A stretch of DNA of 34,086 bases from the IMG/VR virus record IMGVR_UViG_3300028837_002953, positions 1 through 34,086 of that record; one strand, 5' to 3'. The translations under genes were made by a program, and so were the position numbers. A model generated the notes under the pieces. The model had not been told where the DNA came from. It saw only the letters and a program-made list of their open reading frames with translations, and searched no databases. This DNA comes from a virus. Each line of letters begins with the position of its first letter. The first letter of the stretch is position 1. Shown here piece by piece: positions 1-34,086 of the stretch.

Positions 1-5
1 TTGAG

Positions 6-2351
6 TTGGAGCTTCCGGGGGTTCGTCGGGAGCCGAAAACCATCAAGGCCATCGCCCGCGAGATGCGTCTCGCCTACATCGACACGAAGCACAAGAAGCA
101 GCATTGCCAGTCTGGTTTCCGAGGAGAGGTCCTTGCCTTTATCGAATTGCTCGTTGCCTTCAACAACACGCTTGTGGATTCGTGTTCACCAGTTGAGTCC
201 AAAGGCACGGTCGAGTCACAGAGCGTTTACCTCTGGTGGACTTGGGGATCAGTCTTCCCGCAAGACCCGGCCGCTGACTTGGACGAGAAGTTCTACTTCT
301 ACAGGGCCGATTCAGAAAACCTGGCTGCCCGGCTTTGTGGGAAGTTCGGGGCGGAACACGGAGACGATCTTCGGTTCGGATACACTACCGGCGAAGCACT
401 CGACGTCGACGAAATAGTTCTCGCGAATGACTCCATTGCGAAGTATCGGAGAGGCGAGGTGACTGGCGATGACGCTGACTTCTTCATGATAGCAAGGGAC
501 TGGGAGATCCATCTCCCAGCCGACCCGGGATCGGAGGCGATGACGGAGGAAGCGGCAGATGGTTCCGAGGATCTTGATCCGGAAACACTCAAGAACGTAG
601 GCTACGCCTGGCCCGTGGTTTCGCCTCCGGAACAGGACGCAAGGGTCAGCACGCTCACGGAAGCCAGAGCACGTCTTAGCTGGCTCTGCCAAGACATGAT
701 CATGCGGCTTCAGACGGACCCAGATGAGTTCCTGCACCAACCACGTCATCTTGGGGAAGCCGGCCGGTTGGCGATGGCATTGGGATTCCTGTCTCCGCCG
801 ATCCAGCACACGCAGTGGAATCCAGAAGGAACGAGTATCGAGCCAGATGTCGGAGAGAAGTGGCCCGGCCCGGCAGCGTGGGATGGGCTTGCCAAGAAGG
901 TGCCAAGGCGTCGACTCGTGCTGGGCTATCGCTTGCATGATCCGGTCGGCGGCATGCCGAAGGACGTGATCTGCCACGAGTTCCAAGACACGCCAGAAGG
1001 TGAGGGCAAACTGGTTGACGCCAGAGGTGAACAAGCGGCAAGAGACATAGCCGCGAAGGCTATCGGCGTACTTCGGCTTTGGGTCAGCTACATCGATGGG
1101 CTTCCTGCTGTGCCCGCGGGGGAGGATGAGTTCTGCGCCAAGGCAGCCGAAGGCCGGGACGGTGTTGGCCCAGCCGAAGAGCGGCAGACGCGGCCGCATG
1201 CCTCTCAGGAGGGCGCCAGTTCCAGCGATGAGGAGATTGAGGACTTCTACAGCTGGCGAGGCCTAAAGGGCTGGGTCGAAACAGAGCGAGGCTTCGGGCA
1301 CTGCCCCATCAAGAGTGATCGCGTATGGCGGGAAATCGATGGCCCCCAACTCGCCAGCCACCTTCATGTGCTGGCCGCCAAGACGCGGGATCTGTGGCGC
1401 ATGTTCAATCCCACTCAGCTTGACGGACACATGGCACCGGCGGAGGTGCTTGGGGCCGCTGAAGACTGCATGTGGACCTGGTGGGAAACGTATCAGCACC
1501 TGCTCGAGGCAGAGCCTTGGCTGTTTCGGGCGATAGGGCCCGAAAGGGACTTGGAGCTCCTCGATGACATCGCTACGTCGCTGGTCGACATCGAGGAGGC
1601 TATCGACGAGCTGACGTCCGTCCCCTCATTGAGCCCCGGCGAAGAGTACGATGAGCATTCGGCCAATGTCCAGGAGTCCCTCCGCACGATATCCAGAATC
1701 GCCAAGCAGCTCATGGCCATTGAGGATTTGGCTGGAGGCGAGGCCCGACCAGAAGGAGAATCCGGCAACAAGGTGGAGGCGTCGCCCGCCGAGCTTGATG
1801 ATCGAGGGGAGCAGTGTGCGGTTTCTGGCAGGCCAAAGCCCAGCAAGAGAAGCTGGACGCAGAGCGACTTGGATGCTGCTATCCGGGAGTACAAGGCCAA
1901 GCGTGCGCCTCGCTACAGGGAGCTGGTCGAAGCCGTCAGGCATGGAGCCAAAGGGTCGAAGAAGGATGCGGGGAGGATCTTCGGCCGGAATGTAATCGCC
2001 CGGGAACTTGGTGTCCGTTCACCAAGCATGGTAAGTAAGTCCGACGCATGGATCGAGATTGCGGATGAGTTGCAGATCCCGTTGGCGCGCAATAGGGTCA
2101 GAGGGACAAGCCGGACTCGGTCCGCCGGGAAGATCGGCCACGACATCGCCGTGGAACGGCGGGGGATAGCTGCGGCAGAGGGGGCTGATCCTGCGGCTGC
2201 AATCCTGCGAGCCGAGAGGGAGGAGACTCTGCGGATCATCCACCAGTTGCCTGCGAAGAAAGCGGAGCCGATTCTGCAGAAGTACGAGGCTGGCGAAATG
2301 ACTGATGATCAAGCCAGGCAACTCGTGGAGACGCTTCTGGGCGACAAGTAG
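6..2351 (+). CDS. Large unrecognised protein, 5' end cut by window edge
   Basis: The frame is open from the first bases, so the TTG at 6 is only the first possible start in view and the gene probably begins upstream. About 780 residues are visible. I recognise no catalytic domain. The middle is acidic and rich in Asp, Glu and Trp. The last ~170 residues become basic (KPSKRSWTQSDLDAAI onward) and include a segment that reads like a helix-turn-helix (NVIARELGVRSPSMVSKSDA), followed by a helical C-terminus, so DNA binding is possible. GC content is visibly lower than in the replication and structural genes, suggesting a different origin or a boundary region. The next gene, a sigma-like factor, follows after a ~317-base gap on the same strand. 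Function unknown; the coding call is secure from the long open frame. Confidence 0.7.
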   Translation: MELPGVRREPKTIKAIAREMRLAYIDTKHKKQHCQSGFRGEVLAFIELLVAFNNTLVDSCSPVESKGTVESQSVYLWWTWGSVFPQDPAADLDEKFYFYRADSENLAARLCGKFGAEHGDDLRFGYTTGEALDVDEIVLANDSIAKYRRGEVTGDDADFFMIARDWEIHLPADPGSEAMTEEAADGSEDLDPETLKNVGYAWPVVSPPEQDARVSTLTEARARLSWLCQDMIMRLQTDPDEFLHQPRHLGEAGRLAMALGFLSPPIQHTQWNPEGTSIEPDVGEKWPGPAAWDGLAKKVPRRRLVLGYRLHDPVGGMPKDVICHEFQDTPEGEGKLVDARGEQAARDIAAKAIGVLRLWVSYIDGLPAVPAGEDEFCAKAAEGRDGVGPAEERQTRPHASQEGASSSDEEIEDFYSWRGLKGWVETERGFGHCPIKSDRVWREIDGPQLASHLHVLAAKTRDLWRMFNPTQLDGHMAPAEVLGAAEDCMWTWWETYQHLLEAEPWLFRAIGPERDLELLDDIATSLVDIEEAIDELTSVPSLSPGEEYDEHSANVQESLRTISRIAKQLMAIEDLAGGEARPEGESGNKVEASPAELDDRGEQCAVSGRPKPSKRSWTQSDLDAAIREYKAKRAPRYRELVEAVRHGAKGSKKDAGRIFGRNVIARELGVRSPSMVSKSDAWIEIADELQIPLARNRVRGTSRTRSAGKIGHDIAVERRGIAAAEGADPAAAILRAEREETLRIIHQLPAKKAEPILQKYEAGEMTDDQARQLVETLLGDK

Positions 2352-2668
2352 CAGGCCGGATGTCCATATCCACTTCGTGTCCACCGTCAGGTGGGCATGC
2401 CCACTTCATCCATCGAAGACCCCCAAAAAGCGGCCCGAGAGCGCTCGTTCCGTGCCCATCCCGCTTCCTACGTGAGCCGCAATAGCGGCAACTGGTGACA
2501 TCGGTCGCCAGTCGCAGAGGTACCAACGGACCCGCGTGGAGGTCGTTGGGCGTTAGCCGGTTTCCGGCAACACCAGCGAGTTCCACGCCCTCCACCGGGT
2601 CGTAGGTTCCGCTTCCGGGATCTGTCTGCGCCCACACGACCTCCTCGCACAGCGCGAGGAGCCCACGG
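2352..2668. other. Intergenic region, no confident gene
   Basis: About 317 bases separate the first gene from the sigma-like gene. The stretch holds a perfect 14-bp palindrome (2391-2404) and, just before 2669, an AG-rich Shine-Dalgarno (GAGGAG). A leftward frame of 168 codons spans it (2236-2742) and contains a CxxC, but it overlaps both neighbours, lacks a good ribosome site and matches nothing I know. I leave it uncalled. A promoter for the downstream operon would be expected here; no convincing -10/-35 pair was found. Confidence 0.4.
2391..2404. repeat. Perfect 14-bp palindrome
   Basis: GTGGGCATGCCCAC reads the same on both strands. It starts 39 bases after the stop of the first gene. 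No T-run follows, so it is not a typical intrinsic terminator. An operator for the gene at 2669 is possible; this is inference from position only. Confidence 0.4.
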
Positions 2669-3286
2669 ATGGGCGAGCCCGCCGAGTGGAAGCCGTCAGA
2701 TTGCGCCGTCAAGTTCGTCAAGTTCTGGGTGAGACGGCACATGGGGCAATCCTATACGGACGAGGACAGGCAGGACGCCGAGCAGGAACTGCTGATCCAC
2801 CTGTGGTCGAAGTCTTCCTCGTACACTCCCGGCCGTGGCGATGTGAACGCCTTTGAGAAGTCCCTGATCAAGAACAAGTTCGCGTCTCTGATCGAGCACC
2901 GGCGAGCCAAGAAGCGTGGCGGCGGAGAGCGCTGCCTCTCCCTCAACGACCGGATTGGGCGCGAAGGGAATCAGCCCGCCGAGCGAGGCGACCTGCTCGA
3001 CCAGGATTCGGCACTCCGCCGGCTCGGCCGAGTGCGGCGACACTTCATCGAGGAAGCCGACCTGCGGATGGCCATCAACAAGGCGCTCGATTCCCTGGCC
3101 CCCGATGCCAGGGAGTTTGCCGGGCAGCTCCTGGAGCTGACCCTGACCGAACTCAGCCGCACGACGGGCATCGCTCGCGGAACGCTGTTTGACCGCATCC
3201 TGAAGCTCCGCAAGCCCTTTTCAGAGGCCGGTGTAGAGGAATTCCTTCCTCAGCGCCGGCGCGCCTCTGATGAACCCGGTACTTGA
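2669..3286 (+). CDS. Sigma-70-like (ECF-type) regulatory protein
   Basis: 205 residues. Residues ~35-82 resemble sigma region 2: an acidic start (DAEQELLIHLW), a gap, then FEKSLIKNKFASLIEHRRAKKR, the helix that in ECF sigma factors melts the -10 region. Residues ~135-185 resemble region 4: INKALDSLAPDAREFAG, then LTELSRTTGIARGTLFDRI, a helix-turn-helix that would read the -35 box. Such proteins redirect host RNA polymerase or act as small phage transcription regulators. It sits first in the early-looking operon, which fits control of downstream genes. The start at 2669 has a GAGGAG ribosome site. It ends by overlapping a possible TTG of the next frame. It could instead be a DNA-binding protein that kept only the fold; the sigma role is inferred from pattern. 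Confidence 0.65.
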   Translation: MGEPAEWKPSDCAVKFVKFWVRRHMGQSYTDEDRQDAEQELLIHLWSKSSSYTPGRGDVNAFEKSLIKNKFASLIEHRRAKKRGGGERCLSLNDRIGREGNQPAERGDLLDQDSALRRLGRVRRHFIEEADLRMAINKALDSLAPDAREFAGQLLELTLTELSRTTGIARGTLFDRILKLRKPFSEAGVEEFLPQRRRASDEPGT

Positions 3287-3324
3287 ACGGTAGGCCCGAG
3301 AGGCGGGCCGGAAAGGTCAGAGAA

Positions 3325-3624
3325 ATGACCAGAGAAGTGCATCGCTACACATTCGACGACATTGTGCCGGCTGAAGAGCTCGAGCAGACGCTTCTCTTGA
3401 GCATCCTGGCCGTCGAGTCGCTCCACGGCGAGTCGCGCGTCAGGCTGGATGGCCGATACTGTCTCAACGCCAGGGCCCGCGAGTGCAGCATCGACGCCGG
3501 CACAGCCGTCGGCCGCGATCTGAACCGGATCTTTGTCGGCTTCCTCTGCCGCGAGTTCGGGTCCACCTCCTTCCGAGTCCGTCGTGTCACCGAGTCCCTT
3601 CAGACCAAGGAGTCCACCACATGA
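3325..3624 (+). CDS. Small conserved phage protein of unknown function
   Basis: 99 residues from ATG 3325, chosen over the in-frame TTG at 3283 because GGAAAGG lies 8-9 bases upstream of 3325. The sequence (YTFDDIVPAEELEQTL; GRYCLNARARECSIDA; GTAVGRDLNRIFVGFL) looks like a compact mixed alpha/beta domain with three cysteines. Its stop overlaps the ATG of the ATPase gene (ATGA at 3621-3624), so the two are translationally coupled. By position it belongs to the recombination/replication operon. I do not recognise the family and assign no function. Confidence 0.6.
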   Translation: MTREVHRYTFDDIVPAEELEQTLLLSILAVESLHGESRVRLDGRYCLNARARECSIDAGTAVGRDLNRIFVGFLCREFGSTSFRVRRVTESLQTKESTT

Positions 3625-4400
3625 GCATGCTGTCCACGATCATCGTCGGCAAACAACCCGCTCCGCGGCGCCTGATGTTGTACGGCGTCCACGGTGTCGG
3701 CAAGTCCTCGTTTGCCTCTTGCGCCGAGCGGCCGATCTTCGTGCAGTGCGAAGACGGCCTGGCCGAGATCGCGTGCGAGAAGTTCCCGCTGGCCCAGTCG
3801 TTCGACGACGTGATCCAAGCGCTGGCAGAGCTCTATACCGAAGAGCACCCCTACCGCGCGGTCGTGGTCGACTCGCTGGACTGGTTGGAGCAACTCGTCT
3901 GGCAGACCGTCTGCGAAGAGCGGAACGTGGGCAGCATGGAGGACATCCCATACGGCAAGGCGTACATCTTCGCGACGGTACACTGGCGGAAGTTCCTGGA
4001 GGGTCTGGACGCACTGCGTAACGAACGTGGGATGACGGTTATCCTCATCGCCCATTCTCAGATCTCCCGGTTCGCGGACCCGGCACAGGACTCGTACGAC
4101 CGCTACTGTCCGCGCTTGCACAAGCTGGCCTCGGCCATGGTTCAGGAATGGGCGGACGAAGTGCTCTTCGCGACCTACAAGGTCCACGTCAAGCAGACCG
4201 ACGAAGGCTTCGACCGCGTCAAGACGCGGGGGATCGGGACAGGCGAGCGCATTCTCTACACGACGGAACGTCCATCCCACGTCGCCAAGAACCGGCTCGA
4301 CCTCCCAGACGAGCTACCTCTCGACTGGGCCGAGTACGCCAAGCACTTCACCGGAAACACCAACGCCGTCACCGACGGAGAGGAGACTACAAATGGCTGA
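3621..4400 (+). CDS. Phage RecA-like nucleotide-binding ATPase (AAA_24 type)
   Basis: 259 residues. A Walker A loop is at ~22-30 (GVHGVGKSS) and a Walker B-like strand at ~81-87 (VVVDSLD), the spacing of the small RecA/Sak4-like phage ATPases (Pfam AAA_24). These bind single-stranded DNA and help a phage annealing/recombination system. A further conserved strand, TVILIAHSQISRF (~139-151), fits the sensor region. It is followed at once by a DUF669 protein and a helicase, a common phage recombination set. The start ATG 3621 overlaps the previous stop; a longer in-frame start at 3483 would overlap the upstream gene completely and gives an arginine-rich N-terminus, so it is rejected. The family call is firm; the exact role in recombination is inferred. 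Confidence 0.85.
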   Translation: MSMLSTIIVGKQPAPRRLMLYGVHGVGKSSFASCAERPIFVQCEDGLAEIACEKFPLAQSFDDVIQALAELYTEEHPYRAVVVDSLDWLEQLVWQTVCEERNVGSMEDIPYGKAYIFATVHWRKFLEGLDALRNERGMTVILIAHSQISRFADPAQDSYDRYCPRLHKLASAMVQEWADEVLFATYKVHVKQTDEGFDRVKTRGIGTGERILYTTERPSHVAKNRLDLPDELPLDWAEYAKHFTGNTNAVTDGEETTNG

Positions 4401-4842
4401 TTTACGTGGATTCGACGCCAGTCAGGTCGAACCGAACACCGAGTTGGAGCCCATCCCCGCCGGCCGATATATCGCCGCCATCGTCGGCTCGGCGATGAAA
4501 GCGACGAAGAACGGCGCGGGCAACTACCTGGAACTCACGTTCCAGATCCTGGAGGGCGAGTACCGCAACCGGAAGGTCTGGGCGCGGCTGAATCTCGACA
4601 ATCCGAATCCCACCACGGTCCAGATCGCCCGGGGCCAGCTCTCTGCGATCTGCAGGGCAGTCAATGTGCTGACGCCGAAGGACTCCACCGAACTGCACGA
4701 CCTGCCTCTGGAGATCAGCGTGAAGCTGAAGCGGCGTGACGACACTGGGGAGTTCACGAACGAGATCAAGGGCTTCGCCAAGAAGGGCGCTGCCGCGCCG
4801 GCCAAACCGGCGGCCGGCACGCCGCCCTGGGCGCGGAAGTGA
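4393..4842 (+). CDS. DUF669 phage protein, probable ssDNA-binding partner
   Basis: 149 residues matching the DUF669 pattern: a start with 'FDASQVEPN' and 'PIPAGRYIA', then NGAGNYLELTFQILEGEYRNRKVW, then LRLN-like NLDNPNP and a C-terminal Lys/Ala/Pro tail. Members of this family stand next to Sak/AAA_24 ATPases and are thought to be OB-fold-like single-strand DNA-binding proteins; that role is inferred from context. It overlaps the ATPase gene by 8 bases and its own stop overlaps the GTG of the next small ORF, so it is part of a coupled operon. The acidic/Pro-rich end resembles the protein-interaction tails of SSBs only loosely. Confidence 0.8.
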   Translation: MADLRGFDASQVEPNTELEPIPAGRYIAAIVGSAMKATKNGAGNYLELTFQILEGEYRNRKVWARLNLDNPNPTTVQIARGQLSAICRAVNVLTPKDSTELHDLPLEISVKLKRRDDTGEFTNEIKGFAKKGAAAPAKPAAGTPPWARK

Positions 4843-5069
4843 CTGGTGACCCTGCAGCTGATGATTGGCGCGAGATCGAAGCGCGCTTCCGGGTCTGGTC
4901 GTTCGGCGTGCTCTACCAGCGAACGTTCGCGGAGGAGCGCGATCCCAATGTCCGCTTCGTCAAGGCGCTGCTGGCGTCGACCAGACCCATCCGTGACCGG
5001 GACCGGGTGATCGAATGGCACCGCAATCGACGCCGCAAGAGGCGATCCAGCTGCGGCCCTACCAGGTAG
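4839..5069 (+). CDS. Small basic-tailed ORF between DUF669 and helicase
   Basis: 76 residues from a GTG that overlaps the DUF669 stop (GTGA). The first 60 residues (DWREIEARFRVWSFGVLYQRTF; RFVKALLASTRPIRDRDRVIEWH) look like a genuine helical domain. The last ~15 are arginine-rich and lie within the overlap with the helicase start. It overlaps the helicase gene by 55 bases. Family unknown. The tight coupling on both sides argues that it is translated, but the length and overlap leave some doubt. Confidence 0.5.
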   Translation: MTGDPAADDWREIEARFRVWSFGVLYQRTFAEERDPNVRFVKALLASTRPIRDRDRVIEWHRNRRRKRRSSCGPTR

Positions 5070-6724
5070 AGGCCGTCCAGGCAGTCTACGACCACCTCCG
5101 AACGAGGGAGGACAACCCGGTGGTCGTCATCCCGACTGGCGGTGGCAAGACGCCCGTGATGGCCACCATTTGCCGGGATGCGATCTCCCGCTGGGACGGA
5201 CGCGTCTTGGTCGTCGCCCACGTCAAGGAGCTGCTCGAGCAGACGGCCGGCACGCTCTCGCGCATGGCGCCGGACCTGGACGTTGGCGTCTACTCGGCCG
5301 GGCTGAAGCGCCGGGACACGGAGCACTCGGTGATCGTCGCAGGCATCCAGTCGGTGTACCGGCGGGCTGAGGAACTGGACGCGTTCGATCTGGTCCTGGT
5401 CGACGAAGCGCATCTCATCCCGCCGGAGGGTGACGGGATGTATCGCCAGTTCCTGGCCGATGCCCGCCTCATCAACCCGCACGTTCGGACCATCGGTCTG
5501 ACGGCCACGCCCTTCCGGATGACCAGCGGGTCGATCTGCGCGCCGGAGAACTTCCTGAACGCCATCTGCTACGAGATCGGCGTCAAGGAGTTGATCGTCC
5601 AGGGCTACCTGTGCCCGCTTCGGAGCAAGGCAGGGACGGCGAAGGCCGACACGTCCGAGCTCCATATCCGTGGCGGCGAGTTCATCGCCAACGAGGTGGA
5701 GGCGTTGATGGACGACGGCGACCTGGTCCGTAGGGCGTGCGCCGAACTCGTGGAGCAGGCGGCCGGGAGGCACTCGGTCCTGGTCTTCGCCTCGGGCATC
5801 GAGCACGGCCTGCACATCCAGCGCGTCCTCGAGGATGGACACGGGGAGCGGTGTGGATTCGTCTGTGCGGACACACCGACCACCCGGCGCGACGAGCTGA
5901 TAGATGAGTTCCGGTCAGGCGACCTCAAGTTCTTGTGCAACGTGAACGTGCTGACCACGGGTTTCAACGCGCCGAACGTGGACTGTATCGCCCTGTTGCG
6001 TCCGACCATGTCGCCCGGCCTGTACTACCAAATGGTGGGCCGCGGCTTCCGCAAGGATGCGACCAAGGAGGACTGCCTCGTCCTCGACTTCGGCGGCAAC
6101 GTCCTCCGTCACGGGCCGGTGGACCAGGTCAGGCCCCGGGATACCCTCGGCCGCGGCCAAGGACAGGCGCCGGCGAAGGAGTGCCCGGAATGTCACACGA
6201 TCGTTGCCGCCGGGTACGGACGCTGCCCGGATTGCGGCTACGAGTTCCCCGAGCGCCAGCGTTCGTCCCACGACGCCGAGGCGACGACGGCGGGGATCCT
6301 GTCAGGTGAGGCGACGGAGACGGAGTACTCGGTGCTCGAGGTCTCCTACAGCGTCCACACCAAGCGGGATGCGCCGGAGGATGCGCCTCGCAGCGTGCGG
6401 GTCGAGTACCAGATCGGCCTTAACGGCTGGCAGTCAGAGTGGATCTGCTTCGAACACGATGGCTACGCGCGCATGAAGGCCGAGCAGTGGTGGCGACGCC
6501 GGTCGGATGAGGCCGTGCCCGAGACCGCCGAGGAGGCGGTGGAGATCTGCGAGATCGGCGGGATCTGCGAGACGCACGCGATCACCGTCCGCAGCGTCGC
6601 CGGGGAGAAGTACGACCGGATCACAGGCTACCAACTCGGCGCGAAGCCGCCCCTTCTCTCCGGCGCGGACGAGCGACTTCCGGTACCAGACTATCAGTGG
6701 GCGGGTGATGAGGTGCCGTTCTGA
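5015..6724 (+). CDS. Superfamily II DEAH-box helicase with zinc ribbon
   Basis: 569 residues. All core SF2 motifs are visible: Q-like LRPYQ (~13-17), motif I PTGGGKTP (~40-47), motif II DEAH (~130-133), motif III TATPF (~163-167), a second RecA lobe with FNAP (~317-320) and motif VI QMVGRGFR (~339-346). This is the UvsW/XPB-like layout of ATP-driven DNA unwinding or remodelling enzymes. A four-cysteine zinc ribbon follows (CPEC at 390-393, CPDC at 404-407), then a C-terminal domain of ~160 residues (FNGW-like segment GLNGWQSEWICFEHDGYARMKA) seen in some phage helicases and probably used for DNA or partner binding. It lies in the replication operon before the nuclease-like and primase genes. 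Start ATG 5015 lies inside the previous small ORF. Likely acts in phage replication or recombination-dependent replication. Confidence 0.9.
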   Translation: MAPQSTPQEAIQLRPYQVEAVQAVYDHLRTREDNPVVVIPTGGGKTPVMATICRDAISRWDGRVLVVAHVKELLEQTAGTLSRMAPDLDVGVYSAGLKRRDTEHSVIVAGIQSVYRRAEELDAFDLVLVDEAHLIPPEGDGMYRQFLADARLINPHVRTIGLTATPFRMTSGSICAPENFLNAICYEIGVKELIVQGYLCPLRSKAGTAKADTSELHIRGGEFIANEVEALMDDGDLVRRACAELVEQAAGRHSVLVFASGIEHGLHIQRVLEDGHGERCGFVCADTPTTRRDELIDEFRSGDLKFLCNVNVLTTGFNAPNVDCIALLRPTMSPGLYYQMVGRGFRKDATKEDCLVLDFGGNVLRHGPVDQVRPRDTLGRGQGQAPAKECPECHTIVAAGYGRCPDCGYEFPERQRSSHDAEATTAGILSGEATETEYSVLEVSYSVHTKRDAPEDAPRSVRVEYQIGLNGWQSEWICFEHDGYARMKAEQWWRRRSDEAVPETAEEAVEICEIGGICETHAITVRSVAGEKYDRITGYQLGAKPPLLSGADERLPVPDYQWAGDEVPF

Positions 6725-6744
6725 CGAGGGACACGGATGTCCTG

Positions 6745-7308
6745 ATGGCCGATCTCCGAGAAACCCGGCAGCCCGACGGCAGGCTCGACGTGACCTGCGG
6801 CGACTGGACGGTGGAGTCCGACGCGGAGGACTTCTTCGTCCAGTTCGTGGCTACCACGGGCATGTTCCGCGCCCATCGGCAGGTCTTCGGTGAGCCGCTG
6901 TGGAAGCACTTCTGGCAGGAGCACCAAGCGGTCAAGGCCGACGTGCTGCTCCTGCCGACGAGGAAGCTCTACGACGCCGGGTGGCGCTCAGGCGCGATCG
7001 TCATCGAGGTCAAGCGCTCGGGCGAGAAGATCGGGCCCGGCTGCAACCAGCTCATCGACTACACGAACAGCGTCTTCTTCCTGCCCAGCTGCGTGGCGGT
7101 TGTCCCCACGTTCGGCTTCCTCTTCCCGGCCCCGAAGCAGCACGGGCCGCTGGCCAGCATCATGGCCCACCAGCACCTGGGCACGGCTGCCATCCGTCAC
7201 GGCTCACTGAACCTGTTCTGCGGCGAGAGCCGCGTGCTCACGCTCGGCCAGGACGGGCGGATTGACATCGGCAACGTGAACTTCGGCCGGAAACTGGGCG
7301 CGCGATGA
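6745..7308 (+). CDS. PD-(D/E)XK nuclease-like protein
   Basis: 187 residues. KADVLLLP (D66) followed by AIVIEVKRSGE (E88, K90) reproduces the D...ExK signature of the PD-(D/E)XK nuclease fold, with strands and spacing about right. A Q-containing helix follows (NQLIDYTNSVF), as in many restriction and Holliday-junction type members. It lies between helicase and primase, so a role in processing DNA ends or branched intermediates is plausible. A restriction-like role is also possible. ATG 6745 is the first good start; the ribosome site (GAGG at 6726) is rather far. The stop overlaps the primase start (ATGA at 7305). Confidence 0.55.
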   Translation: MADLRETRQPDGRLDVTCGDWTVESDAEDFFVQFVATTGMFRAHRQVFGEPLWKHFWQEHQAVKADVLLLPTRKLYDAGWRSGAIVIEVKRSGEKIGPGCNQLIDYTNSVFFLPSCVAVVPTFGFLFPAPKQHGPLASIMAHQHLGTAAIRHGSLNLFCGESRVLTLGQDGRIDIGNVNFGRKLGAR

Positions 7309-9599
7309 TGCAGCAGTTCATCCGGGACATCTTCGGCAACGCGCTCGGCAAGCAACGGCGTTTGTGCATCTTCGCTGTTCCGAGCCTGCGCTCGAAGCTG
7401 TTCGATGGCATCGACAGGGCGGTCGCCCACGCCAACGGCCTTGCGGACAGGGAAAACGTCTACTTCGGCCTCGGGCTGATCGCCGGTCGGCCCCCGGGCC
7501 GGGGCAAGGCCAACGACGTCGCCGCCATCGGCGCCCTGTGGGCGGACATCGATCTGGCGGGCGACGCGCATCCCGACAAGAAGCTCCCGGCAACCGTCGA
7601 GGAGGCAGAGAGCGTCCTGGAGCATCTGCCGCTGGCGCCCTCGATCCTCATCCACAGCGGCCATGGGCTACACGCCTACTGGTTGCTGGACCGCCCGTGG
7701 ATCTTCCAGGACGCCCATGACCGCGCCAGGGCCGCCGCGCTCGCGCGAGGTTGGCACGGGGCGGTCTGTTCGGCCGCTGAGGCGCTGGGCTGGAAGCTCG
7801 AGAACCTGGGCGACCTTGCCCGCGTCCTGCGCCTGCCGGGCACGTGGAACCGCAACGGCGGCGGCCAGCCTGTCGAGGTGCGCATCCTGCGCCGCGACGC
7901 ATCTGTGCGCTACAAGCCGGCGGACTTCCCCCTGCCACAGCCGCCCGACGTCCCGACCGAGGTCCAGGTCGACGAGCTTGTCCTACGGCCGGACGCCAAG
8001 CCGCCGACGGAGAAGCTGTCGGTGGCGCTGGCCGCCAGTCCGCTGTTCGAGAGAACCTGGAGCCGGGACCGCCCGGATCTGGCCGACCAGTCGCAGAGCG
8101 CGTACGACCTCAGCCTGGCGACCATCGCGGCCATGCGCGGCTGGGCCGACCGAGAGATCGCCAACCTGATCATCGCCGCCCGGCGCAGGCATGCCAGGAA
8201 CCCCGAGAAGGCCCTGCGGCGGGACTACGTCACGCGAACGCTGGCCAAGGCCCACCAGGCGGCCCTGTCGTCGACATCGTCCGACGTGGACATCACCGGT
8301 ATCGCGGGCCCGCAGCCCGCACAGGACCCCGACCCGCAGAACCTCGACCCAGGCCCGATGCCCGCCGACCTGCTCCAGGTGCCCGGATTCATCAGCGCCG
8401 TCGTGGACTACACGCTCGCCACCGCCCCCTACCCGCAGCCGGCCCTGGCGTTCGCCGCGGCGCTGACGCTCCAGGCGTTCCTGGCCGGGCGAAAGGTCAA
8501 GGACTCGGCCGAGAACCGCACCAACCTCTACGTCCTCGCCCTGGCCAACTCGGGCGCCGGCAAGGACCACCCCCGCAAGGTCAACCAGCGCATCTGCGTC
8601 GAGGCGGGCCTCCAGGACTGCCTGGGCGATGCGTTCGCCAGCGGGGAAGGCATTGAGGACAGGATGTTCGTCACGCCGTCGCTGCTGTTCCAGACCGACG
8701 AGATCGACGGCTTGATGAACGCCATCAACCGGGCAGGCGACGCGCGGCACGAGAACATCATGAACGTGCTGCTGAAGATGTACACGTCGTCCAACGCCGT
8801 CTACCCGATGCGGGTGAAGGCCGGCAAGCAGTCGCCCGGACTGATCGACCAACCGTCGCTGTGCATGTTCGGCACGGCCGTGCCCAAGTACTACTACGAG
8901 GCGCTGTCGATCCGCATGCTGAACAACGGCTTCGTCGCCCGGCTGCTCATCCTGGAGGCGTCGAAACGTGGTCGAGGGCAGGTGCCCGCGGCCATGCCGT
9001 TGCCGGCGGCCATCGTGGACACCGCACGCTGGTGGGCGGGTTTTCGGCCGGGGGGCACGAGCAACCTGCAGGAGTGGTACCCCCAGCCCGTGTTGGTGTC
9101 GGCCACGCCGGCGGCCGAGGCGGCTCTCGAGGAATGCCGCACCTTCGCCGACGACCGTTACACCGAGGCCGAGGACAAGGACGATCCGGCCGCCATGGCC
9201 ATCTGGGCTCGGGCATACGAGAAGACCCGCAAGCTCGCCCTCATCCATGCTGTCAGCGAGTCCCACACCACGCCGTCCATCGGCGAGCCCGCCGTCCGCT
9301 GGGCCTGGCGGTTCGTCGAGTACCAGACCCGCCGCATGCTCTACATGGCCGCCCAGCACGTCGCCGCAGGTGAGTTCGACGCCAAGTGCAAACGCATGCT
9401 CGAGGTGCTGGGCAACTGGCGACGGCGTCGAGGCGATGACTGGATGCCGCACTGGTATCTCTCCCGCCGCCTTGGCTGGAGCGACCGGGACATCGAGGAG
9501 GTCCGCAACTCCCTCAAGGGCCAGCAGCGCATCGCCCACGAACTCGGCTCAACCGCGGAAGGAGGGCGGATTGGCCACCGCTATCGCATCTTGGGTTGA
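7305..9599 (+). CDS. Prim-pol primase fused to DUF3987-like helicase domain
   Basis: 764 residues. The N-terminal third has archaeo-eukaryotic prim-pol features: a DID metal pair (81-83, in LWADIDLAG), SGHGLHAYWLL (118-128) and LRLPGTWNRNGG (175-186), as in RepB-like primases. A linker (~200-350) follows. The C-terminal half resembles DUF3987: a P-loop-like NSGAGKD (415-421) and a Walker-B-like DEIDG (465-469), then a long helical region. Together this is a phage replication initiator or primase-helicase that would synthesise primers and unwind DNA. It closes the replication operon. The candidate origin follows directly after the stop, which is a common arrangement. Walker A lacks the classical GxxxxGKT ending (GKD), so ATP use may be altered. 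Confidence 0.85.
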   Translation: MMQQFIRDIFGNALGKQRRLCIFAVPSLRSKLFDGIDRAVAHANGLADRENVYFGLGLIAGRPPGRGKANDVAAIGALWADIDLAGDAHPDKKLPATVEEAESVLEHLPLAPSILIHSGHGLHAYWLLDRPWIFQDAHDRARAAALARGWHGAVCSAAEALGWKLENLGDLARVLRLPGTWNRNGGGQPVEVRILRRDASVRYKPADFPLPQPPDVPTEVQVDELVLRPDAKPPTEKLSVALAASPLFERTWSRDRPDLADQSQSAYDLSLATIAAMRGWADREIANLIIAARRRHARNPEKALRRDYVTRTLAKAHQAALSSTSSDVDITGIAGPQPAQDPDPQNLDPGPMPADLLQVPGFISAVVDYTLATAPYPQPALAFAAALTLQAFLAGRKVKDSAENRTNLYVLALANSGAGKDHPRKVNQRICVEAGLQDCLGDAFASGEGIEDRMFVTPSLLFQTDEIDGLMNAINRAGDARHENIMNVLLKMYTSSNAVYPMRVKAGKQSPGLIDQPSLCMFGTAVPKYYYEALSIRMLNNGFVARLLILEASKRGRGQVPAAMPLPAAIVDTARWWAGFRPGGTSNLQEWYPQPVLVSATPAAEAALEECRTFADDRYTEAEDKDDPAAMAIWARAYEKTRKLALIHAVSESHTTPSIGEPAVRWAWRFVEYQTRRMLYMAAQHVAAGEFDAKCKRMLEVLGNWRRRRGDDWMPHWYLSRRLGWSDRDIEEVRNSLKGQQRIAHELGSTAEGGRIGHRYRILG

Positions 9600-9830
9600 G
9601 AGGCAGTTCCCGCCTCAGAAGTCGGTAACTGGCATGCTGCCAGGGGAGTTCCCGCCTTGACCGCCGAGTTCCCGCCTGCTCGAAGTCGGGAACCTGGAAG
9701 GGCGTAAGATATGGAATATAAAGAAATAACAACTCTCTCTTCTATATTACCGCCTATACCGCCCCTACCCCCCCGCGCGACGCCCGCAAGCGCGCGTACG
9801 CGCGTGTGGGGTCGGGAACCGGCGCGGCGG
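9600..9830. other. Candidate phage replication origin
   Basis: No gene is supported here. Directly after the primase stop come three copies of AGTTCCCGCCT (9605, 9647, 9667). The third begins a hairpin, GTTCCCG/CGGGAAC (9668-9674 with 9687-9693). Next is a strongly AT-rich pocket (9705-9750; 11 of 46 bases are G or C, in a GC-rich genome), then a pyrimidine/C tract and a perfect palindrome CGCGCGTACGCGCG (9791-9804). A further GTCGGGAACC lies at 9811-9820. Iterons plus a DNA-unwinding pocket beside an initiator-type primase is the classic origin layout. Origin function is inference. Confidence 0.5.
9605..9677 (+). repeat. Three 11-bp direct repeats (iteron-like)
   Basis: AGTTCCCGCCT occurs exactly at 9605-9615, 9647-9657 and 9667-9677, spaced 42 and 20 bases (start to start). 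The reverse-complement core (GGGAAC) recurs at 9688-9693 and 9814-9819. Spacings near multiples of ~10.5 put sites 1, 2 and 3 roughly on the same face of the helix. They may bind the adjacent prim-pol/initiator; that link is inferred. Confidence 0.55.
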
Positions 9831-9944
9831 TATCTACGCGGGCATGTCGCACCTGCTGCACGGGAAGACCGGTATGCCGTGGTGGCTGCGGGGACTCGCC
9901 CGGGCGCCGCACAGAAAAGGCCCGCGCCAGCTAGAGGAGGAGAG

Positions 9945-10082
9945 GTGGCGTGTAAATGGTTCCTTCGCCGGGACTTATATCGGAAGACCGCGACGGGAAC
10001 AGTCGGGCGTCAGTTCTTTGTTTGTTGCGCGCGAAAACGCACCGTAAGTGACCAGGAGAAAAGGACATGGATGTCACGCTGA
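9945..10082 (+). CDS. Small Cys-containing ORF before the methyltransferase
   Basis: 45 residues from GTG 9945, preceded by AGAGGAGGAGAG, one of the strongest ribosome sites in the window. The product is basic and aromatic (ACKWFLRRDLYRK; GRQFFVCCARKRTVS) with three cysteines. It overlaps the next gene's start (10067) by 16 bases, so the two may be coupled. An ATG-started frame at 9844 (67 residues) overlaps it but has no ribosome site. Function unknown; a small metal- or nucleic-acid-binding protein is only a guess. Confidence 0.4.
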   Translation: MACKWFLRRDLYRKTATGTVGRQFFVCCARKRTVSDQEKRTWMSR

Positions 10083-12214
10083 TGAAGGTGGACGACGTCA
10101 AGCCGTACGAGGGCAACCCCCGCGTCAACGACCCCGCCGTGGACGCCGTGGCGGCGTCGCTGCGGGAGTTCGGGTTCCGCCAGCCGATCGTCGTGGACGA
10201 GGCAGGAGTCATCATCGTCGGCCACACGCGATGGAAGGCGGCGAAGAAGTTGGGACTGGCCAAGGTGCCGGTGCACGTGGCCAAGGACCTCTCGCCGGAG
10301 CAGGCGAAGGCCTACCGGCTCGCCGACAACCAGACGAACACGCTGGCCGAGTGGGACTACGAGCTGCTGCCCATCGAGCTGAAGGATCTCCAGGCGGCGG
10401 ACTTCGACCTGGACCTGCTTGGCTTCGACACGGAGGCCCTGGCGCAGCTCCTGGACGGCCGCGTCCAGGAAGGGCTGACCGACCCGGACGAGGTGCCCGC
10501 GCCGCCCGACGAGGCGGTCACACGCCCGGGAGACCTGTACATCCTCGGCCAGCACCGGCTGCTCTGCGGCGACAGCGGCAAGCCGGAGGACGTCGACCGC
10601 CTCCTGGACGGCCAGCCGGTCCACCTGGTCAATACCGACCCGCCCTACAACGTCAAGGTCGCCTCGCGGTCGAACAATGCCATCGCCGCTACAGGCGACC
10701 GCCCCATCGGCCAGCAGGGCATGGACATGGCCATTCGTGGCAAGACGCACGCGACGGACAAGAAGCTCCGGGCCAAGGACCGGCCGCTCGTGAACGACTT
10801 CGTCTCCGACGAGGAGTTCGCCCGGCTCTTGCGGGCCTGGTTCGGCAACATCCAACGCGTGCTGGAGCCCGGGCACAGCGCGTACATCTGGGGTGGGTAC
10901 TCGAACATCTGGAACTACCCCAACGCGCTGAGGGAATCCGGGCTCTACTTCAGCCAGATGATCATCTGGGTCAAAGAGCACCCGGTCCTGACGCGCAAGG
11001 ACTTCATGGGCAACCATGAGTGGTGCCAGCCGCCTGACACATCAGTACTTACGCCCTGCGGCTCGGCGTCCATCGCTTCGCTGCGCAACGGTGACCGTGT
11101 GGTCAGCTTCAGCACCCGTTCATCCGCAGTAGTGGGCCTACGGCATGGGATGGAGGTCATGACGACCCGTCGCGACTACCGCGGCCCGCTGTACGGCGTT
11201 GTGGTCGGCGACCGGAGCAGCTGGTGCACGGACGGACACGTATGGAGCGTGAAGATGACCCCGAGGGCGAGCGACGTGTGGTGCGTCTACTTGATGCAGC
11301 GCGGCGCCTGGTGGCGCGTGGGGTCCGCCAAGCTTCGCGGGACCTGGGGGTTTGGGGTCAAGCAGCGGCTGAGTACCGAGGGCGGCGAGGCCGCATGGGT
11401 GCTGAGCATCCACCCCACGAAGGGGGATGCGGCGGTGGCCGAGCAGATCGTCTCGACCACCTACGGGATCCCGACAACGTTCTGGCGCGAGTCGCCCAGC
11501 TCCCAGCGGTCAGACGCACAGATCCGGAGCATCTACGAGGTTCTCGACCCGGACCAGCTGGAACGGGGAGCGCGGCAGGCGCTGGCCGATCACCACCGGG
11601 ACGTGCTCTATCCCTTCCTCAGGCGCGGCCGGACTCGCGCCAAGCACGGATGCCGCGTTCCGCTTCAGGTTCGCGCGTGCAATTTGCTGCCCGACGTCAT
11701 GGCCGTCCCCGTCCCCCGTGACGGGCAGCGGTTCGAGTGGGTTCCCATCCGAGCGGTGGACGTGCAGTCCTACGCCGGGCCTGTCCATTCGATGGCGGTC
11801 GATAAGCACCGCCACTACATCGCGGACGGGATTGTCACGCACAACTGTTTCTACTCGTGGCGCGAAGGCGCCGCGCACCGGTTCTTCGGCCCAGCCAACG
11901 TGACGGACGTCTGGTCGGTCAAGAAGGTCAACCCGCAGTCGATGGTGCATTTGACCGAGAAACCGGTCGAGCTGGCCGTGCGGGCCATCCAGTACTCATC
12001 CCAGACGGGCGAGAATGTCCTGGACCTGTTCGGCGGCTCCGGCAGCACGCTGATCGGTTGCGAGCAGACGGGGCGCCGGGCATTCCTCATGGAGATCGAC
12101 CCGCTGTACGCGGACGTGATCGTGCAGCGCTGGGAGAAGTTCACGGGCCGGAAGGCGGAGAGGATTTGCTCGTCGGAGCCGCAGTCTGCGGCGAAGCAGT
12201 CGCAGGAGGATTGA
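10067..12214 (+). CDS. ParB-domain DNA methyltransferase interrupted by an intein
   Basis: 715 residues as encoded, 441 after removal of a 274-residue intein. Residues 1-~110 are a ParB/Srx-like domain (PYEGNPRVND; GHTRWKAAKKLG at 52-63). Next comes an N4/N6-type DNA methyltransferase: catalytic DPPY at 191-194 and, after the intein, the SAM-binding DLFGGSGST at 653-661. With DPPY first and FxGxG last, the order is that of class beta enzymes. The intein (320-593) splits the conserved block NHEW/CFYSWREGAAH. Such phage enzymes methylate adenine or cytosine, typically to mask phage DNA from restriction; target base and site cannot be read here. A good ribosome site (AGGAGAAAAGG) precedes ATG 10067. 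The last 74 bases are overlapped by a leftward gene. Confidence 0.9.
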   Translation: MDVTLMKVDDVKPYEGNPRVNDPAVDAVAASLREFGFRQPIVVDEAGVIIVGHTRWKAAKKLGLAKVPVHVAKDLSPEQAKAYRLADNQTNTLAEWDYELLPIELKDLQAADFDLDLLGFDTEALAQLLDGRVQEGLTDPDEVPAPPDEAVTRPGDLYILGQHRLLCGDSGKPEDVDRLLDGQPVHLVNTDPPYNVKVASRSNNAIAATGDRPIGQQGMDMAIRGKTHATDKKLRAKDRPLVNDFVSDEEFARLLRAWFGNIQRVLEPGHSAYIWGGYSNIWNYPNALRESGLYFSQMIIWVKEHPVLTRKDFMGNHEWCQPPDTSVLTPCGSASIASLRNGDRVVSFSTRSSAVVGLRHGMEVMTTRRDYRGPLYGVVVGDRSSWCTDGHVWSVKMTPRASDVWCVYLMQRGAWWRVGSAKLRGTWGFGVKQRLSTEGGEAAWVLSIHPTKGDAAVAEQIVSTTYGIPTTFWRESPSSQRSDAQIRSIYEVLDPDQLERGARQALADHHRDVLYPFLRRGRTRAKHGCRVPLQVRACNLLPDVMAVPVPRDGQRFEWVPIRAVDVQSYAGPVHSMAVDKHRHYIADGIVTHNCFYSWREGAAHRFFGPANVTDVWSVKKVNPQSMVHLTEKPVELAVRAIQYSSQTGENVLDLFGGSGSTLIGCEQTGRRAFLMEIDPLYADVIVQRWEKFTGRKAERICSSEPQSAAKQSQED
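11024..11845 (+). mobile_element. Intein with GIY-YIG-like insert
   Basis: The coding segment for residues 320-593 has all splicing landmarks. It begins with Cys320, has TDGH (388-391; the TxxH block B), ends HYIADGIVTHN with His-Asn at 592-593, and is followed by Cys594. Between the splicing blocks, residues ~405-470 read CVYLM...WWRVGSAK...GVKQRL...AEQIVSTTYGIP. This resembles a GIY-YIG nuclease core (GIY, YIG, Arg, Glu459) in degenerate form. Homing by DNA cleavage would follow if active. Removing it restores an uninterrupted methyltransferase motif. Splicing residues are seen directly; the endonuclease type is a moderate-confidence match. Confidence 0.85.
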
Positions 12215-12668
12215 AGTGCTGGTAGACACTCCAGAGCAGATTGGCGATAAGAGCGATGGCCGCCACCCACACGCCGATCTTCGCCCACTTCCGATCTTGC
12301 TTGGCCTCTCTGCGATCGGCTTCGCGGCGCTCCAATTCCTTAGCCGCCTCGACCGAAAGCCGGTTGTCGTGGGGCCAGAAGAAGCAACTCTCTCCCCGCT
12401 CGCGGACAACTCGGTCCCAATCGCGATTGCCCAAGTCCTCTTTGGCTTCCTCGATGGTTGTGGCTGGACTCCAGACGCCCATGTAGCAGGCGCACGCCTG
12501 GAACCTCTTCTCGAGCTTGTTGTCGCGTGCTGTCGGATCGCTGAGGATCTCGGTCCGGTATTGCTTGGAGACAGGGGAACCAAAGCTTCCAGGTCGGAGC
12601 TTGTACTCGACCAGGAAATGGCAGTTGAGACAGCACTTCTGCGGGATGTCGTTGGCACCTGCGTCCAC
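12141..12668 (-). CDS. Leftward Cys-rich protein with C-terminal membrane anchor
   Basis: 175 residues from a GTG at 12668. The N-terminal half has cysteines in CCLNCHF (12-18) and ACACYMG (~58-64), possibly a metal site. Residues ~100-128 form a charged helix (EAAKELERREADRREAKQDRK). A transmembrane helix of ~21 residues (IGVWVAAIALIANLLWSV) follows, then a Pro/Ser/Thr tail. It would sit in the cytoplasmic membrane with most of the protein on one side. It is antisense to its neighbours, lower in GC, and its 3' end overlaps the methyltransferase by 74 bases, so it looks like independently acquired cargo. Function unknown. Real codon-like composition and the membrane anchor support it as a gene. 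Confidence 0.65.
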   Translation of the reverse strand: MDAGANDIPQKCCLNCHFLVEYKLRPGSFGSPVSKQYRTEILSDPTARDNKLEKRFQACACYMGVWSPATTIEEAKEDLGNRDWDRVVRERGESCFFWPHDNRLSVEAAKELERREADRREAKQDRKWAKIGVWVAAIALIANLLWSVYQHFNPPATASPQTAAPTSKSSPPSGP

Positions 12669-12767
12669 CCCATCAGAGTAGTCTGCTGTTCTCCGTGTGT
12701 CCAGAGGCGGATTAGGCCCGTTGCGTGCCCCCTACCGCGGGGTCAAGAACACTGCGGAGGTGAGCGT

Positions 12768-12974
12768 ATGATCTTCCACCCGCGAATCGAACAGCGCGTC
12801 CGTGTGCACTACGCCAAGGCCGGGGCGGCTGCGATGCCGTACCACGGCAAGGCCGGGATCGTGCGAGTCGTGTCCAAGGGCCCGGGGCCTCGGAACGTCG
12901 GCGTGAAGATTGACGGGCGGCTCGTGGTGGTTCCCCGCGGCAACCTCGTCGCCGTCAAGGAGGACAGGGCGTGA
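12768..12974 (+). CDS. Small basic protein, SH3/KOW-like
   Basis: 68 residues from ATG 12768, preceded by GCGGAGGTGAG. The sequence (RVRVHYAKAGAAAMPYHGKAGIVRVVSKGPGPRNVGVKIDGRLVVVPRGNLVAVKE) reads as a series of short strands with a central 'HGKAGIV' turn. This resembles small SH3/KOW-type barrels that bind nucleic acid or proteins; the resemblance is by eye. Its stop overlaps the GTG of the following gene, so they are coupled. A longer frame opening at 12216 is mostly antisense to the preceding gene and is not used. Confidence 0.6.
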   Translation: MIFHPRIEQRVRVHYAKAGAAAMPYHGKAGIVRVVSKGPGPRNVGVKIDGRLVVVPRGNLVAVKEDRA

Positions 12975-13357
12975 TTTACTTGGCGTCTCCGTACACACGC
13001 CCCGATCCGGCCGTCCGCCAGTGGCGGTTTGAGGCCGCCTGCCGGGCGACGGCTCGGATGATCTGCGAGGGCATGTTTGTCTTTTCGCCGGTGGTCGACT
13101 CGCACCCGTTGACGCTCTACGGCCTGCCCGGCGACTGGGACTTCTGGCAACGCTACGACCGGGCCCACCTGGAGCGGTGCGACCGGTTCATGGTGCTGGC
13201 GCTGGACGGCTGGCGGGAAAGCAAGGGCGTGCAGGCTGAGATGGCGATCGCGAGGGAGTTGGGCATGCCGGTGCGGATGGTCAAGCCGGCGGAAGTGGGA
13301 ATCAGGGCTGAGAGCGCCCCGGCCGCGTGGACCGGGGCGCCGGAGAGGGCTGGTTGA
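12971..13357 (+). CDS. DUF1937 family protein (deoxyribosyltransferase-like)
   Basis: 128 residues from GTG 12971, overlapping the previous stop (GTGA). It starts MIYLASPYTRPD and continues with ARMICEGMFVFSPVVDSHPL, a middle with WDFWQRYDRAHLERCDRFMVLALDGWRES, and KGVQAEMAIARELGMPV. This is the DUF1937 pattern, related to nucleoside 2-deoxyribosyltransferases (SPYT...; D-x-x...E). A role in nucleotide metabolism or base exchange for phage DNA is suggested by the fold, but no substrate can be stated. It is convergent with the leftward gene ending at 13366, and only 8 bases separate them. No terminator is visible between the two. Confidence 0.8.
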   Translation: MIYLASPYTRPDPAVRQWRFEAACRATARMICEGMFVFSPVVDSHPLTLYGLPGDWDFWQRYDRAHLERCDRFMVLALDGWRESKGVQAEMAIARELGMPVRMVKPAEVGIRAESAPAAWTGAPERAG

Positions 13358-13365
13358 TGATCGCG

Positions 13366-13980
13366 CTACTTGGCCAGGGCGAACTTGCCCCGCTCAACCT
13401 TGCGGAACCGGCTATCGTCGCCCTTCGTGGCGATCTCGCGGATGATGGCGGCGTAGATCGTCGCTGCCGGCGTCTTGCCGCCGGTCTGCCAGAGGCCCTT
13501 GGCCAGCATCCGCTTGACCATCTCCTTGCAGCCCATCGGCTCGCCAGCCTCGGCCAGGACCTGCGCCGCGGCGTCCAGGCCACTCGGCTTCCGCTGCTTG
13601 GCCGGTTTGTCGGCCTTGGCCTGGCGCTTCTTCTTGTCGGCTGCGACCGCTTGCATGGCCGCGTTGACGGCGTCGGCCTTCGTGGCCTCGGTGATCCCGC
13701 CGCGCTTCTTGCGGGCAGTCGGCACCTTGACGCCCTTGGTCAGGTCGCCCTTCTCGACGGCCTCGACCGTCTTGGCGACGTCGGGCTTGGCCTTCTGGCC
13801 CGGTCCTCGCGTCTCATGGCGGAGGCGCTGGGCGCTCTTGATGCGGACCTTCTTCTTCGTCGTGAGGTTCGTCGCATCCCAGCCGCCGCGGTGGTTCTCG
13901 GCGTCGATGCGGACGGTCGCCATCCGACCGGACACTTTCGCGGCGTAGAAGCCGCCCACCTTGACCTCGTCTTTCTTCAT
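13366..13980 (-). CDS. Lys-rich protein with C-terminal HARE-HTH winged helix
   Basis: 204 residues, the last gene of the leftward cluster. The N-terminus (~5-53) looks like a small barrel (VKVGGFYAAKVSGRMATVRIDA; GGWDATNLTTKKKVRIKSAQRL). A long Lys/Ala-rich linker (~60-130) follows. The C-terminus (~133-203; DAAAQVLAEAGEPMGCKEM; GKTPAATIYAAIIREI; RFRKVERGKFAL) matches the HARE-HTH domain found in chromatin and RNA-polymerase delta subunits, usually a DNA-binding winged helix. ATG 13980 has GAGGAGAAC upstream. It probably binds DNA or regulates transcription. On the opposite strand a 731-codon frame covers this whole cluster but lacks any known motif. Confidence 0.75.
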   Translation of the reverse strand: MKKDEVKVGGFYAAKVSGRMATVRIDAENHRGGWDATNLTTKKKVRIKSAQRLRHETRGPGQKAKPDVAKTVEAVEKGDLTKGVKVPTARKKRGGITEATKADAVNAAMQAVAADKKKRQAKADKPAKQRKPSGLDAAAQVLAEAGEPMGCKEMVKRMLAKGLWQTGGKTPAATIYAAIIREIATKGDDSRFRKVERGKFALAK

Positions 13981-14008
13981 CGCTCGTTCTCCTCGTGCTG
14001 GGGGCCTG

Positions 14009-14185
14009 CTACGAGGCCCAGTCCTTCAGGAATGCCAGCCACGCGCTGGCCGTCATCGGTTCGTGCGCTTCGGTCGCCTCTTCGCCCTCGATCCGCCACA
14101 GTGACGGGTCGATCGGATCGGCCGACACGCGGACCTTGCCGCGTGCGAGGCGGTTGGCCTCCTCGATGGTCAGCGTCTGTTCCAT
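14009..14185 (-). CDS. Small acidic leftward ORF
   Basis: 58 residues from ATG 14185 with GGAGAACCGC just upstream. This is preferred over a longer upstream start that overlaps the neighbouring gene. The product (MEQTLTIEEANRLARGKVRVSA; PSLWRIEGEEATE; ASAWLAFLKDWAS) is acidic and probably helical at both ends. No family recognised. It lies between the HARE-HTH gene and the 145-residue gene in one leftward transcription unit, with ~28 and ~17 bases to its neighbours. Confidence 0.6.
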   Translation of the reverse strand: MEQTLTIEEANRLARGKVRVSADPIDPSLWRIEGEEATEAHEPMTASAWLAFLKDWAS

Positions 14186-14202
14186 GCGGTTCTCCTTGGC
14201 AT

Positions 14203-14640
14203 TCAGATGCCCAGTTCGTCGTACAACCGGTTGAGCTGCTCGGGCCCGCCGACCAGCTCGATGAGCGTGTCGGCGAACCAACGGACCTGGCCGTTGACGG
14301 CCTCGTTGTTCGTTCGGACCGACTCGAGGTGCGCCACCATCGCCGCCACGGTCTGCGGCGAGAGGTTCTCGCGGAGTGCCTCCGACAGAGAACTGACGGA
14401 CTTGTCATGCCGAACCGGCTTCTGGCCGGCGGCGTGGTCGCGGTCCCAGAACGCGAGGATCTCCGCGTCGCTGTAGCCCTTGCGGCGGAAGTACGCCAGG
14501 TCGCTGGGCGAGAACATCGGATGGCTCGCGATGCGCTCGGCGGTTCCGGGCCCGTCGTCGTCCTGGCGCTCCGGGACGGTCACACGGACCTTCCGGCCGG
14601 CGTGCTCCGCTTCGTACGTCTTGGGTCGCTTGCGCTTCAT
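14203..14640 (-). CDS. Leftward conserved-looking protein, unknown function
   Basis: 145 residues from ATG 14640, ribosome site GGGAGGATC. It starts with a basic segment (MKRKRPKTYEAEHAGRKVRV), then HPMFSPSDLAYFRRKGYSDAEILAFWDRD, and ends in a helical stretch (SEALRENLSPQTVAAMV; NGQVRWFADTLIELVGG). The middle has the feel of a helical DNA- or protein-interaction motif ('KGYSDAEILAFWDRD'). No family recognised. Well-formed start and composition make it a real gene. Confidence 0.65.
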   Translation of the reverse strand: MKRKRPKTYEAEHAGRKVRVTVPERQDDDGPGTAERIASHPMFSPSDLAYFRRKGYSDAEILAFWDRDHAAGQKPVRHDKSVSSLSEALRENLSPQTVAAMVAHLESVRTNNEAVNGQVRWFADTLIELVGGPEQLNRLYDELGI

Positions 14641-14655
14641 GGTCGATCCTCCCGC

Positions 14656-14835
14656 TCAACGGCTCTGCACGATCGTGACCTGGAACTCGGCGCCGTCCGT
14701 GCAGCGCACCACGACGCCGCGGTTGCCGGTCAGCACGCCGGCCTCCTCGAACGTGCGGACGCTGGCCACCTCCGGGACGATCTCCTCGTCCTGAAGCGTC
14801 TCGTACAGCGAGGTCTCCATCTCGATCTCGTTCAT
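14656..14835 (-). CDS. Small leftward ORF, 59 residues
   Basis: Read directly from the sequence: ATG complement at 14833-14835, stop at 14656-14658, ribosome site AAAGGACC upstream. The product begins MNEIEMETSLYETLQDEE and ends GAEFQVTIVQSR, an acidic helix followed by beta-like strands (NRGVVVRCTD). Its size and position match the other small ORFs of this cluster. Function unknown. Confidence 0.6.
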   Translation of the reverse strand: MNEIEMETSLYETLQDEEIVPEVASVRTFEEAGVLTGNRGVVVRCTDGAEFQVTIVQSR

Positions 14836-14847
14836 GGCGTGGTCCTT

Positions 14848-15051
14848 TCAGTTGACGGGGATGTGGACGATGCGCCCCTCGTGGTCGCACAGGTAGGCGA
14901 ACTCGACGCCGGCGGCGGCCATGCGTTCCGCGTCGTCCTCGCGGATGACCAGGTTCTTACCATCCACGCGGATGGCGGTGCCGCACCCGGCGGCCTCGGT
15001 GTGCTGGATGGCCTCGTGGGCCGTGTCGAACTCGATGCCTTCGATCTGCAT
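14848..15051 (-). CDS. Small leftward ORF, 67 residues
   Basis: Starts at ATG 15051 with GGAGAACGCC upstream. The sequence (MQIEGIEFDTAHEAIQHTEAAG; GTAIRVDGKNLVIREDDAERMAA; GRIVHIPVN) looks like a beta-alpha-beta mini-domain that could bind a ligand or partner. No known family. It is 12 bases from the next small gene downstream and 36 from the one upstream. Confidence 0.6.
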   Translation of the reverse strand: MQIEGIEFDTAHEAIQHTEAAGCGTAIRVDGKNLVIREDDAERMAAAGVEFAYLCDHEGRIVHIPVN

Positions 15052-15087
15052 GGCGTTCTCCTTGGGCGGGACGGCGCCCCGCGTCTC

Positions 15088-15372
15088 TCAGTCCTCGAAG
15101 GTGGCGATGATGCGCCGGTAGCCGTCCACGTCGCCGTTGGTACCGATGTAGCCGTCGAGGTGGTGCTGGAGGTCGCGGGCGACCTTCCAGTTCTCGTTCT
15201 GGCTCCAGGCGTCGGCGAGCAGACGGAAGGGCTTCTTGACGAGGCAGGTCCGCCCGTCGGTCGTCTCGATGGCCTTCACCAGGCGGTGGCCGACGATCTC
15301 GATGCACCGGCCGTCCCGGGTGATGGTCGCCGTGCCGTTGGGGCCTTCGATGTCGATTCGCGTCGTCTTCAT
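15088..15372 (-). CDS. Small leftward ORF, 94 residues
   Basis: Starts at ATG 15372 with AGGAGGACACGACC upstream, a strong site. It begins with strands (TTRIDIEGPNGTATITRD) and continues CIEIVGHRLVKAIET, LVKKPFRLLADAWSQNENWKV, and a helical end (DGYRRIIATFED). A mixed alpha/beta protein of unknown role; it appears complete. Part of the same leftward cluster. Confidence 0.6.
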   Translation of the reverse strand: MKTTRIDIEGPNGTATITRDGRCIEIVGHRLVKAIETTDGRTCLVKKPFRLLADAWSQNENWKVARDLQHHLDGYIGTNGDVDGYRRIIATFED

Positions 15373-15384
15373 GGTCGTGTCCTC

Positions 15385-15528
15385 CTACTCGGCGTGCAGT
15401 GCGATGATGGTCCGGGGCGTGTAGCCGCAGCGGCGTGCCTCGGCGTTGATGGCCTTGCGGACGGCGCTGCCGGGCCGGCTGGCGAGGTAGGTTTCTCCTT
15501 CCGCATGTTCATGACCACATGAGGCCAT
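15385..15528 (-). CDS. First small ORF of leftward cluster, 47 residues
   Basis: ATG 15528 is preferred to the upstream ATG 15567, because the latter lacks a ribosome site and would reach into the dyad-containing control region. The product (MASCGHEHAEGETYLASRPGSA; INAEARRCGYTPRTIIALHAE) has three Cys and three His, so a small metal site is possible. It heads the cluster and is only 12 bases from the 94-residue gene. Existence is fairly likely from position and coupling, less so from content. Confidence 0.45.
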   Translation of the reverse strand: MASCGHEHAEGETYLASRPGSAVRKAINAEARRCGYTPRTIIALHAE

Positions 15529-15609
15529 GGTTTTCCGCCCCCGCCAAGGCAATTGCCGGAAACCCATGCAGATTCACGAATCTTCTATGTTCCGCTGAGG
15601 GCGCGACTT
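15529..15609. promoter_or_regulatory. Divergent control region with two dyads
   Basis: About 80 bases separate the leftward cluster from the rightward packaging genes. Two dyads are present: GGCAATTGCC (15549-15558 region, perfect 10-bp palindrome) and AGATTCACGAATCT (15570-15583; 6-bp arms around AC). Both are more AT-rich than the surroundings, as expected of operator/promoter DNA. No clear -10/-35 pair was found. Divergent promoters with shared operators are the simplest reading, which is inference. Confidence 0.4.
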
Positions 15610-15921
15610 ATGGCCGTTGACGAAAAACGTTCCACCGATGTACCTGCCCAGGCCGCGGAATCCGGCGCCCCGGGCGGCCCCCCGGCGGACGGGGCCGTTA
15701 ACCCCGTGGCGCTGACCATCGAGCAGCTCGCGCGGATGCTCGCCGTGCCCGCCGAGAAGGTCCGCGACCACGTGGCGGCCGGGGCGCCGGTGGCGGCGGA
15801 TGGGACGGTCAACCTAGTGCACTACGCTGCGTGGCTGAACCGCGAACTGGGCCGGGAGAACGACGATGACAGCCAAGTCCCGAACCTCGAGAATGGCCGC
15901 GAAGGGAGATCCACCCAATGA
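15610..15921 (+). CDS. Small HTH-like protein, terminase-small-subunit position
   Basis: 103 residues from ATG 15610 with GAGGG upstream; an earlier in-frame start at 15553 lies in the control region and has no ribosome site. The core (LTIEQLARMLAVPAEKVRDHV; DGTVNLVHYAAWLNREL) reads as a helix-turn-helix fragment plus an acidic tail. The same pattern recurs at the N-terminus of the large terminase (LTQSELLQLVNAT; DGTHIHLVRYVRWLVGEL), so the two are probably related. By position it would be the DNA-recognition (small) terminase subunit. It overlaps the next gene (ATGA at 15918-15921). Moderate confidence for the role. Confidence 0.5.
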   Translation: MAVDEKRSTDVPAQAAESGAPGGPPADGAVNPVALTIEQLARMLAVPAEKVRDHVAAGAPVAADGTVNLVHYAAWLNRELGRENDDDSQVPNLENGREGRSTQ

Positions 15922-16784
15922 GCAATGATCGACGACAGAGGGCCCTGGTGCAGCTTGTGGCAAACGCCGAGGCGGTTTCGCGCAGGCATCGAGAGGAGAT
16001 CGAGCGCCTCGCTCCCGTCAAGCCAGGCGGCACGGCGTTCCTCCCCGGCTACGCTCCGTACATCGGCTCCGACTACTTCGCGGACCGAACAAAAGGGCGT
16101 CGGGTGCTGTTCTACGCGCTCAGCCAGAACCTCCACGATGGCTATGAGCCGGCGAAGACCTGGGCGGAAGAGTGGTCAATCGGCTTGGACCGACAGAACC
16201 ACTCGTATGCGTGCGAGGGAACGGCCGCGATGCACCCCTTTGACACTGGCCACATCCCCGTCCTGGCTTCGCTGATTCGTTCGAGCCTGTCGGCCAAGTT
16301 GCCTGGTCCCGGAGAGAGCATCTACCCCGAAGTGGCCGCCACGAATCTCTCGAAGTTCTCTTTCCGCAGCCCCGACAGGAGGCTGGCGATCGACGACATT
16401 GACAGCCTTCGTCTCTGCTGGGAGTGGTTCTCACGGCTGGAGGTGGACGTGCTCTGCCCAGATGTCATCGTCTGTCTGGATGCCCGTGTGCATCGCATCG
16501 TGCGCCGCGAGCTTGGCGACAGGCGCGGCATCATCCGGCTGCCTTTCCCCAGCCTGCGTGTGATCAACAGGCACTACCGGAAGCCGCTTTGCGCAGGCCA
16601 CCTGTCGGCTCAGCAGATCTGCAGACGGATCGCCGCATGCGACCTTCATCGACACGTGGGCCACAACCATACATTGGCAAGTCTGGTTGAACGCGATGTC
16701 TACTACTTCGCCGAAGTCAACCGTCGGGTGGTTCCCAAGCTTGAAGGGGTCGCCGGGAGGGATCTGACACCACATGGCGATTGA
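15918..16784 (+). CDS. Unrecognised 288-residue protein inserted in packaging module
   Basis: Starts at an ATGA overlap with the previous gene and overlaps the terminase start by 11 bases. Visible pieces are FLPGYAPYIGSDYFADRTK, RVLFYALSQNLHDGYEP, DVIVCLDARVHRIVRREL and LPFPSLRVINRHYR. The order (a 'GxxPY' loop near the start, a parallel-sheet-like middle and a PS-x-x-x-N motif late) resembles the uracil-DNA glycosylase fold, but the match is loose and key residues cannot be confirmed. GC is lower than in the flanking packaging genes. It may be cargo placed between two HTH-bearing genes. The coding call is solid; the function is unknown. Confidence 0.6.
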   Translation: MSNDRRQRALVQLVANAEAVSRRHREEIERLAPVKPGGTAFLPGYAPYIGSDYFADRTKGRRVLFYALSQNLHDGYEPAKTWAEEWSIGLDRQNHSYACEGTAAMHPFDTGHIPVLASLIRSSLSAKLPGPGESIYPEVAATNLSKFSFRSPDRRLAIDDIDSLRLCWEWFSRLEVDVLCPDVIVCLDARVHRIVRRELGDRRGIIRLPFPSLRVINRHYRKPLCAGHLSAQQICRRIAACDLHRHVGHNHTLASLVERDVYYFAEVNRRVVPKLEGVAGRDLTPHGD

Positions 16785-19050
16785 CCCGTCCAGGCTGACG
16801 CAGTCGGAGCTGCTCCAACTCGTCAACGCCACGCCGTTGGGCGCGGTGCTGACGCGGTCGCGCCTGCGCCGGCAGATGGACGCCGGGGCCCTGCGCTTCG
16901 GCGACGGCACGCACATCCACCTGGTGCGCTACGTCCGATGGCTCGTCGGCGAGCTGGACAAGCCCCGGCCGGCGAAGATGGACTACGCCGAGGCCAAGCG
17001 CCGCCAGGCCCAGCGCAACCGCGCCGCCACCAAGGCCGCCCAGGACATCTACCCCATCCCCGAGATCGCCGACCTCGACCGCCGCAACGCCTGCGGTGAT
17101 TCGTTCAAGCTGTTCTGCCAGACGTACTTCCCGCGGGCCTTCTGGCGGCCGTGGTCGGACGACCACCTCCGCGTCGTCGCCAAGATCGAGAAGGCCGTCC
17201 GCGAGGGGGGCCTGTTCGCCTTCGCGATGCCCAGGGCCAGCGGTAAAACCAGTTTGGCCCGCTGCGCCGCGCTGTGGGCGGTGCTCTACGGCTACCGGCC
17301 GTTCGTGTGCATGATCGCCGGCAGTCAGGGCAACGCCCGCGAGCTGCTGCGCCCCATCCGGATCATGGTCCTGGAGGAGCCGCTGCTCCTGGAGGACTTC
17401 CCTGAGGCGGTCCACCCGTTCCGCTGCCTGGAGAACTCCTCGAAACGCCAGGGCCAGCAGCACATCCAGGGCCAGCTCACGCACGTCCACTGGGGGCTGG
17501 ACAAACTCGTCTTCCCGACGATCGAGGGCGAGCACCTGCCCATGGAACTGCGACAGGACGGCTACGAGACCAGCCCGTCATCCGGCTCGATCATCACGAC
17601 GACCAGCCTGGACAGCCACCTCCGTGGGCAGCAGCACACGCGGGCGGACGGGTCGATCATCCGGCCGTCGCTGGTGCTGCTCGACGATCCGCAGACGCGG
17701 GAGTCGGCCCGATCGGCCGACCAAACGAAGAAACGCCTCGACCTGCTGCACGGCGACGTGATGGGCATGGCCGGGCCCGGCGAGTCGATCTCGGCGCTGC
17801 TGACCTGCACGGTGATGTACGAGGACGACCTGGCCGACACGCTGCTGGACCGCGAGAAGTCGCCCGAGTGGGACAGCGAGCGGACGAAGCTCGTCTACGC
17901 CTGGCCGACCAGCCAGAAGCTCTGGGAGCAGTACGCCGACATCCGCAAGGCCAAGGGCCGCAACGCCGCGACGGAGTTCTACGCCGCCCGCCAGGCCGAG
18001 ATGGACGCCGGCACGGCTATCGCCTGGCCGGCCCGGTTTGATGCGAAGGTCGGGGAGATCAGCGCCATCCAGCACGCCATGAACCTGCGCCTTCGGATGG
18101 GTCCCGAGGGTTTCGCCGCCGAGTGCCAGAACGAGCCGGTGCTCCAGCAGACGGCCGACGGCGCCCTGACCGTCGAGCAGGTGATCGAGAAGGTCAACGG
18201 CCACAAGCGCCGCGAAGTGCCGCCCACGGCCACGCGGCTGACGATGTTCGTGGATCTCCACGACAAGCTGCTGTTCTACGCGGTATGCGCGTGGCAGGAG
18301 GACTTCACCGGCTTCATCGTCGAGTACGGCACGTTCCCCGACCAGCGGCGGAGCGTGTTCACGCTGGCGGACGCCTCGCGCACGCTCGGCCGGGCGTTCC
18401 AGGGCATGGGCACCGACGGCGCCATCCACGCCGGGCTGAAGAAGCTCATGTGCGAGCAGCTCTCCCGCGAGTGGAAGCGCGGCGCGGGCCTGTTGAAGAT
18501 CGACCGGCTGCTGGTGGACAGCGGCTACAAGCCGGGGATCGTTGCCGCAGTCCAGCGCGAGGTCGGTTCCGCCGCCGTCATGCTCTCCAAGGGCGTGGGC
18601 GTCCGTGCCAGCCGCAAGCCCTTCGCCGCCTACACGCAGAGGCCCGGCGAAGTCCTCGGCAACCACTGGTACATCCCCAACGTCCGCCGCACGGCGCAGT
18701 TCCCGCACGTCTTGGTGGACACGAACTACTGGAAGAGCTTCGTCCACACCGGCTTGCTTACGGCGCCGTCGGACCGCGGCTGCATCAGCCTATACGGCAC
18801 GGCGAAGACCAACCACGTGTTGTTCGCCGAGCACATCGCGCGTTCGGAGCGGTGGGTCGAGGTCACGGGCCCGTACGGCACGGTCCGCGAGTGGTCGGTC
18901 CTGCCGACCAAGCCCGATAACCACTGGCTGGACTGCCTCGTCGGCTGCGCCGTCGCGGCGAGCATGCTCGGCGTCCGCGTCCCCGGCCAGGACGCCAAGC
19001 CGGTGCGGAAGCGGAGGCGCTACAGCCAGGAAGACCTTCGGCGGAGATAG
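16774..19050 (+). CDS. Large terminase with fused N-terminal HTH-like domain
   Basis: 758 residues. Residues ~1-65 form a helix-turn-helix-like domain similar to the small protein at 15610. After a basic linker (EAKRRQAQRNRAATKA) comes the packaging ATPase: Walker A-like PRASGKTS (153-160), Walker B LVLLDDP (300-306) and the SSGSIITTTS segment (269-278). The nuclease half has D494 (MFVDLHDKLL), D582 (RLLVDSGYKPG) and D715/D720 (PDNHWLDCLVG), the acidic residues expected of the RNase H-like fold. It would cut concatemers and drive DNA into the prohead through the portal. It is followed directly by a zinc ribbon gene. Family assignment is firm; the exact terminase subgroup (GpA-like versus others) is uncertain. 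Confidence 0.88.
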   Translation: MAIDPSRLTQSELLQLVNATPLGAVLTRSRLRRQMDAGALRFGDGTHIHLVRYVRWLVGELDKPRPAKMDYAEAKRRQAQRNRAATKAAQDIYPIPEIADLDRRNACGDSFKLFCQTYFPRAFWRPWSDDHLRVVAKIEKAVREGGLFAFAMPRASGKTSLARCAALWAVLYGYRPFVCMIAGSQGNARELLRPIRIMVLEEPLLLEDFPEAVHPFRCLENSSKRQGQQHIQGQLTHVHWGLDKLVFPTIEGEHLPMELRQDGYETSPSSGSIITTTSLDSHLRGQQHTRADGSIIRPSLVLLDDPQTRESARSADQTKKRLDLLHGDVMGMAGPGESISALLTCTVMYEDDLADTLLDREKSPEWDSERTKLVYAWPTSQKLWEQYADIRKAKGRNAATEFYAARQAEMDAGTAIAWPARFDAKVGEISAIQHAMNLRLRMGPEGFAAECQNEPVLQQTADGALTVEQVIEKVNGHKRREVPPTATRLTMFVDLHDKLLFYAVCAWQEDFTGFIVEYGTFPDQRRSVFTLADASRTLGRAFQGMGTDGAIHAGLKKLMCEQLSREWKRGAGLLKIDRLLVDSGYKPGIVAAVQREVGSAAVMLSKGVGVRASRKPFAAYTQRPGEVLGNHWYIPNVRRTAQFPHVLVDTNYWKSFVHTGLLTAPSDRGCISLYGTAKTNHVLFAEHIARSERWVEVTGPYGTVREWSVLPTKPDNHWLDCLVGCAVAASMLGVRVPGQDAKPVRKRRRYSQEDLRRR

Positions 19051-19052
19051 TC

Positions 19053-19271
19053 ATGGACGACACGACCAGCAGGAAAAAGTGGCCCTCGTCCGACTCTCAG
19101 CGCGGCGTGGTCTGCCCGTGTTGCGGCTGCGCCGACCTGCGCGTGCGGAATACCCGCTACTCCCGCGGCCGGATCGTGCGATATCGCGAATGCCGCTATT
19201 GTGGTAAGCGGATCACCACCTACGAGGTCACTCCGTCGATGCTCGCAGATCGGACCATTCATCGGAAGTGA
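19053..19271 (+). CDS. NrdR-like zinc ribbon protein without ATP-cone
   Basis: 72 residues from ATG 19053, ribosome site GGCGGAG. CPCCGCADLRVRNTRY and YRECRYCGKRITTYEV give a four-cysteine zinc ribbon. The first motif shows CxxC with the extra Cys of CPCC, and the second is CxxC followed by TTYE, as in the N-terminal domain of NrdR transcription repressors. The ATP-cone domain of NrdR is absent, since the protein ends 20 residues later. A small DNA-binding regulator is plausible. It is close behind the terminase (2 bases) and so coupled to it. Confidence 0.7.
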   Translation: MDDTTSRKKWPSSDSQRGVVCPCCGCADLRVRNTRYSRGRIVRYRECRYCGKRITTYEVTPSMLADRTIHRK

Positions 19272-20504
19272 ATGGCACAGCTTGGCCCAAGGGAATCCTG
19301 CTTCGTGCCTAAGCATCTTGACGAAGTGCCGCCACTTTCGTATCCATCTTGGAGTTTGGTTTGCGTGAAGGCGCGGCCAGGCAGGCTTTGTATCAGAGCT
19401 TCGCCCATGGATTCAGCGAGGGAATCCGAAATACGATTGGATCATCTGCCGTCGCCGCCTTTGCGCAAGGTCGGCGAACGGACCGTGCGGCTTACGGCAG
19501 GTGATCCAGAGAAGATCGGGAGCTTCGTTCCCTTACCGGATTTCCCGGGCCTCTCGTACGATCTCTCTCGCGGTAAGACACGATGCCTCTCCCACGCAGC
19601 AGATCACCTTGTCATCTCTCGCGCGAGCAAGGTGCACATCGTCCATGGCGACAACGCGATCTCCTGCCCAAGAAGAATCGACGATCTCCATGCAGGCGCA
19701 GCCAATAGCAAGACCATTGTTTATTTGGCGGGACGGGACAGAGAGTTCGGCATTCTGGACGTTTCGGAGGGAAGACTGAGCCTGTTTGGCCTCGACCTCC
19801 CAATCTTCACCGTCGCCATTACAGAGGACATCCTGCTCGCCGGGATGCGAGAGTCGCCAGACGGCAACGGCACCCTTCTCTGCATGACGCCGGAGGGTCG
19901 TTACCTCTGGGCCACGCCCTTCAAAGGGGCAATCGAGACCTCATTCGGCCCTGTTCGTGTTCAGCCATACCGGCTCCTCATAGCCAAGCCAGACCTCTTC
20001 TTTGTCGCGTCATGGAGCCATGTCCTCCGGATTGATGTACAAGACACCGTCCTGCATCTCGCCGACAAGGAGGTATCTCCGGCCACCCGAGGGAGTCTCT
20101 CGGCAGTCCTTGGCGACTACATGGCTCACGCGCCCGTCCAGTGCCTTGCCTACGAGCCATGCAGGGGGAACCTGTTTGTGTCAGACCAAAGCAACTCCCT
20201 GTCTTGTTGGGATTCGGTGGGCAACGTGATGTGGCGTGTCGAGTTCGGCTACTACGGCTGCGAATTCTGCCTCTTCCGGGACCTGGGAATCTGGGCGTGG
20301 GGCAATCGCCCGGGTGGGGGCTTCCTCGGCTACTTCACGCAAAGTGGCGATCACATCGGTTCGCTGCCGTTTCCCAGCGATGCCATCCGCACCGGGAAAG
20401 TGGGTCCAGACGGTTCGCTGGTCTTCGTGAATCACGGACGGTCTGGCGCGTGGCGGGCCACGATCGACGGGTGCATCAGCCGGATCTTCGAGGTGACCTC
20501 GTAA
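19272..20504 (+). CDS. Beta-propeller-like cargo protein
   Basis: 410 residues starting one base after the zinc ribbon stop, ATG 19272, with GGAAGTGA close upstream. An in-frame ATG at 19407 is an alternative that would drop the basic, Pro-rich first ~45 residues. The rest reads as repeated strand blocks (DHLVISRASKVHIVHGDNAI; TIVYLAGRDREFGILDV; TVAITEDILLAGMRESP; FFVASWSHVLRIDVQD; NLFVSDQSNSLSCWDSVG; GSLVFVNHGRSGAW), typical of WD40/PQQ-like propellers that serve as binding platforms. GC is lower than in the terminase, and a terminator lies ~300 bases downstream, so it looks like a moron. Fold by eye; function unknown. Confidence 0.55.
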   Translation: MAQLGPRESCFVPKHLDEVPPLSYPSWSLVCVKARPGRLCIRASPMDSARESEIRLDHLPSPPLRKVGERTVRLTAGDPEKIGSFVPLPDFPGLSYDLSRGKTRCLSHAADHLVISRASKVHIVHGDNAISCPRRIDDLHAGAANSKTIVYLAGRDREFGILDVSEGRLSLFGLDLPIFTVAITEDILLAGMRESPDGNGTLLCMTPEGRYLWATPFKGAIETSFGPVRVQPYRLLIAKPDLFFVASWSHVLRIDVQDTVLHLADKEVSPATRGSLSAVLGDYMAHAPVQCLAYEPCRGNLFVSDQSNSLSCWDSVGNVMWRVEFGYYGCEFCLFRDLGIWAWGNRPGGGFLGYFTQSGDHIGSLPFPSDAIRTGKVGPDGSLVFVNHGRSGAWRATIDGCISRIFEVTS

Positions 20505-20766
20505 GCTTCAGAAGGGCTGGGGCCATCCCCGATTCAGTGCTTGGCCCGAAACGCGCGCTTGTCTCAGCGAAGAGCGCCTGCGGTACAGGCACGAGCCGCG
20601 ATGGGCAGACTGGCCTCGGTATGCGGCGAATGGTGGAGCAGTTGTGATACATGTGGCACAATCTGCGCTGCGAGAACTGAATGCCCTTGGAGCGCGCATT
20701 CTCGTGGGGTAGGCTGAGTACGCGCGAACAGCACTGCCGCGTTGATAAATGAATATCGCCCAAAGG
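20505..20766. other. Non-coding stretch after the propeller gene
   Basis: No gene is supported in the ~260 bases after the propeller stop. Short frames on both strands are present but have neither ribosome sites nor recognisable content. An AT-richer segment (TTGTGATACATG near 20642 and TTGATAAATGAATAT near 20742) could hold a promoter for the region downstream; no matched -35/-10 pair is convincing. Confidence 0.35.
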
Positions 20767-20803
20767 CAGGGCTGGCCAGCCCTGAGCCTTCGGAGACGAA
20801 GCT
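20767..20803. repeat. 18-bp perfect palindrome plus adjacent hairpin
   Basis: CAGGGCTGGCCAGCCCTG (20767-20784) is a perfect inverted palindrome. It is followed by AGCCTTCGGAGACGAAGCT (20785-20803), a stem of seven pairs with one bulged C around a GAGA loop. They immediately precede the terminator at 20805. Three consecutive structures in 75 bases suggest a structured RNA end or a recognition site; the role is unknown. Confidence 0.55.
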
Positions 20804-20804
20804 G

Positions 20805-20847
20805 AAGCCCGTCGAATCGTGCACGACGATCCGGCGGGCTTTTTCTT
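20805..20847 (+). terminator. Strong intrinsic (Rho-independent) terminator
   Basis: The stem AAGCCCGTCG (20805-20814) pairs with CGGCGGGCTT (20832-20841) over 10 bp with one T-G wobble. A U-tract (TTTTTCTTT) follows from 20840. The 17-base loop contains an internal palindrome (TCGTGCACGA). It would end transcription of the propeller gene and insulate the head operon downstream. Confidence 0.75.
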
Positions 20848-20857
20848 TGGGCGCTAC

Positions 20858-20928
20858 AGCGGGAAGAGCCCTGGTGGGCTGGTGGGTCTCATGCGTCCGC
20901 CGCGGCCGGTTCGATTCCGGCTCCCGCC
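20858..20928 (+). tRNA. tRNA-like fold, anticodon CAU
   Basis: A cloverleaf can be folded. Acceptor GCGGGA (20859-20864) pairs with TCCCGC (20922-20927), with an A-C mismatch at the first pair. The D-stem is AGCC/GGCT around CTGGTG. The anticodon loop CTCATGC (20888-20894) gives CAT, with U33 present. The variable loop is 5 bases. The T-arm is excellent: GCCGG, loop TTCGATT, CCGGC (20905-20921). Weak points are A instead of U at position 8, three wobbles in the anticodon stem, an extra base before it, and no encoded CCA. It could be a degenerate phage tRNA(Met/Ile2) or a tRNA-mimicking RNA. Confidence 0.45.
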
Positions 20929-20950
20929 TTCGCCTGTCGGCTACGGCGGG
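20923..20950. repeat. Hairpin overlapping the tRNA-like 3' end
   Basis: CCCGCC (20923-20928) pairs with GGCGGG (20945-20950) around a 16-base loop (TTCGCCTGTCGGCTAC). The stem uses the 3' strand of the tRNA-like acceptor, so the two folds are mutually exclusive. The sequence, ending GGCGGGCAGG, resembles dispersed palindromic repeats of GC-rich genomes; that likeness is from memory. Confidence 0.4.
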
Positions 20951-20973
20951 CAGGCCCGCGATGAGGTGGAGCG

Positions 20974-21174
20974 ATGGCAGACGACCTGAAGGACGCGATC
21001 AAGCAGAACGCCGAAGGGCCCAAGCAGGCCGGTGCGGACGGCGTCAACGTCCAGCAGCACTCGCTGGACGACCAGATCGCCGCAGACAAGTACCTGGCCG
21101 GCAAGGAGGCCGTCTCCAAGAACCCCGCCAAGGCGTTCGTCCGCGTCAAGATCGTCCCCCCGGGAACCGTGTAA
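20974..21174 (+). CDS. Small head-joining-position protein (gpW-like position)
   Basis: 66 residues from ATG 20974, ribosome site GAGGTGGAG. The sequence (MADDLKDAIKQNAEGPKQAG; NVQQHSLDDQIAADKYL; AKAFVRVKIVPPGTV) is helical with a conserved-looking 'IVPPG' end. In lambda-like phages the gene between terminase and portal encodes the head-tail joining protein W, of similar length. Position and size agree; sequence identity with gpW is not evident, so the function is inferred. It is separated by two bases from the portal start. Confidence 0.55.
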   Translation: MADDLKDAIKQNAEGPKQAGADGVNVQQHSLDDQIAADKYLAGKEAVSKNPAKAFVRVKIVPPGTV

Positions 21175-21176
21175 CG

Positions 21177-22637
21177 ATGGGATGGTGGCCATTCACAAGG
21201 CGAAGCAAGCGAGCCGGCGCCACGGCGCACACGGTGGTCGTCCGGGCCAAGTTCGACTCGGCGCAGACCAACGCGGACAACCGGCGGCACTGGGCGAACG
21301 CCGACGGGCTGTCGGCCGACGCCGCGGCCAACCCCGGGGTTCGGCGCATCCTCCGCAACCGCGCCCGCTACGAGGTGGCGAACAATTCCTACGCCCGGGG
21401 GATCGTACTCACGCTGGCCAACGACGTCGTCGGCACGGGGCCGCAGCTCCAGATGCTCAGTGACAGCACCGAGGTCAACCAGGCCGTCGAGCGGGAGTTC
21501 GCCGCGTGGGCGAAGGCGGTGGACCTGCCCGGCAAGCTCCGCACCATGCGGATGGCCCGGGCGCAGGACGGGGAGGCGTTCGCGGTCCTGTTCAACAACG
21601 ACGGGCTCGACAGCCCCGTCAAGCTCGACCTGAAGCTCGTCGAGGCCGACCAGGTCGCCACGCCGTCGGCGAAGATCAAGCAGGCCCCCAACGCGGTGGA
21701 CGGCATCGTCTATGACGAGTCCGGCAACCCGAAGGAATACCACGTCCTGAAGGCCCATCCCGGCGGAGGCGCCGCCAGCGCCGCACTCGACTTCGACCCC
21801 GTGCCGGCCGACAGCGTGGTCCACTGGTTCCGCGCTGACCGGCCTGGCCAGCGTCGCGGCCTTCCGGACATCCTGCCGGCGCTGCCGCTGTTTGCGCAGC
21901 TCCGCCGTTACACGCTGGCGGTCATCCTGGCGGCCGAGTCGGCGGCGAACGTCGCCGTGCTGATGAAGACCAACGCCCCGGCCGGCGGGGAGGCGGCGGA
22001 AGTCGAGCCCATGACGGAGATGGAGTTCGTCCCGAACATGGCCGTCTTCACGCCCGAGGGCTGGGAGCCGCAGCAGGTCAAGGCCGAGCAGCCGGCCACC
22101 ACCTACGACATGTTCAAGCGGGAGGTCCTCAACGAGATCGCCCGTTGCCTGAACATGCCGTACAACATCGCGGCCTGCAACAGCAGCGGCTACAACTACG
22201 CCTCGGGTCGGCTGGACCACCAGACGTACTTCAAGAGCATCCGCGTCGAGCAGTCGCACATCGAGACGGTCGTCCTGGACCGCATCCTCGAGGCGTGGCT
22301 GGCCGAGGCCACCAAGGCCCTCGGCCTGGGGCAGCTCGGTGATGCCTCCCACCAGTGGTTCTGGGACGGCCACGAGCACGTTGACCCCGCCAAGGAAGCC
22401 AACGCCCAGGCCACCCGCCTGGCCAGCAACACGACCACGCTCGCCGCGGAGTATGCGCGCCAGGGCAAGGACTGGGAGACGGAACTGCGTCAGCGCGCCA
22501 AGGAAGTCGCGCTGACGAAGGAACTGGGGCTGACGGCCGCGCAGGCGGCGCCAGCGGATCCGGCGGATCGGCCGGACGTCACGGAGGACGACGATGAAGA
22601 CGACGAAGACGAGCGTCAAGAATCCCGAGCCGCGTGA
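21177..22637 (+). CDS. Phage portal protein, lambda-type
   Basis: 486 residues from ATG 21177 (MGWWPFTRRSKRAG). A longer in-frame opening at 20742 is rejected because it crosses the non-coding island and the small joiner gene. Visible landmarks are NSYARGIVLTLANDVVGTGP, MARAQDGEAFAVLF, RGLPDILPALPLFAQLRRYT, ARCLNMPYNIAACNSSGYNY, and a C-terminal Ala/Asp/Glu tail. This is the lambda B-type (phage_portal_2) layout. Twelve copies would form the DNA entry ring and anchor the terminase and tail connector. The last 44 bases overlap the protease-capsid gene start. High confidence. Confidence 0.88.
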   Translation: MGWWPFTRRSKRAGATAHTVVVRAKFDSAQTNADNRRHWANADGLSADAAANPGVRRILRNRARYEVANNSYARGIVLTLANDVVGTGPQLQMLSDSTEVNQAVEREFAAWAKAVDLPGKLRTMRMARAQDGEAFAVLFNNDGLDSPVKLDLKLVEADQVATPSAKIKQAPNAVDGIVYDESGNPKEYHVLKAHPGGGAASAALDFDPVPADSVVHWFRADRPGQRRGLPDILPALPLFAQLRRYTLAVILAAESAANVAVLMKTNAPAGGEAAEVEPMTEMEFVPNMAVFTPEGWEPQQVKAEQPATTYDMFKREVLNEIARCLNMPYNIAACNSSGYNYASGRLDHQTYFKSIRVEQSHIETVVLDRILEAWLAEATKALGLGQLGDASHQWFWDGHEHVDPAKEANAQATRLASNTTTLAAEYARQGKDWETELRQRAKEVALTKELGLTAAQAAPADPADRPDVTEDDDEDDEDERQESRAA

Positions 22638-24672
22638 GCTGGACCTCGCGGCGTCGCTGACCATCGAGGCGGCCGAGGCGCCGCCGGAAGGCGGTGTCGG
22701 AAAACCCCGCAACCGCCGCTTCACGATGGTCGCCTACACCGGCGGCCCCATGCGGATCGCGGGGTTCTCCTATCCCGTCGTCGTGGACCTGGCCGGGCTG
22801 GACCTGGCCCGCGCGTCGTTCCCCGTCTTCGTCGGTCACCAGCAGGATCCCGACTATCTGCTCGGCCAGGCCGACCGCGTCGAGGTGGTCGGCACGAACC
22901 TGGTGGCCAGCGGCGACGTGATCGACGTGGCGCCGAAGGCCCGGCAGGTGGTGGAGGCACACGATCGCGGCTTCCGCTGGCAGGCGAGTATCGGGGCCCT
23001 GGTCCTGGCGCGTGAGTACGTCCCCGAGGGCCGAACCATCAACGTCAACGGAAGCGCCCTGTCGGGCCCGTTCATCGTCGCCCGGAAGGCCGAGTTGGGC
23101 GAGATCAGCTTCGTGTTCAGCGGGGCGGATCGCAACACATCCGCCGTCATCGCGGCCGGTGCAAGAAGAGCCGGCAAGGAGAACCCAATCATGGACGAGA
23201 ACGTGAAGGACAACACGGATGTTGCCTGCCTGCCGGCCAGGCAGGTCGAGGGCAAGGAGCAGACGGGCGGCGAGAAGGCCGAGAAGATCGAGGCGCAGGC
23301 GAAGACCGCGACGGGCACCCCCGACGCCGCCGACGCGGTGACGACCGACCCCGTGGCCGACATGCGCGCCCAAGCCGCAGCCGAGCAGGAGCGGATCGCG
23401 GCCGTGCGGAAGGTCTGTGGCGACAAGCACGCCGAGATCGCCGCGAAGGCCATCGCCGAGGGCTGGGACGTGACGAAGACGGAGCTGGAGGTGCTCCGGG
23501 CCGATCGGCCCAAGGCGCCGGCCGCGCACGTGCCGGACAACACGATGACGGGCACGATCCTCGAGGCCGCGTGCATGTTGACCGGCGGGGTCAAGGGCGA
23601 CGACGTCGTGGCCGCGTTCGGAGAGCAGGCCGTGGACACCGCCCACAAGCGCTTCCGCGGGGGCATCGGCCTTCAGGAGCTGCTGCTCGAGGCGGCGTGG
23701 GCCAACGGCTACGACGGGCGGAACTTCCGCGACAGCCGGGGCGTCCTGCGCTTCGCCTTCCGCCCGGACATCCAGGCGGGCCTGTCCACGATCGACATCG
23801 GCGGGATCCTGTCGAACGTGGCGAACAAGTTCCTGCTGGAGGGCTTCTTCAGCGTCGAGCGGACGTGGCGGAATATCTGCGCCGTCCGCAACGTCTCGGA
23901 CTTCAAGACCGTCACGAGCTACCGGCTGATCGGGCGCGATCAGTACGAGATCGTGGCGCCGGGCGGCGAGCTGAAGCACGGGACGCTCGGGGAGGAGTCC
24001 TACACCAACAAGGCCGACACCTACGGCCTGCTGCTGGCCATCGACCGGCGCGACATCATCAACGACGACCTCGGCGCCATCACGACCGTACCGAGGAAGC
24101 TCGGGCGGGGATCGGGCCTCAAGATCAACGACATCTTCTGGACCGTCTTCCTGGGCAACAGCGACTTCTTCAAGACGGCCAACAAGAACTACCTCACGGG
24201 GACGGACACGGTCCTGTCGATCGACGGACTGACGAAGGCCGAGGTGGCCTTCCTGGACCAGGTCGACAGCGACAACAAGCCCATCGGGATCATGCCGGCG
24301 ATCGTGCTGGTGCCCACGGCGCTCAGTGCGATCGGCACGATGCTCTACAAGAGCCTGGAGCTCCGGGACACGACGGCCAGCACGAAGTACCCCGTGGCCA
24401 ACTTCCACCAGGGCAAGTTCCGCACCGAGGTCAGCCGCTACCTGGCCAACAGCGCGTACACCGGCAACAGCGCCAAGGCATGGTACCTCCTGGCCGACCC
24501 GACGGACCTGCCGGTGATCGAGGTGGCGTTCCTGAACGGCCAGGAGAGCCCCACCATCGAGACGGCGGATGCGGACTTCAACGTCCTCGGCATTCAGATG
24601 CGGGGCTACCACGATTTCGGTGTCGCGCTTCAGGACCCCAAGGGCGGCGTGAAGAGCAAGGGCGAGGCGTAA
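22594..24672 (+). CDS. Prohead protease fused to major capsid protein
   Basis: 692 residues. The N-terminal ~190 residues are a U35/HK97-type prohead protease: His82 in FVGHQQDPDYLLG and Ser132 in FRWQASIGALV are the expected catalytic pair. A charged helical linker (~200-290; scaffold-like, KEQTGGEKAEKIEAQAK) follows. The C-terminal ~390 residues are a capsid protein (GLSTIDIGGILSNVANKFLL; NDDLGAITTVPRKLGRG; LVPTALSAIGTMLYKSLEL), with a gpT/HK97-like fold inferred. Fusion means the protease must cut itself free to mature the shell. The linker includes an 8-bp perfect DNA hairpin (CCTGCCTG/CAGGCAGG around 23226-23246). It overlaps the portal gene. No ribosome site is needed, as coupling is tight. 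Confidence 0.85.
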   Translation: MKTTKTSVKNPEPRELDLAASLTIEAAEAPPEGGVGKPRNRRFTMVAYTGGPMRIAGFSYPVVVDLAGLDLARASFPVFVGHQQDPDYLLGQADRVEVVGTNLVASGDVIDVAPKARQVVEAHDRGFRWQASIGALVLAREYVPEGRTINVNGSALSGPFIVARKAELGEISFVFSGADRNTSAVIAAGARRAGKENPIMDENVKDNTDVACLPARQVEGKEQTGGEKAEKIEAQAKTATGTPDAADAVTTDPVADMRAQAAAEQERIAAVRKVCGDKHAEIAAKAIAEGWDVTKTELEVLRADRPKAPAAHVPDNTMTGTILEAACMLTGGVKGDDVVAAFGEQAVDTAHKRFRGGIGLQELLLEAAWANGYDGRNFRDSRGVLRFAFRPDIQAGLSTIDIGGILSNVANKFLLEGFFSVERTWRNICAVRNVSDFKTVTSYRLIGRDQYEIVAPGGELKHGTLGEESYTNKADTYGLLLAIDRRDIINDDLGAITTVPRKLGRGSGLKINDIFWTVFLGNSDFFKTANKNYLTGTDTVLSIDGLTKAEVAFLDQVDSDNKPIGIMPAIVLVPTALSAIGTMLYKSLELRDTTASTKYPVANFHQGKFRTEVSRYLANSAYTGNSAKAWYLLADPTDLPVIEVAFLNGQESPTIETADADFNVLGIQMRGYHDFGVALQDPKGGVKSKGEA

Positions 24673-24677
24673 GCTGG

Positions 24678-24992
24678 CTAGGCGGGTTCCATCGCCGCCT
24701 CGAATTCGTGCCAGGACGTGGCAACCAGCTTCGCGTCGGCTTCGCCGTCGCCAATGAAAGGAATCATGACAATGTGGCCTTGTCGATCGAACGCCAACAA
24801 CTCGCCGCCTCCGTTGGAACCGAAGCCGTAGTGATTGGGAGCGAAGGTATGGACCTCGTAGGCAACGTTGAATTGCTGAATCTCCGCCTCGGGCCAGAGC
24901 TGGAACCATCCGGGGTCCATGGCAAGCCCGCCCTCCATCGGCTTTCCACTCCTCAGGTACGCCAGGAAGTCCTGGGGAAGCACCGGTTCCAT
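24678..24992 (-). CDS. SUKH/SMI1-KNR4-like protein, leftward
   Basis: 104 residues from ATG 24992. An in-frame upstream start (25082) would cross the DUF2190 ribosome site and is rejected. LPQDFLAYLRSG, WFQLWPEAEIQQFNVAYEV, HYGFGSNGGGELLAFDRQG, and a C-terminal AKLVATSWHEFEAAM match the core of the SUKH (SMI1/KNR4) family, many of which are immunity proteins to toxins. The usual first ~20-30 residues before LP are missing, so it may be slightly truncated. It stands alone, antisense, between capsid and DUF2190 genes, the classic site for a moron. Its binding partner is unknown. Confidence 0.7.
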   Translation of the reverse strand: MEPVLPQDFLAYLRSGKPMEGGLAMDPGWFQLWPEAEIQQFNVAYEVHTFAPNHYGFGSNGGGELLAFDRQGHIVMIPFIGDGEADAKLVATSWHEFEAAMEPA

Positions 24993-25069
24993 CACATTCG
25001 TCCACGTACGTGAGTACCAAGAGCCGCGACAACCAAGACTTTCGACCAACCTACAAGGAGTAACCAGAC

Positions 25070-25411
25070 ATGGCAACGGCAACGTTCGTGCACGACGGCA
25101 AAAGCGTGGACTACACGCCCTCCTCGGCGGTCGCCGCCGGCGACGTGGTGGTCCAGGAAGACCTGATCGGGATCGCCCGGACGCCGATCGCGGCCAATGC
25201 CCTCGGGTCGCTGGCCGTGGCGGGCGTCTTCGACGTCCCGAAGGCGACGGGCGGCGCCTCGGCGATCGCGGCCGGCGCGACGGTCTACTGGGACGTGGCG
25301 GATCAGGTCGCCAAGACCGACAGCGAGTCGGGCGCCAACAAGCTGCTCGGCAAGGTGGTCAAGGCGGCCGGCGACGACGACACGACGGTCCGGGTGCGGC
25401 TGAGTCAGTAG
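25070..25411 (+). CDS. DUF2190 capsid-associated protein
   Basis: 113 residues from ATG 25070, ribosome site AAGGAGTAACC. The sequence (ATFVHDGKSVDYTPSSAVAAG; VVVQEDLIGIARTPIAANAL; GATVYWDVADQVAK; KLLGKVVKAAGDDDTTVRVRL) follows the DUF2190 pattern of small beta-rich head-decoration proteins. In many phages it follows the capsid gene directly. Here the SUKH-like gene interrupts that pair. It probably binds the outer shell as a cement protein; that role is inferred from the family and position. Confidence 0.8.
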   Translation: MATATFVHDGKSVDYTPSSAVAAGDVVVQEDLIGIARTPIAANALGSLAVAGVFDVPKATGGASAIAAGATVYWDVADQVAKTDSESGANKLLGKVVKAAGDDDTTVRVRLSQ

Positions 25412-25448
25412 CGCTCCTTACGCCTCGCAGGGCACGGAGGCCAGTGCG

Positions 25449-25814
25449 ATGGGTGACCTTCTTCGGCAAGGATGCCAATGGCTGGCGCAGCAGCGCGGGG
25501 CGCACTGCGCCAGCCAGGTCACCTATCGGCGGGGCGAGACGGAGCTGGACCTGACCGCCACGTCGGGGAAGCCGGACCGCGACGTCGAGGACCAGCTCGG
25601 CGTCCGTGTCGGCGCGGCCATGGTCGACTTCCTGATCGCCGCGGCCGACTTCGAGCCGACCTTCGGCGAGCCCGAGGCAGGCGACCAGATCGTCGCGGAC
25701 GGCCGCGTGTACGAGGTGCTCGACCTGGCCGGACAGGGGCACTGGCGATGGAGCGGCGTGCCCGGCAGCACCATGCGGATTCACACGAAGCAGGTAGGTA
25801 CGGAGGCCCCCTGA
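25449..25814 (+). CDS. Head completion / head-tail adaptor protein
   Basis: 121 residues from ATG 25449, preceded by GGAGG. It contains a tight turn (SQVTYRRGETELDLTATSG) and strands (RVGAAMVDFLIAAADFEP; DQIVADGRVYEVLDLAGQGHWRWS), the beta-rich look of adaptor proteins that close the portal. Its stop overlaps the start of the next gene (ATGT at 25814). Position between DUF2190 and tail genes supports head closure; no family is named with certainty. Confidence 0.55.
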   Translation: MGDLLRQGCQWLAQQRGAHCASQVTYRRGETELDLTATSGKPDRDVEDQLGVRVGAAMVDFLIAAADFEPTFGEPEAGDQIVADGRVYEVLDLAGQGHWRWSGVPGSTMRIHTKQVGTEAP

Positions 25815-26050
25815 TGTGCAGCGAATCGGACCAGTACGACCGCGTGTGCAAGGGCGAGTTCGCGGCGATCCACATGAAGCTCGACCGGCTGGACGAGGCC
25901 GTCCGGGGCAACGGCAAGCCGGGCATCCAGCTTCGGCTCGACCGGCTCGAAGCGGCCGAGGCGGTTCGCAGCCGCCTGCTGTGGATCATCGCGGGAGCCG
26001 CGGTGGCGCTTGCATTCAGCGCCCTGTGGCGCCTGGCGATCGGAGCGTAG
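25814..26050 (+). CDS. Coiled-coil protein with C-terminal membrane helix
   Basis: 78 residues from ATG 25814. Helical repeats (MKLDRLDEAVRGNG; QLRLDRLEAAEAVRSR) lead into one transmembrane segment (LLWIIAGAAVALAFSALWRL) and a very short tail. This resembles small XhlA/holin-accessory-like proteins that anchor to the membrane with a coiled coil in the cytoplasm. It lies between two structural genes, which is unusual for a lysis gene. Function uncertain; membrane anchoring is clear from sequence. Confidence 0.65.
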   Translation: MCSESDQYDRVCKGEFAAIHMKLDRLDEAVRGNGKPGIQLRLDRLEAAEAVRSRLLWIIAGAAVALAFSALWRLAIGA

Positions 26051-26056
26051 AGGGAC

Positions 26057-26494
26057 ATGGCCACGATCATCGACATCGCGGACGCCGTGGCGGCGACGCT
26101 GAACGATCCCGGCGAGCCGGGCTTTTCCCAGTCGTTCGCCGCCGAGAGGAAGGCGCTGCCCGCGTTCGAGCTGGCCGACCTGGCCGGCCTGCACGTCACG
26201 GTCGTCCCGAAGGCCGTGGAGATCACCGGCGGGTCACGCAGTCTCAGCCAGCACGACGTCCAGATCGACGTGGGCGTGCAGAAGAAGGTCGGCTCGGAAC
26301 TGGAGGCCGACGTGGCAGCCCTGTCCGGCCTGGTCGAGGAGATCGCCGTCTTCCTGAGGCGCCGGCCGCTGGCAAGCGTAGCCGGCGCCGCGTGGGTGCG
26401 GTCGGCCAACGAGCCCGTCTACTCGCCGGAGCACCTGGCCGAGAAGCGGCTGTTCACGTCGGTGCTGACGGTCACGTACCGAGCCATGAAGTAG
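26057..26494 (+). CDS. Tail completion / minor tail protein
   Basis: 145 residues from ATG 26057, ribosome site AGAGGGAC. Beta-rich with helices: IIDIADAVAATLNDPGEPGF, LADLAGLHVTVVPKAVEIT, HDVQIDVGVQKKVG, FTSVLTVTYRAMK. It is like lambda U-type or other tail-terminator proteins by size and position (after head completion, before the tail tube). The assignment is mainly from gene order; sequence gives a plausible fold only. Confidence 0.5.
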   Translation: MATIIDIADAVAATLNDPGEPGFSQSFAAERKALPAFELADLAGLHVTVVPKAVEITGGSRSLSQHDVQIDVGVQKKVGSELEADVAALSGLVEEIAVFLRRRPLASVAGAAWVRSANEPVYSPEHLAEKRLFTSVLTVTYRAMK

Positions 26495-26509
26495 GGCGAG
26501 GATCGAATC

Positions 26510-26764
26510 ATGAACAACGTCGTGATGCGGAAGATCACGGTCACAGGCGATTACCAGCCGCTGATTTCGGGCAGCCTCGTTGCGTCGGTGACCATCTCCA
26601 CACCACCGACGAACGCGGGCAACGTGCTGTTCAAGGGCGACGACGGCTCCGACGTGCCCTGGGTGCCGGGCGAGTGGCACGAGTTCCGCAGCGTGGAGCT
26701 GGCCACCATACAGGTCAAGGGCACGTCCGGCGACGTGGTGACGCTGGTCGGAGGCACGTGGTAG
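26510..26764 (+). CDS. Small beta-rich structural protein
   Basis: 84 residues from ATG 26510, ribosome site GAGGATC. A run of short strands (KITVTGDYQPLISGSLVASVTI; NVLFKGDDGSDVPWVPGEWHEFRSVELATIQVKGT) gives a jelly-roll-like impression. It is directly followed by the fibre-like gene (2 bases). Probably a small tail or fibre-associated protein. No family recognised. Confidence 0.5.
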   Translation: MNNVVMRKITVTGDYQPLISGSLVASVTISTPPTNAGNVLFKGDDGSDVPWVPGEWHEFRSVELATIQVKGTSGDVVTLVGGTW

Positions 26765-26766
26765 CC

Positions 26767-27537
26767 ATGGGATACTGGGGCATCGCAACCGGCGTGATCC
26801 ACAGCGGCCACATCCAGGACGGCGGCGTCTGCACCGCCGACCTGGCCGACGGTGCCGTTACCGGCGACAAGATCGCCAGCCAGGCCGTCTCCGACGCCGA
26901 GCTGGCGCTCAACGCCGTCGCGTCGGGCCACATCCAGTCCGATGCGATCCTCGCCGACCACATCGCCGAGGGGCAGATCGACGATTCCCACATCGATACG
27001 GGCTCCTACAGCTTCTGGTGGCCGCCCAGCCAGGCCCACTACTTCGACTCCGACGTGTGCGTCGACGGGTGCCTCCTGGCGCACGGCACGGCCGTCTTCT
27101 ACGGCACCATCAACGGCTACGGCAGCGTCGACCTCTCTGGCGGGTCCCGTCCAGAAGCTGGTGCTCGAGGCGCCGGACTCCATCCGCGACTTCGTCTTCA
27201 TGGACCGCGACATGCGCCCGGGCGCCCGGGCCATCCCGGTCCTCCAGGCCGACGCGGACGTGGTGGGCTGCACCTACCCGATCGCCAACATGGCCTCCTG
27301 GGCGGAGCCGACGGCGATCCACATGGGCCTGGTGCGGGTCCGGCGGAGCGTCTTCGAGAAGGTCAAGCCGCCGTGGTTCCTGTTCACGTACACGCCGGAC
27401 GGCGCGGCACGCGCCAAGTGCGAATGCGGCTACTTCCGGGACAAGGTGATCGAGGCAGGCTTCCGGATCGTCCGCGCGGGCTGGTGCGGACACGACGTGA
27501 AGCGATAGGGAGAGGACGGACATGGCCAAGACGGTGA
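26767..27537 (+). CDS. Fibre-like protein, reading frame derailed at its 3' part
   Basis: ATG 26767. Residues 1-~85 carry a degenerate repeat of the type SGHIQ...DLADGAVTGDKIAS...HIAEGQIDDSHI, seen in many phage tail-fibre or receptor-binding proteins. They are followed by ~35 residues (FWWPPSQAHYFDSDVCVDG; GTAVFYGTINGYGSVDL) that still read well. From about residue 125 (27141) the frame becomes a Gly/Arg/Pro-rich shadow of a glycosyltransferase in the next frame and continues to 27537 with no sign of a real protein. So the true 3' end is missing or shifted. The 5' part is a credible host-interaction protein; the whole is probably non-functional unless a frameshift is real. Confidence 0.55.
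   Translation: MGYWGIATGVIHSGHIQDGGVCTADLADGAVTGDKIASQAVSDAELALNAVASGHIQSDAILADHIAEGQIDDSHIDTGSYSFWWPPSQAHYFDSDVCVDGCLLAHGTAVFYGTINGYGSVDLSGGSRPEAGARGAGLHPRLRLHGPRHAPGRPGHPGPPGRRGRGGLHLPDRQHGLLGGADGDPHGPGAGPAERLREGQAAVVPVHVHAGRRGTRQVRMRLLPGQGDRGRLPDRPRGLVRTRREAIGRGRTWPRR
27137..27508 (+). pseudogene. Glycosyltransferase C-terminal remnant
   Basis: Out of frame (+1) with the fibre-like gene. FVFMDRDMRPGARA, DADVVGCTYPIANMASWAEP, VRVRRSVFEKVKPPWFLFTY and KVIEAGFRIVRAGWCGHDV are the pattern of phage GT-A type glycosyltransferases: a D-x-D-like acidic motif, an active-site region, and the typical 'CGH' end. The N-terminal half (nucleotide-sugar binding) is absent. A GTG at 27161 is the only reasonable start, giving 115 residues, too short for the family. 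It is best read as a truncated gene fused to the fibre-like one by a deletion or a join. Confidence 0.55.
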
Positions 27538-27755
27538 GCACGGAAGTGATCGACACGCCTCAGGGCAAGCGGCTTCGCGTCCGCGAGACGCGCATCCGCC
27601 AGCGCGTCCTGACGCTCGAGCAGGTCCAGCGGACGATCGCGGGCATGGAGGAGCGGATCGGCGCCCTGCAGGACGAGGCGACCGGGCTTCAAGCCGAGCG
27701 GGACGACCTGGCGACCAAGCTGACGCAGCTTCAGGCCGCCCAGGCGAACCCCTGA
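27522..27755 (+). CDS. Coiled-coil small protein
   Basis: 77 residues from ATG 27522, ribosome site AGGGAGAGG. After a short strand region (STEVIDTPQGKRLRV), residues ~27-75 are a heptad-like coiled coil (LEQVQRTIAGMEERIGAL; EATGLQAERDDLATKLTQL). Probably a structural or chaperone helper of tail assembly. It stands between the damaged glycosyltransferase and the tail tube gene. No family recognised. Confidence 0.6.
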   Translation: MAKTVSTEVIDTPQGKRLRVRETRIRQRVLTLEQVQRTIAGMEERIGALQDEATGLQAERDDLATKLTQLQAAQANP

Positions 27756-27793
27756 ACCGCACGGATGCGACGTAGAGTCACGGAGAGACCATC

Positions 27794-28252
27794 ATGAGCA
27801 ACGCCTACACCTTGGGCATGAACTGCAAACTGTACCATAGCGCCACGCTGCTGGACGGGGACACCAACACGCCGGCGACGGTCTCGTGGAGCGAGATCGA
27901 CAACGCCAAGGACGTGACGCTGAACCTGGAGACGGGCGAGGCGGATGTAACCACCCGTGGCAACAACGGCTGGCGTGCCACGGCGGCGACGCTGAAGGAC
28001 GGCAGCATCGAGTTCGAGGCCCTCTGGAAGCCGGGCGACACCGCGTTCGACGCGCTTCAGACGGCCTGGGCCGGGGGCAACGAGATCGCCATCGCGGCGA
28101 TGGACGGTGCGATCGCCACGAGCGGCAACCAGGGCCTGGCCGGGAACTTCTCCGTGACGAACTTCAGCCGCAACGAGCCGCTGGAGGAGGCCGTCACGGT
28201 CAACGTCACGCTCAAGCCGTCCAGCTTCACCGAGTGGTATGAGGCCTCCTGA
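27794..28252 (+). CDS. Major tail (tube) protein
   Basis: 152 residues from ATG 27794, ribosome site ACGGAGAGACC. It is a beta-sandwich-like protein (LYHSATLLDGDTNTPATVS; LETGEADVTTRGNNGWRA; ATLKDGSIEFEALWKPGD; NVTLKPSSFTEWYEAS) with the length and character of tail tube subunits of siphoviruses. It lies before the chaperone and tape measure, as tube genes do. It would polymerise into the tail tube on the tape measure. Assignment by pattern plus order. Confidence 0.75.
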   Translation: MSNAYTLGMNCKLYHSATLLDGDTNTPATVSWSEIDNAKDVTLNLETGEADVTTRGNNGWRATAATLKDGSIEFEALWKPGDTAFDALQTAWAGGNEIAIAAMDGAIATSGNQGLAGNFSVTNFSRNEPLEEAVTVNVTLKPSSFTEWYEAS

Positions 28253-28280
28253 CACCTGACAGGCCCCCCGGGAGAGCGAC

Positions 28281-28823
28281 ATGCGGCAGTTCAAGGACAA
28301 CGCGGGGCGGACGCACCAGCTGGCCGTCAACACGTGGGCCCTGAAGCGCGTCCGGGATGGCCTGGACCTGGACCTGCTGGACCTGGGCAAGGAAGGCGAC
28401 GGCGCCCAGGCCGTCCTGGGCCGGCTGATGGCCGAGCCGATCCTACTGGTCGACGTGCTGTACTGCATCCTCAAGGGCGACCTGGACGCCGCCGGCGTCT
28501 CGGAGGAGGACTTCTACAAGTCCATGTCGGACGACGCGATCGACCAGGCGACGAAGGCCCTGCTGGAGGGCATCGCGGATTTTTTCCCGAGCCCGCGGGA
28601 CCGGGCGAGGGCACACAAGGTCCTGGCGATCACGGAGACGTACGTGGGCAAGGCGCAGGACGTCCTGGACCGGCGGGTCGACGGCGAGCTCGTCGAGGCC
28701 ATGGACGAGGCCCTCGCGACCCTTGGGAGATCCTCCACCAGCTCGCCGGCTTCGTCGGAGTCGATCTTCGTGGACGGCCCGGCCGGGAAGGCAGGGCGCA
28801 GCAATGAGGAGCACAGGCCATGA
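28281..28823 (+). CDS. Tail assembly chaperone (G-like)
   Basis: 180 residues from ATG 28281, ribosome site GGGAGAG. The body (MRQFKDNAGRTHQLAVNTWA; LKRVRDGLDLDLLDLGKEGD; LLVDVLYCILKGDLDAAG; LEGIADFFPSPRDRARAHK) has the profile of the chaperone between tube and tape measure in many siphoviruses. The tail (ATLGRSSTSSPASSESIF) is Ser-rich. The same DNA in the -1 frame reads DPWEILHQLAGFVGVDLRG, so the 3' end appears to have dual coding, as expected for a G/GT pair. See separate entry. The stop overlaps the lipoprotein start. Confidence 0.7.
   Translation: MRQFKDNAGRTHQLAVNTWALKRVRDGLDLDLLDLGKEGDGAQAVLGRLMAEPILLVDVLYCILKGDLDAAGVSEEDFYKSMSDDAIDQATKALLEGIADFFPSPRDRARAHKVLAITETYVGKAQDVLDRRVDGELVEAMDEALATLGRSSTSSPASSESIFVDGPAGKAGRSNEEHRP
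28718..28807 (+). other. Second (-1) frame of the chaperone tail, GT-like
   Basis: Reading one base back, 28718-28807 gives DPWEILHQLAGFVGVDLRG followed by RPGREGRAQQ and a TGA at 28805. The first 19 residues look like a genuine helical T-domain start, while the last ten look like noise. In relatives such a T extension continues much further, so it appears truncated here. No canonical X-XXY-YYZ slippery site was found; CGACCCTTGGGAG is the nearest sequence. Dual coding is inferred. Confidence 0.35.
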
Positions 28824-29050
28824 GATGGATCGCATGGGTCGTGCTGGTACTGGTGGTGCTGACCGTGGTCGGCTGCCAGTGGGCGAAGTTCACCGAGTCC
28901 CACGACGGCCCCCGCGCGGCCGTCACCAAGGGCGGCCCCACGGCCACGAACGGGAAGTACCGCTACGTCCCGGTCGGGACGGGCACGTGGGTGGACGCGG
29001 CCGGCAAGACGCACACCGAGCGCGTCTACGTCCGCGTCGAGGCGAAGTGA
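28820..29050 (+). CDS. Small lipoprotein
   Basis: 76 residues from ATG 28820, overlapping the chaperone stop. The first 19 residues are a signal peptide ending in a lipobox (IAWVVLVLVVLTVVGC, with Cys19 as the lipid-attachment site). The remainder is a short, beta-like extracytoplasmic domain (FTESHDGPRAAVTKGG; KYRYVPVGTGTWVDAAGKT). It would be anchored in the outer leaflet of a membrane facing the periplasm or exterior. Superinfection exclusion or lysis roles are known for such phage lipoproteins; which applies is not seen. Confidence 0.65.
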   Translation: MRWIAWVVLVLVVLTVVGCQWAKFTESHDGPRAAVTKGGPTATNGKYRYVPVGTGTWVDAAGKTHTERVYVRVEAK

Positions 29051-29076
29051 CCGGGAACGGGAAGGAGAACACCGCG

Positions 29077-29808
29077 ATGGAGCGCACAACGTGGATCATC
29101 GGATGCGTCGTGGTCGTGCTGCTGGCCGTGGCGTGCTTCGGGGCGGGTGCCCCCCCACCTGCGAAGGACGGCACCGTCCAGGTGACCCCTGCCCCGGCCG
29201 CGTCGTATGACGCCCGGGCCGGCACGTACAAGCGGGAGGTGACCGTCGTGGCGCCCCCCTGGGGCGACGCCCCGGCCAAGGCCGTCACCGGCGTCCAGCC
29301 GTTCCGCACGGAGGGTGTTACGCTGCCCAGGTTCAGCGACGATGGCACGTCCCTCGGCCCCGGCGGCGGAGGGGAGTTCTTCGGCGGCGGGATGGATAGC
29401 ATCCAGGACGTCGTTCGCCGCGGGCCGGTGCTGCTGTGTGTCATCGGCGGGCTGGCGCTCTTGGCCGGGATCGTCGTGGCGATCTGGGCCGGGCGCGTGA
29501 TGCTCGGCCTGGCCGTGGCGGCCGGGGGCGCCGTGCTGATCGCCGCCGGCGTGCTCTTCGAGGCCTACCCGTGGGTGGTGCTGGTCGGCGCGCTGATTGG
29601 CATCGCCCTGGGCATCTGGTGGGTCGTCGACGCCCGCTTCGCCGGCCGGGCCAAGGCCGCGCTGACTGCGGTGGTCCGTGGCGTCGAAAAGGCAACAGGC
29701 AGCGCGGAGGTGAAGGCAGCGATCGGCGACGCGGCGAAGGAGGCCGGGAAGACCACCGTCGTGAAGGACACGATCTCGCAGGCCAAACGCCAGGCCGGGA
29801 TCACCTGA
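29077..29808 (+). CDS. Multi-span membrane protein with N-terminal signal
   Basis: 243 residues from ATG 29077 (GGAAGGAG upstream). An N-terminal hydrophobic stretch with Cys (VVVVLLAVACFGAG) looks like a signal or borderline lipobox. A Pro/Gly-rich segment (~25-105) follows, then three closely spaced hydrophobic spans (LLCVIGGLALLAGIVVAIW; LGLAVAAGGAVLIAAGVLF; VVLVGALIGIALGIWWVV). The soluble C-terminus is helical. The in-frame opening at 28723 is rejected as it overlaps the chaperone in an unrelated frame. Location inside the tail module is unusual. Function unknown. Confidence 0.6.
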   Translation: MERTTWIIGCVVVVLLAVACFGAGAPPPAKDGTVQVTPAPAASYDARAGTYKREVTVVAPPWGDAPAKAVTGVQPFRTEGVTLPRFSDDGTSLGPGGGGEFFGGGMDSIQDVVRRGPVLLCVIGGLALLAGIVVAIWAGRVMLGLAVAAGGAVLIAAGVLFEAYPWVVLVGALIGIALGIWWVVDARFAGRAKAALTAVVRGVEKATGSAEVKAAIGDAAKEAGKTTVVKDTISQAKRQAGIT

Positions 29809-29827
29809 CGGCGTGGGAGGTGCACTC

Positions 29828-30271
29828 GTGCTGCGGATGAAGACCGTCAGCGTGGACATGTTCTTCGATCGGGCCAAGGTGGTCCGCGCCGTGGACAAGG
29901 CCACGCGGGTCGTCCTGTCCAAGGCCGGGGCGTTCGTTCGCACCGCCGCCCGTAGCAGCATCCGCAGCCGCAAGCGCAGTTCCCAGCCCGGGGAGCCGCC
30001 GAGTTCGCATTCAGGCCTGCTGAAGCGGCTCATCCTCTTCGGCTACGACCGCCGACGGCAAACGGTCGTGATCGGGCCGATGAAGCTCAACCAGAAGGTG
30101 GGCAACGCCCCGGAGGCCCTCGAGCACGGTGGCACGTCCGTTGTGGTCGAGGGCCTGCGGCGCCGCCGGCGCAGACGGCGCGTGCGGATTCGGGCCAGGC
30201 CCTTTATGGGGCCGGCGATGGTGAAGGAAGCGCCCAAGTTCCCGAAGCTCTGGGCGAACTCAGTGAGGTGA
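29828..30271 (+). CDS. HK97 gp10-like / minor tail protein
   Basis: 147 residues from GTG 29828, which follows GGGAGGT by 6 bases; the ATG at 29837 is too far from the site. The product has AKVVRAVDKATRVVLSKAG, FVRTAARSSIRSRKR, GEPPSSHSGLLKRLILFGYD, and a basic Arg run (LRRRRRRRR near 112-121), with a C-terminal RPFMGPAM motif. That motif plus the 'GEPP-SHSG-L' loop resembles tail-completion proteins of the HK97 gp10/minor tail Z group. Likely binds tail-tube ends. Moderately confident. Confidence 0.6.
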   Translation: MLRMKTVSVDMFFDRAKVVRAVDKATRVVLSKAGAFVRTAARSSIRSRKRSSQPGEPPSSHSGLLKRLILFGYDRRRQTVVIGPMKLNQKVGNAPEALEHGGTSVVVEGLRRRRRRRRVRIRARPFMGPAMVKEAPKFPKLWANSVR

Positions 30272-30274
30272 GCG

Positions 30275-30517
30275 ATGGCACGGACGCTGACTGAAACGGA
30301 CCGCGAGCGGGCCCGGAAGCCCGCCCGGCTGACGACCACGACCTTCCGCATCTACCACGCCCGTGACGGCTGGCGGTGGCGAGCCGTGCGCGCCAACGGC
30401 CGCATCGTCGCCGACAGCGGCGAGGCTTACGCCCGCAAGCATGGCGCGCGGCGGGCCGTGTGGCGATTCATCGCCGCGGTCGACCGGGAGAACATCCGGG
30501 TCGGGTACCAGGACTGA
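30275..30517 (+). CDS. DUF1508 (YegP/UPF0339-like) domain protein
   Basis: 80 residues from ATG 30275, ribosome site GAGGTGAG. The segment FRIYHARDGWRWRAVRANGR...DSGEAYARKHGARRAVWRFI (~25-68) has the DUF1508 layout of an FxI...GxWRW...NG strand-helix unit ending in a helix. Such small proteins are found in many bacteria; their function is not established. Location just before the tape measure is odd for a YegP-like gene. It starts 4 bases after the previous stop. Confidence 0.7.
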   Translation: MARTLTETDRERARKPARLTTTTFRIYHARDGWRWRAVRANGRIVADSGEAYARKHGARRAVWRFIAAVDRENIRVGYQD

Positions 30518-30521
30518 CGGC

Positions 30522-31442
30522 ATGGCGAACACGCAGGGCATCAAGGCAGGCCGGGCGTACGTCGAGCTCGGCATCGGCGACAAGCTGTCGGCCGGGCTGA
30601 AGCGCGCACAGATGCGTATGAAGGCCTTTGCCGCCGGCGTGACGCAGATGGGGACGAAGATCGCCATGATCGGCGGCGCGGCAATGGCGCCACTGTTGGC
30701 GTCGGTGAAGCACTTCGCCTCGGCCGGGGACAAGCTGGACAAGATGGCCGATCGCACGGGCATGACTGTCGAGGCCCTGAGCGAACTGGCCTTCGCGGCT
30801 GAGCAGTCGGGCGCGGGCATCGAGATCTTCGAGAAGGCCGTCGCGGGCATGCAGCGGTCCATCCGCGACGCGGGCCGGGGCCTGAGCACGAAGACGGAGG
30901 CCCTGAAGGACGTGGGCTTGAGCTACAAGGCCCTGGCCGGCCTGTCGCCAGAGGACCAGTTCTCGCTGGTCGCCGAGGCGATCGGCCGCATTCCCGACGC
31001 CTCGGCACGGGCGGCGATCTCGATGGAGTTGTTCGGCAAGTCCGGGCGGCAACTCATGCCGATGCTCCTGGGCGGAGCCAAGGGCATCGCTGCCTTGCGC
31101 GAGGAGGCCCGCCAACTCGGTCTGACGGTCGCGACGAAGGATGCGAAAGCCGCCGCGAAACTCACGGACACCATGAACGCCCTGTGGAAGACGCTGAAGC
31201 GCGCCGCCTTCACGATCGGGTCGGCCCTGGCGCCTGCGGCGCAGCTTGTGGCCGAGAAGATCACCGCCATCGTGGTCACGGCCGGTCAGTGGCTCCGGCA
31301 GAACAAGGGACTGGTGATCTCCATCGCGCAGATCGCGGGGCTCGTCCTGGCCGGCGGGATCGCGCTGATGGGCTTCGGGAAGATCCTCGCCGGCGTCAGC
31401 GTGGCCATCGGCCTTGCGGCCACGGCCGTCAAGCGCCGGTGA
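30522..31442 (+). CDS. Tape measure protein, N-terminal part
   Basis: 306 residues from ATG 30522 (MANTQGIKAGRAYVELGIGD). The helical repeats and the conserved block (ASAGDKLDKMADRTGMTVEALSELAFAAEQSG) and QLMPMLLGGAKG are hallmark features of tape measure N-termini. Hydrophobic segments follow (LVISIAQIAGLVLAGGIALMG). The frame then ends at TGA (31440-31442), only a third of the usual length. The remaining C-terminal part continues in the next frame from ~31435. Normally it spans the tail and sets its length. Confidence 0.65.
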   Translation: MANTQGIKAGRAYVELGIGDKLSAGLKRAQMRMKAFAAGVTQMGTKIAMIGGAAMAPLLASVKHFASAGDKLDKMADRTGMTVEALSELAFAAEQSGAGIEIFEKAVAGMQRSIRDAGRGLSTKTEALKDVGLSYKALAGLSPEDQFSLVAEAIGRIPDASARAAISMELFGKSGRQLMPMLLGGAKGIAALREEARQLGLTVATKDAKAAAKLTDTMNALWKTLKRAAFTIGSALAPAAQLVAEKITAIVVTAGQWLRQNKGLVISIAQIAGLVLAGGIALMGFGKILAGVSVAIGLAATAVKRR

Positions 31443-32304
31443 CATCGGCTTGGCCGCGAAGATCCTCTGGCTGACGCTGAAGATGGAGTGGAAGCGCGGC
31501 GTCGCGGCGCTGCTCGACGTGTGGCTGTCGTTCAAACACGGATTCCTGAAGCTCGTCTACGGCACGTGGTACGGGGCCCAGGCAATTGGCGAATTGATCT
31601 GGCACGGCATGGAGGTCGGCTGGATCGAGACGACGAGCTTCTTCTCGCAGACGTGGGCGAAGTTCGTCGCCTTCTTCAAGGCCTCGTGGGTCAAGATGAA
31701 GGCGGCCGCGGAGTATGCATGGACGTGGATCAAGTCCCTCTTCGACGACTCGATCGACATGGAGGCGGCGCGGGACCGGATCAAGTCGGAGGCCGACGCC
31801 GCTCTCGAGCAGATCGACGACGACAAGACGCGAGCGCTCAAGGAGCGCGAGCTGAAGCGGATGCGGGAGCGCGAGGCGGAGGAACAGCGACACCAGGCGC
31901 GGATGCTGGAGATCGGCAAGGCGCACGAGGCCAAGAAGGACGCCATGGCCGACGAGCGCCGCACCCGGATGGCCGCCGCGGAGAAGGAGCTTCGCGACGC
32001 ACGCCAGGAGTGGCAGGACGCGCTGAAGAAGGCCGGCGACAAGCGGAAGAAGCGGGAGGCAGAGGACGCCGGCCCGGGCAGGCTGAAGGGCGCCGAGGAG
32101 CTTCTCGGCCGAATCCAGGACGCGACAGCCGGTCTCGGGGAGAAGCTCCGCACGACCGTCCGGGGCACGTTCAATGCTGCGGCCATCGGGGGCTTCGCCT
32201 CCGGCAGTGCGATGGACCGCACCGCCGCCGCAACGGAGCAGACGGCGAAGAACACCAGGAAGATCGAGCGGATCATCGCGATGGGCGGGTCCGCATTCGC
32301 ATAG
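31414..32304 (+). CDS. Tape measure protein, C-terminal part (out of frame)
   Basis: 296 residues in the +1 frame relative to the first part. The open frame begins at a TTG (31414), but the tape-measure-like text starts at ~31435 (AGDIGLAAKILWLTLKMEW). It includes aromatic-rich helices (WHGMEVGWIETTSFFSQTW; YAWTWIKSLFDDSIDMEAA) and a long coiled coil (ADAALEQIDDDKTRALKERE...AEEQRHQ; EKELRDARQEWQDALKKAG). In tape measures of this class a further block would lie between ATAVK and AGDIG. The break therefore looks like an internal deletion or an assembly join, not a programmed shift. An ATG (31483) could initiate a shorter product. Confidence 0.6.
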   Translation: MRPRPSSAGDIGLAAKILWLTLKMEWKRGVAALLDVWLSFKHGFLKLVYGTWYGAQAIGELIWHGMEVGWIETTSFFSQTWAKFVAFFKASWVKMKAAAEYAWTWIKSLFDDSIDMEAARDRIKSEADAALEQIDDDKTRALKERELKRMREREAEEQRHQARMLEIGKAHEAKKDAMADERRTRMAAAEKELRDARQEWQDALKKAGDKRKKREAEDAGPGRLKGAEELLGRIQDATAGLGEKLRTTVRGTFNAAAIGGFASGSAMDRTAAATEQTAKNTRKIERIIAMGGSAFA

Positions 32305-32319
32305 CCACGGAAGGCGACC

Positions 32320-33138
32320 ATGCCGATCACCGTCGAGGAGAAGTACCTCAGCCGGCCCACGAAGGACAGCGGCCAGGGCGGAGGCACGGAAGAGCTGCTG
32401 TCCGTCGAGCTGCAATACCTCGTCAAGGGCACGGACAACGAGCTCCTGGCCGCGCAGGCGGTGCGCACGACGGCGCCCGCCACGCACAACGGCCTGGACC
32501 GCGGCGAGATCACCCTCGAGCCGATCGGCCCGACGCAGTGGGAGGCGACGGTCCAGTACATCCCGCCCGACTCCCAGCAGATGGAGCCGGGCGACTCGTC
32601 GTACAGCTTCGATACCGGCGGGGGTACGCAGCACATCACGCACAGCAAGCAGACCGTGGGCAGCTATGCTCCGCCAAGCAAGACGGCCCCCGACTTCGAC
32701 GGCGCGATCGGTGTGACCCAGGACAGCGTCGAGGGCGTGGATATCACCGTGCCCGTCTACCGGTTCTCCGAGACGCACATCAAGACCGACGCCCAGGTTA
32801 CGTCCGCCTACAAGGGCACGCTGTTCAATCTGACCGGTAAGACCAACAACGCCAGCTTCAAGGGGTTCGCCCAGGGCGAGGTGCTGTTCCTGGGCGCCTC
32901 GGGCTCGAAACGGTCCGACGGCGACTGGGAGATCACGTTCAACTTCGCCGCCAGCCCGAACAAGACGGGCCTGACCGTTGGCAGCATCACCGGCATCGCC
33001 AAGAAGGGCTGGGAGTACCTCTGGGTCCGCTACGCTGACGAAGTGGACTCCGGTGCCAAGATGCTGGTCAAGAAGCCCGTGGGCGCCTACGTCGAGAAGG
33101 TCTACGACTCGGGCGACTTCAGCGGCCTGGGGATCTGA
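32320..33138 (+). CDS. Tail protein after the tape measure
   Basis: 272 residues from ATG 32320, ribosome site CGGAAGGCG. Beta-rich with LEPIGPTQWEATVQYIPPDS, HSKQTVGSYAPPSKTAPDFDGAIG, GWEYLWVRYADEVDSGAKML and KPVGAYVEKVYDSGDF. It reminds me of distal-tail or baseplate-type proteins in siphoviruses of environmental bacteria. The assignment rests on size, order and sheet content. Coupled to the next gene by two bases. No family can be named firmly. Confidence 0.6.
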   Translation: MPITVEEKYLSRPTKDSGQGGGTEELLSVELQYLVKGTDNELLAAQAVRTTAPATHNGLDRGEITLEPIGPTQWEATVQYIPPDSQQMEPGDSSYSFDTGGGTQHITHSKQTVGSYAPPSKTAPDFDGAIGVTQDSVEGVDITVPVYRFSETHIKTDAQVTSAYKGTLFNLTGKTNNASFKGFAQGEVLFLGASGSKRSDGDWEITFNFAASPNKTGLTVGSITGIAKKGWEYLWVRYADEVDSGAKMLVKKPVGAYVEKVYDSGDFSGLGI

Positions 33139-33140
33139 CC

Positions 33141-34086
33141 ATGGGAACCGGCGACGTACTCAGGAAGGTCCGACCCGGAGACCGGCTGAGAATCCCGGCC
33201 AAGGCGTACAACGCCTTCGTCGAGGCGGCGGCTGCCCATAGGGCCGGCCAGTCGAGCCTGGACCGGACCTTCCAGCGCGGCCACGCTTGGCAGTCCGGCA
33301 TCGTGCCCGTCCGAAACGACACCGGCGCTGACCGTGACCGCCTGTCCGTCCTGGCCATCGACGGGCCGGTCTTCGCGCCCGACAACGGCGGCGGGGCGGC
33401 CGACGACGCCTTCATCCGCCGGGTCGTGCTCAAGGGCACAACGCCGTCCAGCCCGTCGGATCTCGGCTGGTTCGTCATCACGTTGGAGCCCATCGCCGCC
33501 GGCAAGATCGGCCGCGCCTGCGTCTCCGGCGTCTGCCCAGCGCTGGTGAAGTACGAGGAGGACTTCCACTACTTCGCCGACATCACCGACGGCGACACCG
33601 GCAAGCTGACCTCCGGCGAACGCGGCGCCGCCCAGCTGCTGTGGGTCTCCGATTCGGCTGGGGGCAGCAGCGCCATCCTCGCCGTCGTCCGCCTGGCGAA
33701 CTACCCGCCCTCGCTGCACTGGGCGAAGGTGTCATCGGACTGGTCGAGCGGCAATACGATCGACGCCAACCCGTGCGACGACGACGGCAGCGACGTAGAC
33801 ACCAGCATCGACCTGACGCTGTACGCCGTCTCGGACACCGATCACGACTGCGACTACGTGTACGCAAAGGACGGTGACGTGGTTGCTTACATGCCGTGGG
33901 GGGAGGACAAAGGCGTCCTGGTCAACATCATCCACGGCGGCTTGTACGAGTACCCGAAGGCCCTGGCCGGCGGCTTCGGCGGCGGCGACACCAGCCCCAA
34001 CACCGACTCCTGGGGGCGCGCCGACGACGATGGCAACGCCCTCGGCTGCACGATCGACATCGTCACGCGCGTTGTCTACGGCGACG
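33141..34086 (+). CDS. Tail/baseplate-type protein, 3' end beyond window
   Basis: ATG 33141 opens a frame of 315 codons with no stop before the window ends. It starts MGTGDVLRKVRPGDRLRIPA, then AYNAFVEAAAAHRAGQSSLD, RVVLKGTTPSSPSDLGWFVI, LLWVSDSAGGSSAILAVVRL and NVIIHGG-like VLVNIIHGGLYEYP. The pattern is that of large phage proteins of the tail-tip/baseplate region, with a Gly/Asp-rich second half. Partial, so full length is unknown. High-GC and in-frame with its neighbours; a good gene. Confidence 0.65.
   Translation, partial: MGTGDVLRKVRPGDRLRIPAKAYNAFVEAAAAHRAGQSSLDRTFQRGHAWQSGIVPVRNDTGADRDRLSVLAIDGPVFAPDNGGGAADDAFIRRVVLKGTTPSSPSDLGWFVITLEPIAAGKIGRACVSGVCPALVKYEEDFHYFADITDGDTGKLTSGERGAAQLLWVSDSAGGSSAILAVVRLANYPPSLHWAKVSSDWSSGNTIDANPCDDDGSDVDTSIDLTLYAVSDTDHDCDYVYAKDGDVVAYMPWGEDKGVLVNIIHGGLYEYPKALAGGFGGGDTSPNTDSWGRADDDGNALGCTIDIVTRVVYGD

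Follow-up and report, generated by a model that had tools for sequence, protein, structure and literature searches.

The systems closest to the locus analyzed here are the bacterial initiator tRNA (tRNA-fMet) and the copies of it that phages encode, the tRNA-Sec family, the late leader of phage lambda (PR'-tR') and the put RNA of phage HK022, and the tRNAs that punctuate polycistronic RNA, as in mitochondria. In the initiator tRNA, the 2:71, 3:70, and 4:69 pairs are named as formylation determinants (PMC9976931), and three G-C pairs at 29-31:39-41 are a feature of this tRNA (PMC11497404), while the put RNA is made up of two stem-loops close to the transcript start (PMC9378689). The reason for which phages carry tRNAs has long been debated. 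In the present case, only one kind of tRNA, the initiator, is involved, and it keeps to one gene junction, at fixed distances, in phages that are uncultured and probably of the Planctomycetota, which makes both the supply of a start tRNA and a role at the 5' end of the mRNA directly testable.

The window is the whole of a 34,086-base virus record (IMGVR_UViG_3300028837_002953) from an uncultured phage. On comparative evidence, the island between its terminase and portal genes is a real, conserved, structured RNA locus at the entry to the putative head operon, and it resolves into two conserved modules, a predicted terminator-bearing leader, followed by the gene of an initiator-type tRNA(CAU) (Table 1).

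The phage copies share with the bacterial initiator tRNA the CAU anticodon, a non-Watson-Crick 1:72, and the G2-C71, C3-G70, and G4-C69 pairs, as well as, mostly, A73, a purine 11:pyrimidine 24, and a canonical T loop. They differ in that the phage-family gene stands alone in the head operon, 2 or 10–14 nt before a gene start, with D arms that are unusual in types A and C, and with no encoded CCA in most copies; the window copy also lacks A73 and the G-C trio at 29-31:39-41. The Rfam model tRNA-Sec (RF01852), which is the best for both the window and locus L030, shares with type A a short D loop on a long D stem (UGGU). Its identity was rejected, as the scores (27.6–35.6 bits, the lower being that of the window) are under the 47-bit threshold and the anticodon is CAU, not UCA; the acceptor is also short, and there is no long variable arm. 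With the lambda and HK022 leaders, compared by architecture alone, the locus shares a promoter-like block, a structured leader, and a terminator ahead of structural genes, but here the terminator lies inside the leader structure, whereas put, a promoter-proximal RNA that acts in cis on RNA polymerase to carry it past terminators, serves early genes. As in tRNA punctuation, the tRNA abuts the next gene, so that its excision would define an mRNA end, although this is a bacterial virus, with one tRNA at one junction and processing that is predicted.

The reading preferred here, with a probability of about 0.5, is that of a leader with a terminator that must first be passed, followed by an initiator tRNA of the phage that, on being excised, would also leave the head mRNA trimmed. 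Transcription, read-through, processing, charging, and use in initiation are the steps that we infer. The island would be the control region heading the structural operon, in which transcription would cross a leader that is structured and has an intrinsic terminator built into it (t1 in the window, and t2 in most near relatives). The polymerase that reads through would then transcribe the initiator-type tRNA(CAU), the gene of 66 aa, the portal gene, and the rest. The tRNA would be cut out by host RNase P on the 5' side, and by RNase Z or exonucleases, with CCA addition, on the 3' side. Late translation would thereby gain an initiator tRNA encoded by the phage, and the head mRNA would at the same time acquire a new 5' end, either immediately ahead of the ribosome site or two bases ahead of the AUG.

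Genomic setting

The best portal relatives in the bacterial genome collections are nearly all from Planctomycetota MAGs, and the hosts are thus probably Planctomycetota. The best matches listed among 50,697 deposited phages are about 25–27% identical, with no close isolate; a search of the island DNA against the deposited phages found nothing, and a literature search on Planctomycetota phages recovered nothing relevant in the papers covered.

Table 1. Features of the window in and around the island (all positions are those of the window).
Feature	Position	Strand	Evidence or remark
Terminase large subunit	16774..19050	+	PHROG 38, 7e-28
NrdR-type zinc-ribbon protein, 72 aa	19053..19271	+	PF22811, 1.2e-7
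Cargo ORF, 410 aa	19272..20504	+	no family match
Conserved block TGATAAATGAATATC, directly upstream of t1	20743..20757	+	kept in 13 t1 relatives
t1 leader, branched (predicted)	20758..20852	+	outer stem encloses palindrome hairpin, GAGA hairpin, and terminator
18-nt perfect palindrome CAGGGCTGGCCAGCCCTG, hairpin arm of t1	20767..20784	+	own reverse-strand match
UUCG-GAGA-CGAA hairpin with GAGA loop, arm of t1	20785..20803	+	compensatory changes in L013, L029, and L248
Intrinsic terminator, stem-loop (~20805-20841), then TTTTTCTTT	20805..20848	+	-23.2 kcal/mol
Putative initiator-type tRNA(CAU) gene, type A, diverged	20858..20929	+	ARAGORN tRNA-Met(CAU); homologues with covariation
Palindromic insert, 32 nt, immediately 3' of acceptor-stem base C71	20928..20959	+	fold z -1.8
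Shine-Dalgarno-like GAGGTGGAG	20963..20971	+	sequence
Conserved 66-aa gene ahead of the portal	20974..21174	+	kept in nearly all relatives
Portal protein	21177..22637	+	PHROG 21, 7.5e-61
Protease/head gene	22594-24672		follows portal in gene order

The cargo ORF, which the original prediction called a propeller gene, is present, among the relatives, only in the near-copy of the window. The slot that it occupies, between the zinc-ribbon gene and the leader, is a variable cargo site, which is empty in some relatives and holds up to several kb in others. This variable cargo suggested an integron-attC-like cassette site, which was set aside, given that the conserved parts behave as a terminator and a tRNA. 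In many relatives without cargo (L015, L016, L028, L031, L032, L040, L041, L050, and L090), a near-palindrome, TTCCATATMTGGAA, possibly an operator, lies just 3' of the zinc-ribbon gene. The 66-aa protein matched nothing in Pfam or PHROG, and no family name could be assigned, although its gene sits at what we take to be the position of lambda gpW. Elsewhere in the window (10067-12214), a ParB N-terminal domain is fused to a DNA methylase.

The structured leaders

The five foldable elements originally claimed for 20767-20950 are all present in the sequence, and the island as a whole (20740-20970) folds at -121.6 kcal/mol, in comparison with -102.2 ± 4.8 in shuffled sequences, none of 200 being as good. 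Two corrections are necessary, however. The first three hairpins are enclosed by an outer stem (GCCCAAAG/CTTTGGGC, 20758-20765/20845-20852), so that the element begins at 20758 and forms a single branched unit, t1, while the final hairpin is a palindromic insert of its own, which few relatives share.

The terminator hairpin alone folds with a z of -5.2 relative to shuffles, and the G+C-rich stem-loop and U-tract expected of an intrinsic terminator are found here and conserved in the t1 relatives. A simple terminator scan of the window did not list it, for which the long stem and the mismatches within it are the probable reason. In the 14 distinct copies of t1, 98.4% of the cells are paired, and 25 cells have changed on both sides, in comparison with 8.6 (maximum 13) in shuffles that leave relatedness in. 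The compensations fall in the palindrome hairpin, where an A-U pair is replaced by G-C in L306, in the GAGA hairpin, and in the terminator stem, where they are found in the t1 relatives.

The block directly upstream of t1 has the family consensus TGAaAAcYGAATAyT, and a simple sigma-70 scan called no promoter there, nor any standard promoter at the leader. Given that only 5 nt separate t1 from the tRNA in the window, the tRNA would most simply be reached by read-through.

In most other near relatives, the same place is occupied by another leader, t2, which is also branched and contains a terminator, but is of a different kind, and for which 51 sequences were compared. Here, 115 cells have changed on both sides, in comparison with 29.7 (maximum 51) in shuffles that leave relatedness in, and a promoter-like conserved block (CTTtG ... 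tAgAaT ... CA) lies directly upstream. The outer stem of t2 joins bases located 5' and 3' of the U-tract of the terminator, and it is thus probably the read-through RNA that is under selection, with a hairpin at the level of the DNA as an alternative. By eye, the 5' strand of the t2 terminator hairpin (e.g., L010 ~920-950) has two alternative partners (X, X', X''), and this hairpin may thus alternate between two forms, one short and one long.

Among the matches listed, the t1 and t2 patterns are found only in contigs of this phage family, and they precede the 66-aa gene wherever that gene is in view, the L303 contig showing the terminase only. No Rfam family matched t1 or t2 in the loci searched, and this, together with the strong covariation, makes them candidates for new terminator/antiterminator RNAs.

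The initiator-type tRNA

The sample of the 80 nearest portal loci, which is unbiased as to the tRNA, has the tRNA element ahead of the 66-aa gene in 22 cases, including decayed copies and the near-copy of the window. Extending this set with loci from MAGs and with a T-arm pattern search, which is biased toward that T arm, brought the non-redundant loci with the element at this place to 47, and the D arms define six lineages (A–F). In L201, the terminase of which is 45% identical, the gene preceding the portal is an unrelated one of 65 aa, and the tRNA again lies close to its start, at a distance of 4 nt.

The cloverleaf of the window alone has a folding z of only -1.55, and the folding energy is thus no proof of a tRNA. 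The support comes instead from the ARAGORN call and from compensatory changes in the homologues, which are consistent with a tRNA fold. In type A, 98.3% of the cells are paired, with 6 double-change cells in comparison with 2.0 in shuffles, while type B is 100% paired, with 14 in comparison with 5.7, the shuffles leaving relatedness in in both cases; type B pairs are flipped at 27:43, 28:42, and 29:41. When the partners are slid as a control, pairing of the tRNA falls to 32–48%. At its thresholds, Rfam lists nothing in the window, where the tRNA is below gathering, although five type B copies reach 57–61 bits for the Rfam tRNA model (RF00005; gathering 29). The original prediction had proposed that covariance be sought in homologous islands, and that the fold be submitted to tRNA tools. 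As covariation is present in the related phages, and the fold is accepted by ARAGORN in the window and by RF00005 in the relatives, neither of the two computable outcomes that were to count against the prediction was observed.

In the 36 tabulated phage copies, G2-C71, C3-G70, and G4-C69 are universal (36/36), and 1:72 has no Watson-Crick pair in 33, being A:G, A:A, A:C, G:A, or C:A in 29 and U:G in four. The remaining three (C:G) are all of type D, which also has an elongator-type 11:24 pair, and these three copies look like elongator tRNAs. The Planctomycetota initiator genes that were read have U:U or C:U at 1:72. All the tabulated copies have CAU in a 7-nt loop, with C33 in place of U33 in L008. 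The G-C trio at 29-31:39-41 is complete in L036 and L248, type A relatives with C31-G39, and type B has U29-A41.

The window copy has an A1.C72 mismatch, and thus no Watson-Crick pair at 1:72, it has the three G-C pairs at 2:71, 3:70, and 4:69, and its anticodon loop (CTCATGC) presents CAU in 7 nt with U33. It lacks the trio at 29-31:39-41, where only 29:41 is G-C (30:40 is G-U, and 31:39 is U-G), and it has no encoded CCA. In place of the A73 of most relatives, it has U73, owing to the palindromic insert that overlaps its 3' end. Excising this insert restores the junction of the relatives (CTCCCGC|GA..SD), and just three relatives (L052, L206, and L235) have an insert of the same type at this point. 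These features argue strongly for an initiator identity in the intact relatives, and less so in the window copy, which fails in two of them and is a diverged variant in which charging and initiation activity may be reduced or lost.

Variation in the anticodon arm bears on the possibility that the tRNA replaces a host initiator tRNA that is destroyed or depleted during infection, by VapC-type tRNases, for example, with its place in the operon being a matter of convenience. The VapC toxins cut the initiator tRNA, and changes in the anticodon loop have been proposed to protect phage tRNAs (PMC10264068). The phage copies do vary at positions 37 and 38 of the loop and in the anticodon stem, while five host initiators all have CTCATAA, but replacement leaves the fixed spacing to the head gene unexplained, and is considered unlikely.

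Spacing to the head gene

The distance from N73 to the AUG of the 66-aa gene is exactly 2 nt in nine listed loci, to which L239 adds another case, and 10–14 nt in around two dozen, while larger distances reflect palindromic or other insertions, or an alignment that misplaced the start codon. Types A, B, C, and E are all represented in the 2-nt class. A Shine-Dalgarno sequence is absent before the 66-aa gene in this class, but present in the 10–14-nt class, and the zinc-ribbon gene of the 2-nt-class contigs has one wherever the gene was found. An ORF starts within 22 nt of the tRNA in 37 of 41 family tRNA-Met genes, in comparison with 24% of other tRNAs. Pairing in cis between the anticodon and the adjacent AUG was rejected on the general geometry of the tRNA, given that a 2-nt linker is too short to bridge the acceptor end to the anticodon.

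The absence of a Shine-Dalgarno sequence from the 2-nt class also fits an alternative in which the tRNA fold serves the head mRNA chiefly as a signal for RNA processing (punctuation), or as a mimic of a tRNA that acts in cis, and in which the adaptor role is secondary or has been lost. The acceptor and T-arm part of a tRNA is what RNase P and RNase Z recognize, and that part alone would set the 5' end of the mRNA. In the phages, it is precisely the acceptor and T arm that are invariant across lineages A and B (in a set partly biased by the T-arm search), while the D and anticodon arms vary, and the copies that have lost the CAU loop (L013, L206, and L268) keep the tRNA shell. A pure signal would have no need, however, of the compensatory changes that repair the anticodon stem, nor of the CAU and 7-nt anticodon loop kept in all the intact copies, which leaves this explanation rather improbable.

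The preferred reading, in which excising the initiator tRNA of the phage would also trim the head mRNA, is supported by the conserved structures and their covariation, the CAU and initiator features, the fixed place and spacing, and the 2-nt class without a Shine-Dalgarno sequence. The lost features and interrupted 3' end of the window copy, the decayed copies, the dispensability of the element, and the elongator-like type D count against it. A bolder form is tentative, and on balance doubtful. In this form, t1 and t2 would be leader RNAs of a new kind that act in antitermination, a tRNA located 3' of them would punctuate a phage structural operon, and the excision of this tRNA would yield both a nearly leaderless head mRNA, with a 5' leader of 2 nt, and the initiator tRNA that such messages need. 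A literature search for tRNA excision coupled with leaderless phage messages found none.

Decay, exchange, and origin

A quick portal tree requires at least 19 switches between presence and absence of the tRNA, and the element is thus dispensable and exchanged. In G003, a serine recombinase gene overlaps the host initiator tRNA, with a family prophage alongside, and in G007, a serine recombinase and a family prophage are found within ~36 kb of the host initiator tRNA, which suggests that some members integrate at this tRNA, and could have captured it. In L407 (7844-9325), a large serine recombinase gene adjoining a family prophage runs at its 3' end (GLEPVTSRL) into the host initiator tRNA, a likely site of integration.

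A captured host initiator tRNA might be no more than a decaying passenger, functionless at a recombination hot spot, with the terminator merely insulating the cargo gene. The overlap of a serine recombinase gene with the host initiator tRNA beside a prophage of the family (G003), the absence of the tRNA from many relatives, the several broken copies, and the neighboring cargo site would all fit this history. A relic would hardly be expected, by contrast, to show compensatory changes, a kept CAU, and quantized spacing over portals that are 51–86% identical, and the passenger explanation is accordingly judged quite unlikely.

The original prediction offered a structured RNA or a packaging/attachment site, and it is the former that the covariation and the tRNA tools bear out, while the latter found no support. 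The 3' ends of tRNAs are common att sites, the island is near the terminase, and a relative apparently integrates at the host initiator tRNA. The tRNA stretch is nevertheless contiguous from terminase to portal in Planctomycetota MAG contigs (e.g., L316), no duplicated tRNA end was found in the loci checked, and the conserved features are a tRNA and a terminator, the bases of which obey the pairing rules of RNA and the identity rules of tRNAs. We thus regard a role in packaging or attachment as highly improbable. An attachment site in the terminase–portal interval was rejected on the host initiator-tRNA neighborhoods of G003 and G007, where the junction does not fall in this interval and no duplication of the tRNA end was found.

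The tRNA of L029 has lost half of its T arm. A 20-nt palindrome, CCTGCCTGCCGGCAGGCAGG, or a near copy, which resembles a small mobile palindromic repeat, has been inserted in the variable loop of the tRNA or after t2 (L007 2239-2330; L029 4694-4772; L005 and L015, after t2). One family prophage has a further CAU element, also like type A, at another place (L408 ~12990-13050, minus strand; G003:C10 ~317990-318050), where it is interrupted by a hairpin between the acceptor stem and the D arm.
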